A DNA stretch of 54,752 nt from Rubrobacter taiwanensis (lineage in GTDB: Bacteria; Actinomycetota; Rubrobacteria; Rubrobacterales; Rubrobacteraceae). Both the position numbers and the translations under genes were made by a program. The DNA lies in NCBI RefSeq assembly GCF_004337705.1, contig NZ_SKBU01000038.1:1-54752 (forward strand). The letters run 5' to 3'. Positions 1-54,752 of this stretch are shown one piece after another. The notes below the pieces were generated by a model. The model was not told the origin of the DNA, searched no databases, and worked only from the letters and a program-made list of their open reading frames with translations. How positions within the stretch are numbered: position 1 is the first letter of the stretch; every line of letters starts with the position of its first letter.

Positions 1-648
1 CTAGAAGAAGGAAGAGGAGGCTACAGGCCCACGCTCTCCCCTGATGTGGCGTGGAGCTCTAGGGGATACCAACACCGCCCTGAGCTCAGGCGTGCTGAGG
101 CTGAGGAGTTGCCGCAGATGTTTGTGGAGGAGCTTGAAGCGCTGGGGGGGCATGGGGTAAGGGTTGGGAGTCTCGAAGAGGCCAGGGAGTACGTGCTCTC
201 TTTAGCCCGGGAGGTAGGGGCGAAGCTGGTTATAAGGTGGGATGAGCCCTACCTGGAGGAGCTTGGGGCAGATGAGCCGCTAAAGGAGGCTGGGGTAGGA
301 GTATCTGTATGGGGGGAGGGGGAGGATGCAAGGGAGCAGGCAGCCCGCGCCGACATAGGGCTCTCTACGGCCGAGTATGCGGTGGCCGAGACCGGGAGTC
401 TGGTGGTGTGCAGCGGCGTTGGGGCCGGGCGCAGCGTGACGCTTCTGCCGCCGACCTACGTCGCCGTGGTCCCGGCGGGGCGGGTGGTCTCCGGGGTGGC
501 GGATGTGATCCGGGCATACGCCGGGCGGGGTGAGCTACCTTCCGGGCTCTGCTTCCACACCGGCCCCAGCCGCTCGGCAGACATCGAGCAGTCGCTGGCC
601 ATAGGGGTGCACGGGCCGGGGGACGTGCACGTGGTGCTGGTGGGGTGA
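1..648 (+). CDS. lutC: LutC/YkgG-type LUD-domain protein, 5' partial
   Basis: The protein belongs to the LUD family, whose LutC members work with iron-sulfur partners LutA/LutB in L-lactate oxidation. The frame is open from base 1, so the true start probably lies left of the window. The first internal start is GTG at 46 (200 residues), but the residues before it (RPTLSPDVAW) also look like LutC N-terminal sequence. Family-like stretches are STAEYAVAETGSLV and GPSRSADIEQSLAIGVHGP near the C-terminus. The stop overlaps the start of yqeC by 4 bases. Codon use changes inside the gene: before about base 345 most arginines are AGG/AGA and many codons end in A/T, after it arginines are CGC/CGG. Family assignment is firm; a role with lactate is inferred. 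Confidence 0.8.
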   Translation, partial: LEEGRGGYRPTLSPDVAWSSRGYQHRPELRRAEAEELPQMFVEELEALGGHGVRVGSLEEAREYVLSLAREVGAKLVIRWDEPYLEELGADEPLKEAGVGVSVWGEGEDAREQAARADIGLSTAEYAVAETGSLVVCSGVGAGRSVTLLPPTYVAVVPAGRVVSGVADVIRAYAGRGELPSGLCFHTGPSRSADIEQSLAIGVHGPGDVHVVLVG

Positions 649-1406
649 GGGAGGAGCGGGTGAGGCTCGCTGCGGCACTGGGGATACGCGCGGGAGACAC
701 GGTCGCCTTCGCCGGTGCCGGCGGCAAGTCCAGCGCCATCGTCCAGATCGCGCAGGAGCTGCGGAAGTCGGGCATGACCGTCATCGCCGCGCCGACCACC
801 AAGATGTTCCTCTCAGAGGCCGAGAAGATCGGACCGCTCGTCGTCTCCGGAGAAGAGGCGGAGCTGGTGCGGGGTGTCAAGGAGGCCCTCGCGGAGTCCG
901 GAACGGCGGTGGCCGGGAGCGAGCTCCTCTCCAAAAAGCGGGTGGGCGGGGTAGCGCCGGAGACGGTAGGGACGCTGGCCGGGCTCGCGGATGTCACGCT
1001 CGTCGAGGCCGACGGGGCGCGCCGCCGGCCGCTCAAGGGAACGGCCGAACACGAGCCTGTGCTGCCGGCGGGTGTGACGCTGGTGGTGGCGGTGGGCGGG
1101 ATCCGGGCGCTCGGCCGGGAGCTAAGCGAGGAGGTAGTGCACCGGCCCGAGGTCTTCTCCGGGCTCACCGGCATCGGGCCCGGGCACACCATCACGCCCG
1201 AAGCCTTCGCCCAGGCGCTGGTCCTCGGGTCGCTGCGCAACACGCCGGAGGGGGTGCGCCGGGCGGCGCTCATCACCGGCACGGAGCCGGGCCGGAGCAT
1301 GTTCGACGCCGCGGTGGTGGCGCGCCAGCTCCGTAGTCTCGGGCTGGAGACCGTCGTCGGCGCGAACCTGCCGGAGGAGGGTCCGGTAGGGGTCTGGGCG
1401 CTGTAG
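645..1406 (+). CDS. yqeC: Selenium cofactor biosynthesis-type protein YqeC
   Basis: This 253-residue protein starts at GTG 645 inside the stop of the preceding gene, so the two are translationally coupled. It has an early P-loop-like segment (FAGAGGKSSAIVQIAQEL, about residues 22-40), then APTTKMF, and a central VEADGARRRPLKGTAEHEPV segment, all typical of YqeC. YqeC is associated by gene context with a labile selenium cofactor in molybdenum hydroxylases; its biochemistry is poorly defined. No selD, xdh or molybdopterin gene lies in this window, so the partner enzyme must be elsewhere if that role applies. The length is normal for the family. Confidence 0.85.
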   Translation: MREERVRLAAALGIRAGDTVAFAGAGGKSSAIVQIAQELRKSGMTVIAAPTTKMFLSEAEKIGPLVVSGEEAELVRGVKEALAESGTAVAGSELLSKKRVGGVAPETVGTLAGLADVTLVEADGARRRPLKGTAEHEPVLPAGVTLVVAVGGIRALGRELSEEVVHRPEVFSGLTGIGPGHTITPEAFAQALVLGSLRNTPEGVRRAALITGTEPGRSMFDAAVVARQLRSLGLETVVGANLPEEGPVGVWAL

Positions 1407-1418
1407 GGCCGAAGCGCC

Positions 1419-1442
1419 GTCCGGTCCGGGTGTGTACCGGAC
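1419..1442 (+). terminator. Hairpin after yqeC
   Basis: GTCCGGT and ACCGGAC form perfect 7-base arms around a 10-base loop, 13 bases after the yqeC stop. There is no following U tract, so this is a possible weak terminator or RNA-stabilising hairpin. Confidence 0.35.
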
Positions 1443-1544
1443 GCAGGCAGCCCGAGGGCCGGAGCTGCCGGAGAAGGCGGCCTGCATCACAGAGCAGCCC
1501 GCCCGAGCAGGGCATATAAGTTCTTGACTGAGGAGGTTGCAGGC

Positions 1545-2732
1545 TTGGCAGTAGAGACGCGGGGGTTCGGCGGGTTGCGGGATGAGATCCGCACCCGCCA
1601 CGGGGAGAAGATCGTGGAGCTGCGGCGCTCCATCCACCGCGAGCCCGAGCTGGGCTTCGACACCGAGAAGACCGCGCGGAAGGTCATGGCGGCGCTGGAC
1701 GGCCTGCCGCTGGAGATAGAGACCGGCGTGGCGAAGAACGGCCTCGTAGCCCGGCTGCGGGGCGCGCGGAGCGGTCCGGCGGTCGGCCTGCGGGCGGACA
1801 TGGACGCCCTCCCGATCCGGGAGGAGACCGGGCTGCCGTTCGCCTCGGAGGTTCCGGGTAAGATGCACGCCTGCGGTCACGACGGTCACACCAGCATGCT
1901 GGTCGGAGCGGCGCACGCGCTCTGCGGGCTGCGCGAGAGGCTCCGGGGCGAGGTGAGGTTCCTCTTCCAGCCCGCCGAGGAGGGCGAGGGCGGCGGGCGC
2001 GTGATGGTCGAGGAGGGCGCGCTGGACGGACTCTCCGCGGTCTTCGCGCTGCACCTGTGGCCGGACCTGCCGCTCGGCACGGTCGCCACGAAGCCCGGCC
2101 CGATCATGGCCGCTGCCGACGGCTTCGAGCTGCGGGTGAGGGGCCGCGGCGGACACGGGGCGATGCCGCACGAGACGGTGGACCCGGTCGTCATCTCGGC
2201 CCAGATAGTGAGCGCGCTGCAGACCCTGGTCTCGCGGGAGACGGACCCCGCGGACTCCGTGGTGGTGACGGTCGGCAAGATACACGCCGGTACCGCTTTC
2301 AACGTCATCCCGCAGGAGGCGCGCCTCGGCGGCACCGTGCGCACCCTGGCGGACGAGACCCGGCGGCGCATCCCGCGGCGCATCGAGGAGCTGGTCCGCG
2401 GCGTCGCCGCGGGCCTGGGCGGCGACGCCGGGCTGGAGTACGAGCTCTCCTACCCGGTGACCGTCAACGACCCGGAGGCGGCGGCGCGGACGCTCCGGGT
2501 AGCCGGAGAGCTCTTCGGAGAGAAGCGGGTCATCGAGGCGGAGCGTCCCTCGATGGGAGCGGAGGACTTCGCCTTCATGCTCCAGAAGGTGCCGGGAGCC
2601 TACGTCTGGCTCGGCATCCGGGACGAGAAGCATACTTCCAGCGTGCACACCCCCACCTTCGACTTCGACGAGAGCGTGCTCTTCGAAGGCTCGGCGCTGC
2701 TGGCGGCTCTCGCTCTGGACCGCCTCTCCTGA
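1545..2732 (+). CDS. M20-family amidohydrolase / aminoacylase
   Basis: Zinc-dependent amidohydrolase of the M20D type (hippurate hydrolase, N-acyl amino acid hydrolase). I place the start at TTG 1545 because AGGAGG at 1531-1536 is 8 bases upstream; the frame is open further, to TTG 1524. Typical motifs appear in order: SIHREPELGF, LRADMDALPI, HACGHDGHTSMLVGAA (metal-binding His/Cys region), FQPAEEGEGGGRVMVEEG, HLWPDLPLGT and SMGAEDFAFML near the end. About 395 residues, normal for the family. It follows yqeC by 138 bases in the same direction. The substrate cannot be told from sequence. It ends just before the cobalamin promoter, so it is not part of that operon. Confidence 0.88.
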   Translation: MAVETRGFGGLRDEIRTRHGEKIVELRRSIHREPELGFDTEKTARKVMAALDGLPLEIETGVAKNGLVARLRGARSGPAVGLRADMDALPIREETGLPFASEVPGKMHACGHDGHTSMLVGAAHALCGLRERLRGEVRFLFQPAEEGEGGGRVMVEEGALDGLSAVFALHLWPDLPLGTVATKPGPIMAAADGFELRVRGRGGHGAMPHETVDPVVISAQIVSALQTLVSRETDPADSVVVTVGKIHAGTAFNVIPQEARLGGTVRTLADETRRRIPRRIEELVRGVAAGLGGDAGLEYELSYPVTVNDPEAAARTLRVAGELFGEKRVIEAERPSMGAEDFAFMLQKVPGAYVWLGIRDEKHTSSVHTPTFDFDESVLFEGSALLAALALDRLS

Positions 2733-2742
2733 AGATGCGGTG

Positions 2743-2771
2743 TTGACGCGGGACGCCCGCCGGTCTATTCT
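2743..2771 (+). promoter_or_regulatory. Sigma-70-type promoter of the cobalamin operon
   Basis: TTGACG at 2743-2748 and TATTCT at 2766-2771 are separated by 17 bases. The predicted transcription start, near 2778, is just before the riboswitch core, which supports the call. Confidence 0.7.
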
Positions 2772-2775
2772 GACC

Positions 2776-2936
2776 GCCAGCCGGGGCGACGGGAACCAGG
2801 AAGCCGGTGAGAGTCCGGCGCGGTCCCGCCACTGTAACCGGGGAGCGAACCTCGAAGAGCGCCACTGCCCCTGAAGAGGGGTGGGAAGGCCGGGGGGAGC
2901 GGAGATCCGGGAGCCAGGAGACTGGGCCGTCGCTCT
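2776..2936 (+). promoter_or_regulatory. Cobalamin riboswitch
   Basis: The conserved core is clear: GGGAA at 2791, the GCCGGTGAGAGTCCGGC hairpin, CGGTCCCGCCACTGT around 2821-2835, a second CGCCACTG segment, and the B12-box AGCCAGGAGAC around 2912-2922. Such RNAs bind adenosylcobalamin and shut off expression. Downstream, CTCC at 2962-2965 can pair with the strong AAGGAGG ribosome site (2967-2973) of cbtB, suggesting control of translation initiation. It precedes the whole 22-kb cobalamin unit. Confidence 0.93.
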
Positions 2937-2978
2937 TCAGAGACCCAAACCGGAGCGAGGACTCCGAAGGAGGTTTTC

Positions 2979-3173
2979 ATGCAGAGGACTCTGGGGGACG
3001 CACCCGCCGCGATCTGGCCGGCCCTCGCCGGGCTGCTCCTGCTTGCCTTCGCGGTCCTGTACGACAACGGGCTGCTGCTGGTCCCGCTGCTAGGGGAGGC
3101 CGCTCACGCGCAGAACTACCTGCACGCCTTGTTCCATGACGGGCGGCACATGCTCGGCGTTCCCTGCCACTGA
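2979..3173 (+). CDS. cbtB: CbtB-type cobalt transporter subunit
   Basis: A 64-residue protein with one membrane segment (about residues 12-32) and the CbtB C-terminal metal motif HALFHDGRHMLGVPCH, rich in His and ending in Cys-His. CbtB and CbtA are predicted subunits of a cobalt importer, usually under cobalamin riboswitch control as here. The start is ATG 2979 with AAGGAGG five bases upstream. It is the first gene after the riboswitch and lies 21 bases before cbtA. Confidence 0.92.
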   Translation: MQRTLGDAPAAIWPALAGLLLLAFAVLYDNGLLLVPLLGEAAHAQNYLHALFHDGRHMLGVPCH

Positions 3174-3194
3174 TCCGGGAAGGGCAGGCGTAAC

Positions 3195-3887
3195 ATGTTC
3201 TCGGTCTACCTGCGCGCGGGTCTGGCGGCGGGGCTGCTGGCCGGGCTGCTGGCGGGCGCTTTCGCCTTCCTGGCCGGGGAGCCGCTCCTTGAGGAGGCGA
3301 TCCGGCTCGAAGAGCGGCACGCCCACCACCATCACCCCGAACCCTTCGGCCGGACGGCCCAGAAGGCCGGCCTGATAGCGGCCACCTCCCTGTACGGCCT
3401 GGCGGCCGGCGGTGTCTTCGGGCTGCTCTCTGCTTACCTCCGCGGCCGGACGGATCTGCGGGACGGGTGGAGCCGGAGCCTGATCCTCGCCGGGGCCGCC
3501 TTCCTAGGAACCTTCCTGCTGCCGTTCCTGAAGTACCCCCCGTACCCGCCGGGCGTGGAGCCCGCGGTCGGTGTTGGGAGCCGCACCCTCTACTACCTGG
3601 CGGCGCTGATCCTCTCCTCGCTCGCCATCTTCTTCGCCTGGCGGCTCGCCAAGAGGCTGAGCGACCTCTCCCGCCCGGCCCGGCACCTGGCGGCCGGGGG
3701 GTTCTTGGCCGGCTGCTGGGCGCTCCTCTTCTTCCTGCTGCCGGCGGTACCCGCAGCCGGGGAGTTTCCGGCCGGTCTGCTCTGGGACTACCGGCTCTCG
3801 GTACTGGGCACCCAGGGGGTGCTCTGGGCCGGGATCGGGGTGCTCTTCGGGCTCCTGGCCCGGCGGGCGGAGAGGAGGGTGGCTTGA
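3195..3887 (+). CDS. cbtA: CbtA-type cobalt transporter membrane subunit
   Basis: A 230-residue membrane protein with about five to six hydrophobic segments. A His cluster (RHAHHHHPEPF, about residues 39-49) after the first helix is typical of CbtA and probably binds metal. It forms the predicted cobalt permease with CbtB. It starts at ATG 3195, and its stop overlaps the TTG start of cobQ by 3 bases. Cobalt is known for the family from gene context and riboswitch association, not from this sequence alone. Confidence 0.9.
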   Translation: MFSVYLRAGLAAGLLAGLLAGAFAFLAGEPLLEEAIRLEERHAHHHHPEPFGRTAQKAGLIAATSLYGLAAGGVFGLLSAYLRGRTDLRDGWSRSLILAGAAFLGTFLLPFLKYPPYPPGVEPAVGVGSRTLYYLAALILSSLAIFFAWRLAKRLSDLSRPARHLAAGGFLAGCWALLFFLLPAVPAAGEFPAGLLWDYRLSVLGTQGVLWAGIGVLFGLLARRAERRVA

Positions 3888-5425
3888 GGGGCGCGCTCCT
3901 GGTCTGCGGGACCTGCTCGGACGCCGGCAAGAGCGTGGTGGTGGCGGGCATCTGCCGCTGGCTCGCCCGCGAGGGCGTGCGCGTGGCCCCGTTCAAGGCG
4001 CAGAACATGGCGCTCAACTCCTTCGTCACAAGGGACGGGGCCGAGATCGGGCGCGCCCAGGCCACGCAGGCCGCAGCGGCGGGCGTCGAGCCGGAGGCGG
4101 CGATGAACCCCATCCTGCTCAAGCCCTCCGGCGAGCGGCGCACGCAGGTCGTGGTGATGGGCCGCGTCCGGGGCGAGGCCGGCGCCCGCAGCTACCAGCG
4201 AATGAAGCGCGAGCTTCTGCCGGTGGTGCTGGAGGCGCTGCAGGATCTGAGAAGCCGCTTCGAGGTCGTCATCTGCGAGGGGGCCGGAAGCCCGGCCGAG
4301 ATAAACCTGCGGGCGGCCGACCTGGCGAACATGGGGCTGGCGCGGGCCGCCGGGCTGCCGGTCCTGCTCGTCGGAGATATAGACCGGGGCGGGCTGTTCG
4401 CCAGCCTCTACGGGACGCTCGCCCTGCTGAGCCGGGAGGACCAGGCCATGATCGGGGGCTTCCTCGTCAACAAGTTCCGGGGAGATGCGGCGGTGCTGGC
4501 CCCGGGGCTGGACCGGATCCGGGCTCTCACCGGCCGGCCCGTGCTGGGGACCCTGCCCTGGGTGCAAGACCTCTGGCTCGACGCGGAGGACTCGCTCGCC
4601 CTGGACGCCCCGCGCGCCGGCTCATCACCGGGCCGGGATAGCCTGGAGGTCGCCGTCGTCCGGCTGCGGTGGATAAGCAACTTCACCGACTTCGACGCCC
4701 TGGCCGCCGAGCCCGGCGTGAACGTCCGGTTCACCCGCTCCCCGGCGGAGGTCCGGCGCGCGGATCTGGCGATCCTGCCCGGCACCAAGGCGACCGTGGA
4801 GGACCTGGAGCTGCTGCGCTCCGGCGAGCTGGACGAGGCGCTGCTGCGGCGCTCGCGCGCCGGGCTGCCCACCCTGGGCATCTGCGGCGGCTACCAGATG
4901 CTCGGCGAGCGGATAGTGGACGGCGTGGAGAGCGGGCGGGGCGAGGTTGCGGGCCTCGGGCTCCTGCCGGTCGAGACCCGCTTCGAGCGGGAGAAGAAGC
5001 TGGGCCGCCCGGCGGGATGCGCCCCGGAGTTCGGCGGCGCGGAGGTCGCAGGGTACGAGATCCACCACGGCCGGGTGAGCCCGCGCGGCGGAGACCCGCT
5101 CTTCGTCGCCGGGGACGGCTCTGCGGAGGGCTGCCGGGTTAATAGCACCTTGGGAACCTCCTGGCACGGTATCTTCGAGTCCGACGAGTTCCGCCGGGCG
5201 TTCCTGAGCTGGGTCGCCGGAGAGCGCGGGCGGGAGTGGGTCCCGGGGAACCTCTCGTTCGCCGGGCTGCGGGAGGAGCGGCTGGACCGGCTGGCGGACC
5301 TCGTGGCCGGGAACGTGGACACCGGAACCCTCCTGCACCTGATAGAGTACGGGCCGCCGGAGGGGTTGCCGTTCATCCCGCCGGGAGCGCCGGAGGGGAA
5401 GGAGGCGGCGTGCTGCTCTTCCTGA
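3884..5425 (+). CDS. cobQ: Cobyric acid synthase (CobQ/CbiP)
   Basis: ATP-dependent amidase that amidates positions b, d, e and g of adenosylcobyrinic a,c-diamide using glutamine. The N-terminal dethiobiotin-synthetase-like domain shows GTCSDAGKS (residues 9-17) and PFKAQNMALNSF. The C-terminal type-1 glutamine amidotransferase has the nucleophile in LGICGGYQML (Cys about 334) and the late EIHHGRV motif. The start TTG 3884 overlaps the cbtA stop and has GGAGG at 3874-3878. At 513 residues it has normal length. The last few residues overlap the start of cobN. Confidence 0.95.
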   Translation: MRGALLVCGTCSDAGKSVVVAGICRWLAREGVRVAPFKAQNMALNSFVTRDGAEIGRAQATQAAAAGVEPEAAMNPILLKPSGERRTQVVVMGRVRGEAGARSYQRMKRELLPVVLEALQDLRSRFEVVICEGAGSPAEINLRAADLANMGLARAAGLPVLLVGDIDRGGLFASLYGTLALLSREDQAMIGGFLVNKFRGDAAVLAPGLDRIRALTGRPVLGTLPWVQDLWLDAEDSLALDAPRAGSSPGRDSLEVAVVRLRWISNFTDFDALAAEPGVNVRFTRSPAEVRRADLAILPGTKATVEDLELLRSGELDEALLRRSRAGLPTLGICGGYQMLGERIVDGVESGRGEVAGLGLLPVETRFEREKKLGRPAGCAPEFGGAEVAGYEIHHGRVSPRGGDPLFVAGDGSAEGCRVNSTLGTSWHGIFESDEFRRAFLSWVAGERGREWVPGNLSFAGLREERLDRLADLVAGNVDTGTLLHLIEYGPPEGLPFIPPGAPEGKEAACCSS

Positions 5426-8400
5426 CCACCGCGGACACCGAGATCCTGGCCGCATCCCGGGCCGTCGAGCGGCTGCCGGAGGGCTTCCCCGGGGTGCGCT
5501 GCGCTAACCCCGCGGGCCTGGAGGACACCGGGCGCTTTCTGGAAGAAGCGCTGCCCGGAACGCGGGTCGTGATCGCCCGCCTGCTGGGCGGGCGGCGCGG
5601 CTGGGAGGGCTTCGAGGCTCTCCGCCGCCGCTGCGAGGAGCTGGATATACCCCTTATCGCGCTGAGCGGCGAGGCGGAGCCCGACGCCGAGCTCACCGCC
5701 GCCTCCACCGCCCCCGCCGGGGTCGTGGCCGAGGCGTTCGAGTACCTGCGGCACGGCGGGGTGGCGAACGTCGCCAACCTGCTGCGCTTCGTGGCCGACT
5801 CGCTGCTGCTGGAGGGCTACGGCTTCGAGCCCCCCTCCCCCCTGCCGGAGCTGGGCTTCTACCATCCGGAGCTCCCGGCGGACGGCGATCTCGAAGCGCT
5901 GCGGGCGCGGCACGACCCCGCGAAGCCGACCGTGGGGATCGTCTTCTACCGGACGCACCGGATGAGCGGGAACACCGCGTTCGTGGACGGACTCGTCCGG
6001 GCGCTGGAGCGCGAGGGGGCGAACGCCCTGCCCCTCTACTGCTACTCGCTGCGCCCGGACGCCGACGGGCGGGTCCCGGCGCTGGAGGCGCTGCGGGGAT
6101 TGGTGGACGCCCTGATCGTCACCGTGCTCGCCGGAGGAGGATCGAACGCCGCCGACGCCCGGCGGGCCGGCAGCCCCGAGGGCTGGCTGGAGTGGGAGGT
6201 CCCGGCGCTGGCGGAGCTGGACGTGCCGGTCGTGCAGGGGATCTGCGCCACCTCACCGCGCGCCGCCTGGGCGGACTCCGACGCCGGGCTCTCGCCGCTG
6301 GACACCGCGATGCAGGTGGCGATACCCGAGTTCGACGGCCGCATCATCGGGGTCCCGTTCTCGTTCAAGGAGCGTCTGGAGGGCGGCTCCCGCGTGGGCG
6401 CCCCGCTCACGGTCTACCGGCCCGACCCCGAGCGGACCGCGCGGCTCGCCGGGATAGCCGTCCGGCTCGCCCGCCTCCGGCGCGTCCCGAACCGGGAGAA
6501 GCGGGTAGCGATCCTGCTCTCCAACTACCCGACCAGGCACTCGCGGGTCGGTAACGCGGTGGGCCTGGACACCCCGGCGAGCGCCGTCCGGCTGCTGCGG
6601 GCCCTGAGGGAGTCCGGCTACCGGGTCGACGGGGCTCCGGAGGAAGGCGACGCCCTGATCCGCGCCCTCATAGCCTCCGGCGGGCACGACCCGGAGTTCC
6701 TGACAGAAGAGCAGCTCAGAAGCGCCGCCGGGCGGCTGGAAGCCGGGCGCTACGCGGAGTGGTTCGCCCGGCTTCCGGAGGAGCTACGCGCCGCCGTGGA
6801 GGAGCACTGGGGGCCGCCGCCCGGCGAGCTCTACGTCGAGAGCGGGGCGCTCGTGGTGGCCGGGATCACGTCCGGCAACGTCTTCGTCGGCATCCAGCCG
6901 CCGCGGGGCTTCGGGGAGAACCCGGTCGCCATCTACCACGACCCTGACCTACCCCCCACCCACCACTATCTCGCCGCCTACTGGTGGCTCGCCGAGGAGT
7001 TCGGAGCGGACGCCGTAGTCCACCTGGGCAAGCACGGGACGCTGGAGTGGCTTCCGGGCAAGGGGCTCGGTCTCTCAGGCGCCTGCGCCCCGGACGCGGC
7101 GCTGCGGGACCTGCCGCTCTTCTACCCGTTCGTGGTCAACGACCCGGGCGAGGGCACGCAGGCCAAGCGGCGGGCGCACGCCGTCATCCTGGACCACCTC
7201 ATCCCGCCCATGACGCGGGCCGAGACCTACGACACCCTGGCCCGGCTGGAGCAGCTCCTGGACGAGTACTACCAGGTAGAGACGCTGGACCCCTCGAAGC
7301 TGCCCGCGATCCGGGTCAGGATCTGGGAGACCCTGCGCGAGGCCGAGCTGCACCGGGACCTGGGCGTGGAGGAGCAGCCGGAGGAGTTCTCGGACTTCCT
7401 GAACCACCTGGACGGCTACCTCTGCGAGATCAAAGACCTCCCCATCCGCGGCGGGCTGCACGTGCTGGGCGAGCCCCCCGCCGGGGAGGCGCTGCGGGAT
7501 CTCGTGGCCCAGATAATGCGCCTGGGGGCCGGGGAGGTGCCGGGCCTGCGGCGGGCGGTCGCCGCGGCGTTCGGCCTGGAGGAGAGGGGTCTCGCGCAGG
7601 ACGGCGGCGCCCGGGTCAGCGCTCCGGAGGGGCTGGTCTCCCGCTTCCCCGGCCCGGCGGCGACCGCCTCGGACCTGCTGGACCGGCTGGAGGACGCCTC
7701 CCGGGCGCTGCTCGAGGAGCTGGCCCGGCACGGCTGGGACGCCGGGGCAGTCCCGGAGGTGTGCGAGGTCGTGCTGGGGGCGTTGGATGAGGGGGTGATC
7801 TCCTCCCTCCGGTTCGCCGCGGAAGAGGTGGTTCCGCGCCTCCTGCGGACGCCGGATGAGATCGAGAACCTGCTCAAGGGCCTTCAGGGCGGGTACGTCC
7901 CGGCCGGGCCCTCCGGCTCTCCGACGCGCGGGCTCGTCAACGTGCTGCCGACCGGGCGCAACTTCTACTCGGTGGACCCGAAGGCCCTGCCCTCCGAGCT
8001 CTCCTGGGAGGTGGGGCGGGAGCTGGCAGAGAGCCTGCTGCGGCGCTACCTGGAGGAAGAGGGCGGCTACCCGGAGAGCGTGGGGATCGTGGTCTGGGGG
8101 ACGGCGGCGATGCGCACCCAGGGCGACGACATATCCGAGATCCTGGCCCTCCTCGGGGTGCGGCCGGTCTGGAACCGGGAGTCCCGGCGGGTGGAGGGGC
8201 TGGAGGTGATCCCGCTCGAAGAGCTGGGCCGCCCCAGGATAGACGTCACGGTGCGCATCAGCGGCTTCTTCCGGGACGCCTTCCCGAACCTCATCTCGCT
8301 TATAGACGGGGCGGTCCGGCGGGTGGCGGCGCTGGAGGAGCCCGAAGAGATGAACTTCGTCCGCAAGCACGCCCGCGAGGACGCGGCGGCCGGGGCGGAC

Positions 8401-9141
8401 CCCCGGCGGGCTACGGCCCGCATCTTCGGCTCCAAACCGGGGGCCTACGGGGCCGGCCTCCTGCCGCTCATAGACGCCCGCAACTGGCGCACGGACGCGG
8501 ACCTGGCCGAGGTCTACGCCGTGTGGGGCGGCTACGCCTACGGCGAGGGGCTGGACGGCGCGGAGGCGCGGGAGGAGCTGGAGCGGAGCTTCCGGCGCGT
8601 CCGGGTCGCGGTCAAGAACGTGGACACCCGCGAGCACGACCTCTTCGACTCCGACGACTACTTCCAGTACCACGGGGGCATGATCGCCGCCGTCCGGGCG
8701 CTCACCGGCCGGGAGCCCAGGGGATATATCGGGGACTCGGCCGACCCCTCGCGGGTGGGGACGCGGCATCTGAGCGAGGAGGCCCGGCGCGTCTTCCGCT
8801 CCCGGGTTGCGAACCCGAAGTGGATCTCGGCCATGCAGCGCCACGGGTACAAGGGGGCCTTCGAGCTCTCGGCGACCGTGGACTATCTCTTCGGCTACGA
8901 CGCCACCGCCCGGGTGGTGGAGGACTGGATGTACCGCGAGGTGACCCGCAGATACGTCTTCGACCGGGAGGTGAGGGAGTTCATGCAGCGGTCCAACCCC
9001 TGGGCGCTGCGGGCGATCTCCGAGCGCCTGCTGGAGGCCGCAGATCGCGGCCTGTGGTCCGAGCCGGCCCCGGAGGATTTGGAAGGGATCAAGCAGACGT
9101 ACCTGGAGCTGGAGGGCATGCTGGAGGAGGAGCCCGGATGA
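5410..9141 (+). CDS. cobN: Cobaltochelatase subunit CobN
   Basis: Large catalytic subunit (1243 residues) of the ATP-dependent cobaltochelatase, homologous to ChlH/BchH. In the aerobic pathway it inserts cobalt into hydrogenobyrinic a,c-diamide. Signature segments include [35 protein letters not shown] (about residues 537-556), [19 protein letters not shown] and [10 protein letters not shown]-like [19 protein letters not shown]. GTG 5410 starts 16 bases inside the end of cobQ. The next gene encodes fused ChlI/ChlD-type AAA+ and VWA partners instead of CobS/CobT. The chance that it serves another metal is small, given the operon. Confidence 0.93.
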   Translation: [1243 protein letters not shown]

Positions 9142-11048
9142 ACAACCCCTACCCGTTCTCGGCCATCGTGGGGCAGGAGGAGCTGAAGCTGGCGCTGCTC
9201 CTGAACGCCGTCTCCCCGGAGATCGGGGGGGTCCTGATCCGGGGCGAGAAGGGGACCGCGAAGTCCACCGCCGTGCGCGCCCTCCCCTCCCTCCTGCCGC
9301 CCGTGGAGGTCGTGAGCGGGTGCCCGTACTCCTGCGATCCCCACAACCCCGACCCGGACTGCCCGGCGGGCCCCCATCCGGAGGACGCTCCCCGGGAGCG
9401 CCGCCCGGTGCGGCTGGTGGAGCTGCCGGTCGGGACGACCCCGGACCGGCTTGCGGGCACGCTGGACCTGGAGCGGGCGCTCGCCGAGGGCGAGCGGGCC
9501 TTCGAGCCCGGGTTGCTGGCGGAATCTCACCGCGGCATACTGTACGTGGACGAGGTGAACCTGCTGCCCGACGGGCTGGTGGACCTGCTGCTGGACGTCG
9601 CGGCGATGGGCGTGAACCACGTAGAGCGGGAGGGCGTGAGCGTCCGGCACCCCTCCCGCTTCATCCTGGTCGGCACGATGAACCCGGAGGAGGGCGAGCT
9701 GAGGCCCCAGCTTTTGGACCGCTTCGGCCTCGCCGTGGAGACCGCCGGCAGCCCGGACCCCGCCGAGCGCTCGGAGATCGTCCGCCGCCGCCTGCGCTAC
9801 GAGGCGGCCCCTGCGGACTTCGCGCGGGAGTGGTCAGCCCCAGAGGCGGAGCTGGCCCGGCGGGTGCGGGAGGCGCGCGAAGAGCTGCAGCACGTAAGCC
9901 TCCCGGAGGAGACCCTGCACCGCATAGCCGCCCTCTGCGCCGGACTCGGGGTGGACGGCCTGCGCGGGGATATAGTGACCGCCAGAACCGCCCGGGCGCT
10001 GGCCGCCTGGGAGGGCGTGCGGGAGGTCGCCCCGGAGCACGTGCGCCAGGCGGCGCTCATGGCCCTCTCTCACCGCCGCCGGCGCGGCCCCTTCGAGCAG
10101 CCGGGCCTCGAGCCGGAGGAGATAGAGGCGGCCCTCCCCGAAGACGACCCCCCGGACGGCAGCGGAGGGGGACCGTCCGGGGGCGGCCGCCCGCAGAGCT
10201 CCGCCGGAGAGCCCTCCGAGAGCCGCACCGGGGGAGGCGAGCGGAGCTACTCCGCCTCCCGTCCCTTCCGGCCGGTCCGGCTGGAGGTGCCGGAGAAGGG
10301 CGCGGGCGGTCCCTGGGGGCGCAGGAGCCGGTCTCTCGGAGAGGGCGGGCACCCCGTAGGCTCCCGCCCGGCGGAGAGGCCGCGGGACCTCGCGCCGGCG
10401 GCCACCGTGCGGGCCGCGGCTCCCCACCAAGAACGGCGGGGCCGCAAGGGGCCCGGGATCATCCTGAAGCCGGAGGATCTGCGGGAGAAGGTACGCGAGG
10501 GCCGGGAAGGGAATTTGATCCTCTTCGTGGTGGACGCCAGCGGCTCGATGGCCGCCCGCCGCCGCATGTCCGCCGTCAAGGGGGCCGCGCTCTCGCTGCT
10601 CGCCGACGCCTACCAGCGGCGGGACCGGGTGGGCCTGGTGGCGTTCAGGGGCGAGGAGGCCCGGCTGCTCCTGCCCCCCACCTCCAGCGTCGAGCTGGCC
10701 GCCTCCCGCCTAGAAGAGCTCCCCACCGGGGGCCGCACCCCGCTCGCAGCGGGGCTCGAGAAGGCGGCGGAGGTGCTCCGGCTGGAGCGGCTGCGGGACC
10801 CGGACCGCCGGCCGCTCCTGGTCGTGCTCACCGACGGCCGGGCGACCTCCGGCCCGGACCCGCGCCAGCCGGCTGCGAAGCTGGCCGCCGCGGGCGTGGC
10901 CTCGGTGGTCGTGGACACGGAGGAGGGTGCGCTGCGGCTCGGGCTGGCGTGCGAGCTGGCAGAGGCCCTGGGCGGGCGGTGCCTGCGGCTGGAGGAGCTG
11001 GCCGCCTCTCCCCTGGCCCGGGCGGTGAGGGAGAGGAGGCCGGCGTGA
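9138..11048 (+). CDS. Fused ChlI/ChlD-type chelatase AAA+ and VWA subunit
   Basis: Motor and integrin-I subunit of a metal chelatase in one 636-residue chain, the expected partner of CobN. The N-terminal AAA+ domain has Walker A GEKGTAKST (residues 36-44), a Cys-containing insertion (VSGCPYSCDPHNPDPDC), and Walker B GILYVDEVNLL. A low-complexity Gly/Pro/Ser linker follows (about residues 335-440). The C-terminal VWA domain has the MIDAS motif DASGS beginning at Asp 466 and TDGRATSG. The ATG at 9138 overlaps the cobN stop by 4 bases. Such fusions are known to replace CobS/CobT in many bacteria and archaea. Confidence 0.92.
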   Translation: MNNPYPFSAIVGQEELKLALLLNAVSPEIGGVLIRGEKGTAKSTAVRALPSLLPPVEVVSGCPYSCDPHNPDPDCPAGPHPEDAPRERRPVRLVELPVGTTPDRLAGTLDLERALAEGERAFEPGLLAESHRGILYVDEVNLLPDGLVDLLLDVAAMGVNHVEREGVSVRHPSRFILVGTMNPEEGELRPQLLDRFGLAVETAGSPDPAERSEIVRRRLRYEAAPADFAREWSAPEAELARRVREAREELQHVSLPEETLHRIAALCAGLGVDGLRGDIVTARTARALAAWEGVREVAPEHVRQAALMALSHRRRRGPFEQPGLEPEEIEAALPEDDPPDGSGGGPSGGGRPQSSAGEPSESRTGGGERSYSASRPFRPVRLEVPEKGAGGPWGRRSRSLGEGGHPVGSRPAERPRDLAPAATVRAAAPHQERRGRKGPGIILKPEDLREKVREGREGNLILFVVDASGSMAARRRMSAVKGAALSLLADAYQRRDRVGLVAFRGEEARLLLPPTSSVELAASRLEELPTGGRTPLAAGLEKAAEVLRLERLRDPDRRPLLVVLTDGRATSGPDPRQPAAKLAAAGVASVVVDTEEGALRLGLACELAEALGGRCLRLEELAASPLARAVRERRPA

Positions 11049-11617
11049 GCGAGGCGCGCCCGCCGCGGGAAGAGAGGCTGCGGCAGAGGTCCCGGAGGGA
11101 GCGGCCGCTCCTGATCGTCAACACGGGGCACGGCAAGGGCAAGTCCACGGCGGCGTTCGGCATCATGCTGCGCGGCTGGGCCCGCGGCTACCGTATCGGG
11201 GTCTACCAGTTCGTGAAGAGCGGCAAGTGGAAGGTGGGCGAGCAGAAGGCGGCCGGAGCTTTAGGCAACATCGACTGGTTCAAGATGGGCGACGGCTGGA
11301 CGTGGACCGTCCGGGACATCGAGCACTCCGCGGATCTGGCCCGGGAAGGCTGGGAGGAGGTCAAGCGGCGCTTAGAGGCGGAGACCTACGACATGCTGAT
11401 CCTGGACGAGTTCACCTACCCGATGAAGTTCGGCTGGGTGGAGACGGGAGAGGTGGTCGAGGTGCTGAAGAACAGGCCCGGCTTCCAGCACGTCATCATA
11501 ACCGGCCGCGACGCGCCGCCGGAGCTCATCGAGGCCGCGGACCTGGTAAGCGAGGTGCGGAAGGTCAAGCACCCCCTCGACGAGGGCTACCGGGGACAGA
11601 AGGGGATAGAGTGGTGA
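11045..11617 (+). CDS. cobO: Corrinoid adenosyltransferase CobO
   Basis: ATP:cob(I)yrinic acid a,c-diamide adenosyltransferase of the CobA/CobO/BtuR family, which attaches the upper adenosyl ligand. It has 190 residues with a basic N-terminal arm, the P-loop NTGHGKGKSTAAFG (about 26-39), YQFVKSGKW, and DMLILDEFTYPMKFGW. GTG 11045 overlaps the previous stop by 4 bases. The enzyme needs Co(I); a possible reductant, the ferredoxin at 18476, lies in the same operon (inference). Confidence 0.94.
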   Translation: MSEARPPREERLRQRSRRERPLLIVNTGHGKGKSTAAFGIMLRGWARGYRIGVYQFVKSGKWKVGEQKAAGALGNIDWFKMGDGWTWTVRDIEHSADLAREGWEEVKRRLEAETYDMLILDEFTYPMKFGWVETGEVVEVLKNRPGFQHVIITGRDAPPELIEAADLVSEVRKVKHPLDEGYRGQKGIEW

Positions 11618-12963
11618 GCGTCCCCCGCGTGGTCGTGGCGGGCACCCACTCCGGGGTCGGGAAGACGACCGTGGCGACCGGCCTGATGGCCGCCCTCGCC
11701 GCCCGCGGGCTGCGCGTGGCCCCGTTCAAGGCCGGCCCGGACTTCATAGACCCCTCCTACCACGCTCTGGCTACCGGGAGGCCCGGCCGCAACCTGGACG
11801 CCTTCCTCAGCGGGGAGGAGCTTGTGGCCCCCCTCTTCATGCACGGGGCCCGGGGGGCGGACGTCGCCGTGATCGAGGGGGTCATGGGCCTGTTCGACGG
11901 GAAGAGCGGCGGCGGGGAGCTGGCCTCCACGGCCCAGGTGGCGAAGCTGCTTGGGGCCCCGGTGCTCTTGGTGGTGGACGCCGGGGCGATGGCCCGCTCG
12001 GCGGCGGCGGTGGTCCACGGCTACGCCACCTTCGACCGGGAGCTGCGGGTCGCAGGGGTGGTGCTGAACCGGGTGGGCTCGGCGGGGCACGAGAGGATGC
12101 TCCGGGAGGCGCTCGCCCCGCTCGGGATACCCGTCCTGGGCGCGCTGCGGCGGGAGCCGGGGATCTCCGCCCCCGACCGACACCTGGGGCTGGTGCCGGT
12201 GGCGGAGCGCCCGGAGGAGGCCCGCCGGGCCACGGCCGCGCTGGGGGAGATCGTCCGCCGGGAGCTGGACCTGGAGGGCGCGCTGCGTCTGGCCCGCTCC
12301 GCCGGGCCGCTGCGCGCGGAGGCCTGGGAGCCGGGGGAGGCTCTGGAGGCGGGGCCTCCGGCGCGGGTCGCGGTCGCCGGGGGGGCGGCCTTCAGCTTCC
12401 TCTACCCGGAGAACCTGGAGCTCATGGAGGCGGCAGGAGCCGAGGTCCTGCGCTTCGACCCCACCCTCGATACCGCCCTCCCGGAGGGTGCGGACGCCCT
12501 CTACCTGGGCGGCGGGTTCCCCGAGACCTACGCCGGCGAGCTGGCGGCGAACGAGCCCCTGAAGCGGGAGGTGCGCAAGTTCGCTTGCGGCGGGCGTCCC
12601 GTGGTGGCCGAGTGCGGCGGGCTGCTCTACCTCTGCCGGGAGCTGGACGGGGCGGCGATGTGCGGCGTCCTGGAGGCCCGGGCCCGGATGACGGAGCGCC
12701 TCACCCTGGGCTACCGGGAGGCCCGGGCCGCAACGCCTTCGGTCCTGGCCGCGGCGGGCGGGCAGGTGCGCGGTCACGAGTTCCACTACTCCGCCGTCGA
12801 GCCCGGCTGCGGCGCGCGCCCGGCCTGGGAGTTTCCGGAGACCGGGCGCGCCGAGGGCTTCGTCTCCGGCGGGGTGCACGCGAGCTACCTGCACACCCAC
12901 TGGGCGGCCTTCCCGGAGCTCCCCCGGCGCCTGGTGCGCGCGGCCGCGGGGGTGCGGGTGTGA
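11614..12963 (+). CDS. cbiA: Cobyrinic acid a,c-diamide synthase (CbiA/CobB)
   Basis: Glutamine-dependent amidase for the a and c side chains of the corrin. The N-terminal P-loop domain shows AGTHSGVGKTTVATG (residues 9-23) and PFKAGPDFIDPSYH; the C-terminal amidotransferase domain has VVAECGGLLYLC (Cys about 334) and HEFHYSAVE. At 449 residues it is normal. GTG 11614 overlaps the cobO stop by 4 bases. It is related to CobQ but the FIDPSYH motif and position identify CbiA. Confidence 0.95.
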   Translation: MSVPRVVVAGTHSGVGKTTVATGLMAALAARGLRVAPFKAGPDFIDPSYHALATGRPGRNLDAFLSGEELVAPLFMHGARGADVAVIEGVMGLFDGKSGGGELASTAQVAKLLGAPVLLVVDAGAMARSAAAVVHGYATFDRELRVAGVVLNRVGSAGHERMLREALAPLGIPVLGALRREPGISAPDRHLGLVPVAERPEEARRATAALGEIVRRELDLEGALRLARSAGPLRAEAWEPGEALEAGPPARVAVAGGAAFSFLYPENLELMEAAGAEVLRFDPTLDTALPEGADALYLGGGFPETYAGELAANEPLKREVRKFACGGRPVVAECGGLLYLCRELDGAAMCGVLEARARMTERLTLGYREARAATPSVLAAAGGQVRGHEFHYSAVEPGCGARPAWEFPETGRAEGFVSGGVHASYLHTHWAAFPELPRRLVRAAAGVRV

Positions 12964-13673
12964 GCGGGATCTTGATCGGGGTCGGCGTCGGGCCCGGCGA
13001 TCCGGAGCTCATCACGCTCAAGGGCCTCAGGGCGCTGCGGGAGGCGCGCGCGGTCTTCGTCCCGGTCGGGGATGCGGGCGAGGCGGGCCGGGCCGAGGCC
13101 ATCGTGCGCCACCACGTGCCGCCGGAGCGGATCCGGCGCCTCGTCTTCGCCCTCTCCGGAGACGCCGCAGCGCGCCGCCTCAACTGGGAGCGCGCCGCGC
13201 GCGAGGCGGCCGGGGCGCTGGAGCGGGGCGGGGCATACGCCTTCGCGACGCTCGGCGACCCGAACTTCTACTCCACGTTCACCTACCTGGCCCGGCGGTT
13301 GAGGCAGGTTCTGCCCGAAGCCCGGGTGCAGACCGTACCCGGTGTGACGGCGATGCAGGATCTGGCCTCCAGGAGCGGGACGGTGCTGGTCGAGGGGGAG
13401 GAGCGGCTGGCCCTGCTGCCCTTCACCGCCGGAAGAGAGCGGCTGCGGGAGGCGCTGGAGGGCTTCGAGAGCGTGATCTGCTACAAGGGCGGCGGGCGTC
13501 TGGCAGAGGTGCTGGAGGTCGCCCGGGCGGCGGGCCGCCTGCAGGACGCCGTCTACGGCGCGCGGCTGGGCTTGCCGGGGGAGGAGATCCGGCCGGCCCG
13601 GGAGATGGCGGGGCGGGAGGGTCCCTACCTCTCCACCGTCATATTCACCTCCGGAGGCGGCCGTGAGCGGTAA
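12960..13673 (+). CDS. cbiL: Precorrin-2 / cobalt-factor II C20-methyltransferase
   Basis: SAM-dependent tetrapyrrole methylase (237 residues) of the CobI/CbiL type. The N-terminal GVGVGPGDPELITLKGLRAL is the family glycine-rich loop, followed by TLGDPNFYSTFTYL and VPGVTAMQDLASRSG. GTG 12960 overlaps the previous stop by 4 bases and the end overlaps cbiF by 11. Whether the substrate carries cobalt cannot be told from sequence. With cbiX, cbiD and cbiG present, the cobalt form is more likely. Confidence 0.92.
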   Translation: MSGILIGVGVGPGDPELITLKGLRALREARAVFVPVGDAGEAGRAEAIVRHHVPPERIRRLVFALSGDAAARRLNWERAAREAAGALERGGAYAFATLGDPNFYSTFTYLARRLRQVLPEARVQTVPGVTAMQDLASRSGTVLVEGEERLALLPFTAGRERLREALEGFESVICYKGGGRLAEVLEVARAAGRLQDAVYGARLGLPGEEIRPAREMAGREGPYLSTVIFTSGGGRER

Positions 13674-14445
13674 GGTGTGGTTCGTCGGGGCCGGGCCGGG
13701 CGCGGAGGACCTGCTGACCCTCCGGGGGGCGCGCGTCCTCTCGGAGGCCGACGTGGTGGTGTGGGCGGCGAGCCTGGTCAACCGGGAGGTTCTGCGCCAC
13801 GTCCGGCCGGGGGCCGAGATCGTGGAGTCCAGCGGCCTCCCGCTGGAGCGGATGCGCGGGATCTACGCGCGCGCCGCGCGCGAGGGGCTGGCGGTCGCCC
13901 GGGTGCACTCCGGCGACCCCGGCCTCTACGGGGCCGTGCAGGAGCAGATAGAGCTCTGCGAAGAGCTGGGGCTGGAATGGGAGATGGTGCCCGGCGTCTC
14001 CTCGTTGGGGGCCGCGGCGGCGGCTCTGGGGAGGGAGCTGACGGTGCCGGAGATCTCGCAGTCGGTGATCCTGACCCGGCGGGCGCACCGGACCCCGATG
14101 CCGGAGGGCGAGAGCATAGCGGGCTTCGCCGCGCACGGGACCACGATGGCCATCTTCCTCTCGGCGGCGCGGCCGCGGGAGCTGCAGCGGGAGCTGCTGG
14201 AGGGCGGCTACGGCCCCGACACGCCCTGCGCGGTCGTCTACCGGGCGAGCTGGCCGGACGAGGCCGTGATCCGCTGCCGGCTTAAGGAGCTGGCCCGGAG
14301 CATCCGGGAGGCCGGGATCACCAGGACGGCGCTCATACTGGTCGGTCCCGCCCTCGGTGCTGGAGGCACCCGCTCGCACCTCTACAGCCCCCACTTCAGC
14401 CACAGCTACCGGCGGGCCGAAAAGGGGGGCGATGGACCGGCGTAA
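13663..14445 (+). CDS. cbiF: Precorrin-4 / cobalt-precorrin-4 C11-methyltransferase
   Basis: Tetrapyrrole methylase of the CobM/CbiF type, 260 residues, adding the C11 methyl group. Visible motifs are FVGAGPGAEDLLTLRGARVL at the N-terminus, HSGDPGLYGAVQEQ and VPGVSSLGAAAAALGRELT, which is a family hallmark. The start is GTG 13663, 11 bases inside cbiL. The C-terminal tail (SHLYSPHFSHSYRR) is also typical. It overlaps cbiD by 14 bases. Confidence 0.94.
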   Translation: MSGKVWFVGAGPGAEDLLTLRGARVLSEADVVVWAASLVNREVLRHVRPGAEIVESSGLPLERMRGIYARAAREGLAVARVHSGDPGLYGAVQEQIELCEELGLEWEMVPGVSSLGAAAAALGRELTVPEISQSVILTRRAHRTPMPEGESIAGFAAHGTTMAIFLSAARPRELQRELLEGGYGPDTPCAVVYRASWPDEAVIRCRLKELARSIREAGITRTALILVGPALGAGGTRSHLYSPHFSHSYRRAEKGGDGPA

Positions 14446-15601
14446 GGTCCGGGAGCCCTCCATGCCGCCCAGCATGCAGCGCGTGCGGGGCAAGAGGCTG
14501 CGCACCGGCTGGACCACCGGGACCTGCGCCGCAGCAGCCGCCAAGGCCGCCGCCCGCGCGCTGCTCACCGGCGAAGTGCAGGAGCGGGTGGACGTGCGGC
14601 TCCCGCGCAAGGGAGAGGAGCGGCGGGTCGAGTTCGCGGTCGAACGGTGCGAGCTGGGCGAGGGCTGGGCCGAGGCCGTAGTGGTCAAGGACGCCGGGGA
14701 CGACCCGGACGTGACCGACGGGGCGCACCTCACCGCCCGGGTCTCCTGGCGGGACGAGCCGGGACTCGCGCTGGAGCGGGGCGAAGGAGTGGGCGTGGTA
14801 ACCCGGCCCGGGCTGGGGCTTCAGGTGGGGGCACCCGCCATAAACCCGGTGCCGCGGAAAATGATCTCCTACTCCGTCGCCGAGGTCCTGGACCCGGAGG
14901 AGCGGGGCCTGCTGGTCGAGATAAGCGTGCCGGGCGGCGAGAAGATGGCCGAGAAGACCACCAACGCCCGCCTGGGGATTCTGGGCGGCATCTCCATCCT
15001 GGGCACGACCGGCATCGTCCGGCCCTTCTCCACCGCCGCCTGGCGGGCCAGCGTGGGGCAGGCCGTGGACGTGATGGCCGCCCAGGGCATAAAGACCTTC
15101 GTCCTCAGCACCGGCGGGCTTACGGAGAGGGCCGCGATGCGCCTGCTGCCCGATCTGGAGGAGGTCTGCTTCATCGAGGTCGGGGACTTCACCGGCTACG
15201 CCCTGAAGCGGGCCGCGAAGCAGGGCCTCCGGCGCGGCTTCTTCGTCGGGATGGCGGGCAAGCTGACCAAGCTCGCCGCCGGGGTCATGATGACCCACTG
15301 GACCCGCTCGAAGGTGGACAACGAGCTTCTGGCCGGGATCACGCGCCAGGCCGGGGGTCCGCCCGGCCTGGTGGAGGAGGTGCGCGGGGCCAACACCGCC
15401 CGCCACGCCTACGAGCTGTGGCGGGCCGCGGGGCTGGAGCGGGCCCCGCACATCCTCTGCACCCTGGCGGCGGAGAGCCTTACCGAGTTCGTCGAGGGGC
15501 GGCTGGAGATCCACGCCATCATGGTGGACTTCGACACGCTGGAGCCCGCAGGAGCCAGCCCGGGCGCTCTGGAGCTAACCGCCTGGAGGGACCCTTCTTG
15601 A
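14432..15601 (+). CDS. cbiD: Cobalt-precorrin-5B C1-methyltransferase CbiD
   Basis: Methylates C1 of the macrocycle after loss of the two-carbon unit; a marker of the anaerobic, early-cobalt route, where it does the job of CobF. ATG 14432 follows a GGGGGG stretch; the frame is open further upstream but that part lies in cbiF. Motifs: RTGWTTGTCAAAAAKAAARA near residue 25, ITRPGL-like VVTRPGLGLQVGAPAINPVP, and LGTTGIVRPFS. It has 389 residues, normal length, and overlaps cbiET by 4 bases. Confidence 0.95.
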   Translation: MDRRKVREPSMPPSMQRVRGKRLRTGWTTGTCAAAAAKAAARALLTGEVQERVDVRLPRKGEERRVEFAVERCELGEGWAEAVVVKDAGDDPDVTDGAHLTARVSWRDEPGLALERGEGVGVVTRPGLGLQVGAPAINPVPRKMISYSVAEVLDPEERGLLVEISVPGGEKMAEKTTNARLGILGGISILGTTGIVRPFSTAAWRASVGQAVDVMAAQGIKTFVLSTGGLTERAAMRLLPDLEEVCFIEVGDFTGYALKRAAKQGLRRGFFVGMAGKLTKLAAGVMMTHWTRSKVDNELLAGITRQAGGPPGLVEEVRGANTARHAYELWRAAGLERAPHILCTLAAESLTEFVEGRLEIHAIMVDFDTLEPAGASPGALELTAWRDPS

Positions 15602-16800
15602 GCCGGATCTCGGTCATCGGGCTGGACGGCTCGCCGCTCCGGGAGGAGGCCCGGAGTGCGCTGAAGGAGGCGGCGCTCGTGGCCGGCGGGCGGCGGCACC
15701 TGGAGGCCGCGGGCGTCGACCCCTCCCGTTCGGTGGAGCTGCGGGGCGACCTCTCGGAGGCGCTGGCGAAGCTGGAGTCCTCCGAAGGGCCGGTAGCCGT
15801 TCTGGCCTCCGGCGATCCGGGCTTCTTCGGTATCGTGCGGCTGCTCTCGGAGCGCTTCGGACGGGAGCGTTTGTGCGTGATCCCGGGCGTCTCCTCCGTC
15901 GCGCTTGCCTTCGCGCGCGCCGGACTCCCCTGGGACGACGCGCTGGTGGTCAGCGCCCACGGCCGGGAGCCCCGCCGGGCCCTGAACGCCTGCCGGGCGC
16001 ACCCCAAGGTAGCGGTGCTCACCGCCCCGGGCTTCGGACCGGCGGAGCTCGGCCGGGAGCTGGCCGGCCTTGAGCGCATCTTCCTGGTCGCCGAGCGGCT
16101 GGGAGAGCCGGATGAGCGCCTCTTCTGCGGCGACGCGGCGGCGCTGGCGGGCGAAGAGTGGCGCGACCCGAACGTGGTGCTGGTCCTGGACGGGCGGCGG
16201 CCCGCGACACAGAAGGGCTGGGCCTGGCCCCGGCCGCCGGGCGGCGGGTGGGCGCTCCCAGAAGAAGAGTTCGAGCACCGGGCGGGCATGATCACGCGCT
16301 CCGAGGTGCGGGCCCTCGTGCTGGCCCGGCTCGGCCCGCGGGTGGGAGACCTCGTCTGGGACGTCGGCGCGGGCAGCGGGTCCGTGGCGGTGGAGTGCGC
16401 CCGGCTCGGGGCCGCGGCCGTCGCCGTAGAGCGGGAGGGGGCGAGCGCCGCCCGCATCCGGCAGAACGCCGCCCGCCACGGGGTCTGCCTGCAGGTGGTG
16501 GAAGGCGAGGCCCCGGAGGCGCTGAGCCATCTGCCGGAGCCCGATGCGGTCTTCGTGGGGGGCACGGGTGGCGCCTTCGAGGAGATCCTGAGGACGAGCG
16601 CCGCGCGCGCCCGCCGCTCGGTCGTGCTGACCCTCATCTCGCTGGAGCGGGTGGTCCCGGCCGGCGAGATCCTGGCAGAATGCGGGCTGGAGGTGGAGAC
16701 GGCGCTGATGCAGACCGCCCGGCTGCGCGGGGTGGGCGCATGGCACCGCCTGGCGGCGGAGAACCCGACCTTCGTGGTGTGCGGGAGGCGGCCGTGCTAG
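15598..16800 (+). CDS. cbiET: Fused CbiE-CbiT (CobL) methyltransferase/decarboxylase
   Basis: Bifunctional enzyme methylating C5 and C15 and decarboxylating the C12 acetate. The N-terminal CbiE half (about 1-195) has the methylase loop ASGDPGFFGIVRLL and PGVSSVALAFARAGLPWDD; the C-terminal CbiT half (about 215-400) has the SAM motif WDVGAGSGSVAVE near residue 254. The start TTG 15598 overlaps the cbiD stop. The 400 residues match the fused CobL form. It overlaps the next gene by 7 bases. Confidence 0.94.
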   Translation: MSRISVIGLDGSPLREEARSALKEAALVAGGRRHLEAAGVDPSRSVELRGDLSEALAKLESSEGPVAVLASGDPGFFGIVRLLSERFGRERLCVIPGVSSVALAFARAGLPWDDALVVSAHGREPRRALNACRAHPKVAVLTAPGFGPAELGRELAGLERIFLVAERLGEPDERLFCGDAAALAGEEWRDPNVVLVLDGRRPATQKGWAWPRPPGGGWALPEEEFEHRAGMITRSEVRALVLARLGPRVGDLVWDVGAGSGSVAVECARLGAAAVAVEREGASAARIRQNAARHGVCLQVVEGEAPEALSHLPEPDAVFVGGTGGAFEEILRTSAARARRSVVLTLISLERVVPAGEILAECGLEVETALMQTARLRGVGAWHRLAAENPTFVVCGRRPC

Positions 16801-18479
16801 GGCTCGTCGCCGCGACTGCGAACGGCCGCCGGCTGGCCTCTCACCTCGCCGCCGCCTGGGAGGACGCCCGGCTCTACGAGGGAGGGCCGAAGGAGGCCCT
16901 GCCCCGGGCCTGGGAGGAGTGCGGGGGAATAGTCCTCTTCCTCGCGGCGGGGGCGGCGGTGCGCCTGCTCGCCCCCCTGCTCCGGGACAAGCGCACCGAT
17001 CCCGGCGTGGTCTGCGTGGATGACGCCGGGCGCTTCGCGGTTCCGCTGGCCGGCGGGCACGGCGGCGGGGCCAACGCCCTGGCCCGGCGGGTGGCCGCGA
17101 CCCTGGGGGCCGAGCCCGTCATCACCACGGCGAGCGACGCCCTGAACCTCCCCGGCCTGGACGCTCTGGGCCGGGAGCTGGGCTTCCGGCTTGAGGAGGA
17201 CTCGGATCTGGCCGCGGTGGGCGCGGCGCTTCTCTCCGGGGAGCGCGTCAACCTGGTTTGCGACCGGCGGTGGCCGCTGGGCCCGCTGCCGGAGAACGTG
17301 GCGCCCTCCGGGGAGCTGGAGCCGCCCCTGATCCTCATCTCCGACCGGACCGTCCCGGTCCCGCGCCCGGCGGCCGTCTACCGCCCTCCCACCCTGCTCG
17401 CGGGCGTGGGCTCAAGCCGCGGAGCGGGGGCGGAGGAGATCCTAAAGCTGCTGGAACGCTCGCTCGCGGAGGCCGGGCTCTCGCCGCGGAGCCTCGCGGC
17501 GCTCGCCACGGTGGATCTGAAGGCCGGGGAGGAGGGTCTCCTGCGGGCGGCGGAGGCTCTGGAGGTGCCGCTCCGGTTCTACCCGGCGGAGGAGCTGGCC
17601 GGACTGGAGGTCCCCAACCCCTCCGAGGAGGTCCGGCGGGCCGTCGGGACCCCGAGCGTGGCCGAGGCCGCGGTCCTGGCCTCCGGGGCCCGCCTCGTCC
17701 TGCAGAAACGGAAGTCGCAGAACGCCACGGTCGCGCTCGGGCGGCTGCCGGTGCGGGGGAGGCTGTACCTGATCGGGCTGGGACCGGGAGACGAGAGCCT
17801 CATCCCCCCGCTCGCCCGAAACGCGCTCGCCAGAGCGGAGGTGGTGGTGGGGCTGGAGCAGTACGTGCGGCGCGTCCGGCACCTGCTGCGGCCGGGGACC
17901 CGCGTTCTCACCCCGCCGCTGGGCCAGGAGCTGCAGAGGGCCGAGTTGGCGCTGGCGGAGGCCCGGGCCGGCGGCAGCGCCGCGCTGGTGAGCGGCGGCG
18001 ATGCGGGGGTGTACGGCATGGCCTCCCCGGCGCTGGAGCGGGAGAGAGGAGAGGTGGAGGTCACGGTCGTCCCGGGCATCACCGCCGCCCAGGCCGCGGC
18101 CGCCCTGCTGGGATCGCCGCTGGGCCACGACCACTGCTCCATCAGCCTCTCGGACCTGCTGACCCCCTGGGAGACGATCCGGGAGCGGATTCTCTGCGCC
18201 GCCCGGGGGGACTTCGTGATCTCGCTCTACAACCCGCGCTCGAAGGGCCGCGACCGGCAGCTCGCGGAGGTGCGCCGGCTGCTGCTTGCGCACCGCGACC
18301 CCGAGACGCCGGTAGGGATCGTCACCGATGCCTACCGGCCGGAAGAGCGGGTAACCCTGACGGATTTGGCCTCCCTGCCGGTGGAGGAGGTCGGTATGCG
18401 CTCGATCGTGATCGTCGGCAGCTCCCGGACGCGCGTGGTGGCGGGCCGGATGGTCACGCCGAGGGGGTACGAAGGATGA
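16794..18479 (+). CDS. CbiG-CobJ/CbiH fusion protein
   Basis: A 561-residue fusion. Residues 1 to about 310 are CbiG, which opens the delta-lactone and releases acetaldehyde in the anaerobic pathway: LFLAAGAAVRLLAPLL, PLAGGHGGGANALA and GVGSSRGAGAEEI are family motifs. From about residue 322 (RLYLIGLGPGDESLIPPLA) to the end is the C17-methyltransferase CobJ/CbiH, with VSGGDAGVYGMASPALE and YNPRSKGRDRQL. The two catalyse successive ring-contraction steps, so fusion makes sense. GTG 16794 starts within cbiET; the end overlaps the ferredoxin by 4 bases. Confidence 0.93.
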   Translation: MLGLVAATANGRRLASHLAAAWEDARLYEGGPKEALPRAWEECGGIVLFLAAGAAVRLLAPLLRDKRTDPGVVCVDDAGRFAVPLAGGHGGGANALARRVAATLGAEPVITTASDALNLPGLDALGRELGFRLEEDSDLAAVGAALLSGERVNLVCDRRWPLGPLPENVAPSGELEPPLILISDRTVPVPRPAAVYRPPTLLAGVGSSRGAGAEEILKLLERSLAEAGLSPRSLAALATVDLKAGEEGLLRAAEALEVPLRFYPAEELAGLEVPNPSEEVRRAVGTPSVAEAAVLASGARLVLQKRKSQNATVALGRLPVRGRLYLIGLGPGDESLIPPLARNALARAEVVVGLEQYVRRVRHLLRPGTRVLTPPLGQELQRAELALAEARAGGSAALVSGGDAGVYGMASPALERERGEVEVTVVPGITAAQAAAALLGSPLGHDHCSISLSDLLTPWETIRERILCAARGDFVISLYNPRSKGRDRQLAEVRRLLLAHRDPETPVGIVTDAYRPEERVTLTDLASLPVEEVGMRSIVIVGSSRTRVVAGRMVTPRGYEG

Positions 18480-18676
18480 GGGTCTTCGCCGTCACGGAGC
18501 TGTGCGCGGGCTGCGGAGCCTGCCTGATCACGTGCCCGGAGCGGGCGATCCGGCCCGCCCCGGAGGACCACCCCGCGCCGCTGGTGGTGCTGGAGGAACG
18601 CTGCACGGCCTGCGCCGAGTGCGCCGAGGTGTGTCCGGCCGGGGCCTGCGTCGAGATCTCCGGGGAGGAGGATTGA
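18476..18676 (+). CDS. 2x[4Fe-4S] ferredoxin in the cobalamin operon
   Basis: A 66-residue ferredoxin with two complete cluster motifs, CAGCGACLITCP (from Cys 10) and CTACAECAEVCP (from Cys 43), both CxxCxxCxxxCP. It starts at ATG 18476 inside the stop of the cbiG-cobJ fusion and overlaps cbiC by 4 bases, so it is translated as part of the pathway. Possible jobs are electron supply for Co(II) to Co(I) reduction before CobO, or for the missing precorrin-6A reduction; both are inference. Confidence 0.93.
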   Translation: MRVFAVTELCAGCGACLITCPERAIRPAPEDHPAPLVVLEERCTACAECAEVCPAGACVEISGEED

Positions 18677-19260
18677 GGGAGGCGCACCCCATAGAGCGCG
18701 AGAGCTACAGGATACTGCGCGAGCTCGTGGACCTCTCCCACCTCCCCCCCCTCGCGCGCGCCGTGACCGAGCGCGTGATCCACGCCTCGGCGGACCTGGA
18801 GTACGCCCGCGACCTGGTCCTGAACGAGGACGCCCTGCGCGGCGGCCTCGACGCCCTGCACCGGGGAGCGCCCATCGTGGCCGACGTCCAGACCGTCGCA
18901 TCGGCTATTACATCCCGCCGAACGCTCTGCTTCGTGGCCGATCCCCGCGCCCGGGCTCTCGCCAAAAGATCCGGCACCACGCGCTCGGCCGCCGGCTTCC
19001 GCCTCGCCGCCGCCACGACCGGGCCCGGAGCGGTCTGGGTTGTGGGCAACGCCCCCACCGCACTCTTCGAGCTCCTGCGGCTCGAAGTCCGGCCCGCTCT
19101 GGTCATCGGGCTGCCGGTGGGATTCGTGGGAGCTTCTGAGGCTAAACGGGCGCTACTTGCGAGCGGCCTGCCCGCCCTCGCCAACCGCGGCCCGAAAGGG
19201 GGCTCGGCGGTCGCCGCCGCAGCGCTGAACGCCTTGCTGTACTATCGGAAGGAGGATTAG
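18673..19260 (+). CDS. cbiC: Precorrin-8X methylmutase (CbiC/CobH)
   Basis: Moves a methyl group from C11 to C12 to give (cobalt-)hydrogenobyrinate/cobyrinate. The 195-residue chain starts at TTG 18673 and shows HPIERESYRIL, the catalytic-His region VIHASADLEYA, VADVQTVASAI and GLPVGFVGASEAKRAL, all family signatures. It is close to the usual 200-210 residues. It overlaps the ferredoxin stop by 4 bases and is followed after 7 bases by cbiX. Confidence 0.94.
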   Translation: MREAHPIERESYRILRELVDLSHLPPLARAVTERVIHASADLEYARDLVLNEDALRGGLDALHRGAPIVADVQTVASAITSRRTLCFVADPRARALAKRSGTTRSAAGFRLAAATTGPGAVWVVGNAPTALFELLRLEVRPALVIGLPVGFVGASEAKRALLASGLPALANRGPKGGSAVAAAALNALLYYRKED

Positions 19261-19267
19261 TAGACGC

Positions 19268-20152
19268 ATGAGCCAGGAGAACGGACGCCCCGCCCTCCTG
19301 CTGGCCGGCCACGGCAGCCGGGACCCCCGGGGAGCCCGCGAGTTTCACGCGCTCCTAGAGCTGGTGCGGGCCCGGGCCCCGGACCTAGCCGTCGAGGGCG
19401 GGTTTATCGAGCTGTCCCCGCCGCCCATCTCCGAGGCCGTAAACCGCCTGGCAGACCGGGGAGCGCGGGAGATCGCGGCCGTCCCCCTCATGCTGCTCGC
19501 CGCCGGCCACGCCAAGAACGACATCCCCGCAACGCTGGTGCGCGAGGGGCTCAGGCACCCCGGCCTCAGGTTCCGCTACGGCCGGGCGCTCGGCGTCCGC
19601 CCCGAGCTGCTCGCGCTGATGGACGAGAGGATCTCGGCCACCGTCCCGGCGGAACAGAGAGATGAGACGGCGGTGCTCGTCGTGGGCCGCGGCTCCTCGG
19701 ACCCCGACGCCAACTCCGACCTGGCCAAGATCGCGCGCCTCTTCTACGAAGGCCGGCCCTACCCGATCGTGGAGAGCGCCTACGTCAGCCTCGCGCCCCC
19801 GAACGTCCCCGAAGGGCTGGAGCGCTGCCGCCGGCTCGGCGCCCGCCGCGTGGCGGTCTTCTCCTACTTCCTCTTCACCGGCGTCCTGGAGGAGCGCATC
19901 CGGGATCAGAGCCGGGAGTTCGCCCACACTCACCCTGAAGTAGAAGTCCATTATGCAGGGTACCTGGGGGCCTCCGGGCCGGTCGCAGATCTGGTCCTGG
20001 AGCGCTACCGGGAGGCGGTCGAGGGCGACATCCGGATGAACTGCGATGTCTGCGTGCACCGGGTGGCGCTGCCGGGCTTCGAGGAGAAGGTGGGAGCGCC
20101 CGCCACCCCGCACTACCACCCGGACGAGCCGGGGCACCATCACCATCACTAG
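19268..20152 (+). CDS. cbiX: Sirohydrochlorin cobaltochelatase CbiX, long form
   Basis: Class II chelatase inserting cobalt into sirohydrochlorin, the first step of the anaerobic route. Two CbiX halves are visible: GHGSRDPRGAREFHALLE (N) and VVGRGSSDPDANSDLAKIAR (C). The C-terminal extension carries MNCDVC (Met 257, Cys 259, Cys 262), the MxCxxC motif that holds an Fe-S centre in the Bacillus long CbiX, and ends in a natural His tail (HYHPDEPGHHHHH, 294 residues in all). It starts at ATG 19268 with GGAGG about 14 bases upstream. Confidence 0.94.
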   Translation: MSQENGRPALLLAGHGSRDPRGAREFHALLELVRARAPDLAVEGGFIELSPPPISEAVNRLADRGAREIAAVPLMLLAAGHAKNDIPATLVREGLRHPGLRFRYGRALGVRPELLALMDERISATVPAEQRDETAVLVVGRGSSDPDANSDLAKIARLFYEGRPYPIVESAYVSLAPPNVPEGLERCRRLGARRVAVFSYFLFTGVLEERIRDQSREFAHTHPEVEVHYAGYLGASGPVADLVLERYREAVEGDIRMNCDVCVHRVALPGFEEKVGAPATPHYHPDEPGHHHHH

Positions 20153-20161
20153 GAGAGAAGG

Positions 20162-21226
20162 TTGAGGCTGGAGGAGAGAGTTAGAGAGCTTGCGCGCGCG
20201 GTGCGTCCTCCGGACGGGGCCGCGGCCGGAGCGGCGCGCGAGCGGCACCGGCGGCTGATCAAACCCCCGGGCAGCCTGGGCGCGCTGGAGGAGCTGGGCG
20301 CGCGGCTCGCAGCGATGGCCGGGGAGTGCCCGCCGCCGGTGCCGGAGCATCCGGCGGTGGTCGTAGCGGCCGGGGATCACGGCGTGCTGGCGCGGGGCGT
20401 CTCCCCCTGGCCGCAGGAGGTGACGGCCGCGATGGTCGCCGGCTTCTGCTCCGGCGGGGCGGCGGTCAACGCCATCGCCGAGGCGGTCGGGGCCCGGGTC
20501 AGCGTGCTGGACGTGGGGGTGGCCTCTCCCCTGCAGCCCCACCCCCGCCTGCGGAGCGCGAAGGTGCGCCCGGGGACGCGGGACATCAGCCGGGAGGCGG
20601 CGATGAGCCGGGAAGAGGCCGCCCGGGCCGTAATCTCCGGAGCCGGCATCGCCGGAGAGCTCGTGGAGAGCGGGGCGGACCTGCTCGTCACCGGGGACAT
20701 GGGCATCGGGAACACCACCCCGGCGGCCGCGCTCGTCGCGGCCTTCACCGGCCGGCCGGCGCGAGAGGTCACCGGACGCGGGACCGGCATAGACGACGAT
20801 ACATTTAGGCTGAAGGTCAGGGTTATAGAGCAGGCGCTGGAGCTGCACGGGCCGGAGACGGCCGACGCTTTGGGCGTGGCGGCGGCGCTGGGGGGACTGG
20901 AGCACGCGGCGCTCGCGGGCGTCATCCTGGAAGGCGCCGCGCGCCGGGTGCCCGTGATCCTGGACGGCATCGCCGCGAACGCGGCCGCGCTCGTGGCCCG
21001 GTATCTCGCGCCGGAGTGTGCGGGGTACATGGTGGCCGGGCATCTTTCGGCCGAGCCGGGCGCGGGCGCGGCCCTCAAGCATCTGGGGCTCGAACCCCTG
21101 CTCGACCTCGGGATGCGGCTCGGGGAGGGGACCGGGGGGCTGCTCGCCGCGCCGCTCGTGCGGGCGGCCGCCGCGGTGCTCGCGCGGATGGACACCTTCG
21201 AGTCGGCGGGGATCGCGGAAGGATGA
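20162..21226 (+). CDS. cobT: Nicotinate-nucleotide:dimethylbenzimidazole phosphoribosyltransferase CobT
   Basis: Makes alpha-ribazole phosphate, the lower nucleotide precursor. It has 354 residues starting at TTG 20162 behind GGAGAGAAGG. Motifs: KPPGSLGALEELGARLA, VVAAGDHGVLARGVSPWP, TGDMGIGNTTPAAALVAA and the C-terminal LDLGMRLGEGTGG with its catalytic Glu. It overlaps cbiB by 4 bases. BluB, which makes dimethylbenzimidazole, is not in the window, so the actual lower ligand is open. Confidence 0.95.
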   Translation: MRLEERVRELARAVRPPDGAAAGAARERHRRLIKPPGSLGALEELGARLAAMAGECPPPVPEHPAVVVAAGDHGVLARGVSPWPQEVTAAMVAGFCSGGAAVNAIAEAVGARVSVLDVGVASPLQPHPRLRSAKVRPGTRDISREAAMSREEAARAVISGAGIAGELVESGADLLVTGDMGIGNTTPAAALVAAFTGRPAREVTGRGTGIDDDTFRLKVRVIEQALELHGPETADALGVAAALGGLEHAALAGVILEGAARRVPVILDGIAANAAALVARYLAPECAGYMVAGHLSAEPGAGAALKHLGLEPLLDLGMRLGEGTGGLLAAPLVRAAAAVLARMDTFESAGIAEG

Positions 21227-22140
21227 GGGCAGCGGCGGCGCTCGTTATAGATGCGCTCTTCGGGGAGCCTCCTGCCCGCCTGCATCCCACCGTGTGGATG
21301 GGGTGGGGGATCTCGCTTCTGGAGGAGCGGGCGCTGAAGCTGCGCTCGCCCCTCGGGCGCAGGATGGCCGGGGTCTTCATCGCCGCGGCGGTCCCGGCCA
21401 CGAGCTCGCTTCTGGCGCTGGCGGTCCTGCGGTGCATGCCGCCGGCGCTGCGGGGGGTGCTGGAGTGGGCCCTGATCTCCACCACGCTCTGTCCGCGCGG
21501 GCTCGGGGAGGCGGCGCTCGCCGTGGAGCGCGCGCTGGAGCGGGGAGACCTTGAGAAGGCGCGGAACCTGGCGGGAGAGATGGTGGGCCGCGACACCCAC
21601 CACCTCTCCGGAGGGGAGGTCGCCCGGGCCGCCGTCGAGTCGGTGGCGGAGAACACCAGCGACGGTGTCGTGGCTCCGGTATTCTACGCGTGCCTCTTCG
21701 GTGCGCCCGGGGCTCTGGCGTACCGGGCAGCGAACACGCTGGACTCCATGCTGGGATACACCCGCCCGCCCTACGGCGAGCTCGGCTGGGCCTCCGCCCG
21801 GCTGGACGACCTCGCAAACCTCCTGCCGGCCCGGCTCACGGTGCTCGCCGCCGCGGCGGCCTCCGGCAGACCCGGCCCCGTGCTGGCTGCGGCGCGGCGC
21901 TACGGTCCCCTGCACTCCAGCCCCAACGCCGGGCGGGTCGAAGCGGCCTTCGCCGGGGCGCTGGGGATCAGGCTCGGGGGCCGCAACTACTACTGGGGCG
22001 TACCGAACGAGGGTAGGTTCCTGGGCGACGGCCGCCCACCGGAGGCCCGGGACATCCGGCGGGCCGTGCGCCTCATGCGCCGGACCTGCCTGCTCGCGGC
22101 GCTTGCCGCCGTCCTCGCGGAGGCTCTGCGGCGTGGTTGA
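21223..22140 (+). CDS. cbiB: Adenosylcobinamide-phosphate synthase CbiB
   Basis: Membrane enzyme that links aminopropanol phosphate to cobyric acid (CbiB, called CobD in the aerobic naming). The 305-residue chain has several hydrophobic segments and the motifs DALFGEPPARLHPTVWMGW, RDTHHLSGGEVARAAVES and ENTSDGVVAPVFYACLFGAP. It starts at ATG 21223, overlapping cobT by 4 bases, and overlaps the aminotransferase-like cobD by 8 bases. Confidence 0.94.
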   Translation: MRAAAALVIDALFGEPPARLHPTVWMGWGISLLEERALKLRSPLGRRMAGVFIAAAVPATSSLLALAVLRCMPPALRGVLEWALISTTLCPRGLGEAALAVERALERGDLEKARNLAGEMVGRDTHHLSGGEVARAAVESVAENTSDGVVAPVFYACLFGAPGALAYRAANTLDSMLGYTRPPYGELGWASARLDDLANLLPARLTVLAAAAASGRPGPVLAAARRYGPLHSSPNAGRVEAAFAGALGIRLGGRNYYWGVPNEGRFLGDGRPPEARDIRRAVRLMRRTCLLAALAAVLAEALRRG

Positions 22141-23203
22141 GGGCTGGGCGGATCACGCCGGCGGCCGCCACCACGGCGCTCACCGGGGCCTCGCCGCCCG
22201 CCGGCTGGGCACCGATCCCGGATACTTCCTGGACTTCAGCGCGAACATCAATCCTCTGGGGACTCCTCCGGTCGCACTGCGCGCCGCGCGCGCCGCCCTG
22301 GAAGAGGAGACCCGGCAGTACCCGGACCCCGGCTACCCGGAGCTGCGGGAGGCGCTGGCGGGATACCTGGGGGTTCCGCCCGGGCGCGTGCTGCCGACCA
22401 ACGGGGGTGCTGAGGCCCTCTTTCTGGCCGCCCGCCTCTCCGGCGGGGGCGCGGCGCTCATCCTGGAGCCGACGTTCAGCGAGTACGCCGCCGCGGCGCG
22501 GGCGGCGGGGCTGGAGTGCCGGCGGCGGGTAGCCTGGCGGCCCGAGGGGGACCGATTCGTTCTGGACCCCGCAGCGCTGGACGACCTCTCCGGCGTCGGG
22601 CTCGTCTTCCTCTGCAACCCCAACAACCCCACCGGCGGCGCGCTCTCCCGGGAGGAGGTGCTGGAGGTGGCAGAGAGGGTGCGCAAGGCCGGGGCCGTCC
22701 TGGTGGTGGATGAGGCGTTCGCGGACTTCGCGCCGGGCTCCGGAGTGGCCTCCGAAACCGGCGCGGGGCTCGCCGCGGCCCGCTCCCTCACCAAGTTCTT
22801 CGCCCTGCCCGGGCTGCGGCTGGGATGCCTCGTCTCCCCGGAGACCGGGCGTCTGGCGGCCCTGCAGCCTGCCTGGCCGGTGAACGCGGTGGCCGCCGCG
22901 GCCGGAGCGGCCGCAATCTCCGACGCGCAGTTCGCCGCGCGCACCCTGAGGGAGGTGGCCCGCCTCCGCCGGGAGCTCTTCGAATCTTTAAGCGAGCTTC
23001 CCGGCATCGCGCCGTTCGCCGGGGCGGCGAACTTCCTGCTGGTGCGGGGCCCCGCCGGGCTCCCGCAGCGCCTGGCCCGCCGGGGCGTCCTGGTGCGCGG
23101 CTGCGCGCCGTTCATGGGTCTCGGCCCGGAGTACTTCCGCGTCGCGGTGCGCAGGGCTGAGGAGAACGCGGCTCTGGTGCAGGCGCTCCGGGAGGAGCTG
23201 TGA
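22133..23203 (+). CDS. cobD: L-threonine-O-3-phosphate decarboxylase (PLP)
   Basis: Aminotransferase-fold PLP enzyme producing aminopropanol phosphate for CbiB (Salmonella CobD, aerobic CobC). It has 356 residues from GTG 22133. Key segments are DFSANINPLG, FLCNPNNPTGG, VVDEAFADF and the Schiff-base lysine in SLTKFFALPGLRLG (Lys about 221). It resembles histidinol-phosphate aminotransferase; placement between cbiB and cobU decides the name. It overlaps cobU by 4 bases. Confidence 0.92.
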   Translation: MVEGWADHAGGRHHGAHRGLAARRLGTDPGYFLDFSANINPLGTPPVALRAARAALEEETRQYPDPGYPELREALAGYLGVPPGRVLPTNGGAEALFLAARLSGGGAALILEPTFSEYAAAARAAGLECRRRVAWRPEGDRFVLDPAALDDLSGVGLVFLCNPNNPTGGALSREEVLEVAERVRKAGAVLVVDEAFADFAPGSGVASETGAGLAAARSLTKFFALPGLRLGCLVSPETGRLAALQPAWPVNAVAAAAGAAAISDAQFAARTLREVARLRRELFESLSELPGIAPFAGAANFLLVRGPAGLPQRLARRGVLVRGCAPFMGLGPEYFRVAVRRAEENAALVQALREEL

Positions 23204-23718
23204 GCGTGCGGGCGCTCTTCATCGGCGGGGCCGGGAGCGGCAAGAGCGCCGCCGGCGAGGAGCTCGCCGGCAGGCTGGGCGGGGAGCGGGTGCTGTACGT
23301 CGCGACGGCGGGCGCGGGCGACGAGGAGATGGAGCGCCGGATAGCCGCTCACCGCCGCAGGAGGCCCGCCGGATGGGAGACCCTGGAGGCCGGGGGGGAT
23401 CTGGCCCCGGTTCTGAAGCGTGCGGCCGGCATGGGAGCCGTGCTGCTGGACTCCCTGACGCTCTGGGTCTCGGGGCGCATGCTCGAAGGCGCAGGCGACG
23501 AGGAGATCCTGGAGAGCTTAGACCGCTTCCTCCGGCGCGCCGGGTCCGCCGCAGAGCCTTTCGTCGTGGTCACCGACGAGGTGGGCCAGGGGGTGGTGCC
23601 TGAGAGCGCCGCCGGCCGCAGGTTCCGGGACCTTCTGGGCGCGGCCAACCGGCGGGCCGCCGCGGCGGCCGGCGAGGTCTACCTCTGCGTGGCCGGTATA
23701 CCGGTCCGGATCAAGTAA
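23200..23718 (+). CDS. cobU: Adenosylcobinamide kinase/guanylyltransferase CobU
   Basis: Phosphorylates adenosylcobinamide and transfers GMP to it. The 172-residue chain has the P-loop GGAGSGKS (residues 9-16), the IAAHRRRRPAGWETLEA segment that contains the guanylylated His, and VTDEVGQGVVP. GTG 23200 overlaps the previous stop by 4 bases; the TAA stop is followed after one base by cobS. Confidence 0.94.
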   Translation: MSVRALFIGGAGSGKSAAGEELAGRLGGERVLYVATAGAGDEEMERRIAAHRRRRPAGWETLEAGGDLAPVLKRAAGMGAVLLDSLTLWVSGRMLEGAGDEEILESLDRFLRRAGSAAEPFVVVTDEVGQGVVPESAAGRRFRDLLGAANRRAAAAAGEVYLCVAGIPVRIK

Positions 23719-23719
23719 C

Positions 23720-24457
23720 GTGCGGGGCTTGCTCTCTTTCTTTACGGTCTTTCCCGCCCGGGCGGCGACGCTGGAGGAAACCGCCCGCTCGGTACACCTG
23801 CTGCCGCTGGTCGGGCTTGTGGCCGGTCTGCCGGGGGCGGCGCTCGCACTCTCCGGTTACCTCCTGCCGGCCGGGGTCGCGGCCGCGCTGGCGCTCGGAG
23901 CGGTGCTGCTGGCCGCCGGGCTGCACCACGCCGACGGTCTCCTGGACGTCGGGGACGCCCTCATGGTGCGGGGGAGCCCGGCCCGCCGGCGGGAGGTGCT
24001 GAAGGATCTCCGGGTCGGCGCCGGCGCGCTGGCCGCGGCCTTCCTGGTCTACGCGCCCGCCGTCGCCGCGCTGGCGAGTCTGGTGGAGCGCTCCCCCATC
24101 TCCGCGGCTCTGGCGCTGCTCGCCGGGGAGGCGGCGGCCCGCTCGGCGATGCTCTGCCTGCTGAGCTTCGGGGAGGCGGCGGAGCGAACCTCGTCCGCCG
24201 CGCCCTTCACGGCCGCCCTCAAGGACCGGCGCAGGAGGCACGCCGGGCTGGCGCTGGCGCTGGCGCTGCCGGCGCTCGTGGCGATACCCTCAGGCGCTCC
24301 GGCCCCGATTCTCGCGCTGCTCTGGCTGCCGGCGGCCGGACTGTCGCTCGCGGTCGCGCGGCGGGCCTTCGGCGGCATCGGAGGTGACGTCTGCGGGGCG
24401 TCCGGGGAGCTGGCCCGGACGCTGGTCCTGGTCGGTCTTTCGGCGGGGGGCGCGTGA
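23720..24457 (+). CDS. cobS: Adenosylcobinamide-GDP ribazoletransferase CobS
   Basis: Membrane enzyme (cobalamin synthase, CobV in aerobic naming) that joins alpha-ribazole to AdoCbi-GDP. It has 245 residues and about six membrane segments, with FFTVFPARAATLE at the N-terminus, the conserved GLHHADGLLDVGDALMVRG and the C-terminal FGGIGGDVCGASGELART. It starts at GTG 23720, one base after cobU, and overlaps cobC by 4 bases. Confidence 0.93.
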   Translation: MRGLLSFFTVFPARAATLEETARSVHLLPLVGLVAGLPGAALALSGYLLPAGVAAALALGAVLLAAGLHHADGLLDVGDALMVRGSPARRREVLKDLRVGAGALAAAFLVYAPAVAALASLVERSPISAALALLAGEAAARSAMLCLLSFGEAAERTSSAAPFTAALKDRRRRHAGLALALALPALVAIPSGAPAPILALLWLPAAGLSLAVARRAFGGIGGDVCGASGELARTLVLVGLSAGGA

Positions 24458-25119
24458 TGGAGGGCGGGGTGGAGGCGATCCTCGTCCGCCACGGGGAGTC
24501 CACCGCGAACGCGCGCGGGATCTGGCAGGGCCGGCTGGACTTCCCGCTCTCCCGGCAGGGGTGGCGGCAGGCGGCGCAACTCGGCCGGGCGCTGCGCTCC
24601 CGGCCGGTGGCCGCAATCTACAGCAGCCCTCAGCTCCGGGCGGTGCAGACGGCCCGCGCGGTAGCGGGCGAGCTGGGCCGCCCGCCGGGCGCGGTGGTCC
24701 TCCTGGACGGGCTCGCCGAGCGCCACGGAGGTATCCTGCAGGGCACTGCCTGGGCAGAGCTGGAGGCGCGCGACCCGGAGCTGGTACGGAGGTTCTGGAG
24801 CCTGCCGGACGGGGAACGCTGGCAGCTCCTCGGAGCCGAGAGCACCCCGGCGGTCGTAGAGCGGTCCCGGCAGGCCCTGGAGGAGATCCGGGGCCGTCAC
24901 GGGCCGGACGAAGCGGCCGTTGTCGTCTCGCACGGGGGGCTGCTGGAGACCCTGCTGATGGACCTGCTAGGCGCGGAGGCGCTCGGTGGCCGCCGGCTGC
25001 CCAACGCTTCCGTGACCCGCCTGCTCCTCGCAGATCCCGCCCCTCGGCTGCTGGAGCTGGGCTCCACCGCTCACCTCGAAGGTGGCGGCGAAGCGCCCCC
25101 GGGGCCGGCGGGCTGGTAG
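24454..25119 (+). CDS. cobC: Histidine phosphatase, probable alpha-ribazole phosphatase
   Basis: Phosphoglycerate-mutase-like phosphatase with the catalytic LVRHGESTANARG (His 13), SSPQLRAVQTA, LAERHGGILQG and VVSHGGLLETLL. In this place, after cobS, it most likely removes phosphate from alpha-ribazole or adenosylcobalamin 5'-phosphate. The start is GTG 24454 or ATG 24457, both overlapping the cobS stop. It has 221 residues, with a Pro/Gly-rich tail. Substrate is assigned by context. It is the last gene of the cobalamin unit. Confidence 0.85.
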   Translation: MMEGGVEAILVRHGESTANARGIWQGRLDFPLSRQGWRQAAQLGRALRSRPVAAIYSSPQLRAVQTARAVAGELGRPPGAVVLLDGLAERHGGILQGTAWAELEARDPELVRRFWSLPDGERWQLLGAESTPAVVERSRQALEEIRGRHGPDEAAVVVSHGGLLETLLMDLLGAEALGGRRLPNASVTRLLLADPAPRLLELGSTAHLEGGGEAPPGPAGW

Positions 25120-25235
25120 CGCGCCGCGGACTCCAGGAAGGCGCGCAGGTTCTCCTCGCCGGGACGGACCACGCCCAGCTCGGCGATCCTCCTGCGGGAG
25201 GCGTGTCTGGTCCATGAGCCGGACCCTGCCTTCAT
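25071..25235 (-). CDS. Possible 54-residue small protein
   Basis: A minus-strand frame from ATG 25235 to TGA 25071, overlapping the end of cobC by about 49 bases. It encodes KAGSGSWTRHASRRRIAELG, then a helix-like RPGEENLRAFLESAARYQ and a Pro-rich tail. A purine-rich GGGGAAGGGG lies upstream. The product looks protein-like but I do not recognise it; it may be a gene remnant or chance frame. Confidence 0.25.
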   Translation of the reverse strand: MKAGSGSWTRHASRRRIAELGVVRPGEENLRAFLESAARYQPAGPGGASPPPSR

Positions 25236-25268
25236 ACCATAAGCAGCCCCTTCCCCGCGAATCTAGCA

Positions 25269-25293
25269 CCCGTGCCGGTCCTCCGGCAACGGG
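25269..25293. terminator. Hairpin between convergent cobC and Yip1-like gene
   Basis: CCCGTGCCGG, loop TCCT, then CCGGCAACGGG form a 10-pair stem with one bulged A, between two convergent genes and five bases beyond the Yip1-like stop. It could end transcription from either side. No clear U tract. Confidence 0.5.
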
Positions 25294-25297
25294 CCCG

Positions 25298-25879
25298 CTA
25301 CCCCGGCGGGTTCTTCAACAGCTCCCACGCGTCGGCCGGGCCGGTGAGCAGCAGGATAATAAGCAGGAGCGCCCCGAGCGGGATCAGCGCCGCTGCCGCT
25401 GCCCGCCCGAAGCTCAGGCGGTGCGTCTCCTGCATCGCGGCCGTTGCCACGTACAGCCCGTAGGGGACGGCGACGAGTGGTGCGTAGGGAACCCAGAGCA
25501 CCGCCGCTATGGCCGTGGCGAAGCCGTAGGCCCGGAAGGTGGGCAGGAACCCGCGGGTCGGAGAGTTGTCGGGGTTGAGGACCATGAGCGAGAGCGCCGC
25601 GAGCCCCGCCACGAACGCCGGTCCCAGCACCGCGGCCACAACGAGCCCGACCACCGGTGCGTAGAGCAGCACGGGGTTGAACTCCCGCGCCCACACCGCT
25701 TCCAGCAGCGCGCTCAGCACCAGGTTGACGTACAGCACTCCGGCGGCGAAGAGTGCCGGGCGCAACGGCCCGCCCTCGGGGTCCAGACCCCGGAAGAAGC
25801 GCCGCGGCCTGAGCCACACGCCCCCGAGCGCCTCCCGGAAGCCCTCCGGCGAGCGGTAGCCTGCCACCCGGCGTCCCAC
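25298..25879 (-). CDS. Yip1-like membrane protein
   Basis: A 193-residue membrane protein with five likely helices after an amphipathic start. The opening, with a helix-like YRSPEGFREALGGVWLRPRRFF, then hydrophobic segments, fits the bacterial Yip1/YIF1 family of unknown function. GTG 25879 shares one base with the TAG stop of the upstream DUF4097-like gene, so the two are translationally coupled. An envelope role is suggested only by that pairing. Confidence 0.65.
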   Translation of the reverse strand: MGRRVAGYRSPEGFREALGGVWLRPRRFFRGLDPEGGPLRPALFAAGVLYVNLVLSALLEAVWAREFNPVLLYAPVVGLVVAAVLGPAFVAGLAALSLMVLNPDNSPTRGFLPTFRAYGFATAIAAVLWVPYAPLVAVPYGLYVATAAMQETHRLSFGRAAAAALIPLGALLLIILLLTGPADAWELLKNPPG

Positions 25880-26709
25880 TACTCCTCCCCCTCCCGCATC
25901 ACCTCTCCGAGCCAGACCTCGAAGCTCAGGCTCGCCGTGTCCTCCTCGGGTACGCCCACGATCACGTTGCCGCGCTCGATCCGGATCTCGCCGCTTCCCC
26001 GGATGCGGCCCGCAAGCTCGACGTCCCCGGCACCGACCCGCACGTCCAGCGTCCCCAGGGTGAGGTCCCGCAGCTCCACGCTGCCGGCGTCGGCGCGCAG
26101 GGAGAGCCGACCGGTCTCGGTTGTCACGTTCTCTACCGTAGCGTCGCCGGCGGAGGTCTCCACCGTTACCGAGCCCCGCGATCCGGCGACGGTGACGTCG
26201 CCGGCTCCGGTGCCCGCCGTCACGTCCCCGAGCACGCCGCGGACCTCCACCGCCCCCGAGCCCGTCTCCACCGTCACCGAGCTCCCGGCGGGCACGGCCA
26301 GCTCGTAATCTACGGCAGTGTTGCGGCCGCCGCCGCTCTCAATGTAGAGCGTGTCGCCCTCGCGCTCGATGTCTATCGGGATGCCGGCCGCCCGCTGCTC
26401 CGCGGCGGCCTCATCCGGGCCGCGGGCGTGCCGGCGGGCCGTAATCTCCACCGCCTCAAGTCCCTCCCGCCCCTCCACGATCACGCGCCCCACGCCGCCC
26501 CGGACGGTCACGGCCGGCTCTTCACCGGTGTTGACCGATTCGCCGTACTCGCTCGTGCCTCCGGCCCGCGTGTCGTAGGAGCGCCAGAGGTAGAGGCCTG
26601 CCGCCGCCAGCCCGATGAGCGCCGCAAGGACGGCGGCCAGGATCAGGGTCCGCCGCCCGCGTCCCTCCCCGCCCTCCTCCCGCCGCTCCCTTTCGCGCTC
26701 ATCCCGCAT
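25879..26709 (-). CDS. Membrane-anchored DUF4097-like beta-repeat protein
   Basis: 276 residues: a charged cytoplasmic N-terminus, one membrane helix (about 21-42), then an extracellular region of short repeated beta strands such as VTAGTGAGDVTV, VTVETSAGDATV and LDVRVGAGDVELAG, the pattern of DUF4097/adhesin-like putative beta-helix domains. Function of the family is not known; some members sit near envelope-stress genes. ATG 26709 lies 6 bases after a TAGAAT box, suggesting a leaderless mRNA. It is coupled to the Yip1-like gene downstream. Confidence 0.7.
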   Translation of the reverse strand: MRDERERERREEGGEGRGRRTLILAAVLAALIGLAAAGLYLWRSYDTRAGGTSEYGESVNTGEEPAVTVRGGVGRVIVEGREGLEAVEITARRHARGPDEAAAEQRAAGIPIDIEREGDTLYIESGGGRNTAVDYELAVPAGSSVTVETGSGAVEVRGVLGDVTAGTGAGDVTVAGSRGSVTVETSAGDATVENVTTETGRLSLRADAGSVELRDLTLGTLDVRVGAGDVELAGRIRGSGEIRIERGNVIVGVPEEDTASLSFEVWLGEVMREGEE

Positions 26710-26715
26710 GGGGTA

Positions 26716-26721
26716 ATTCTA
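26716..26721 (-). promoter_or_regulatory. -10 box TAGAAT, probable leaderless start
   Basis: On the minus strand TAGAAT is followed by 6 bases and then the ATG of the DUF4097-like gene at 26709. No convincing -35 was found. Confidence 0.5.
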
Positions 26722-26806
26722 CCGGGGCGGAGAATCCGGGATAAGGGAGCCCCGCCGGGGCAGAAAATCAGGAAGAATTATTGATGCAACTCGGGGAGAA
26801 TGCGGG

Positions 26807-26812
26807 TAAAAT
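26807..26812 (+). promoter_or_regulatory. -10 box TAAAAT, probable leaderless start
   Basis: TAAAAT is followed by 7 bases and ATG 26820. A TTGATG upstream would give a 20-base spacer, too long to count as a firm -35. Confidence 0.45.
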
Positions 26813-26819
26813 CACATAC

Positions 26820-27065
26820 ATGACGATATTCCGGTACGAGAGGGAGCTCCGGGAGGGAGACTACGTCCGGCGCAAGGATGCCGAGCCGGGCAACAACGTG
26901 GACCCGGTGGTGCGCATAGTAGAGGATCTGGGGACCGTGGAGATCCCCTGCGGGGAGGTGGACTGCCGGGCCAACTGCATCGAGTACATGGTGGAGTCCT
27001 TCCGCAAGCGGGAGAGCTACACGCTCCCCGAGTGCCGTATCCGGCCTCTGGTAAGCATCCTCTAG
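26820..27065 (+). CDS. Small hypothetical protein with a Cys cluster
   Basis: An 81-residue acidic protein that I do not recognise. Its middle holds IPCGEVDCRANCIEY, three cysteines spaced C-x4-C-x3-C, with a fourth in TLPECRIRPL near the end, which suggests metal binding or disulfides. I chose ATG 26820 because TAAAAT lies 7 bases before it; a longer version from ATG 26784 with AGGAAG upstream is possible. It is divergent from the DUF4097-like gene and precedes a membrane-protein gene by 43 bases. Confidence 0.6.
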   Translation: MTIFRYERELREGDYVRRKDAEPGNNVDPVVRIVEDLGTVEIPCGEVDCRANCIEYMVESFRKRESYTLPECRIRPLVSIL

Positions 27066-27094
27066 CGGCCTCGTCCGCCGGGGGCGTTCTCCTA

Positions 27095-27100
27095 TATAAT
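27095..27100 (+). promoter_or_regulatory. -10 box TATAAT, probable leaderless start
   Basis: A consensus TATAAT stands 8 bases before ATG 27109, leaving no room for a ribosome site. No -35 is evident. Confidence 0.6.
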
Positions 27101-27108
27101 CCGCCATC

Positions 27109-27591
27109 ATGCGGGCGCTGGTTGCAAGCGGGATCGTCCTGGTAGCAGCCGGGATCTACCTGCTCCTCCCCGGCTTCGGGGTTCTCGGGCTTCCTCCCAT
27201 AGGGGCCTACTGGCCCGCTCCCATCCTGCTGGCCGGCATCATCTCGCTCTGGGCCTACTTCTCCCGGCGGGGCGGTCCGGAGGAGATCTTCTTCGGCCTC
27301 GCCCTGACCGGCCTCGGAGCCGTGCTGCTCCTGCACACCCTTCGCGGCTACGGAGCGGGCGTGGGGGATCTTCTGCCGGCCGTCTTCTTCGTAGCGGGCC
27401 TGGCGTTCCTGGCCCGTTACGGCGTGGACCGCTCCACCGGCGCCTCGGCGCTGGCGCTGGGGCTGGTGCTCACCCCGCTGGGGACCTTCTACCTGCTGGT
27501 GGAGCAGGGGCTGCTGAACCCGGCGGTTGCCTCGTTCTGGCCGGTGCTCCTCATCCTGGGCGGGCTGCCGCTGCTCTTCGCACGCAAGTAG
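27109..27591 (+). CDS. Small multi-helix membrane protein (LiaI/DUF5668-like)
   Basis: A 160-residue protein made of about six short hydrophobic helices with the repeated WPAPILLAGI / WPVLLILGGLPLLF type segments seen in LiaI-LiaF-like transmembrane domains. Such proteins often act in envelope-stress signalling but the function here is unknown. The start ATG 27109 lies 8 bases after TATAAT. It is convergent with the HETAH membrane protein gene, 4 bases away. Confidence 0.6.
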   Translation: MRALVASGIVLVAAGIYLLLPGFGVLGLPPIGAYWPAPILLAGIISLWAYFSRRGGPEEIFFGLALTGLGAVLLLHTLRGYGAGVGDLLPAVFFVAGLAFLARYGVDRSTGASALALGLVLTPLGTFYLLVEQGLLNPAVASFWPVLLILGGLPLLFARK

Positions 27592-27595
27592 AAGT

Positions 27596-28294
27596 CTAAT
27601 CTCCCGCCACGGCCGCCAGGATCGCCAGCACTCCGGCGAGCAGCGTCGGGAGCAGCAGCAGGGCGAAGGCTCCGGAGAGCGCGAGCCGGGCCGCCTCCAG
27701 CGCCGGCTGTGGCGAGAGAGCGCCGGCACTCAGCACCAGCGCCCCGCCGGCGATCAGGGCCGCCGGAGCGCCCACGAGGTCCTCTTGGCTCGGGACCGCA
27801 CCCAGGGCGAACGACCCCGCTACATACAGCCACAGAGCTCCCAGCAGCGGCTGCTCGAAGGCCTGCCGCAGCCGCTCCAGCATCTCCCCCGCCCCCAGAC
27901 CCACCAGCTCGGACGGGTTCACCGGCGTGAGCCACATGGTCACCAGCCACACGCCCAGAGAGTTGAGCAGGAGCGGCGCCAGCCCGATGAACGCCTCCAC
28001 CAGTACCCCGCGCCGGGCGTGGCGCACGTAGCCGAGCTGTATCCGGCCGTCCGGACGCACACCGGGCTTGAACGGGGCGAAACCGGCGACCCGGGTCCCG
28101 GTGGCCAGACACGCCAGATAGTGCGCCGTCTCGTGCAGGATGACCCCGGGGGCCACGAAGAGGTAGAAGATCAGACGCCTCCCGGACGACCCGTACGCCA
28201 TCCCGCCCAGATGCGAGAGCGCGTAGGAGCCCAGCGCGTACAGGGCCACGAGCTGTAGCAGAACCGCCAGAGCGGCCGAGTGGACCGACTCCAC
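27596..28294 (-). CDS. Putative M50-like membrane metalloprotein (HETAH)
   Basis: 232 residues with five to six membrane segments and a zinc-protease-like HETAH motif in VAPGVILHETAHYLACLATG (His 54, Glu 55, His 58) inside or next to a membrane helix, as in site-2-protease-like M50 proteins. The usual second motif NxxPxxxxDG is not clear, so catalytic activity is uncertain. Start GTG 28294 with AGGGTAGG upstream. It may be a membrane protein of the DUF3267/M50 superfamily. Confidence 0.6.
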   Translation of the reverse strand: MESVHSAALAVLLQLVALYALGSYALSHLGGMAYGSSGRRLIFYLFVAPGVILHETAHYLACLATGTRVAGFAPFKPGVRPDGRIQLGYVRHARRGVLVEAFIGLAPLLLNSLGVWLVTMWLTPVNPSELVGLGAGEMLERLRQAFEQPLLGALWLYVAGSFALGAVPSQEDLVGAPAALIAGGALVLSAGALSPQPALEAARLALSGAFALLLLPTLLAGVLAILAAVAGD

Positions 28295-28387
28295 GGCCTA
28301 CCCTGTCGAGATCCGACGAGCCATACCCGAAGCACCTCCGGCAGACGAAGAAGCCACCGGAGTAATATAGCAGCGCGCCAGTGCGGG

Positions 28388-28942
28388 CTACAGGCCGCCC
28401 TCGCCGGAGACCCGGGTCTCGCCCCCGCCCTTCGCCCGCAGCTTGAGCAGCAGCCCCCCGCCGATGGGAGCCAGGAAGAGGCCCGTAAGGCCCGCCGGCA
28501 ACAGATCCCGCGCCAGCGTCCAGCCGATCAGGAGCGGTATGCCCCCGCCCTCGTGGATGGAGGCGCGGATGAGGTTGAGCGGGTCCATCACACCGCCGGG
28601 CGGCAGCAGCCCGGTGAGGTACGCCGCGACGGTAAGCGCCGTTGAGATGACCCCTATGAAGATCCCCAGCCCGAGGCTGAGCGGCAGCCGGCGCGCCGAG
28701 GAGACGGCGTACCGGGTGTTACCGCCCCGCCACAGCAGCAGAAGCCCGTAGAGAGGCCCCCCGACGAGACCGGCCAGCAACCCCGAAGCCAGATACACCG
28801 TGGCCAGCAGTCCCAGATCACCCTCCGGGTGCTCCCCCTGCACCGTGAACAGCATGACCAGCGGGAACGGGAAGAAGGACTTTATGACCGTGAAGGCCAC
28901 CCCGTACACCAGCCCGACTCCTAGCAACCTGCCGAACAACAT
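28388..28942 (-). CDS. Hypothetical integral membrane protein
   Basis: A 184-residue protein with about five hydrophobic segments, a helix-breaking FFPFPLVMLF near the N-terminus and a positively charged C-terminus. I do not recognise a family. ATG 28942 has GGAGG about ten bases upstream; GTG 28945 is one codon earlier. It lies upstream of and codirectional with the HETAH gene, 93 bases apart, and divergent from ogt. Confidence 0.6.
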   Translation of the reverse strand: MLFGRLLGVGLVYGVAFTVIKSFFPFPLVMLFTVQGEHPEGDLGLLATVYLASGLLAGLVGGPLYGLLLLWRGGNTRYAVSSARRLPLSLGLGIFIGVISTALTVAAYLTGLLPPGGVMDPLNLIRASIHEGGGIPLLIGWTLARDLLPAGLTGLFLAPIGGGLLLKLRAKGGGETRVSGEGGL

Positions 28943-29100
28943 CACCTGTCATCCTCCGTATGAACCATCCGGTTTGTTAAGCGTTGCGGCGGCGGACCGG
29001 ACAGAGCCCCCGCAACGGGCGCAAAAACCCCCGCGCCCGATCACTACAGAAGGTAGCACGCCGGAGGGCTCCTGCAGCAATATTTTTCACCACCCTCTGC

Positions 29101-29106
29101 TAGAAT
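29101..29106 (+). promoter_or_regulatory. -10 box TAGAAT before ogt
   Basis: TAGAAT, then CCCCTCCC (8 bases), then ATG 29115. There is no ribosome site, so a leaderless mRNA is likely. Confidence 0.55.
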
Positions 29107-29114
29107 CCCCTCCC

Positions 29115-29642
29115 ATGGCGAACGCGACGGCCTGCTACCACAGGATCTCCACCCCGCTCGGCCCCCTCTGGGCCGCCGCGACGGACGCCGGAGTCTGCGC
29201 CATCGAACTCCACCGTACCGAAGAAGACCTTCGCCGCTCCCTGACCGCCCGCGCACTGCGGCCCGAACACACCCCGGAGCGCCTGCAGGCCCTGGAGCGC
29301 GAGCTCACAGAGTACCTCACCGGCGAGCGCCCCAGCCTCGACGCCCCGCCAGACCTCTCCGGCATCGGCGGGTTCCGGCGCGATATCCTGCTCACCCTCT
29401 ACAAGACCCGCTTCGGAGAGGTCGTATCTTACGGCGAGCTGGCCTACCGCGCCGGCCATCCCCGCGCCGCCCGCGCCGCCGGTAACGCCGTCGCCACCAA
29501 CCCGGTGCCGCTCATCATCCCGTGTCACCGCGTCATCCGGAGCGACGGAACCCCAGGCAGCTACGCCGTCCGCTCCCTGCCACCCGCAGAAGGACTCAAG
29601 CTTAAACTCCACCTCCTCGCCCTCGAGGGCGTGAGGCTCTAG
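29115..29642 (+). CDS. ogt: Methylated-DNA-protein cysteine methyltransferase
   Basis: Suicide repair protein that removes O6-methyl from guanine. The 175-residue chain has the active-site motif PCHRV (Cys 137), preceded by GEVVSYGELAYRAGHPRAARA, which is the helix-turn-helix and arginine-finger region, and an N-terminal RNase-H-like domain. ATG 29115 lies 8 bases after a TAGAAT box. It stands alone, with a marR gene following on the same strand under its own promoter. Confidence 0.93.
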   Translation: MANATACYHRISTPLGPLWAAATDAGVCAIELHRTEEDLRRSLTARALRPEHTPERLQALERELTEYLTGERPSLDAPPDLSGIGGFRRDILLTLYKTRFGEVVSYGELAYRAGHPRAARAAGNAVATNPVPLIIPCHRVIRSDGTPGSYAVRSLPPAEGLKLKLHLLALEGVRL

Positions 29643-29650
29643 CAGACCGC

Positions 29651-29678
29651 TTGCCCTCGCAGGCGACGGGCGTATACT
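29651..29678 (+). promoter_or_regulatory. Promoter of marR
   Basis: TTGCCC at 29651-29656 and TATACT at 29673-29678, 16 bases apart, upstream of the marR start at 29716. The -10 lies inside the palindrome at 29674-29693. Confidence 0.6.
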
Positions 29679-29693
29679 TGCTGGGGCAAGTAT
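29674..29693. promoter_or_regulatory. MarR-type operator
   Basis: ATACTTGC, centre TGGG, GCAAGTAT: a perfect inverted repeat with 8-base arms overlapping the -10 box. It is the expected place for autorepression by the adjacent MarR regulator. Confidence 0.65.
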
Positions 29694-29715
29694 TTTCAGA
29701 GACTGCGAGCGGAGA

Positions 29716-30168
29716 ATGACGAGAGGCGAGAAGCTGGCGGAGAAGTTCGAAGGTTTCAGTCCGTTTCATCCGTTGCTGGCACCGCTGGGGCTGGCGACCC
29801 GGCGCTTTCTGCGGCTCTTTGAGCGGGAGTCGGGTTTTTCGGCGCCCAAGTGGTTCATTCTGGCGGTACTGGAGCGGGAAGACGGGCTGAGTCAGGGCGA
29901 GGTATCGCAGCTCTTTGAGCTGGATCCTTCGCGGGTCACCCGGATCGGTCAGGCGCTGGAGAGCGACGGTTTCATCCGGCGCGACCGGTGCGAGGCGGAC
30001 AACCGGGTGGTGCGCATGTACCTGACGGACAAGGGTCGGGAGCATCTCGAGAGGCTTCCCGCCTTTCGGGAGGGCATCCACCGGCGCATTCGGGAGGCGC
30101 TCGGCGAGGCTGAGCAGGCGGAGCTCAAGCGGATGCTGGAGGCGCTGGCGGAGGCGATGAAGAGGTGA
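29716..30168 (+). CDS. MarR-family transcriptional regulator
   Basis: A 150-residue winged-helix regulator. The HTH is in DGLSQGEVSQLFELDPSRVT and the wing in DGFIRRDRCEADNRVVRMYL, with dimerisation helices at both ends. It overlaps the MFS exporter gene by 4 bases, the usual arrangement for a drug- or phenol-responsive repressor with its pump. A perfect palindrome overlaps its promoter, so autorepression relieved by ligand is likely. Confidence 0.92.
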   Translation: MTRGEKLAEKFEGFSPFHPLLAPLGLATRRFLRLFERESGFSAPKWFILAVLEREDGLSQGEVSQLFELDPSRVTRIGQALESDGFIRRDRCEADNRVVRMYLTDKGREHLERLPAFREGIHRRIREALGEAEQAELKRMLEALAEAMKR

Positions 30169-31952
30169 CCGGCTTGCGCCGGGAGAACGTCATATTCATC
30201 GCGCTGATGGCGGGGATGCTCGTCGCCGCGAGCAGCCAGACCATCATCTCCCCCGCCCTGCCGGTCATGGTCGCCGAGCTGGGCGGCATGGACCACTACA
30301 GCTGGCTGCCCACTTCGGGGCTGCTCGCTTCGGCGGTGACCGTACCCATCGTCGGGAAGCTCTCGGACATGTACGGCCGGCGTGGCTTCTACATCGGGGG
30401 GTTTGTGCTCTTCCTAACCGGCTCGGCTCTGGCCGGGGCGGCTCAGGACTTCTGGTGGCTGGTGGCGGCCCGGGTGGTACAGGGTATGGGGATGGGGACG
30501 ATCATGCCGCTCTCCCAGACCATAATCGGGGACATCATCTCGCCGCGGGAGCGCGGACGGTACATGGGGTATATGGGGGCGGTCTTCGGGCTCGCTTCGG
30601 TAACGGGGCCGCTCGCCGGAGGCCTGATAACGGACAATGCGAGCTGGCGATGGCTCTTCTATGTGAACCTGCCCATCGGGATAGCGGCTCTGGCGTTCAT
30701 CGCGATGTACCTCCACCCGCCGCAGCTCGTTCGGCGGCACAAGATAGACTACATCGGGTTCGTCACGCTGGGCCTCGGGCTCACGGCCGTGCTGCTAGCC
30801 ACCTCCTGGGGCGGGACGGTCTACCCGTGGGGCTCGTGGCAGATACTCGGGTTGTACGCGGCCGGGATTCTCGCTCTGGCGGCCTTCGCCGTCAACGAAA
30901 CGCGGGCTCCGGACCCCGTCATACCGCCCCGCCTTTGGAGAAACCCCGTCTTCACGCTCTCCAATCTCGCCAGCATGACGATCATCATGACGTTCTTCGG
31001 AGCCACGATCTACATCCCGGTCTTCGCGCAGGGCGTGATCGGGATGAGCGTCACCGGCTCCGGGGCGGTCATCGTGCCGCTAATGCTCTCCATGATCCTC
31101 GTCAGCATCCTGGTGGGGCGGCTCATCACCCGCACCGGGCGCTACAAAGCCTTCGTACTGGCCGGGACGCTCGCCGTGGCGCTCGGCTACATTCTGCTCG
31201 CCCGGCTCGGCCCGGGCTCCACACAGCTCGACCTCACGCTGGCGATGGCGGTCATAGGGATCGGGCTCGGGGCCGTCATCCAGACCTACACGCTCATCGT
31301 GCAGAACGCCACCTCGCGGGAGGATCTGGGCGTGGCGACCGCGACCACCCAGTTCTCCCGCTCGGCGGGAGCGACGCTCGGCATCTCGCTCTTCGGCACC
31401 ATAATGACCGGCGGGATGGCGCGCGAGATGCCGAGATACCTGCCGGAAGGGGCCGCCCCTGCGCAGCTTGCCAACGGCGGCGGAGTGGGAGCGGTACTGG
31501 ACCCGGAGACACTTACCGGCCTCTCCCCCGCCGTCGAGGCCGGTATCCGGGAGGGGCTGGCCGCCGCGATGCAGCCGGTCTTCCTCGCCGGCATCCCGCT
31601 GGCCCTGCTGGCTTTCGCGGCCACGCTGTTCATCAAGGAGCTGCCGCTCAGGCTCACCTCGTTCGCCGCCGAGGCCGAGAAACGGGAGGCGGCACGGCGC
31701 CTGCTGGCGGCCGGGGTCTGGCTGACACAACTGGCGGACGAGGTGGAGCACGCCAACGGCGACGTGCCGGAGGCGCTGGAGGCCGCTGCCCGGCTGGTGC
31801 CGGGAGAACCGCGTGAGTCCGGCCGGGAGCGCGCAAGGCGGGCGGCGCGGGAGGTGATCCGGCCCCTGGCGGCGCAGCTTCTGCTGACCGCAACGCACGC
31901 GAGAGACCCGGATCGCCGGCCGGAGCGTTCCAGGGTCGACGGACGTGCCTGA
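30165..31952 (+). CDS. DHA2-family MFS drug exporter with C-terminal extension
   Basis: Proton-driven multidrug exporter of the EmrB/QacA type with 14 predicted helices. Motif A-like GKLSDMYGRRGFYIGG and GPLAGGLITDNASWRWLFYV are characteristic. It has 595 residues; after the last helix (about 505) an unusual cytoplasmic tail of about 90 residues follows, predicted helical and charged (TQLADEVEHANGDVPEALEA). GTG 30165 overlaps marR. Substrate is not predictable from sequence. Confidence 0.9.
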   Translation: MTGLRRENVIFIALMAGMLVAASSQTIISPALPVMVAELGGMDHYSWLPTSGLLASAVTVPIVGKLSDMYGRRGFYIGGFVLFLTGSALAGAAQDFWWLVAARVVQGMGMGTIMPLSQTIIGDIISPRERGRYMGYMGAVFGLASVTGPLAGGLITDNASWRWLFYVNLPIGIAALAFIAMYLHPPQLVRRHKIDYIGFVTLGLGLTAVLLATSWGGTVYPWGSWQILGLYAAGILALAAFAVNETRAPDPVIPPRLWRNPVFTLSNLASMTIIMTFFGATIYIPVFAQGVIGMSVTGSGAVIVPLMLSMILVSILVGRLITRTGRYKAFVLAGTLAVALGYILLARLGPGSTQLDLTLAMAVIGIGLGAVIQTYTLIVQNATSREDLGVATATTQFSRSAGATLGISLFGTIMTGGMAREMPRYLPEGAAPAQLANGGGVGAVLDPETLTGLSPAVEAGIREGLAAAMQPVFLAGIPLALLAFAATLFIKELPLRLTSFAAEAEKREAARRLLAAGVWLTQLADEVEHANGDVPEALEAAARLVPGEPRESGRERARRAAREVIRPLAAQLLLTATHARDPDRRPERSRVDGRA

Positions 31953-32014
31953 TCCCTCTTCTCGACGTCCCTCAAGGGGGAGCGATCCGGTCCCGGCAGT
32001 CGAAGCCGGCGCGG

Positions 32015-32518
32015 TTACCATCCCCTTTCCGCGAACGTCCCGACGGCGTAGACGAAGAGGACCAGGACGCCGAACAGGGTCAGGACCAGGACGGCCAGCC
32101 CCAGCCACAGGCTACCCACGACCAGCCAGTTACGGAGAGCCTCTCTGCCCCGGCGGCGGGCCTCCTCCGGGGAACGCGGCTCGAACGGCGAAGGGAAGAG
32201 GCGCCTGACCACCGCTATGGAGAACCCGAAGCCGGTCCCTGCCGCAAGCGAGGCCCCGGAGACCTCCAGAGATGGCCGGGAGGCGAGGTAGGCGAGAAAG
32301 ATCAGGGCGAGCAGAGCGGCCACCCGGCGGCCCCACCGTTTCGAGAGGGTGAGCAGGAAGACCAGCGCGTAGCCGCCCAGAAACCCGACCCCGTACTGAA
32401 AGACCTCCCCGGCCCGCGCAGATCCGGTCTTCGCCGCAAGCCCGACCAGGGCCAGAACCCCGGCCAGTATGGCGAGGCCATAGAGCTCCCGCCGGTCTTT
32501 GTAAGACAGGCCTCGCAC
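32015..32518 (-). CDS. Hypothetical membrane protein
   Basis: 167 residues with four to five hydrophobic segments; two near the N-terminus, one weak in the centre, and a strong one at the C-terminus (GSLWLGLAVLVLTLFGVLVL). A charged EPRSPEEARRRGREALRN precedes the last helix. I chose GTG 32518, with AGGAGG upstream at a 10-base spacing. I do not recognise the family. It is divergent from queG. Confidence 0.55.
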   Translation of the reverse strand: MRGLSYKDRRELYGLAILAGVLALVGLAAKTGSARAGEVFQYGVGFLGGYALVFLLTLSKRWGRRVAALLALIFLAYLASRPSLEVSGASLAAGTGFGFSIAVVRRLFPSPFEPRSPEEARRRGREALRNWLVVGSLWLGLAVLVLTLFGVLVLFVYAVGTFAERGW

Positions 32519-32659
32519 CCCGGATACACCTCCTGCCCGGGGAGTGTAACATCCCGCCGGCGCTCCGATGGCAGAGGCTATCAGCCGCCGGGGAACCATC
32601 TTCTGGGCAGCCGATCCGGTCAACGTCAGAAGCGGCATCAAGGATATACACTCAGTCCC

Positions 32660-33820
32660 ATGAGCGGGAGCGCAAAGGAGATCATCGCGGAGAAGGCCCG
32701 GGCGCTCGGCTTCGACCTCGTGGGAGTGTCGCGGGCGGAGCCGCTGGAGGCCGGCGGCGAGCGCCTGCGCGAGTGGCAGGCGGCCGGGATGGCCGGGGAG
32801 ATGGCGTACATGAACCGTCCGGTGGAGCTGCTTTCGGACCCGCGCAAGCTTCAGAAGAGCGCGCGAAGCGTAATCTCTTTGGGCGTCTCCTACTACCCCG
32901 GAGAGCACCCGGAGAACCCCGGGAGCGGCGGGCGGGTCGCCCGCTACGCCTGGGGCCGGGACTACCACGAGGTCATCAAAGAGCGGCTGTTCCGGCTGCG
33001 GCGGGAGCTGGAAGAAGAGCTGGGGGTGAAGATAAAGGCCCGCGCCTTCACCGACGCCGTACCGCTTTTGGAGCGCTCGGCGGCCCAGCGCGCGGGCCTG
33101 GGCTTCTTCGGGCGCAACTCGTGCCTGATCAACGGCGAGATCGGCTCCTACTTCTTCATAGCGGACCTGATAGTAGACCTGGAGCTGGAGCCGGACGAGC
33201 CCGGCAGCGGGACCTGCGGGCGCTGCACCCGCTGTATGAGCGCCTGCCCGACCGGCGCCATAAAGGCCCCCGGCGTGGTGGACGCCCGGCTCTGCATCTC
33301 CTACCTCACCATCGAGAACCGGGGCGAGATCCCACGCAAGCTGCGGCCGCTCGTCGGGGACTGGGCCTTCGGCTGCGACGTCTGCCAGGAGGTCTGCCCG
33401 TACAACAAGCGCAAGGCGCAGAAGAGCCGCTGGCCGGAGTTCTCCGCCGAGGCCGGCGCCGGAGAGTACCTGGACCTCCTGGAGGTGCTGGAGATCCGGG
33501 ACGAAGAAGCGTTCGAGCGGCACTTCGCCGGCACGCCGCTCACCCGCCCCGGCCGCGCCGGGCTGGTGCGCAACTGCTGCGTGGTCGCCGGGAACCTGAG
33601 GCTCGAAGCTGCGGTCCCGGCTCTCATCCGGTGCCTGACCGAAGACGAGTCTCCAGTGGTGCGCGCTCACGCGGCGTGGGCGCTGGGTGAGATCGGGGGC
33701 GCGGCGGCCGGAGCCGCGCTCCGGCGGGCGGCAGAGGCGGAAGGCGACCCCCGCTGCCGGGAGGAGATCCGCGCAGCGGAGACCTCCTGCGCGAAGAAGT
33801 CGGCGCCCCGATCTCCCTGA
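32660..33820 (+). CDS. queG: Epoxyqueuosine reductase QueG
   Basis: Cobalamin-dependent iron-sulfur enzyme that reduces epoxyqueuosine to queuosine in tRNA. 386 residues: N-terminal DUF1730 domain, catalytic Asp in FTDAVPLLER (Asp 132), cluster motifs CGRCTRCMSACP (from Cys 186) and CDVCQEVCP, then a HEAT-like C-terminal domain. No ribosome site is clear; a TATACA or TACACT box lies 7-9 bases before ATG, suggesting a leaderless start. It needs the cobalamin the large operon makes. Confidence 0.93.
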   Translation: MSGSAKEIIAEKARALGFDLVGVSRAEPLEAGGERLREWQAAGMAGEMAYMNRPVELLSDPRKLQKSARSVISLGVSYYPGEHPENPGSGGRVARYAWGRDYHEVIKERLFRLRRELEEELGVKIKARAFTDAVPLLERSAAQRAGLGFFGRNSCLINGEIGSYFFIADLIVDLELEPDEPGSGTCGRCTRCMSACPTGAIKAPGVVDARLCISYLTIENRGEIPRKLRPLVGDWAFGCDVCQEVCPYNKRKAQKSRWPEFSAEAGAGEYLDLLEVLEIRDEEAFERHFAGTPLTRPGRAGLVRNCCVVAGNLRLEAAVPALIRCLTEDESPVVRAHAAWALGEIGGAAAGAALRRAAEAEGDPRCREEIRAAETSCAKKSAPRSP

Positions 33821-33842
33821 AGTCGGAGAGGCCTTCGTGGGT

Positions 33843-33848
33843 TAAAAT
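33843..33848 (+). promoter_or_regulatory. -10 box TAAAAT before J-domain gene
   Basis: TAAAAT, 8 bases, then ATG 33857, with no ribosome site between. A leaderless mRNA is likely. Confidence 0.5.
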
Positions 33849-33856
33849 GACCTGCA

Positions 33857-34633
33857 ATGAACGGCGAACGGGTCAACTACTACGAGGTCCTCGGAGTCTC
33901 CCGCGACGCCTCGCAGGACGAGATAAAGGCCGCCTACCGGCGGCTCGCCAAGGACAAGCACCCGGACAGCCCGGGCGGCAGTGAGGCCGAGTTCTCCCGC
34001 ATTCAGGAAGCGTACGAGGTCCTCTCCGACCCCAACCGGCGGGAGCAGCACAACGAGGCTTTAGATCTGGCCTACGCCGCCGACCAGCTCTCCGACCTGG
34101 AGGCGGAGTTCAGCAAGCTGGAGGACGAGCTCGCCGCCAAGCGCGCGGAGAGGGAGGAGAGGGGTCCGAGCCTCGGCGAGCGCCTGCGGGAGAAGTTCCG
34201 CCGCTCCGAACCGGAAGACATCCGGCAGGGGAGGCGGCGGAGACGTGAGGAGCCCCGGTGGCACGAACTCTCCGAGTTCGACCCCGAGCCGATCACGCTC
34301 AAGAGCGCCGCGGTGACCTTCCTGGCGGCGTTCTTCGGCTTCATACTGGTCGGCCAGCTCGGGTGGTGGACTCAGGGCGTGGACACGCCGGGCTTCCTGC
34401 AGCCCTGGGTCCTGAACCTCACGCCCTTCATGCCCGTCCTCTACCTGGTGGCCGGGCTCGTAGCGGCGTACTTTGCCTACCGCTCGGCCGGGTATGCGGC
34501 CGTCGGCCTGACGTTCGTGGCGGGGCTGGTCGTCAGCGGCTCCGGCGGCCCGGAGGGTCTGCTCCAGTACGTCACGCTCGGCATCGTCCTCGTCCTGGTC
34601 CTGATCTACCTCGGCAACCGCCGCCGCCGGTGA
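33857..34633 (+). CDS. Membrane-bound J-domain protein
   Basis: 258 residues. The N-terminal J domain (about 7-70) has the DnaK-stimulating HPD at residues 35-37 in [15 protein letters not shown]. It is followed by a charged coiled-coil-like stretch and a C-terminal membrane region with about four helices. No Gly/Phe or zinc-finger region is present, so it is not DnaJ proper but a class III J protein that may bring DnaK to the membrane (inference). Confidence 0.85.
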
Positions 34634-34674
34634 GCCGCTCTTGAGGATTCGAGAGGGAGGGGGTTTCTAAGATC

Positions 34675-36267
34675 ATGCACTCCGGGATAGAAGACTTCAT
34701 CCGGCGCTTTACGAAGCGTCTCTCTCCGGCCGAGCGCGCCTACAGGGAAGCCCGGTGGAGGCTCGCCACCACGGGCACCGAGGAGGCTCAAAACGAGCTC
34801 GTGCGCGCCGGCCTCGCCTATACGGAGCTCTTCGCCGACACCGGCGAGTTCGAGCGGGTGCGCGGCTGGTACGGTGAGCGGGAGGACATCCGGGACCCCG
34901 CGCTCCGGCGGCAGGTGGAGATCCTCTACCGGATGTTCGCCGGCAATCAGGGCGCCCGGGAGGTCCTGGAACACGTCGAGGAGCTGGAAGCCAAAGCCAA
35001 CGCCATCTACAGCAACCACCGGAGCGTCCTGCGCGGCCGGGAGGTCGGGGAGAACGAGATCCGGGAGATCCTGCGCCTCTCCGGCGACCCGGAGCTGCGC
35101 CGCGAGGCGTGGGAGGCCTCCAAGACGGTCGGCCGGGAGGTGGAGCCGGTGGTGCGCCAGCTCGCCCGCCTGCGCAACGAGCTCGCCCGCGAGCAGGGCT
35201 ATGAGAACCACTACGAGCGCTCACTCGACCTGCAGGAGATAGACGGCGGCAGGCTCCGGAGCATCATGGCCGAGCTGGAGCGGTCCACCGAAGAGCCCTT
35301 CCGAAAGTTCAAAGAGGGGCTGGACGCGGAGCTGGAAGAGCGGTTCGGCGTAGAGGCCGTCCACCCGTGGCTTCTCTCCGATCCCTTCTTCCAGGAGCCG
35401 CCCGAGCAGCCGGACCTGGACGTAGACCGCTACTTCCGGGGCAAGAGCCTGGAGGATCTTACGGCCCGCACCTACGGCTCGATGGGGCTGGAGGTCCGGG
35501 ACGTCATGCAGAAGAGCGACCTCTACGAGCGGCCGAACAAGGACCAGCACGCCTTCTGTACCGTTATCGGGCGGGAGCACCCCTACGACGTGCGGGTGCT
35601 GGCCAACGTCCGCCCCGACTCTTACTGGATGAACACCATGCTGCACGAGTTCGGGCACGCCGTCTACGACAAGTACATAGACCCCTCCCTGCCCTACCTG
35701 CTGCGCACCGTGGCCCACACCAGCTCCACCGAGGCCATCGCGCTCATGATGGGCGCTCTGGCCGACGACGAGGGATGGCTGCGCGAGATCGCCGGCGTCC
35801 CGCGGGAAGAGCTCGCCGCCGACGCCCCGAAGCTGGATCTCCGCCGCCGGGCCGACCGGCTCGTCTTCACCCGCTGGGCGCTCGTGATGTTCCACTTCGA
35901 GCAAGTCCTGTACGAGAACCCGGACCGGGACGACCTGAACCGGGTCTGGTGGGATCTGGTAGAGCGGCTGCAGCTCGTAGAGCGCCCGCCGGAGCGCGAC
36001 GAGCCGGACTGGGCGGCCAAGATCCACATAGCCACCGCACCGGTCTACTACCACAACTACGTGCTCGGAGACCTGACCGCCGCGCAGCTCCGGGCATACC
36101 TGGAGCGGGAAGTGGCCGGAGGCCCCTTCTTCCTGAGCGAAGACGCCGGCGACCACCTGAAGGAGGCCTTCTTCGCCCCCGGAGCGCGGGAGAGCTGGGA
36201 CGCTACGGTCGTCCGCGCCACCGGAGAGGAGCTCGACCCCGCGCACTTCGTGCGGTCGCTCGGCTAA
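34675..36267 (+). CDS. M3-family zinc oligopeptidase
   Basis: 530-residue soluble metallopeptidase. The zinc motif HEFGH is at residues 324-328 in TMLHEFGHAVYDKYI, and a plausible third ligand, Glu 353, lies in SSTEAIALMMGAL 25 residues later, as in M3/M2 peptidases. The mostly helical fold and length fit the M3 oligopeptidase group. ATG 34675 has GGGAGGGGG upstream. It is convergent with the lipoprotein gene 10 bases away. Confidence 0.85.
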   Translation: MHSGIEDFIRRFTKRLSPAERAYREARWRLATTGTEEAQNELVRAGLAYTELFADTGEFERVRGWYGEREDIRDPALRRQVEILYRMFAGNQGAREVLEHVEELEAKANAIYSNHRSVLRGREVGENEIREILRLSGDPELRREAWEASKTVGREVEPVVRQLARLRNELAREQGYENHYERSLDLQEIDGGRLRSIMAELERSTEEPFRKFKEGLDAELEERFGVEAVHPWLLSDPFFQEPPEQPDLDVDRYFRGKSLEDLTARTYGSMGLEVRDVMQKSDLYERPNKDQHAFCTVIGREHPYDVRVLANVRPDSYWMNTMLHEFGHAVYDKYIDPSLPYLLRTVAHTSSTEAIALMMGALADDEGWLREIAGVPREELAADAPKLDLRRRADRLVFTRWALVMFHFEQVLYENPDRDDLNRVWWDLVERLQLVERPPERDEPDWAAKIHIATAPVYYHNYVLGDLTAAQLRAYLEREVAGGPFFLSEDAGDHLKEAFFAPGARESWDATVVRATGEELDPAHFVRSLG

Positions 36268-36277
36268 TAAAGCGGGC

Positions 36278-37276
36278 CTACCGGCCGGAAGAGATCGGGA
36301 TGCTCACGCCCTCAAACGAGCCGTCCCGGGCACTCAGCGCCCCGACCTGCAGCGTACCCTCACCCCGGAACGGCGGGAAGTCCAGGGTCGTGTCGAAGTA
36401 GCCCCAGGTGGCGCTCCAGTCGTTGCCCTGGACGGTCTTCTCCGCGATGACCTCCCCGCCGGCGTCCCGGAGGATTACGACGTTCGTCGCCTCGAAGTTG
36501 CGGGAGTAGCCGCTCACGGTGAGCGGACTGCTGACCCGGGCCCCGCTCGCAGGGCTCACCAGCACCGTGTTCCCCTCCCGGACCGGGAGCGGTACGGCGA
36601 GCGGTATCCCGGAAGGCTTGAAGTCCACGACCAGCCGGGCGGGGTCGGAGAGCTCGATCACCCGGTAGAGGAAGCCCTGCCGGGCGATGAGATCCACGAA
36701 CATCCCGCCGTCCGGGGAGCGCACCACGTAGAAGTCCCGCAGCACGTCCCCCGGGAAGAGCCCGTCGGAGACCAGCGTGGAGTTCACCGACGGGAGGCTC
36801 ACCCGCACGTACCCCTCGCCCTCCGGGCTGCTGATCGTCCACTCCGGGACCCGGCCGGCCGGGCTGTTCCCGGAACCGAGATCTATTACCGCGCGCTCGA
36901 AGCCCTCGTGGCTGCCGAACCGCACGGCCAGTATGCCGTTCGCCTCGGTGCTGGAGCCGCCCCGCATCTGTACCGCGGCGGTAAAATCCGGCCCGCCGGC
37001 CGCCGCGGGAGCCTCGTCCGCAGTCTGCCCGCCGGCGTACTGCTCTTCCTCGTCGGAGCCGGCCTGACCTGCCGTCGTCTCATCCTCCGGCAAGACCCCG
37101 GTCGTCGCCTCGCGGTCCTGTTCGGTCCGGGTCGTGGTCCCGTCGACCGTCTCTTCCGCCGCTTCGTCGCCGCTCCGGGCGGTGCCCGCCTCGCCGTCCT
37201 CCTGCGGAGCCGTCCCGCAGCCGAAGGCCGTCAAGATCAGAGCCAGCAGCAGAACCCCGATGATCTTCCTGAACAC
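36278..37276 (-). CDS. AMIN-like/Gmad2 domain lipoprotein
   Basis: 332 residues. The N-terminus MFRKIIGVLLLALILTAFGC ends in a lipobox Cys at residue 20. An acidic, Thr/Glu-rich linker follows, then an AMIN-like domain (about 110-215: AVIDLGSGNSPAGR, ARLVVDFKP) and a C-terminal Gmad2 immunoglobulin-like domain (VSPASGARVSSPLTVSGYSR). Such lipoproteins are thought to sit on the outer face of the membrane near the cell wall. GTG 37276 has GGAGG upstream, with TAGAAT at 37314-37319 a likely -10. Confidence 0.8.
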   Translation of the reverse strand: MFRKIIGVLLLALILTAFGCGTAPQEDGEAGTARSGDEAAEETVDGTTTRTEQDREATTGVLPEDETTAGQAGSDEEEQYAGGQTADEAPAAAGGPDFTAAVQMRGGSSTEANGILAVRFGSHEGFERAVIDLGSGNSPAGRVPEWTISSPEGEGYVRVSLPSVNSTLVSDGLFPGDVLRDFYVVRSPDGGMFVDLIARQGFLYRVIELSDPARLVVDFKPSGIPLAVPLPVREGNTVLVSPASGARVSSPLTVSGYSRNFEATNVVILRDAGGEVIAEKTVQGNDWSATWGYFDTTLDFPPFRGEGTLQVGALSARDGSFEGVSIPISSGR

Positions 37277-37516
37277 CCTCTTCCTCCAGACAGAGATGCC
37301 GTCTTCGGGCGGTATTCTACAGGAGGAATGTTAAACGGCGTTCAAGGGCGTGTTTCGATCCTGTTAATTGAGGAGGAGCAGGTTTAGCGAACCGCACAAC
37401 GGGTAGTAATTTGGTAAAGGCGCATACCGGCGGACCGGTCATATTCTGCATCCCCCCTCCACGCACGGCCGGTCCGTCTTCGTTTTCGCGCGTCGGGCGG
37501 GTAGAAAACGGAGGGT

Positions 37517-39217
37517 ATGGGAGAGAAACAGCGGAGCACGGCCGCCCCGCACCTGCTGGCGCTGGGGCTCTACACCGTTCTGGCGTTCGTGTTCACCTTC
37601 CCGCTGGCGCTGAACCTGGACCGGGTGAACGCCGCGGGAGATCCGGCCGTGATGGTCTGGAGCATGGCCTGGATCGCGCACGCTCTGGCCACCGACCCGC
37701 TCTCCCTCTACGACGCCAACATCTTCTTCCCGACCGAGAATTCGCTCGCCTACACGGACATCCTGCTCCCGAGTGCGCTCGCCGCCGCCCCCTTCTACCA
37801 CCTGACCGGCAACGCCCTGCTCGGGATGAACGTCGTCCTCTTTCTGACGTTCGTGCTCTCGGGGTACACCACGTTCCTGCTCGTCCGACACCTGCTTGCG
37901 GAGCGCCCCTACGCCGTACCCGCGGCTCTGTTCGCCGGGGCCGTCTACGCGTTCTCTCCCTATCGCATGGGTCACATAACCCAGCTCAACTCCATGACCA
38001 CCTACTGGCTGCCCCTGATCCTGCTCTTCATGCACCGCTACCTGGAACGCGGCCGCAGAAAGCGCGACCTCTGGCTCGCCGGACTCTTCTTCACCCTGAA
38101 CGCGGTCTCCGGTCTCTACTACGGCGTCTTCGCCACCCTCATGGTGGCGGCGTTCCTGGCGATCTGGTTCGCCCTGCGCCGCAGCCTGCCCGAAGCGAGA
38201 GACGCACTCCGGGCGTTCCCGGCCGCCGCGGTGTTCGGAGCGGTCCTGACCTTCCTGCTCTACCCGTACATCGCCCTGAGCGGCGGCCAGGAGCACAGCC
38301 GCGACATAGAGCAGGTAATCGGGGGCTCCTTCATCCCGCGAGCGCTCCTGGTCTCCCCGCCGGAGAGCCTGCTCCTGGGCTGGACCCCGGAGGCCCTCGG
38401 CCTCCCGCACGGCGGCGGCCGCCCGCTCTACGAGCTCACACTCTACCCGGGGCTGGCAGCCGCCCTGCTCGCCCTCTACGGTCTCCGGCACCGCATCCCC
38501 CGCCACGCCGCGCTCTACGCCGGGATCGGGCTCACCCTCGCCCTCCTCTCGCTCGGACCCCGTATCTCCCCGTTCGGCCTCGCTGAGATCCCCACCCCCT
38601 ACGCACTGCTCTACGAGTACCTGCCGGGCTTCGGAAACCTGCGGGTCCCCGCCCGGATGTGGGCGATAGTCATGCTGTGCATAGCCGTCCTGGCGGGCTT
38701 CGGCCTCCGGGCGCTGCTGGAGAAGCTCCGGGGCCGGAAGGCGGCGCTGGCGCTGGCGGCCGTCTCGGTCTTCGCCGCCCTGGAGTTCATGCCCACCCTG
38801 CCGTGGGACCGCTACATAGACCGCGGCCCGGCCACGCCGGAGCCGGCCTACGCGTGGCTGGCGGAGAACGACCCGGACACCGTGGTGGCCGAGGTGCCGT
38901 TCGCCAGCGATAACGACCCCTTCCGCGAGACCCCGCGCATGTACCGCTCCACCTACGGCTGGTGGAGGCTCGTCAACGGCTACGCCAGCTACTTCCCGGA
39001 GGGCTACGCCGAGACCCGCACGGCGCTCAATACCTTCCCGGACGACCGGAGCCTAAAGCGGGCACAAAATCTGGGCGTACGGTACATCATCCTGCACCCC
39101 GGCGAATACGACGAGGACGGCGAAGACGGCTCAGCCCGAATCCGGGCCGCCGACGCGAACCCGAACCTCGAACGGGTGATCGGCGACTCCGAGGCGATAC
39201 TGTACCGGCTGAAATAG
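37517..39217 (+). CDS. GT-C-like multi-pass membrane glycosyltransferase
   Basis: 566 residues with about 11-13 membrane helices and a C-terminal soluble domain. The first outer loop (RVNAAGDPAVMVWSM) carries an acidic residue as in GT-C enzymes of the PMT/ArnT type, and the C-terminal part (RYIDRGPATPEPAYAWLAEN) is like that of several actinobacterial DUF6044-type proteins. It probably uses polyprenyl-linked sugars to modify the envelope. The start ATG 37517 has GGAGG close upstream. Substrate unknown. Confidence 0.6.
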   Translation: MGEKQRSTAAPHLLALGLYTVLAFVFTFPLALNLDRVNAAGDPAVMVWSMAWIAHALATDPLSLYDANIFFPTENSLAYTDILLPSALAAAPFYHLTGNALLGMNVVLFLTFVLSGYTTFLLVRHLLAERPYAVPAALFAGAVYAFSPYRMGHITQLNSMTTYWLPLILLFMHRYLERGRRKRDLWLAGLFFTLNAVSGLYYGVFATLMVAAFLAIWFALRRSLPEARDALRAFPAAAVFGAVLTFLLYPYIALSGGQEHSRDIEQVIGGSFIPRALLVSPPESLLLGWTPEALGLPHGGGRPLYELTLYPGLAAALLALYGLRHRIPRHAALYAGIGLTLALLSLGPRISPFGLAEIPTPYALLYEYLPGFGNLRVPARMWAIVMLCIAVLAGFGLRALLEKLRGRKAALALAAVSVFAALEFMPTLPWDRYIDRGPATPEPAYAWLAENDPDTVVAEVPFASDNDPFRETPRMYRSTYGWWRLVNGYASYFPEGYAETRTALNTFPDDRSLKRAQNLGVRYIILHPGEYDEDGEDGSARIRAADANPNLERVIGDSEAILYRLK

Positions 39218-39227
39218 CCGCTCTGCT

Positions 39228-40115
39228 CTACGTGGCCAGGTACGGCGTCATGCCGTAGGCGCTAAGCCCCCGGGGCTCAGGAGCCTCACCCAACTCCATC
39301 CGCAGCCGGTCGGGAACGCCGCTGAACCCAAACTCTTCCAGCAGCCCGTGCGCCGGACTCTCCCCGGGGACCATGACCTCCAGCGGCCCCTCCCCCCGCC
39401 CGGCGAGCGCCCGGGAGAGCAGAGCACGCGCCGCCTCGTCGTTCTCGGCCATAAACGGCCCGATGCGCCTCCCGGTGCGCAACAGATAGCCGGCCATCCG
39501 GCCGGCCGCATCCCGCGCAGCTATCCCCCAACCGGGATGCAGCCGCAGGATGGTCTGCAGCAGCCGGGATCGGTCGGCCCCGAAGGACCAGAGATCCAGG
39601 CCATACAGCTCCGGCAGGTCGCCCACGAGCAGCGGCGAGATCCCATACCGGGAGCTCTCGAACACTCCCCCGCGGGGATGCTGCAGCCGATAGAGCCTCC
39701 GCCGGGAGACCTCCCGGAAGCCGAGCGAACGGTAGAGCCCCTCGGCCTCCGGAGTGGACTCCAACCTCACAACCCGCGCCCCCTGAGAACGCAGGTAAGC
39801 AACGGCCCACCCGGCGAGCCGGCGGCCCAGACCCCGCCGCCGGCAGGAGTGGTGCACCGCCAGATGACACAAAACCCCAACCCCCCCGAACGGCACGGCA
39901 CCGACCATCCCCACCAGCGCACCCCCCGGAGCCTCGGCTACGGCCCAGCGGGCGTCCCGGAACCCCCGCAGAAGCTCGAAGGCCCCCGGATCCGCACTCC
40001 ACCGCACAGCCGCGCGCAGCTCCAAAATGCTCTCCAGATCCACATCATTCATGGGTCGCACCCGAAAGCCGGCCGCGCGCTCCAGGTGCGAGATCCCCGG
40101 TCTCGAAGCTAGCAA
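39228..40115 (-). CDS. GNAT acetyltransferase, two-domain
   Basis: 295 residues. The first domain (about 17-150) has a full acetyl-CoA loop, LAVHHSCRRRGLGRRLAGWA, and LESTPEAEGLYRSLGFREV. The second half (about 160-295) resembles the acetyltransferase C-terminal domain found in two-domain GNATs, with LFMAEND-like FMAENDEAARALL. TTG 40115 with GGGGGAG upstream is the likely start. Convergent with the glycosyltransferase gene. Confidence 0.8.
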   Translation of the reverse strand: MLASRPGISHLERAAGFRVRPMNDVDLESILELRAAVRWSADPGAFELLRGFRDARWAVAEAPGGALVGMVGAVPFGGVGVLCHLAVHHSCRRRGLGRRLAGWAVAYLRSQGARVVRLESTPEAEGLYRSLGFREVSRRRLYRLQHPRGGVFESSRYGISPLLVGDLPELYGLDLWSFGADRSRLLQTILRLHPGWGIAARDAAGRMAGYLLRTGRRIGPFMAENDEAARALLSRALAGRGEGPLEVMVPGESPAHGLLEEFGFSGVPDRLRMELGEAPEPRGLSAYGMTPYLAT

Positions 40116-40320
40116 GTCTCCCCCGATGCTCTTGACGTATATCCGGATACCAAAGAGAGAAAAGAACCGAAGGAAGCCCCAGCGCAGACGACCCTAAAAG
40201 ACGCCCGCGCGGGGCATGGACGGTCGAGCCAGCCGCCCGCAGCCAAACCCTGTGAGAACTCCACCCACGCTTCTCATGTTACACCAGCCGAGCCGCCCGC
40301 GGAAGGCCCCGCCAACAGAC

Positions 40321-40349
40321 TTGCAACGATCGTCATACCCCTTTACAAT
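40321..40349 (+). promoter_or_regulatory. Upstream promoter P1 of rex
   Basis: TTGCAA at 40321-40326 and TACAAT at 40344-40349, 17 bases apart. It is 127 bases before the rex start. Confidence 0.55.
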
Positions 40350-40409
40350 CCAGGGCGTGCCTGCAATAGGTCTTGCTTTTAGCTTAGTTTCGTGCTAAGA
40401 ACACAGCCA

Positions 40410-40437
40410 TTGCAAGCACCCGGCTTTCTATTACAAT
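40410..40437 (+). promoter_or_regulatory. Proximal promoter P2 of rex
   Basis: TTGCAA at 40410-40415 and TACAAT at 40432-40437, 16 bases apart; same hexamers as P1. The AAGGAG ribosome site follows before ATG 40476. Confidence 0.6.
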
Positions 40438-40475
40438 GTTTACGGCGCAACCGAACAAAAGGAGTTGTTCCCAAG

Positions 40476-41126
40476 ATGAAGGCCACGCTACAACCCGGAT
40501 TGACCAACCGCCTGACCAAGTATCTGAGGACGACGCAGCAGCTCATAGAAGAGGGGCGGGATGCGGTCTCCAGCAAGGAGCTTGGGGAGTACACGGGGAT
40601 CAACCCCGTACAGGTGCGGCGGGATCTGAACGCGATAGACTTCTCCGGGACCCGGGGCGTGGGCTATCAGGCGCATGATCTGGTGGAGGCTGTGCGCAAC
40701 ATCCTCGGGTTGCGGCAGACCTACAATCTGGCGCTGGTCGGGGCGGGGAATCTCGGGGCGGCGATCGCGAGCAGCGCGATGTTGCCCAAGCGGGGTTTCA
40801 TCATTCACGACGTCTTCGACAACGATCCGAAGAAGATCGGGCGCACCGTCGGCAACGTGGTCGTCAAGCACATCGACGAGCTGGAGAAGAGCGTCGCCGA
40901 GGCTGATGAGATCATCGGCATCATCGCCACCCCCGCCTCTGCCGCGCAGGAGGTGGCCGAGCGGATGGTGAAGGCGGGGATCAAGGTCATCCTCAACTAT
41001 ACCGACGTGCTGCTGCACGTCCCGCCGGGCATCGAGACCCACCGCATAGACCCCACCGCCCAGCTCATGCACACCCTCTACTACCTGACTCAGGTGGAGG
41101 AAGAGGAGAAGAGCGAACGGGAGTAA
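40476..41126 (+). CDS. rex: Redox-sensing transcriptional repressor Rex
   Basis: NADH/NAD+-sensing repressor of fermentation and respiration genes. 216 residues: winged HTH (SSKELGEYTGINPVQVRRDL, about 32-51), FSGTRGVGY linker, Rossmann domain with GAGNLG (89-94), and a C-terminal domain-swap helix. ATG 40476 has AAAGGAG at a normal distance. Two promoters precede it. A clear TTGTG-n8-CACAA Rex operator was not found at the gene itself. Confidence 0.94.
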   Translation: MKATLQPGLTNRLTKYLRTTQQLIEEGRDAVSSKELGEYTGINPVQVRRDLNAIDFSGTRGVGYQAHDLVEAVRNILGLRQTYNLALVGAGNLGAAIASSAMLPKRGFIIHDVFDNDPKKIGRTVGNVVVKHIDELEKSVAEADEIIGIIATPASAAQEVAERMVKAGIKVILNYTDVLLHVPPGIETHRIDPTAQLMHTLYYLTQVEEEEKSERE

Positions 41127-41137
41127 CCTTGGCGGGA

Positions 41138-41157
41138 GGGCCTCCGGCCGGAGGCCC
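41138..41157. terminator. Terminator-like palindrome after rex
   Basis: GGGCCTCC GGCC GGAGGCCC, a perfect 20-base palindrome 11 bases after the rex stop and upstream of the end of the convergent M14 gene. The following TTCGCTCTCCTCTCTT is pyrimidine-rich. Confidence 0.6.
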
Positions 41158-41191
41158 TTCGCTCTCCTCTCTTACGGGTGCCGCGTCTCCG

Positions 41192-43534
41192 TTAGTTCGC
41201 CGCCCACCACAGAGCGTGAGCGGCCTGGGGGAACAGGCCGCGGGGGTGCGCTCTGAAGAGCGGGTCGGTGCCGAAGAGCACCGCCCGGCCTCCGGCGGCT
41301 GAGGTTCCGTGGACGGCGCTGATCCTGCCCGCCGCGTTCTCCTGACCGGTCCAGTGTCCGGCCACGAAGAAGTCGCCGCCCGCAAACCGCTGGGAGACCT
41401 CCACGCCCGCGCCGGGATCGGTGAACCACAGCGGCGCGTACACGAAGCCGTGGGTCGGCGCGGTGGAGGTCACCGGCGAGTCTGCGGCGTTCTCGACCCG
41501 GACGATGCCGTTGGCGCGGGAGGGCCCGGTCGCGTAGCTCACGTCCAGCACGCCGGCATCCCGGTTGAACCGCGCTCCCACGGCTCCCCGGGCGACCAGA
41601 CCGCCGCCGGAGGAGAGAAACTCGTCCACCTCGGCTCTTGCGGCGCCGTTCAGGGCGACGTAGTTCAGCCCGGTGCTCACGAACAGGACGTCGTACTCAT
41701 CGAGCTGGAAGCCCCCGTTCAGCACGGAGGTCGAGATCCGGTCCACCTCGAAGCCGAGGTTCGTGAGCACGAAATACTCCTCATCGGAGATGGCCCCGGC
41801 CACCCGCACGGCGTCCAGCGGTTCGGCGGCATCCGGTGCTGCGGCGGCGAAGGTCAGGCCCTCATCTCGGGCGAGGCGCTGCACCTCCGTGCGGGCCGCG
41901 GAGGGCACGAACACCCGGCCGTCATCCGAGCGTTGCAGCTCGATGCCGGACTGCAGGAGGTGGTTGACGGCCCGGACCGCGGCGGGGCTGTTCACCAGGA
42001 GCTCGTAGTAAGGGGTCGGGCCGCCGGCCACCGAACCCTGAGCCCGCTCGTGGCGGGTGACGGGCCGGGTGGAGGCCGAGAGCGGCGTGCCCTTGGGGAT
42101 GACGTCCACGGTGGCGCCCCACAGCAGCGCGTGGCTCCAGGCGGAGATGTCGTACATCACCGGCACGACCTCCGTGATATCCCAGCCCGGCTCGAGGATC
42201 GTATTCGCCAGTCCCCGCTTGGGCTGCTGCATGCGGACGACGTACGACCCTGCGGGGTAGGTCTCGCCCCCGGCGGAGAAGGGCCGGGCGGCCCGCTCCA
42301 CCTCGATGCCGTTGTCCAGGAGGTGGTTTACGAGCCCGGCGGCGGCCGAGAGGCTCCGCTGGCTCTCTCCGGCGGGGATCACGTACGCCTCTGGGAACTC
42401 GGCCAGGAACTCGTGCTGCTCCCCGTAGGTGTCACCGATCGGGACCTGGGGCTCGCCCAGCCACCCGCGGCGGAAGACCTCGATCTGGTCGCGGACCATC
42501 TCCCGGCGGTTCTCCGAGGCGAAGAGCAGTGATGCCCAGACCGTGGTCATGTGGGACCGGACGTTCAGCTCCGCCCGCCGCTGCCGCTCCCCGGGCGGGA
42601 GATTCACGTCCGAGCGGTTAACGCGGAACGGGGATTCCAGCGTGTGCGCGTAGGCCCCGTGATACATCGCGTACATCGGGGTGAAGATCGGCGGCCAGTC
42701 GTCCCAGCCGTCCTCCCAGTCCCGGAACGGGATCACGGCGCCAAGCCCCATCTCCCGCTGCAGCGCCTCCTCCATCGCCTCGGCCTGGTCGAGGGCCCAC
42801 TTGATGTACAGGTCGTACTCGTAGTTCGGGTTGTGGGGCGGGGTTGCGGGCTCGATCAGGTACGGGTTCACATAGCCGTGCAGGTCCAGGAAGACCATCG
42901 GGTGCCACTCCAGGATCTGCTCCACCGTGAGGCGCGACTCGGGCTGCGAGAGGGTAATGAAGTCCCGGTTCACGTCGAACCCGTTGGCGTTGGCCCGGGT
43001 GCCCAGGACCCGCCCGTCGGGGTTCTGCGAGACGTTGAACAGCACGACGGTGTTGGCGAGGATCTTCCGCGTCTCCGGATCGTCCGAGAACGCCAGACGC
43101 TCTATGAGCCGCAGCGAAGCATCCACCCCCTCCCACTCGTCACCGTGGATCGAGGCGTTCACGAAGAAGGGCACCTTGAAGTCCTCAAACTCCGCCGCCA
43201 TCCGCCGGGCCCGCTCGGGATCGCGGAGCATCGTGTTCCGGAGCGCCTTGTAGCGCCCGAACTTCCCGAAGGACCGGGGGTCGGAGACCGTGACCAGGTA
43301 GAGGTCCCGCCCCTGCACCGACTGCCCGATCACCTCCACCTGCACCCGGTTGCTCCGGCGCTCGATCTCCCGCAGCTTGGGACCGATCTCGTGGTAGGCG
43401 ACGAGGCCCGGCGGCAGATCCCGGTTCTCCTCCGGTACGGTGTTCCACCACGCTCCCTGCTGACCGGCGGCCGGCAGAGCCGTGCCGAACACGGCGACGG
43501 CGAGAACAAGCAGAACGGCGGCACCCCTGCGCAT
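41192..43534 (-). CDS. Secreted M14 zinc carboxypeptidase
   Basis: 780 residues. An N-terminal signal peptide (MRRGAAVLLVLAVAVFGTAL, cleavage near residue 24) leads to an M14 catalytic domain with the zinc motif HGDE (His 130, Glu 133 in ASIHGDEWEG), the substrate-binding NPDGR, and a following DLHGY. The C-terminal half is a large beta-rich region of the kind seen in long M14 peptidases, without known function. ATG 43534 follows GGAGG. Divergent from PhoX. Confidence 0.88.
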   Translation of the reverse strand: MRRGAAVLLVLAVAVFGTALPAAGQQGAWWNTVPEENRDLPPGLVAYHEIGPKLREIERRSNRVQVEVIGQSVQGRDLYLVTVSDPRSFGKFGRYKALRNTMLRDPERARRMAAEFEDFKVPFFVNASIHGDEWEGVDASLRLIERLAFSDDPETRKILANTVVLFNVSQNPDGRVLGTRANANGFDVNRDFITLSQPESRLTVEQILEWHPMVFLDLHGYVNPYLIEPATPPHNPNYEYDLYIKWALDQAEAMEEALQREMGLGAVIPFRDWEDGWDDWPPIFTPMYAMYHGAYAHTLESPFRVNRSDVNLPPGERQRRAELNVRSHMTTVWASLLFASENRREMVRDQIEVFRRGWLGEPQVPIGDTYGEQHEFLAEFPEAYVIPAGESQRSLSAAAGLVNHLLDNGIEVERAARPFSAGGETYPAGSYVVRMQQPKRGLANTILEPGWDITEVVPVMYDISAWSHALLWGATVDVIPKGTPLSASTRPVTRHERAQGSVAGGPTPYYELLVNSPAAVRAVNHLLQSGIELQRSDDGRVFVPSAARTEVQRLARDEGLTFAAAAPDAAEPLDAVRVAGAISDEEYFVLTNLGFEVDRISTSVLNGGFQLDEYDVLFVSTGLNYVALNGAARAEVDEFLSSGGGLVARGAVGARFNRDAGVLDVSYATGPSRANGIVRVENAADSPVTSTAPTHGFVYAPLWFTDPGAGVEVSQRFAGGDFFVAGHWTGQENAAGRISAVHGTSAAGGRAVLFGTDPLFRAHPRGLFPQAAHALWWAAN

Positions 43535-43603
43535 CGCGTCGACCCTCCTCTCAGAACGAACGGATACGGAAATTTACCACCCCGGAGAGAGTCCGGGCAA
43601 CAG

Positions 43604-43641
43604 TTTACCCGGATTTATCCCGCATTTTATGGCCCTTTAAC
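43604..43641. promoter_or_regulatory. Phased TTTA repeat array, Pho-box-like
   Basis: TTTACC (43604), TTTATC (43614), TTTATG (43626) and TTTAAC (43636) repeat at 10, 12 and 10 bases, with another TTTACC at 43573. The pattern and the neighbouring phosphatase suggest a PhoP binding array. Confidence 0.45.
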
Positions 43642-43681
43642 ACGGCCTCCGGACGCATCCTGTAGATTGAGCTCGCCATGA

Positions 43682-43710
43682 TTGACCGGAATCCGCGCGA
43701 TCACTATAGT
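43682..43710 (+). promoter_or_regulatory. Promoter of the phoX-like gene
   Basis: TTGACC at 43682-43687 and TATAGT at 43705-43710 are 17 bases apart, about 50 bases before ATG 43763. Confidence 0.7.
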
Positions 43711-43762
43711 TTTTAGTCGTCCCGGAGCTGATGGGGTGGCGATGAAGGAGGGGGCGAGAACC

Positions 43763-45838
43763 ATGAAGAAGCGACCGGAGACCGCAGAATCCCTGCCCAT
43801 CCTCGGTCACAGCGGGCGCTCGGCCATGACCTGTGCCTACCGTTGCGGCAGTGCGTGCGCCAGAGAAGCGCCGAACACCAGCGACAACCCGTACTTCGGC
43901 GATATACTCGATCAGGTCCTGAGCCGGCGCGGATTTCTGAAGCTGGGAGCGGCAGCGGCGATCGTGCTCTATGCAGGAGCCCGTCCCTCACCGGCCGGGG
44001 CCCAACCGGCGCGGAACGGCGGCCGGCGCTCCGGGCTCACCTTCGAGCCGGTGCCGCCCAACGATCTCGACGACATGATCGTACCCTCAGGCTACGACTA
44101 CAACGTGGTCGTGCGGTGGGGGGATCCGATCCTGCCCGGAGCTCCCGAGTTCGACTTCGAGAACCAGACAGCAGAGGCCCAATCCAGGCAGTTCGGTTAC
44201 AACTGCGACTACGTGGCCTTCTTCCCGCTGAGCCGCCGCGGGCGCGAGAGCGAGCGCGCGCTTTTGGTGGTCAACCACGAGTACACCAACAGCGAGCTGA
44301 TGTTCCGCGATTTCGATCCCGAGGGCACCTCCCAGGAAGATCTGGAGCGCATCCAGATAGAGCTGATGGCGCACGGCATCTCGGTCGTGGAGATCCGCAG
44401 GCGGCGGCAGGGCGGCTACGAGATGGTGCGCTCCCGGCGCTACAACCGCCGCATCACCGCGCAGACGCCGATGGAGCTCACCGGACCGGCCGCAGGACAT
44501 CCGTGGCTGCGCACCAGCACCGACCCCGAGGGGCGCACGGTGCTCGGGTGCCTGAACAACTGCGCCGGGGGACACACCCCCTGGGGCACCTACCTCTCGG
44601 GCGAGGAGAACTTCAACCAGTACTTCGTCAACGCCGGGATGGTGGAGGACCGGGCCAAGCGGGAGTCCTACGAGCGCTACGGCTTCGGAGAGACGCTGCC
44701 GCCCTTCGGCTACCGGGGCTGGGAGCGCACCGAGGAGCGCTTCGACCTCGCCGAAGAACCCAACGAGGGCTTCCGGTTCGGATACGTAGTGGAGGTGGAC
44801 CCGTTCGACCCGGACTTCACCCCGCGCAAGCGCACGGCGCTCGGGCGCTTCAAGCACGAGGGCGCGGAGACCACGCTCTCCCGCGACGGACGGCCCGTCG
44901 CGTACATGGGCGACGACGAGCGCTTCGACTACATTTACAAGTTCGTAAGCTCCCGCAAGATGGCCAAGGGCAACGGTCCGCGCGCCCGCAAGCACAACCT
45001 CACGCTCCTGGATCACGGAACGCTCTACGTCGCCCGCTTCAGCGGCGACAGCCCGCAGCAGGAGATAGACGGCAGCGGAGAGCTGCCCTCCGACGGGGCA
45101 TTCGACGGCACCGGCGAGTGGGTGCCGCTCGTCAGCGGCGAGAAGAGCTTCGTGCCCGGCATGAGCGCGGCCGAGGTGCTCATCAACACGCGAGTCGCCG
45201 CAGATAAGGTAGGGGCGACCAAGATGGACCGCCCCGAAGACATCGAGCGCAACCCGGTGAACGGCAGGGTCTACGCCGCGCTCACCAACAACACCCGGCG
45301 CGGCGCGCCCGGCAACCCCGGCCCCGACGAGGCCAACCCCCGCACCGACAACAAGCACGGGCACGTGCTGGAGATCTCCGAGGAGGGCGACGACCCGGCC
45401 GCAACCCGCTTCACCTGGAAGGTCTTCCTGCTCTGCGGCGACCCGGACGACTCCTCCACCTACTTCGCCGGCTTCGATAAGTCGCAGGTCAGCCCCATCT
45501 CCTCGCCGGACAACGTAACCTTCGACGAGCGGGGGAACCTCTGGATCGCCTCGGACAGCGCCCGCGCGCTGCCGCAGAACGACGGCTTCTTCGCCGTCCC
45601 CGTCGAGGGCCCCGAGCGGGGGTATCTGCGCCAGTTCCTCACAGTCCCCTTCGGGGCCGAGGCCTGCGGGCCCCGGATCACGCCGGATGAGAGAACCATC
45701 TTCTGCGCGGTGCAGCACCCCGGCGAGGTGGACGGAGCCTCCCCGGACGACCCGGCCAGCCGCTGGCCTGACGGCGAACAGCCGCGCCCCTCGGTGGTGA
45801 GCGTCTTCAGGCAGGATCGGGGGCGTATCGGGAGCTGA
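43763..45838 (+). CDS. phoX: PhoX-family (DUF839) phosphatase, Tat-exported
   Basis: 691 residues. The Tat motif SRRGFLKLG (Arg 55-56) lies 50 residues in, after a long N-terminal stretch, followed by a hydrophobic region and likely cleavage after AGA (about residue 80). The DUF839 beta-propeller shows YNCDYVAFFPL, LLVVNHEYTN, TPWGTYLSGEENFNQYF and FDERGNLWIASD. PhoX is a calcium- and iron-dependent alkaline phosphatase. AAGGAGG at 43745 supports ATG 43763. A TTTA repeat array lies upstream. Confidence 0.9.
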   Translation: MKKRPETAESLPILGHSGRSAMTCAYRCGSACAREAPNTSDNPYFGDILDQVLSRRGFLKLGAAAAIVLYAGARPSPAGAQPARNGGRRSGLTFEPVPPNDLDDMIVPSGYDYNVVVRWGDPILPGAPEFDFENQTAEAQSRQFGYNCDYVAFFPLSRRGRESERALLVVNHEYTNSELMFRDFDPEGTSQEDLERIQIELMAHGISVVEIRRRRQGGYEMVRSRRYNRRITAQTPMELTGPAAGHPWLRTSTDPEGRTVLGCLNNCAGGHTPWGTYLSGEENFNQYFVNAGMVEDRAKRESYERYGFGETLPPFGYRGWERTEERFDLAEEPNEGFRFGYVVEVDPFDPDFTPRKRTALGRFKHEGAETTLSRDGRPVAYMGDDERFDYIYKFVSSRKMAKGNGPRARKHNLTLLDHGTLYVARFSGDSPQQEIDGSGELPSDGAFDGTGEWVPLVSGEKSFVPGMSAAEVLINTRVAADKVGATKMDRPEDIERNPVNGRVYAALTNNTRRGAPGNPGPDEANPRTDNKHGHVLEISEEGDDPAATRFTWKVFLLCGDPDDSSTYFAGFDKSQVSPISSPDNVTFDERGNLWIASDSARALPQNDGFFAVPVEGPERGYLRQFLTVPFGAEACGPRITPDERTIFCAVQHPGEVDGASPDDPASRWPDGEQPRPSVVSVFRQDRGRIGS

Positions 45839-45845
45839 TCTCGGG

Positions 45846-46742
45846 CTACACCACCCTGTTCTGAATGTTATCCGCGGCGGCCCTCACCTCAACCCTGCCG
45901 CCGCGCACCCGAACCTCGTAGCGCGGCTGGGGGAAGACGGCGGGACCGTCCAGTACTTCTCCGCTGCACAGGTCGAAACGGGAGCCGTGCAGAGGGCAGA
46001 CGACGGTGTCGCCCCTCCGCTCCCCCTGCTCCAGGGGACCCCCGAAGTGGTTGCAGGTCGCGGAGATGGCGCAAAGCCGTCCGCTCGAAGCACGGCCGAG
46101 CAGGATGCCCACCCCCGCGGCCTCGACCCGCCGCAGGCCGCCGCCGTCCAGCTCCGCCTCGTCCAGAACCGGGGTGAACTCCTCGGGGCCGCTCCCTTCG
46201 AAGACGTTCCTGCTGACCCTCAGGCCGTAGTGGTAGGAGAGCTCTCCACCGAGGTGGGCGGCCATACCCGTCACCGAATAGCCGGCCAGGAAGGTGAGGC
46301 GTCCGGCCCGCCGGCGCCCGGCGGCCCGCAGGAGGAGCGAGGCGCCGGCGAGCAGGAGCCCGAGCGCGTTCAGGAGCCCGTGCGCCGTCCCCATCCTCCT
46401 CGACCCGCCGCTGAGGTAGCGCCAGTCGGAGAGCCCGGTCACGGCCGCACCCGCCGCGCCGACCACCCCCAGCGCGACCGAGGCGTCAGCCGCGTTTCTC
46501 ACGGCCCGGGAGCCGCCGGCGGCATCCAGCCCGTCGAAGACGGCCGCCGCGGTCCAGGACCCGATGGGAACGTCCGTGAGGGCCGGGTGCAGCGGTGCCT
46601 CGAACCAGACCCCGTCCAGGACGTTGCGGACCCGGCTCCCGCCCGCCTCGACCGCCTCCCGCACCCGGGGCTGCACCTTCTCCGCCACCCCGTCCAGGAA
46701 GGGGAGAGCGTCGACGAAGCGCTGCATAAGCGTCTGTGACAT
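45846..46742 (-). CDS. Rieske/DUF2231 membrane protein
   Basis: 298 residues. The N-terminal part is DUF2231, a four-helix membrane domain (APLHPALTDVPIGSWTAAAV). The C-terminal part is a Rieske [2Fe-2S] domain with all ligands: Cys 230/His 232 in ATCNHFGG and Cys 249/His 252 in VCPLHGSRFDLCSGEV. It probably passes electrons at the membrane. ATG 46742 follows GGAGGGAAG. It is the last gene of a leftward string, 16 bases after the ComA-like gene. Confidence 0.88.
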   Translation of the reverse strand: MSQTLMQRFVDALPFLDGVAEKVQPRVREAVEAGGSRVRNVLDGVWFEAPLHPALTDVPIGSWTAAAVFDGLDAAGGSRAVRNAADASVALGVVGAAGAAVTGLSDWRYLSGGSRRMGTAHGLLNALGLLLAGASLLLRAAGRRRAGRLTFLAGYSVTGMAAHLGGELSYHYGLRVSRNVFEGSGPEEFTPVLDEAELDGGGLRRVEAAGVGILLGRASSGRLCAISATCNHFGGPLEQGERRGDTVVCPLHGSRFDLCSGEVLDGPAVFPQPRYEVRVRGGRVEVRAAADNIQNRVV

Positions 46743-46758
46743 CTTCCCTCCGTCTCCT

Positions 46759-47598
46759 CTAGCCCTTATAGGTGAGCACGCGGCCCCACAGGCTCTTGGT
46801 GCCCCAGATGCCGCGCCGCAGGGTCTCAAGCTGCACGATCTGGGAGTGGTCCACAAACAGGTTCACCTCGGGCCCGTAGTTCTTCACATACCACTCAAAG
46901 ACCTCCGGGTCTGCGGCCTCGAACATGACCTTCTCCAGCCCCAGAGCGTTGATGACCTCCGCCGGCACGTCGGTGCGCCAGGGGTCGGCGTTCTCGGTTA
47001 TGCCCTCGGACTCGATCATGACCATGTAGGCACCGGCCTCCAAGAAGCGCCGGGCCTGGGAGATCATCCACTCCGGATCGCGGGTGCCCTCGGCCTGAAG
47101 CTCCCCGGCGGCGGTGTCACCCCCGGCGCCGAACTGGATGCCGACCTCCGGCTTGGCCTTAAGGCCCGCCTTCTGAACCCGCTCTACCAGCCGGAGCCAG
47201 TCGTCGGTGGGGATGGTGATGAATCCGCCCGAGATCTCGATCATGTCGAAGCCCACCTCCCGGCATGCCTGAATGTATTTGTCCACGGCCTCCGGCCCCT
47301 GGGTCAAGACGTACTCGATGAACCCGCCGGTGGAGACCAGCACGTCGTGCTCGTGGGCCGTCTCGATGATCTCTTTGAGCGCCTCATCCGGCATCAGCGT
47401 GAAGGACCCGCCCGCGAACTTCAGGGAGTCCACGTACTCGCCCATGGTCTCCAGCACGTCTTTGAGGTAACGCCTGCCCATGGCCGAGTAGTAAGGGCCC
47501 CGGATCTCGGTTATGCCGCGGCTCCTCGGCTTGCCCTCCCGCTCGTTCATCCGCAGGAAGCCGAAGGCGGTCCTGTTGGTGATGGCCGTCTCGCTCAT
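46759..47598 (-). CDS. ComA-like phosphosulfolactate synthase-family protein
   Basis: 279 residues. Strong segment-by-segment similarity to archaeal ComA: GEYVDSLKFAGGSF, VSTGGFIEYVLTQG, MIEISGGFI, KPEVGIQFG, EKVMFEAADPEV and QLETLRRGIWGT. ComA adds sulfite to phosphoenolpyruvate in coenzyme M synthesis; relatives outside methanogens are mostly uncharacterised. Here it lies 19 bases after an MmgE/PrpD gene and 16 before a Rieske gene, a context not linked to coenzyme M. A Michael-addition role on another unsaturated acid is possible. Confidence 0.8.
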   Translation of the reverse strand: MSETAITNRTAFGFLRMNEREGKPRSRGITEIRGPYYSAMGRRYLKDVLETMGEYVDSLKFAGGSFTLMPDEALKEIIETAHEHDVLVSTGGFIEYVLTQGPEAVDKYIQACREVGFDMIEISGGFITIPTDDWLRLVERVQKAGLKAKPEVGIQFGAGGDTAAGELQAEGTRDPEWMISQARRFLEAGAYMVMIESEGITENADPWRTDVPAEVINALGLEKVMFEAADPEVFEWYVKNYGPEVNLFVDHSQIVQLETLRRGIWGTKSLWGRVLTYKG

Positions 47599-47617
47599 CG
47601 CATCGCCTCCTCTCTCT

Positions 47618-48985
47618 CTATCGCTCGCCGACTTTTTCGAGCAGCCCGGTTAGCTCCCGGACCTCTATCTCATCCAGCCGACCGACGGCATCCGCCGTAG
47701 CCTCAAGGAGCTTTCCGTCGGCGTGAGGCGCCGCCAGACGCTCGAACTTCTCCACCACCCGCTCCCAGGACATGGGCCGGGTGAAGAAGCCCTCGTAGTC
47801 GCGCTTCTCGGCCTCCAGGGTTCGGCCGTCCTGCAGGAAGACGCGGATGCGGCAGGGCATCTCCTGCGGGAAGCGCCGGCTCAGGTCGTAGGCGGGCCGG
47901 ACCACAACCCGGCGCAGAAGGTCCTGCACGTCCTCGCTCCCTATCCGCTCCGGCCGGTACTGACCGGGGCCGACCTCCCCGTCCAAAAGCGCCACGGCCA
48001 GCATGTAGGGCAGGCTGTGGTCGGCCTCCTCCTTGGTGCGCACCCGGCGCTTGTCCCCTTCCTCTCCCCCGCCGATGATGTTGTACGCCACATCGAAGGT
48101 GTCGAGCTCGATGCGCTCTATCTGCCCGCCGGAGAGTCCGTGCCGCTCTTTGAGCCCCAGGATGCCTTCGAGGGCGGACTGGGAGTGGATCTCGGCGTTG
48201 TACTTCTTCAGAATCGTGCGCCTGACCAGCTCCAGATCCTCACCCTCCCAGTCGATCTCGAAGCGGCCGGCGATGGCCTGCATGAAACCCTTGTTCCCCT
48301 CGAAGACCTCGGGAGGGCCGGTTATGCCCCGCATCGCCAGAAACGCCGCGTGGGTAGCCGCAAATGCGGTGTTGGGGTAGGCCAGCCCCTTCCAGTGCGA
48401 GAGCGCCCCGGTGCGCGTGACACGCAGGGCGTTGTTGGCCGTGCCGCTGATGGAGATGGCGTTGGCCGTCTTCTCCTCGTCGAGGCCCAACGCCCGGGCG
48501 ACCCCAGCCGCGGCCGCATAAGCCCCCTGAGTGGTGTGGTCGAAGCCCTTCGCCCGCACCGGAGCCTCCTCCGAGAGCCGCCCCTGCACCTGGTAGGCCA
48601 CGGCCAGGGCCGTGAGCAGCTCCCGCCCGCTCCCACCGGCGTACTCGCTCGCGGCCAGGACCGCTCCGAGGTTGTCGGAGGGGTGACAGGTCTCCCCTCC
48701 GGCCAGGAAGGAGTCGTTGTAGTCCAGGTAGCGCACCAGCGCGCCGTTGTAGAAGGCGGCACGGTCGGGAGCGGTCTTGCCCCCGCCTACGAGCGTGGCC
48801 AAAGGGTTGCCCCCGAACTCGGCGATCTGCTCCCGGATCATCCGCACCGGCTCCCCTCCCAGAGCGCCTATGGCGCACCCCAGGGAGTCCAAAATCCGCA
48901 CCTTGAGCTCCTCCACCGCCCCCTCCGAGAGGCGCTCGTAAGAGGCGCGGGCGACGAACCGTGCCAGACTTTCGACATGGGTCAT
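47618..48985 (-). CDS. MmgE/PrpD-family protein
   Basis: 455 residues, the family of 2-methylcitrate dehydratase and cis-aconitate decarboxylase. Seen: VRILDSLGCAIGALGG near the N-terminus, NGALVRYLDYNDSF (the conserved YLDxND), HPSDNLGAVLA, AISISGTANNALRV and HSQSALEGI. The full length points to a functional enzyme, but the substrate is unknown. I chose ATG 48985, with GGAGG upstream. A TATATATATT run 60 bases upstream may hold a promoter. It heads a PrpD-ComA-Rieske gene group. Confidence 0.85.
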   Translation of the reverse strand: MTHVESLARFVARASYERLSEGAVEELKVRILDSLGCAIGALGGEPVRMIREQIAEFGGNPLATLVGGGKTAPDRAAFYNGALVRYLDYNDSFLAGGETCHPSDNLGAVLAASEYAGGSGRELLTALAVAYQVQGRLSEEAPVRAKGFDHTTQGAYAAAAGVARALGLDEEKTANAISISGTANNALRVTRTGALSHWKGLAYPNTAFAATHAAFLAMRGITGPPEVFEGNKGFMQAIAGRFEIDWEGEDLELVRRTILKKYNAEIHSQSALEGILGLKERHGLSGGQIERIELDTFDVAYNIIGGGEEGDKRRVRTKEEADHSLPYMLAVALLDGEVGPGQYRPERIGSEDVQDLLRRVVVRPAYDLSRRFPQEMPCRIRVFLQDGRTLEAEKRDYEGFFTRPMSWERVVEKFERLAAPHADGKLLEATADAVGRLDEIEVRELTGLLEKVGER

Positions 48986-49044
48986 ATCCGCCTCCGCTTC
49001 GGTCCGGGGATGGGTTTGCCTTTCTCTTCTCAATATATATACCC

Positions 49045-49527
49045 TCATCCCTCCGCCGGCTCCCAGCGGTCCCCCTTCCGGATTAGCGTCACGGCCCGCA
49101 GGCCGTAGGGATCGGGCGCGATGTCGCGGGAGAGGTTCATGAGCTCGATCCGGTGGGGCACGAATTCTATGAGCACATAGTCCTCCGCACCCGGCCCTGC
49201 AGGCCAGAAGGCGCTCCATTCTTCCCGCCAGTACCGCTCCTTCGCGCTGGCGTCGTCCCGCACCCGCGCCAGACCGTAGAGCGCTGTGTAGGCCGTTTCG
49301 ACCGGATCCTGGAAGGCCAGCGCGCTGCGGCCGTCGTTCCGCACCTCGCCCACCTTGCGGGATCCCCGGCTGGTGCCCAGACAGACTGACAGGTCTTCTT
49401 CCGGGGGAAAGTGCTGCATCAGCCGCACGTCGGGCGCTCCGGACGCGTTCAGCGTCACGAAGAAGCCGTACTCCGCCTGCTCAACGGTAGCCCTCACGAC
49501 GCTCAGCAAGCCCTCCACCGACAACAC
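49045..49527 (-). CDS. Pyridoxamine-phosphate-oxidase-fold general stress protein
   Basis: 160 residues with the split-barrel flavin-binding fold of the general stress protein 26 / PNPOx-like group: YGFFVTLNASGAPDVRLMQ, SRKVGEVRNDGRSALAF and YVLIEFVPHRIELMN. Members bind FMN or F420; the true cofactor here is unknown. GTG 49527 has GGGAGG six bases upstream. It lies 29 bases after the PEP-synthase-like gene and 59 before the prpD-like gene. Confidence 0.8.
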   Translation of the reverse strand: MLSVEGLLSVVRATVEQAEYGFFVTLNASGAPDVRLMQHFPPEEDLSVCLGTSRGSRKVGEVRNDGRSALAFQDPVETAYTALYGLARVRDDASAKERYWREEWSAFWPAGPGAEDYVLIEFVPHRIELMNLSRDIAPDPYGLRAVTLIRKGDRWEPAEG

Positions 49528-49556
49528 CTTCAACCTCCCGCTTCGACTTCCAACGG

Positions 49557-50462
49557 CTACCCGCCCTCTATCCGGGAGAGAACCTCCAGAGTCCAGGTCC
49601 GGATCACCTCCTCGAAGCTCCGCACATCCCCCGCCTCCACCCGGCTTTCGGCGCTGCTCCACACCAGAGCGGCCAGGCTTACGGGGCTGGCCGCCAGGAT
49701 ACCGGCGCACGTGCCGAGCTCCAGCCGGTCCACGTAGCGGGCGAACCGCTCGCGCCCGGCGGGGCTCCGCCCCGGAGGGCCGATACCGAGGATGTGCCAC
49801 CTCCCCCCCTCAAACCCCCACTCCAGCCGCACCGGTCGGCCCAGCACGGAGCGGGCTCTGGAGATCATCCGCTCCAGCTCCTCCCTCCCGGGCCGCGCGA
49901 GGCAGATCTCCGGCGCGCGGAGCTCCGCGTCCGTCCAGCCGGCTAGCTCCGGCCGAAGCTCCTTCTGCACGAGGACCGGCCATAAGGGAGGCTCCCTGCC
50001 GGCAGCGAGAGCCCGGATCTGGCGCTCAAGCCCCCGCGGCGCAAGCCAGGCCGCGCGCACGGCGTCTAGGATGTCCGGGATGGTACTCAGATCGCCGCTC
50101 CGGCCGTACTCAGAGAGCACAAGGGCGCTCCTGGCTCCGAGCTCGGCCAGCGCCTCACACAGCGCCTCCCTTATCTCGTCGCTCAGAGGCGCAGCGGGAT
50201 GCCCGCGCGCCTGAGACCGGAGCGCCTCTGAAGCGGCCCCGGCGAGGCGCTCCCTGAGGCCGCTCTCCTTAAGAAACCTCGCGTGCGCCGCCCGGGTGAG
50301 CACCACTCCTTCGGGCACCGGCAGCCCGGCGCCCGCCAGCCGGTCCAGAGCTCCTACCAGACCGGCGTCTCTTCCGGCCGCCCCTTCCCCGAGAGGCCGC
50401 AGAAGCTCCCCGGTTACCGGAGGGCGCGGCCGATGCCCCGAACCCCTCAAGCCGTTCTCCAT
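49557..50462 (-). CDS. Degenerate PEP-synthase/PPDK-like protein
   Basis: 301 residues. LDRLAGAGLPVPEGVVLTRA and ARFLKESG match the start of pyruvate phosphate dikinase/PEP synthase ATP-grasp domains, and RLEWGFEGGRWHILGIGP resembles their VEWA-x-LQARP end. The region between is short and lacks the full ATP-grasp, and there is no phosphohistidine or PEP domain. So it is likely a regulatory or binding remnant, not an enzyme. It follows the coiled-coil gene by 26 bases. Confidence 0.6.
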   Translation of the reverse strand: MENGLRGSGHRPRPPVTGELLRPLGEGAAGRDAGLVGALDRLAGAGLPVPEGVVLTRAAHARFLKESGLRERLAGAASEALRSQARGHPAAPLSDEIREALCEALAELGARSALVLSEYGRSGDLSTIPDILDAVRAAWLAPRGLERQIRALAAGREPPLWPVLVQKELRPELAGWTDAELRAPEICLARPGREELERMISRARSVLGRPVRLEWGFEGGRWHILGIGPPGRSPAGRERFARYVDRLELGTCAGILAASPVSLAALVWSSAESRVEAGDVRSFEEVIRTWTLEVLSRIEGG

Positions 50463-50488
50463 TCCGGCTCAGCGTCCGACCCGGCGGC

Positions 50489-50866
50489 CTACCTCTCCCG
50501 GCTGAAGATGAGCCACGAGCCGCAGATCTCTCCCGTCTGGCGGCCGTCCACCCCGCCGGGGATCACCCGCACCAGCCGGCCGCCCTCCGCAGCGAACCTC
50601 TCCAGGACCCTGCCGGCCTCTCTGGAGTGGACGACGAAGACCGTCCCCTGCTCCCCGCTCACCTCCTCGAACGACCTCTCCTCGCCCTCCTCGCGGCTCA
50701 ACGCCTCCCTGAGCAGCCTCTCGCGTTCGAGCGCCTCTTCCCAGAGCCGCTCTCTGTTGGCCTGCGCCTCCGCCTTGTGGAGCGCGTCCTGCCGACGCCA
50801 CTGCTCGATGCGTCCTTCTATCCTGTGCAGCAGGTTCGCCACCGGGGCGGGCTGCATGTTCATCAT
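50489..50866 (-). CDS. Small coiled-coil hypothetical protein
   Basis: 125 residues. Residues about 12-65 form a charged helix/coiled coil rich in Glu, Arg and Leu (RLWEEALERERLLREALSRE), followed by a compact alpha/beta region (GTVFVVHSREAGRVLERFAA, RLVRVIPGGVDGR). I do not recognise it. It lies 23 bases after the tandem Usp gene and looks co-transcribed. Confidence 0.6.
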   Translation of the reverse strand: MMNMQPAPVANLLHRIEGRIEQWRRQDALHKAEAQANRERLWEEALERERLLREALSREEGEERSFEEVSGEQGTVFVVHSREAGRVLERFAAEGGRLVRVIPGGVDGRQTGEICGSWLIFSRER

Positions 50867-50889
50867 AGCCTCCTCTCCTCCGGCCTCCG

Positions 50890-51813
50890 CTAGGCTGCGG
50901 GGCTCCGGCGGACCACCAGAACCGGGCAGTGCGCGTGGCGCACCACGGAGTCCGAGACGCTGCCCACGAGAGCCCGGCGCACTCCGCCCAGTCCCCGGCT
51001 GCCCATCACGATCAGGCTCGCCCCTAGCTCCTCGGCCTCCTCTACTATCTCCTCGTCCGGCTCGCCAAAGGCGACCTTAGCCACGGCGACCTCCGTGCCC
51101 GCCGCCCTCATCTGCTGAGCCTTCTCCTCTATGAACGAGCGGGCCTTCCTCTTGGCCTCCTCGACGTAGCTCTCCCACCCCTCGATCAGAACGGGGGGCG
51201 TGTACGGCTGCCGCTCCGTAAGCGGGAGCGCGTACAGGAGGTGCAGCCCGGAGCCGCTAGCGGCCGAGATCTCGGCTGCCATCCGGGAGGCGGCTTCGGC
51301 CTCCCGGGAGCCGTCCACAGCGACCAGGATCTTCCCCGGCAGATAGGATTCGTTCTGCGGCTCCCCCCGCACGACCAGCACAGAGGTGTGGGCGTGGCGC
51401 AGCACACTGATCGAGACGCTACCCACTAAGGCGCGCCGCAGGGTTCCGAGGCCCCGGCTACCCACAGCCACGATCTCCACCCCCAGCTCTTCCGCAAGGC
51501 GCACGATCTCCGCGTCGGCGCGCCCCACCGCCGCATGAACACCCGCCACCTTCACGCCCGCCTCACCAAGCTTCGCCGCCTCCTCCTGCGCCCGCTCCTG
51601 CGCCTCGGCCCGCGCGCGCTCGAAGATCTCCTCCAGCATCCCGGGCTCGGCCAGGGACCACTGGTTGACGTAAGCCTCCGGAACGGTTCTCACGTAGATT
51701 AGGTGCAGCTCCGCCCCCAGCGCCTCCGACAGCTCCCGGGCCATCCCGGCGGCGCGGCGGGCCTCTCCGGAGCCGTCGGCCGCCAGCAGCACCTTCCTCG
51801 CCGGACCATCCAT
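50890..51813 (-). CDS. Tandem universal stress protein
   Basis: 307 residues with two UspA domains (about 1-148 and 155-305). Each has the ATP-binding end motif: VAVGSRGLGTLRRALVGSVS and IVMGSRGLGGVRRALVGSVS, followed by a conserved HAHxxVLVVR. Tandem Usp proteins occur in actinobacterial dormancy and low-oxygen regulons. ATG 51813 has AAGGAG next to it. It heads the leftward gene string; the 41-bp element and a CCTTAAG palindrome lie upstream. Confidence 0.92.
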   Translation of the reverse strand: MDGPARKVLLAADGSGEARRAAGMARELSEALGAELHLIYVRTVPEAYVNQWSLAEPGMLEEIFERARAEAQERAQEEAAKLGEAGVKVAGVHAAVGRADAEIVRLAEELGVEIVAVGSRGLGTLRRALVGSVSISVLRHAHTSVLVVRGEPQNESYLPGKILVAVDGSREAEAASRMAAEISAASGSGLHLLYALPLTERQPYTPPVLIEGWESYVEEAKRKARSFIEEKAQQMRAAGTEVAVAKVAFGEPDEEIVEEAEELGASLIVMGSRGLGGVRRALVGSVSDSVVRHAHCPVLVVRRSPAA

Positions 51814-51847
51814 CTCCTTCTACGCCTCCTCCCTCTGCTCGGGGATA

Positions 51848-51865
51848 CCTTAAGCTCTCTTAAGG
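51848..51865. promoter_or_regulatory. Perfect palindrome upstream of usp
   Basis: CCTTAAG CTCT CTTAAGG, 7-base arms, 34 bases before the usp ATG. Possible operator or 5'-leader hairpin. Confidence 0.4.
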
Positions 51866-51894
51866 CGAACTTTAGACGAGCGGGAGGCTACTGC

Positions 51895-51935
51895 CATGAT
51901 GAGGGCACATCATTCGCATGATCAGAATTGATCAG
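51895..51935 (-). promoter_or_regulatory. 41-bp conserved element, copy 1 (usp)
   Basis: Read on the minus strand it begins CTGATCAATTCTGATCATG and ends CCCTCATCATG. It matches copy 2 (52676-52716) at 32 of 41 positions without gaps, lies 81 bases before usp, and overlaps the stop of the PAS-LuxR gene. It includes TGATCA-n4-TGATCA. Confidence 0.65.
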
Positions 51936-52636
51936 CGGGGCAGTATCCCGAGCTCCCGCGCCCGGGAGACGGCCTCGAGCTGGGAGTGCGCCCCGAGCGC
52001 CTGCAGCACGGCGCTCACGTGGTTTCTGACCGTGGCCTCAGAGAGGTAGAGCTCCTGGCTGACCTCCCGGACCGTCTTGCCCCTGGAGAGCAGCTCCAGC
52101 ACCTCCAGCTGCCGGGGCGTCAGAGCCGGGACGTCCCTACGGCCCGAAGCGGCGGGCCTGTCCCGCTTGGAGGAGATCTGGATGAGCCCGCGGGCCATCT
52201 CCAGCGCCTCGTGGGCCTCCTGCGCGTCGCGCAGCAGGTGTACGAGGTACGGACCGTCACCGCCCTCCAGGCTCAGGATGCTCACGTTCACCCAGCGCTT
52301 CTCTCCCGAGCGGGTGGTGATGCGCATGTCGTAGCTCGAGACGGGCCGTCCGGCCCGGGCCAGATGCATGACCGAGCACCCGTAGGTGCAGAACGGCCCG
52401 CCCCCCTCGCGTTCACCCAGAATCACCTCGTAGCACTGCTTGCCCAGAACCTCCCCGGCCAGAATCCCGGTGAGCGACTCCGCCGCCCCGTCCCAGTGCA
52501 CGACCCTGTAGTCCGGCCCCACCACGAAGACCGCATCCCCCGTGCGGGCCTCGACTATCCTGCGTACCGCCTCGGGCAGCTCATGCACCCCGCTTTCAGA
52601 CCCCATCAGCCGTACCCCGGTGATCTTCGCTTCCAA
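51932..52636 (-). CDS. PAS-LuxR transcriptional regulator with three cysteines
   Basis: 234 residues: PAS domain (about 20-140), then a LuxR/NarL-type HTH (about 168-230, LTPRQLEVLELLSRGKTVRE ... LSEATVRNHVSAVLQALG). The PAS domain has Cys 68 (GKQCYEVILG), Cys 83 and Cys 87 (GPFCTYGCSVM), a cysteine set found in some redox- or metal-sensing PAS domains. There is no receiver domain, so the sensor and DNA-binding parts are in one chain. Start TTG 52636 is close to TAATAT at 52651-52656. It is divergent from doxX. Confidence 0.85.
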   Translation of the reverse strand: MEAKITGVRLMGSESGVHELPEAVRRIVEARTGDAVFVVGPDYRVVHWDGAAESLTGILAGEVLGKQCYEVILGEREGGGPFCTYGCSVMHLARAGRPVSSYDMRITTRSGEKRWVNVSILSLEGGDGPYLVHLLRDAQEAHEALEMARGLIQISSKRDRPAASGRRDVPALTPRQLEVLELLSRGKTVREVSQELYLSEATVRNHVSAVLQALGAHSQLEAVSRARELGILPR

Positions 52637-52675
52637 ACTCCGTTACCCTCATATTACCCCATCTTCCCGGCGGTA

Positions 52676-52716
52676 CTGATCAATTCTGGCCATGTAAATG
52701 GGGCACCCTGATCATG
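52676..52716 (+). promoter_or_regulatory. 41-bp conserved element, copy 2 (doxX/PAS-LuxR)
   Basis: Begins CTGATCAATTCTGGCCATG and ends CCCTGATCATG. 32 of 41 positions match copy 1 in the same orientation relative to the downstream gene. It lies 64 bases before doxX and 39 bases from the PAS-LuxR start. Confidence 0.65.
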
Positions 52717-52780
52717 TCCCCTCACCTCCCCCCTGCTAGCCTCTGAACCGAGACAGCAAGAAGAACGAAGGAGGAAAGAG

Positions 52781-53383
52781 ATGAACGCGGAGGCGAGAAG
52801 ATCCCAGATCCCCGAGCCGAACATCACGCGCTTCCTGTTCGCCGACGCCCGGATGGCCCCGGTGTGGCTGCTGGTCAGGCTCTACCTGGGTATCCTGTGG
52901 CTCATGTCCGGCTGGGGGAAGCTCTTCGATCCGGCATGGACCGGCGCCGAGGCCGGAGCCGCGGTGAGGGGCTTCTCGCAGGGAGCGCTGCAGCTAACCG
53001 GGGGAGAACACCCGCAGGTCACCGGCTGGTACGCCTGGTTCCTGGAGAGCATCGTCATCCCCAACGCCACCCTCTTCTCCTATCTGGTGGTCTTCGGGGA
53101 GATCCTGGTGGGAGCGGCCCTGATCGCGGGCCTGTTCACCGGCATAGCGGCCTTCTTCGGAGGCTTCATGAACGCCAGCTTCATGTTCGCCGGCACGGCC
53201 GGGGCAAACCCCCTGATGTTCATCCTGGCCATCCTGCTCATGATGAGCTGGCGGGTGGCCGGACACTGGGGCCTCGACCGCTGGGCTCTGCCGCTCATAG
53301 GAGTCCCCGGCGCTCCGGGCCCCCTGCTCCGGAGGGAGCGCACCACCGGAGGCCGCGGCGAGGAGGCCGACTCGCAGGCCTGA
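52781..53383 (+). CDS. DoxX-family membrane protein
   Basis: 200 residues with four main membrane helices; LVRLYLGILWLMSGWGKLFD, FLESIVIPNATLFSYLVVFG and GEILVGAALIAGLFTG are typical of DoxX/DoxD. Relatives take part in quinone- or thiosulfate-linked redox and oxidative-stress systems. A strong AAGGAGGAAAG precedes ATG 52781. The tail is polar. It is divergent from the PAS-LuxR gene, with a 41-bp element between them. A hairpin follows it. Confidence 0.88.
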   Translation: MNAEARRSQIPEPNITRFLFADARMAPVWLLVRLYLGILWLMSGWGKLFDPAWTGAEAGAAVRGFSQGALQLTGGEHPQVTGWYAWFLESIVIPNATLFSYLVVFGEILVGAALIAGLFTGIAAFFGGFMNASFMFAGTAGANPLMFILAILLMMSWRVAGHWGLDRWALPLIGVPGAPGPLLRRERTTGGRGEEADSQA

Positions 53384-53400
53384 GACCGGGAGGCGAAGTG

Positions 53401-53426
53401 AGCCGGGGGCCCCAGGGCCCCCGGCT
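53401..53426. terminator. Terminator-like hairpin after doxX
   Basis: AGCCGGGGGCCC, CA, GGGCCCCCGGCT: perfect 12-base arms, 17 bases after the doxX stop. No U tract. Confidence 0.55.
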
Positions 53427-53482
53427 CCGGGATCGCGGCGGTAGCCTGAGAGCGCCGGAAGAATCTACTGAGAGGTAAAGCC

Positions 53483-54640
53483 ATGGACGTCACTGCCCGC
53501 CAAGAACTGCTGAGGAAGCTCGGGGAGCGCTTCGGGAGCCGCTGCAAACCGGCCGCCGGGCGCGCGGGGGCGCTGGCCACGGTCTCGCCGGTGAACGCCG
53601 GGGAGGCCGAGTACCTGGCACGCACGGCCCGCCAATACTCCGTAAAGCTGAGCCCGGCCGGAGCCGGCGTGGACCCCGACCTCCCGGAGCCCGCGGGAGA
53701 CATCGTGCTGGTGAGCACCGGCATGATGCGGACCATCCGCTTCCCGGATGACGAACGCGTCGCGGTGGAGGTGGAGCCGGGCGTGCTCTGGGTGGACCTC
53801 GAAGACGAACTCCGCGCCTCGCACCGGGCGCTCACCGTCTACCCCTCCAGCGCACCCCGGAGCACGGTCGGGGGCTGGATCGCCCGCGACGGTCTGGGAC
53901 TCGGCTCCTTCGCCCACGGCTGGCTTAAAGAAAACGTTCTCTGCGCGAGGGTGATCACACCCGCCGGAGAACCACGCACCCTCACCGGCGAAGACCTCGA
54001 CCTCGCCGTGGGCGCGATGGGGAAGAGCGGCCTGATCGTGCACGCCACCCTGAAACTGCGCCAGACGCGGGGAGACCGGCCCTTCGCCGCGACCTTCACC
54101 GCAGCGGAAGCCCTCCAGAACGCCATCGGCTCGCTGCTGGAGCGCCATCCCCCCCTCTGGCATCTGGGCTTCATGAACCCCCCGATGGCGCGCGCCATGC
54201 ACTCGCAGGAGCGGTACCTGATCTTCGGAGCCTACCCGGCGAGCGGGGCCGCTCCGGCCGAGAACGAACTCCTGAAAGCGCTGGGACAAAACCGCGGCCG
54301 GCCCCTCGCCCCCGCCGAAGCCTACAGGATCTGGGGCAGCAGGTTCTTCCCCGTCGTGCCGGCCCGGCCGACGCCGTCCCCGGGCCGGATCCTCATCCCC
54401 GCCTCCCGTATAGGAGCCGTCCTGAATCACCTCCGCAGCATCCCCGGCGAGCCAGCCGTCACAGGCTCCGTCTCCCGGGACGGCTCCGCCCTCCTGCTGG
54501 CGTTCGCAATCTCAGAAGACCGCCTCCAGACCCTCCCCGCCGACGCCGAGATCGCCCTTCTCGGCATAGCACGCACCGTCGGCGGAGATCTCTACCACAC
54601 GATCCTCAAACAGCGCGCCGGACTCTCCCACAGAAGATGA
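53483..54640 (+). CDS. FAD-binding oxidoreductase (GlcD/PCMH-like)
   Basis: 385 residues with an N-terminal FAD-binding type 4 (PCMH) domain: KLSPAGAGVDPDLPEPAG, AVEVEPGVLWVDLEDEL, YPSSAPRSTVGGWIARDGLG and GSFAHGWLKENVL. The C-terminal part is short and lacks the full substrate domain of GlcD or LutC-linked enzymes, so the substrate is unknown. ATG 53483 has GAGAGG upstream. It is the last gene in the window, separated from doxX by 99 bases and a hairpin. Confidence 0.75.
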   Translation: MDVTARQELLRKLGERFGSRCKPAAGRAGALATVSPVNAGEAEYLARTARQYSVKLSPAGAGVDPDLPEPAGDIVLVSTGMMRTIRFPDDERVAVEVEPGVLWVDLEDELRASHRALTVYPSSAPRSTVGGWIARDGLGLGSFAHGWLKENVLCARVITPAGEPRTLTGEDLDLAVGAMGKSGLIVHATLKLRQTRGDRPFAATFTAAEALQNAIGSLLERHPPLWHLGFMNPPMARAMHSQERYLIFGAYPASGAAPAENELLKALGQNRGRPLAPAEAYRIWGSRFFPVVPARPTPSPGRILIPASRIGAVLNHLRSIPGEPAVTGSVSRDGSALLLAFAISEDRLQTLPADAEIALLGIARTVGGDLYHTILKQRAGLSHRR

Positions 54641-54653
54641 ACGAAAAGAAAGG

Positions 54654-54674
54654 CCCGGAGCCCAGAGCTCCGGG
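54654..54674. terminator. Terminator-like hairpin after the FAD oxidoreductase
   Basis: CCCGGAGC, loop CCAGA, GCTCCGGG: perfect 8-base arms, 13 bases after the stop. Confidence 0.5.
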
Positions 54675-54680
54675 AAAGGG

Positions 54681-54743
54681 GTGGGGAAGGAGGAGTCCGG
54701 AGGGTCTTTAGGGGTGATAGGTGGGGAAAGGGAAAGGAGGAGT
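54681..54743 (+). repeat. Short direct repeat at the right edge
   Basis: GTGGGGAAGG..AGGAGTC at 54681-54697 is repeated with a 6-base insertion at 54721-54743. It is purine-rich and may belong to the leader of a gene beyond the window. Confidence 0.35.
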
Positions 54744-54752
54744 CGCCCCTCC

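Follow-up and report, generated by a model that had tools for sequence, protein, structure and literature searches.

Background

The plant protein HSA32 is a relative of ComA, the barrel-fold phosphosulfolactate synthase represented by structures from M. jannaschii (1qwg) and B. subtilis (1u83). The MmgE/PrpD fold is found both in enzymes of the 2-methylcitrate dehydratase type, such as PrpD of E. coli (1szq) and MmgE of B. subtilis (5mux), and in cis-aconitate decarboxylase (CAD; 6r6t, 7br9). According to a study of E. coli PrpD (PMC9468356), that enzyme acts on citrate and cis-aconitate but shows no rehydration to 2-methylisocitrate, so an isocitrate-type product requires a second enzyme; exchange of its Trp110 and Gly111 favoured citrate. 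Among the papers searched, none treats "phosphosulfolactate synthase" together with PrpD or MmgE.

Layout of the locus

We analysed a 54,752-nucleotide stretch of DNA from Rubrobacter taiwanensis, hereafter the window, in which a PrpD gene and a ComA-like gene lie side by side in the following neighborhood:

49045..49536, minus strand: PNPOx-like protein (pyridoxamine 5'-phosphate oxidase family), a local neighbour whose start is not settled
47618..48985, minus strand: PrpD-type dehydratase, 455 aa, gene 1 of the pair (Pfam MmgE_PrpD N and C domains, pocket residues, model)
46759..47598, minus strand: ComA-like barrel enzyme, 279 aa, gene 2 of the pair (Pfam ComA, residues, fold)
45846..46742, minus strand: DUF2231-Rieske membrane protein, 298 aa, a local neighbour probably outside the module (Rieske and DUF2231 domains)

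The earlier note's description of three genes in one direction with gaps of 19 and 16 bases (47599-47617 and 46743-46758, respectively) is exact, and GGAGG-type sites can be read by eye ahead of the second and third genes of this trio. As the PNPOx-like gene ends only 59 bases upstream of PrpD, the run may comprise four genes in all. A search of the same genome for a second ComA recovered none.

PrpD and ComA-like genes form a conserved pair

We observed PrpD directly upstream of the ComA-like gene, on the same strand, in 59 of 80 loci from public genomes, these being the best 80 of 350 confirmed matches and hence biased toward close relatives; within this sample the adjacency spans more than 10 phyla. 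The two genes also adjoin on the same strand in all seven plasmid loci examined. Among 39 Rubrobacteraceae genomes, a close PrpD is present in all six with an intact window-type ComA and in none of the 33 others. The distances among the PrpD proteins correlate with those among their ComA-like partners (r 0.855; 0 of 2000 permutations), and mean identity across the pairs is 72%. The linkage is thus far above chance, and the two enzymes probably catalyze successive steps of one pathway in many distant bacteria and some archaea. PrpD is absent from the locus in 18 of the 80 cases, and only five of the 20 genomes without an adjacent PrpD have one of 62-71% identity elsewhere.

These counts depend on how the loci were sampled. 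The 96 window-type loci include the window itself (L017), a contig entered twice (L012 and L073), and several nearly identical loci from Balneolaceae and Thermogemmatispora; the tree omits L012, L014, L016, L017, L073 and L125, and labels L152 "solo" though a PrpD is present there on the opposite strand. For comparison we used another 33 ComA-like loci, drawn from Actinomycetota and from three plasmid records; their stretches reach about 15 kb, as against 20 kb for the window-type loci. Neighbour proteins were chosen by a longest-frame rule rather than a gene finder, and 138 of 300 were scanned. The structure alignments comprise 36 rows for ComA and 28 for PrpD, after removal of some that were cut or truncated.

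The conserved unit is the PrpD and ComA-like pair, and the third gene is merely local, so that only part of the trio proposed in the earlier note stands as a unit. The Rieske protein itself is well defined (Rieske domain 55.4 bits, DUF2231 57.2 bits), with the cluster ligands CxH and CxxH present as CNH and CPLH, 16 residues apart. Its relatives occur in 29 of the 39 Rubrobacteraceae genomes, mostly without the pair; of the pair-bearing relatives, three lack the gene and two have it elsewhere in the genome. Of the 96 window-type loci scanned, just two, the window and L142, have it next to the pair. We therefore discard the proposal that this protein handles electrons for the pathway, as its distribution does not track the pair; it is probably a bystander. 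The same 96 loci yielded no PNPOx-like relative outside the window.

Other neighbours recur without being universal, which rules out a single fixed third partner. Across the 96 loci, near-duplicates included, DUF488 proteins are found in 22 and AhpD-like CMD proteins in 16, followed by DUF3303 (5), a nitrite-reductase-like multicopper oxidase (5), and GTP cyclohydrolase I (4). A nitrite-reductase-like cluster lies near the Balneolaceae copies, and DsrE genes flank the Salinibacter copy. Neither citrate synthase nor aconitase is among the 25 commonest families listed from the 138 neighbour proteins, and the only sulfur gene to recur among the tallied neighbours is an APS kinase (2 of 138 proteins).

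A rebuilt active site in the ComA-like protein

The ComA-like protein is recovered by the Pfam ComA model (PF02679) with 291.2 bits against a cut-off of 25.2, and its predicted structure (pLDDT 86.9) matches 1qwg with a Z-score of 29.0 (rmsd 2.2, 241 residues aligned) and 1u83 with one of 27.1, at about 26% identity. The acidic residues at the mouth of the barrel, which are common to these enzymes and invariant in the window-type group, could hold magnesium. The remaining mouth residues have been uniformly replaced. The lysine of the EVGxK motif, present in 35 of 35 relatives, is found in none of the 96 intact window-type members, all of which have glutamine instead (Gln155); the arginine that follows it has given way to glutamate (Glu198) in every intact member. 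The RESG-type motif, seen in 31 of the 35 other relatives, is missing from all 97 window-type sequences, and the window protein has Phe248 in place of an asparagine and an extra loop at residues 159-169. Archaeal, spore-former, and coenzyme M cluster enzymes alike have the lysine, the arginine, and the RESG loop. Hence, while the fold is that of the phosphosulfolactate synthases, the active site within it has been rebuilt.

The earlier note had regarded the ComA signature segments as well kept, and had made its proposal depend on the residues binding magnesium and the phosphate of phosphoenolpyruvate (PEP). This holds for the shared acidic residues, the possible magnesium ligands, but not for the lysine, arginine, and RESG loop. 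As the lost lysine and RESG loop presumably hold the PEP phosphate, a reaction of PEP with sulfite is unlikely, though sulfite might add to another acceptor, and the changes shared by all intact members (Gln155, Glu198, loss of RESG) argue for a substrate that is not phosphorylated. The protein is probably not a PEP-using ComA.

A dehydratase-type pocket in the PrpD protein

The PrpD protein matches both Pfam MmgE_PrpD domains (260.7 bits for the N-terminal and 153.2 for the C-terminal one), and its model has a pLDDT of 93.1. Its pocket comprises R85, N90, E98, H101, D104, N105, D149, H150, R188, E265, H267, Q269, and D322, and is identical to that of 1szq at the listed discriminating positions. 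It is thus of the 2-methylcitrate dehydratase type and not the itaconate-forming type, save for the tryptophan that faces the methyl group of the substrate. The position of E. coli Trp110 is occupied by threonine (Thr99 in the window) in 67 of 74 rows, by serine in six, and by a gap in one, and that of Gly111 by cysteine (Cys100) in 67 of 74. With threonine or serine in place of the methyl-facing tryptophan, the enzyme probably acts in nature on citrate or one of its polar analogues rather than on 2-methylcitrate.

The protein also differs from the known 2-methylcitrate dehydratases in scoring below every NCBIfam PrpD equivalog cut-off (161.2, 142.5, and 120.8 bits against 950, 575, and 458). 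Moreover, a search of the window genome recovered no PrpB-like gene, the only matches being of 54.5 and 33.2 bits, and this weakens the classical 2-methylcitrate cycle as the role of the pair.

Proposed function and its alternatives

What follows on substrate, nucleophile, direction, and any role in stress is what we infer from the above features. As a tentative explanation, we posit a portable two-enzyme metabolic module in which PrpD acts first and the ComA-like barrel second. PrpD would dehydrate a citrate-type hydroxy-tricarboxylate in the manner of 2-methylcitrate dehydratase, as its pocket suggests, and so yield an acid of the cis-aconitate type. The ComA-like barrel would retain its family's addition across a double bond while dispensing with the presumed phosphate site, and might give an isocitrate-type acid by adding to the PrpD product a small nucleophile, of which water is the most likely. 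The general scheme of the earlier note, in which the first enzyme makes an unsaturated acid and the second adds a nucleophile to it, remains the best outline; addition of sulfite to PEP is unlikely.

If this is right, the net reaction would be that of aconitase, with a citrate-type acid dehydrated and then rehydrated, though by two proteins, unrelated to aconitase, in place of one. Iron-sulfur clusters are not known from either the PrpD or the ComA family; both steps would then be free of such clusters, and this would agree with the oxidative, copper, and nitrogen-oxide surroundings of some copies. The stress-type neighbours (DUF488, AhpD-like CMD, and the nitrite-reductase-like cluster of Balneolaceae) likewise count in favour of the module. 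A more specific proposal, which we consider unlikely as it stands, is that PrpD converts citrate to cis-aconitate and the ComA-like enzyme cis-aconitate to isocitrate, keeping the citric acid cycle or glyoxylate shunt going when aconitase is damaged by oxygen radicals, copper, or nitric oxide. The pair is not a stand-in for a missing aconitase: genes of that family coexist with it in 48 of the 49 genomes searched, including that of the window. That it fills no obvious gap counts against the two-step hydration reading, as do the 18 loci without PrpD and the missing citrate synthase and aconitase among the commonest neighbour families.

A rather improbable alternative is the sulfite idea of the earlier note, or its reverse: PrpD would make or consume an aconitate-type acid to which the ComA-like enzyme adds sulfite, or from which it takes sulfite away, and the module would form or break a sulfonated tricarboxylate. 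Known members of the ComA fold family use sulfite, as the family name implies, and the surroundings of two other ComA-PrpD clusters suit sulfite over water: a distant ComA-like gene shares an operon with three PrpD genes, a TauE-family gene, and TctC, and a PrpD-PrpF-ComA-like array of Bradyrhizobium has tcuA and an SsuA-family gene some 10 kb away, past insertion sequences. The DsrE genes of the Salinibacter locus point the same way. However, the PrpDs of both sulfur-flavoured clusters lack the window-type pocket, the window group has lost the lysine of all other members, and APS kinase is the one sulfur gene to recur among the tallied neighbours. For a second PrpD-linked ComA type in Pseudomonadota, represented by the L162 protein, three of 398 genomes gave a match; two of these (L199 and L200) proved to carry the window type, and the third is L198.

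It is quite doubtful that PrpD is instead a cis-aconitate decarboxylase whose itaconate is hydrated or otherwise modified by the ComA-like enzyme. Overall similarity gives this some room, as structure scores fail to decide between the families, those to CAD (Z 43.7-44.6) matching those to PrpD (41.3-43.5) within a total range of 41-45, and the share of invariant positions with identical residues differs little (39 of 105 for CAD, 45 of 98 for PrpD); nevertheless, the pocket is PrpD-type throughout at the positions separating the families (e.g. Asp104, Asn105, Glu265, His267, and Asp322). Still less probable is a role mainly as stress proteins outside any metabolic pathway, after the plant relative HSA32, termed chaperone-like in one report (PMC5040591): the recurrent DUF488 and AhpD-like neighbours would agree with it, but invariant acidic residues amid a uniformly replaced barrel mouth look catalytic. 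Least probable of all, despite the public records that name it so, its Pfam score, and its likeness to 1qwg, is a true phosphosulfolactate synthase of coenzyme M or sulfolactate metabolism with PrpD incidental, given the constant PrpD partner, a score of 104.2 bits against the archaeal ComA equivalog cut-off of 280 (of which bacterial enzymes could also fall short), and the loss from every intact member of the lysine, arginine, and RESG motif that coenzyme M cluster enzymes keep.

Conclusions

We present a highly conserved enzyme of bacteria and haloarchaea whose active site does not support the name phosphosulfolactate synthase, and whose constant PrpD partner, with its recognisable pocket, offers a concrete clue to its substrate. 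Should the pair turn citrate into isocitrate, it would represent a substitute for aconitase made of two enzymes without iron-sulfur clusters, of which no earlier example is known to us; should sulfite be used, it would constitute a new organosulfonate route.

Gene run in the window

An earlier note had read three adjacent genes as a possible pathway, in which an unsaturated acid formed by the first enzyme receives a nucleophile from the second, with the third handling electrons. Our analysis confirms their arrangement, in which 19 and 16 bases separate successive genes:

47618..48985, minus strand: MmgE/PrpD family protein, a PrpD-type dehydratase (455 aa)
46759..47598, minus strand: ComA-family protein (279 aa)
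45846..46742, minus strand: DUF2231-Rieske membrane protein (298 aa)

A PNPOx-like gene lies 59 bases ahead of the PrpD gene, and beyond the other end of the trio lies a convergent PhoX gene whose product matches a twin-arginine signal. Positions 50890-52636, a few genes ahead of the PrpD-ComA-like pair, code for a universal stress protein with two domains and for a PAS-LuxR regulator.

A ComA-family protein with a rebuilt active site

The modeled ComA-like protein adopts an eight-stranded barrel, and a structure search with this model recovered 1qwg (Methanocaldococcus jannaschii ComA), 9cm1 and 1u83 (the Bacillus subtilis enzyme) as the closest matches (Z 27-29), with the next barrels at Z 15.4. 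We compared 97 sequences of the subfamily of the window protein (the window type) with 35 others (33 from our loci, 1qwg and 1u83). The lysine of the EVGxK motif (by our count, M. jannaschii residue 137), present in 35/35 of the others, is Gln155 in the window type; the next arginine (34/35) is Glu198, and an asparagine found in all 35 is Phe248. The RESG-type motif, seen in 31 of the 35, occurs in 0/97 window-type sequences. These replacements are uniform in all 96 intact members, the sole exception being a remnant in the Rubrobacteraceae genome G012 from which that part is missing. E95, E121, E151, E196, E227 and R261 are retained, E31, R33, K149 and D250 are invariant within the group, and there is an additional loop near 159-169. 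The window-type protein is a rebuilt ComA, in contrast to the cluster-encoded ComA enzymes of Mycolicibacterium and Xanthobacter (the latter adjoining 2-hydroxypropyl-CoM lyase), which retain the lysine, the arginine and the motif. The lysine and the RESG loop presumably hold the phosphate of PEP.

The conserved unit is the PrpD and ComA-like pair

A public-genome scan with the ComA-like subfamily gave 350 matches that were confirmed, and we took the 80 best (68-81% identity). In 59 of these 80 loci a same-strand PrpD gene lies directly upstream; in the other 21, PrpD is on the opposite strand (1), the available sequence is too short (2), or the locus has no PrpD (18). The pair occurs under tree labels including Chloroflexota, Calditrichota, Myxococcota, Acidobacteriota, Methanobacteriota, Armatimonadota, Planctomycetota, Nitrospirota, Chlamydiota, Thermomicrobiota and Balneolota, many of them from MAGs, such that any single label may reflect a binning error. 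The same-strand upstream PrpD recurs in 7/7 plasmid copies opened (Salinibacter, Methylosinus, Methylocystis and four haloarchaea), two of which have small genes between the two; one such gene, on the Halorussus limi plasmid (L156:7332-7745), is annotated as a CGCGG family rSAM-modified RiPP protein. PrpD and ComA distances correlate over 74 pairs with r 0.855, a value reached by 0/2000 permutations, although this is no probability, as the rows are related.

The near relative L073, which is the same contig as L012 of the Rubrobacteraceae genome G026, places the window genome in that family. Within 39 Rubrobacteraceae genomes, an intact window-type ComA occurs in six, and a close PrpD (77-81%) in exactly the same six. 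G012 has no PrpD match and, in place of an intact ComA, only a remnant:

L016:9535-10116: ComA-like remnant with ~105 residues deleted internally, adjoining a weak DUF488 match

G033 codes for the other ComA type (27% identity) and has no PrpD match. When 20 hosts lacking PrpD in the locus were searched with the window PrpD, a 62-71% relative was found elsewhere in five and a 40-41% relative in four Verrucomicrobia, with weaker matches or none in the rest. Thus, the ComA-like enzyme can occur without its usual partner. Both the linkage of the pair and the subfamily change in the ComA-like protein are well supported.

The proposed involvement of the Rieske protein was not borne out: a relative is present in 29/39 family genomes, but it is absent from three pair-bearing ones and encoded elsewhere in two. 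Beyond the window, we saw it beside the pair in a single locus, which leaves room for a weak link:

L142:7716-10810: Rieske/DUF2231, PrpD and ComA genes, in this order, in one run (Acidobacteriota MAG)

The PrpD pocket

Across positions invariant in 28 PrpD partners, identity to PrpD (45/98) and to cis-aconitate decarboxylase (CAD; 39/105) is similar, and structure scores do not separate the two. However, the pocket positions distinguishing PrpD from CAD are all PrpD-type (R85, N90, E98, D104, N105, D149, H150, R188, E265, H267, Q269, D322); judged by sequence, the pocket is of the dehydratase type. It differs from Escherichia coli PrpD in that Trp110 is replaced by Thr99 in 67/74 rows (6 Ser, 1 gap) and Gly111 by Cys100 in 67/74, while Ile331 is kept as Ile303 in 73/74. 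In E. coli PrpD, exchange of Trp110 and Gly111 is reported to have favored citrate (PMC9468356). That study also describes wild-type PrpD as active on citrate and cis-aconitate, and as dehydrating without rehydration to 2-methylisocitrate.

Neighborhoods and other ComA-PrpD clusters

DUF488 genes occur in 22/96 and AhpD-like CMD genes in 16/96 window-type loci, each against 0/33 other loci, counts that include duplicates and stretches of differing length between the groups. Some loci have IclR or GntR regulators, some Balneolaceae copies adjoin the DUF2249-to-SCO1 gene set given below for L100, and two loci from two phyla have pterin/folate genes:

L100:10870-14971 (Aliifodinibius), immediately following the pair: DUF488, DUF2249, nitrite-reductase-like multicopper oxidase, FGE-sulfatase-like gene and SCO1
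L076:10829-13391 and L135:6776-8376, immediately following the ComA-like gene: GTP cyclohydrolase I, FolB and HPPK, L076 also with pterin-4a-carbinolamine dehydratase

These neighbors suggest stress or catabolic settings, without one common pathway. Other ComA-like proteins are linked to PrpD relatives elsewhere:

L162:2322-5750 and L223:9322-12750 (Bradyrhizobium plasmids): PrpD, PrpF and ComA-like genes with TctC and IclR; tcuA and an SsuA-family gene are ~10 kb off
L198:201-8837 (Pseudomonadota genome G453), one strand: TauE, a distantly related ComA-like gene, three consecutive MmgE/PrpD genes, SDR, GntR and TctC

The latter looks like a catabolic cluster for some acid. Unlike the window type, which has lost both, the ComA-like proteins of these clusters lack the RESG loop but retain the lysine, and their PrpDs are without the PrpD-type pocket. 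The two families have thus been brought together on more than one occasion, perhaps to act on different substrates. That all three PrpD-linked types have lost the RESG loop fits a substrate without a phosphate group.

Proposed function

We propose that PrpD would dehydrate a citrate-type acid, to which the ComA-like enzyme might then add water, our first choice, or sulfite, our second. Besides aconitase-family genes, the window genome contains an isocitrate-lyase-like match, but no PrpB-like gene was found in it. Hence, a backup or stress role for the pair fits better than one in replacing a missing aconitase or in 2-methylcitrate metabolism.

Follow-up and report, generated by a model that had tools for sequence, protein, structure and literature searches.

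The window analysed here, the whole stretch of 54,752 nucleotides from Rubrobacter taiwanensis, contained a PAS-LuxR gene flanked by two similar 41-bp elements, one directed at a string of three genes that begins with usp and the other at doxX (Table 1). The 125-amino-acid protein encoded by the second gene of the usp string is charged and is a conserved member of the string; it gave no Pfam or NCBIfam match. The third gene encodes a free-standing 301-amino-acid PPDK-N-like protein without the remainder of PPDK, and this protein recurs beside PAS-LuxR genes or the predicted operator in several genomes. The FAD-binding GlcD-like gene downstream of doxX is probably co-transcribed with it. Domain analysis of the PAS-LuxR protein revealed a PAS domain (about residues 24–137) and a GerE HTH (171–225), while no Pfam match to a Response_reg (receiver) domain could be found. 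The protein thus has the composition of a PAS-LuxR regulator, with PAS and a C-terminal GerE HTH but no receiver, and both folds could be seen in the predicted model (pLDDT 82.5). The ATG at 52606 may be its actual start codon.

Table 1. Features of the window and further predicted operator sites in the Rubrobacter taiwanensis genome
Feature	Position	Strand	Evidence or remark
Protein with weak PPDK N-terminal match	49557..50462	-	PF01326 1.9e-4, below cut-off; third gene of the usp string
Small 125-aa protein, no known family	50489..50866	-	Second gene of the usp string
usp, tandem universal stress protein	50890..51813	-	PF00582 1.9e-63; first target gene
Predicted -10 box of usp, TAAAGT	51869..51874	-	21-bp offset; predicted start site near 51862
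Predicted operator before usp	51895..51935	-	Profile R2 match E 7.9e-9; leave-out matrix score (see text)
Boxes of the usp-side operator	element positions 2-7, 12-17, 24-29, 34-39		
PAS-LuxR one-component regulator, candidate activator	51932..52636	-	Pfam GerE 5.4e-15, PAS 1.7e-9
Predicted operator before doxX	52676..52716	+	Profile R2 match E 1.5e-11; leave-out matrix score (see text)
Boxes of the doxX-side operator	52677-52682, 52687-52692, 52699-52704, 52709-52714	+	
Predicted -10 box of doxX, TAGCCT	52737..52742	+	21-bp offset; predicted start site near 52749
doxX	52781..53383	+	PF07681 1.9e-9; second target gene
FAD-binding GlcD-like oxidoreductase	53483..54640	+	PF01565 1.3e-22
Predicted site before PEP synthase-usp-usp	C7:34906		R. 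taiwanensis genome
Predicted site before usp	C6:272444		R. taiwanensis genome
Predicted site before SHOCT protein and multicopper oxidase	C6:274400		R. taiwanensis genome
Predicted site before narK-narG-narH-(J)-narI	C6:285642		R. taiwanensis genome
Predicted site before second SHOCT gene	C56:68495		R. taiwanensis genome; one-base deletion in site

Recomputed coordinates agreed with the preliminary description, which had reported that the two copies match without a gap at 32 of 41 positions (51935 to 51895 on the minus strand and 52676 to 52716 on the plus strand) and end 81 bases before the ATG of usp (51813, minus strand) and 64 bases before that of doxX (52781, plus strand). The overlap of the usp-side copy with the PAS-LuxR stop codon (51932–51934) and an additional TGATCA at 52709–52714 could also be confirmed. 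When up to three mismatches were allowed, the left block matched twice in the window against an expectation of 0.03, and these two matches were the only ones in the whole 3.0-Mb genome. A scoring matrix trained without any site of the R. taiwanensis genome (leave-genome-out) gave scores of 48.1 for the doxX copy and 41.0 for the usp copy, followed in the window by a third-best score of 11.5, which is probably the reverse-strand shadow of a copy. The top matrix score in three simulated 3-Mb genomes was no higher than 13.6.

The consensus of the pooled copies was tTGRTCAATcyTGAYCAGncgAATGRgcCAncyTGCTCAGG, with conserved hexamers beginning at element positions 2, 12, 24 and 34. Comparison of base frequencies revealed that box 1 against the reverse complement of box 2, and box 3 against that of box 4, fit better than direct repeats, while the first pair of boxes matched the second pair directly (r 0.78). 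Because the boxes match as inverted repeats within each pair and the pairs resemble each other directly, the element is two tandem predicted dimer sites with the half-site yTGRTCAr. A -10 box (TAnnnT) began exactly 21 bp past the element in 69 of the 87 copies, and at any other offset it was found in three copies at most; the stretch in which it was counted lies downstream of the element and was not covered by the matrix. The bases separating the element from the -10 box were not conserved, and no recognisable -35 hexamer was seen in the element promoters. Taking the -10 box as -12 to -7, and with predicted start sites, the calculated centres of the proximal and distal box pairs lie at about -42.5 and about -64.5. 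Since the phased -10 box and the positions of the pairs correspond to the layout of class II activator promoters, in which a dimer site lies over the -35 region at a fixed distance from the -10 box, we infer that the conserved operator would act as a class II activator site.

The element could be found in 16 (profile R1) to 18 (profile R2) of the 39 Rubrobacteraceae genomes, with 1 to 24 copies per carrying genome. The highest number was observed in G006, with 24 profile matches at E 0.01 or better. It recurred at the flanks of PAS-LuxR genes from 10 other family genomes, as would be expected of the conserved element proposed in the preliminary description, and this recurrence across genera together with the fixed -10 box upholds the view of a conserved regulatory site directed at usp and doxX. 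The profile search revealed seven copies in the R. taiwanensis genome, comprising the two in the window and five elsewhere. The proposal of a small regulon could therefore be retained in part: a regulon around usp and doxX is supported, while a local pair is not, since there are seven sites here and up to 24 in relatives. A search of 257 sampled non-family genomes with the full 69-bp model returned only four matches (E 0.004–0.008), which were treated as chance. A nearly identical metal-transport/SHOCT stretch carrying one site was observed at G000:C56:62000-75000 (L192), at the end of G013:C4 (L193) and at G008:C1:864000-874000 (L194). The presence of this C56-like stretch in three genomes of different genera suggests a recent transfer that may have carried the predicted operator along.

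Functional analysis of the genes behind the predicted operator, pooled over the genomes, revealed Usp genes at 22 promoters, FAD-binding GlcD-like proteins at six loci, SHOCT-type small proteins at six, PEP synthase and YgaP-like membrane proteins at four each, and NarK-like transporters at three. Hsp20 was found three times, always without a phased -10 box, and DksA/TraR-type zinc-finger proteins were also among the targets. Relatives of doxX lay downstream of the operator in five other loci (six with the window), and relatives of the 125-amino-acid protein and of the PPDK-N-like protein had their own operator in four and five other loci, respectively. Single-case targets were a proton P-type ATPase, phosphofructokinase (PFK), acetate kinase, hemerythrin, flavodoxin, cytochrome b, a LuxR-type response regulator and PRPP synthase; these deserve less confidence than targets seen repeatedly, because the starts of the target genes were called by a simple script. 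The proton P-type ATPase of G001 (L097:12119-14656), an unusual target of the plasma-membrane type, scored 997 bits against TIGR01647 (cut-off 615). In R. taiwanensis, NarG, NarH and NarI scored above their curated cut-offs, while the NarK matches were below theirs. Sites also preceded or lay close to NarK-NarG pairs in G005, G008, G004, G009 and G020; the closest site in two of these genomes, G020 and G004, was weaker and had no phased -10 box.

A second type of regulator, with the domain order GAF-GAF-LuxR, was found to share the HTH tail of the PAS-LuxR protein (EATVRNHIRALLQALGAHSQLEALARARELGLL-like, tails grouped by eye). The presence of this HTH and of the element was concordant in 36 of the 39 family genomes (14/2/1/22; Fisher p 1.1e-7, a value confounded by common ancestry), and the split was repeated within seven genera. 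Genomes with sites and only the PAS type were R. taiwanensis, G005, G008, G009, G019 and G028, while G001, G007 and G022, which have only the GAF type, carried the same sites. Of the 13 PAS-LuxR loci, eight had a copy on the strand of the regulator gene that started -3 to 31 bp past its stop codon. Outside the family, a half-element of 17–18 bp adjoined both PAS-LuxR genes with this HTH tail, where it sits upstream of the regulator gene itself: CTGATCAATCCTGACCAG lay directly upstream of a Thermoleophilia gene (L034; 0 of 500 shuffles), and GTGATCAATTCTGATCAG lay 266 bp upstream of the gene of G337. Two PAS-LuxR genes whose HTH differs, a small sample, had nothing similar nearby. The exact 17-mer occurred in two of 357 non-family genomes sampled, one occurrence being the G337 site by the PAS-LuxR gene, and a reversed control pattern was absent from all 357. 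The position of the half-element next to non-family PAS-LuxR genes is the strongest predicted link between HTH and motif. The PAS-LuxR protein, named as the driver in the preliminary description, stands far ahead of all other candidates as the binder when the co-occurrence, the HTH common to the GAF type and the non-family half-element are considered, and it is most likely the activator of the element. A mobile origin of the regulator was rejected, as no relative was found among plasmids (E 1e-20) or viral contigs.

Several genomes departed from this pattern. In G010 (98% complete) a single good site was located on a contig of 3.7 kb, and the genome yielded no regulator; G006 (77% complete) had many sites and no full regulator could be found; and the one site of G013 lay in the region nearly identical to C56 of R. 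taiwanensis. In G002 a GAF-GAF-LuxR protein was present while the canonical site was absent, and a variant site followed the regulator gene. The HTH branch of G002 (KQALGARSQLEA) was shared by G023 and G004, and each of the three genomes had a variant site (e.g. TTAGCCAAAAACCGCTAGCGATTTGACAAAAAGTGGCGATG, then 20 bp, then TACATT) after the regulator, at L035:5310-5350 (G002), L036:5291-5331 (G023) and about 60–100 bp after the gene in L167 (G004). These sites follow GAF-GAF-LuxR genes with the differing HTH tail KQALGARSQ and have TAnnnT at the same 21-bp offset. From the three loci we infer that HTH and operator motif would have changed together in this GAF-GAF branch.

The proposal that the PAS-LuxR protein also controls itself did not hold for an oriented site, as none of the 13 PAS-LuxR loci in the family had a copy within 500 bp upstream that was aimed at the regulator, and the copy upstream of the regulator gene in the window aims at doxX. 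A divergent copy upstream of the gene, at 40 bp in the window and 94 bp in G028, could affect the PAS-LuxR gene in these two cases.

Comparison of the predicted PAS-LuxR model with known structures placed EL222 and VqmA among the nearest full-length folds (TM to query about 0.32–0.39, identity 14–25%), and the PAS part resembled the heme domains of FixL and EcDOS (TM to target about 0.76–0.79, about 20% identity). The cysteines of the PAS domain (C-x14-C-x3-C) were not conserved in all orthologues. Heme binding was not indicated, because the histidine of the equivalent F-alpha helix was present in just 4 of 12 orthologues. Since the cysteines and this histidine vary, heme or Fe-S sensing through conserved PAS residues was rejected, and an oxygen or redox signal can be deduced solely from the target genes, which would point to loss of oxygen or respiration.

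Considering what can be read from sequence, namely the element, its conservation and orientation, the fixed -10 box, the targets and the co-occurrence with the HTH, we regard it as quite likely that the element is the operator of an anaerobic or energy-stress regulon of the Rubrobacteraceae, bound and activated by the PAS-LuxR protein. The mechanism proposed here, in which binder, activation and signal are the predicted parts, would involve two PAS-LuxR dimers bound to the two tandem inverted repeats. With half-sites 10 bp apart and dimer centres 22 bp apart, a spacing that places both dimers on one side of the DNA helix, the proximal dimer would cover the -35 region and the distal one would lie upstream of it, and together they would bring RNA polymerase to a promoter that has a good -10 box but lacks a visible -35. 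The PAS domain would sense a signal tied to lost aerobic respiration (oxygen, NO or redox). Within the window, usp-orf125-ppdkN and doxX-FAD would be switched on; the targets elsewhere in the genome would be PEP synthase-usp-usp, a further usp, SHOCT-multicopper oxidase, narK-narGHI and the second SHOCT gene. The same sites would be served in certain relatives by a GAF-GAF-LuxR protein that shares this HTH.

The same activator operator might be served by another binder, such as a NarL/DevR-type response regulator or a Crp/FNR-type protein, with the PAS-LuxR gene being a neighbour or a regulon member. Crp/FNR-type proteins were present in all 39 family genomes, response regulators are common, and a response regulator of G023 with a LuxR HTH itself lies behind a site; TTGATCAA-like halves also faintly recall FNR half-sites, and the elements were slightly nearer to the FNR consensus than shuffles (3.91 against 4.52 mismatches). 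However, the elements fit no FNR, CRP, DevR, OsdR or PimM consensus. The FNR (TTGAT-N4-ATCAA) and CRP (TGTGA-N6-TCACA) operators gave means of 3.9 and 4.7 mismatches, the PimM operator gave 6.95 mismatches in the elements and 6.84 in shuffles, and the best GGGACT- or GGGCCG-type box in the window promoters had 7–9 mismatches, with a DevR mean no better than that of shuffles. The site moreover tracks one HTH type within seven genera, and the half-element outside the family lies beside PAS-LuxR genes with that HTH while missing beside those with another, which makes a different binder unlikely.

The sign of regulation could also be reversed, with a dimer over the -35 region blocking the polymerase until the signal frees it; the proximal box pair does overlap -35, and the data give position rather than sign. 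The fixed 21 bp to a good -10 box, the lack of a -35 hexamer and the two phased upstream dimer sites nevertheless form the usual class II layout, and DevR, a LuxR-type activator, likewise overlaps -35 by binding paired sites cooperatively with the proximal one in that position (PMC3029386). A repressor operator is accordingly rather improbable. As the two similar copies lie only 740 bp apart, they might be thought to result from duplication or to be a mobile repeat, with no role in regulation, yet conservation across genera before many unrelated genes, the orientation, the phased -10 box and the unconserved intervening bases render this extremely improbable, and the leave-out scores and the distribution rule out chance or duplication. 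An operator activated by the PAS-LuxR protein is the reading we prefer.

DevR/DosR of Mycobacterium tuberculosis and OsdR of Streptomyces coelicolor likewise have a LuxR/NarL-type HTH and paired sites. Their regulons hold Usp, PPDK, nitrate reductase and its transporter, hemerythrin and a heat-shock protein (PMC5069765), and a comparable set (proteins of nitrate respiration, heat shock and redox metabolism as well as Usp) was found here when pooled over the genomes. In contrast, the motif here is a tandem yTGRTCA-n4-TGAYCAr, whereas DevR and OsdR recognise GGGAC or GGGCCG palindromes; DevR/DosR is a two-component system with receiver and kinase, while the candidate regulator here lacks a receiver and carries a PAS or GAF-GAF sensor of its own; and DoxX, SHOCT and FAD targets are prominent here. 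The PimM-type regulators of Streptomyces, which are positive regulators (PMC9774167, PMC6448028), similarly combine PAS and a LuxR HTH in a single protein, but they serve antifungal and other secondary metabolism through the operator CTVGGGAWWTCCCBAG, which the elements here do not resemble. EL222 (LOV-LuxR, light-activated) and VqmA (PAS-LuxR) are also one-component proteins with a PAS-type sensor and a LuxR HTH; the overall superposition was poor, however, the targets differ and no LOV photochemistry motif could be seen by eye. The heme PAS domains of FixL and EcDOS are alike in fold, but their histidine is not general in the orthologues here.

A census counted 13 LuxR proteins in Rubrobacter xylanophilus, one of them PAS+LuxR, with no function given in the part of the source available (PMC3466318). 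No literature on a DosR-like regulon or on the element motif in Rubrobacter could be found in a search that mostly covered papers outside subscription. On balance, the findings seem to describe a hitherto undescribed one-component counterpart of DosR/OsdR in the Rubrobacteraceae, in which the same HTH and tandem operator would be combined with interchangeable sensors (PAS, GAF-GAF, or both in some genomes), HTH and operator would have changed jointly in the GAF-GAF branch, and a single-dimer version would lie beside the regulator in other actinobacterial families.

The Rubrobacteraceae are a deep-branching actinobacterial family tolerant of desiccation and radiation. For stress and anaerobic adaptation in this family, the present finding supplies an operator, a promoter layout, a list of targets and a candidate regulator, and it offers a natural series for the study of joint change in HTH and operator. 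A set of genes like that of DosR can, it would seem, be run by another regulator architecture and through another DNA code; the association of Usp with nitrate respiration and energy metabolism may therefore be older, or more convergent, than DosR.
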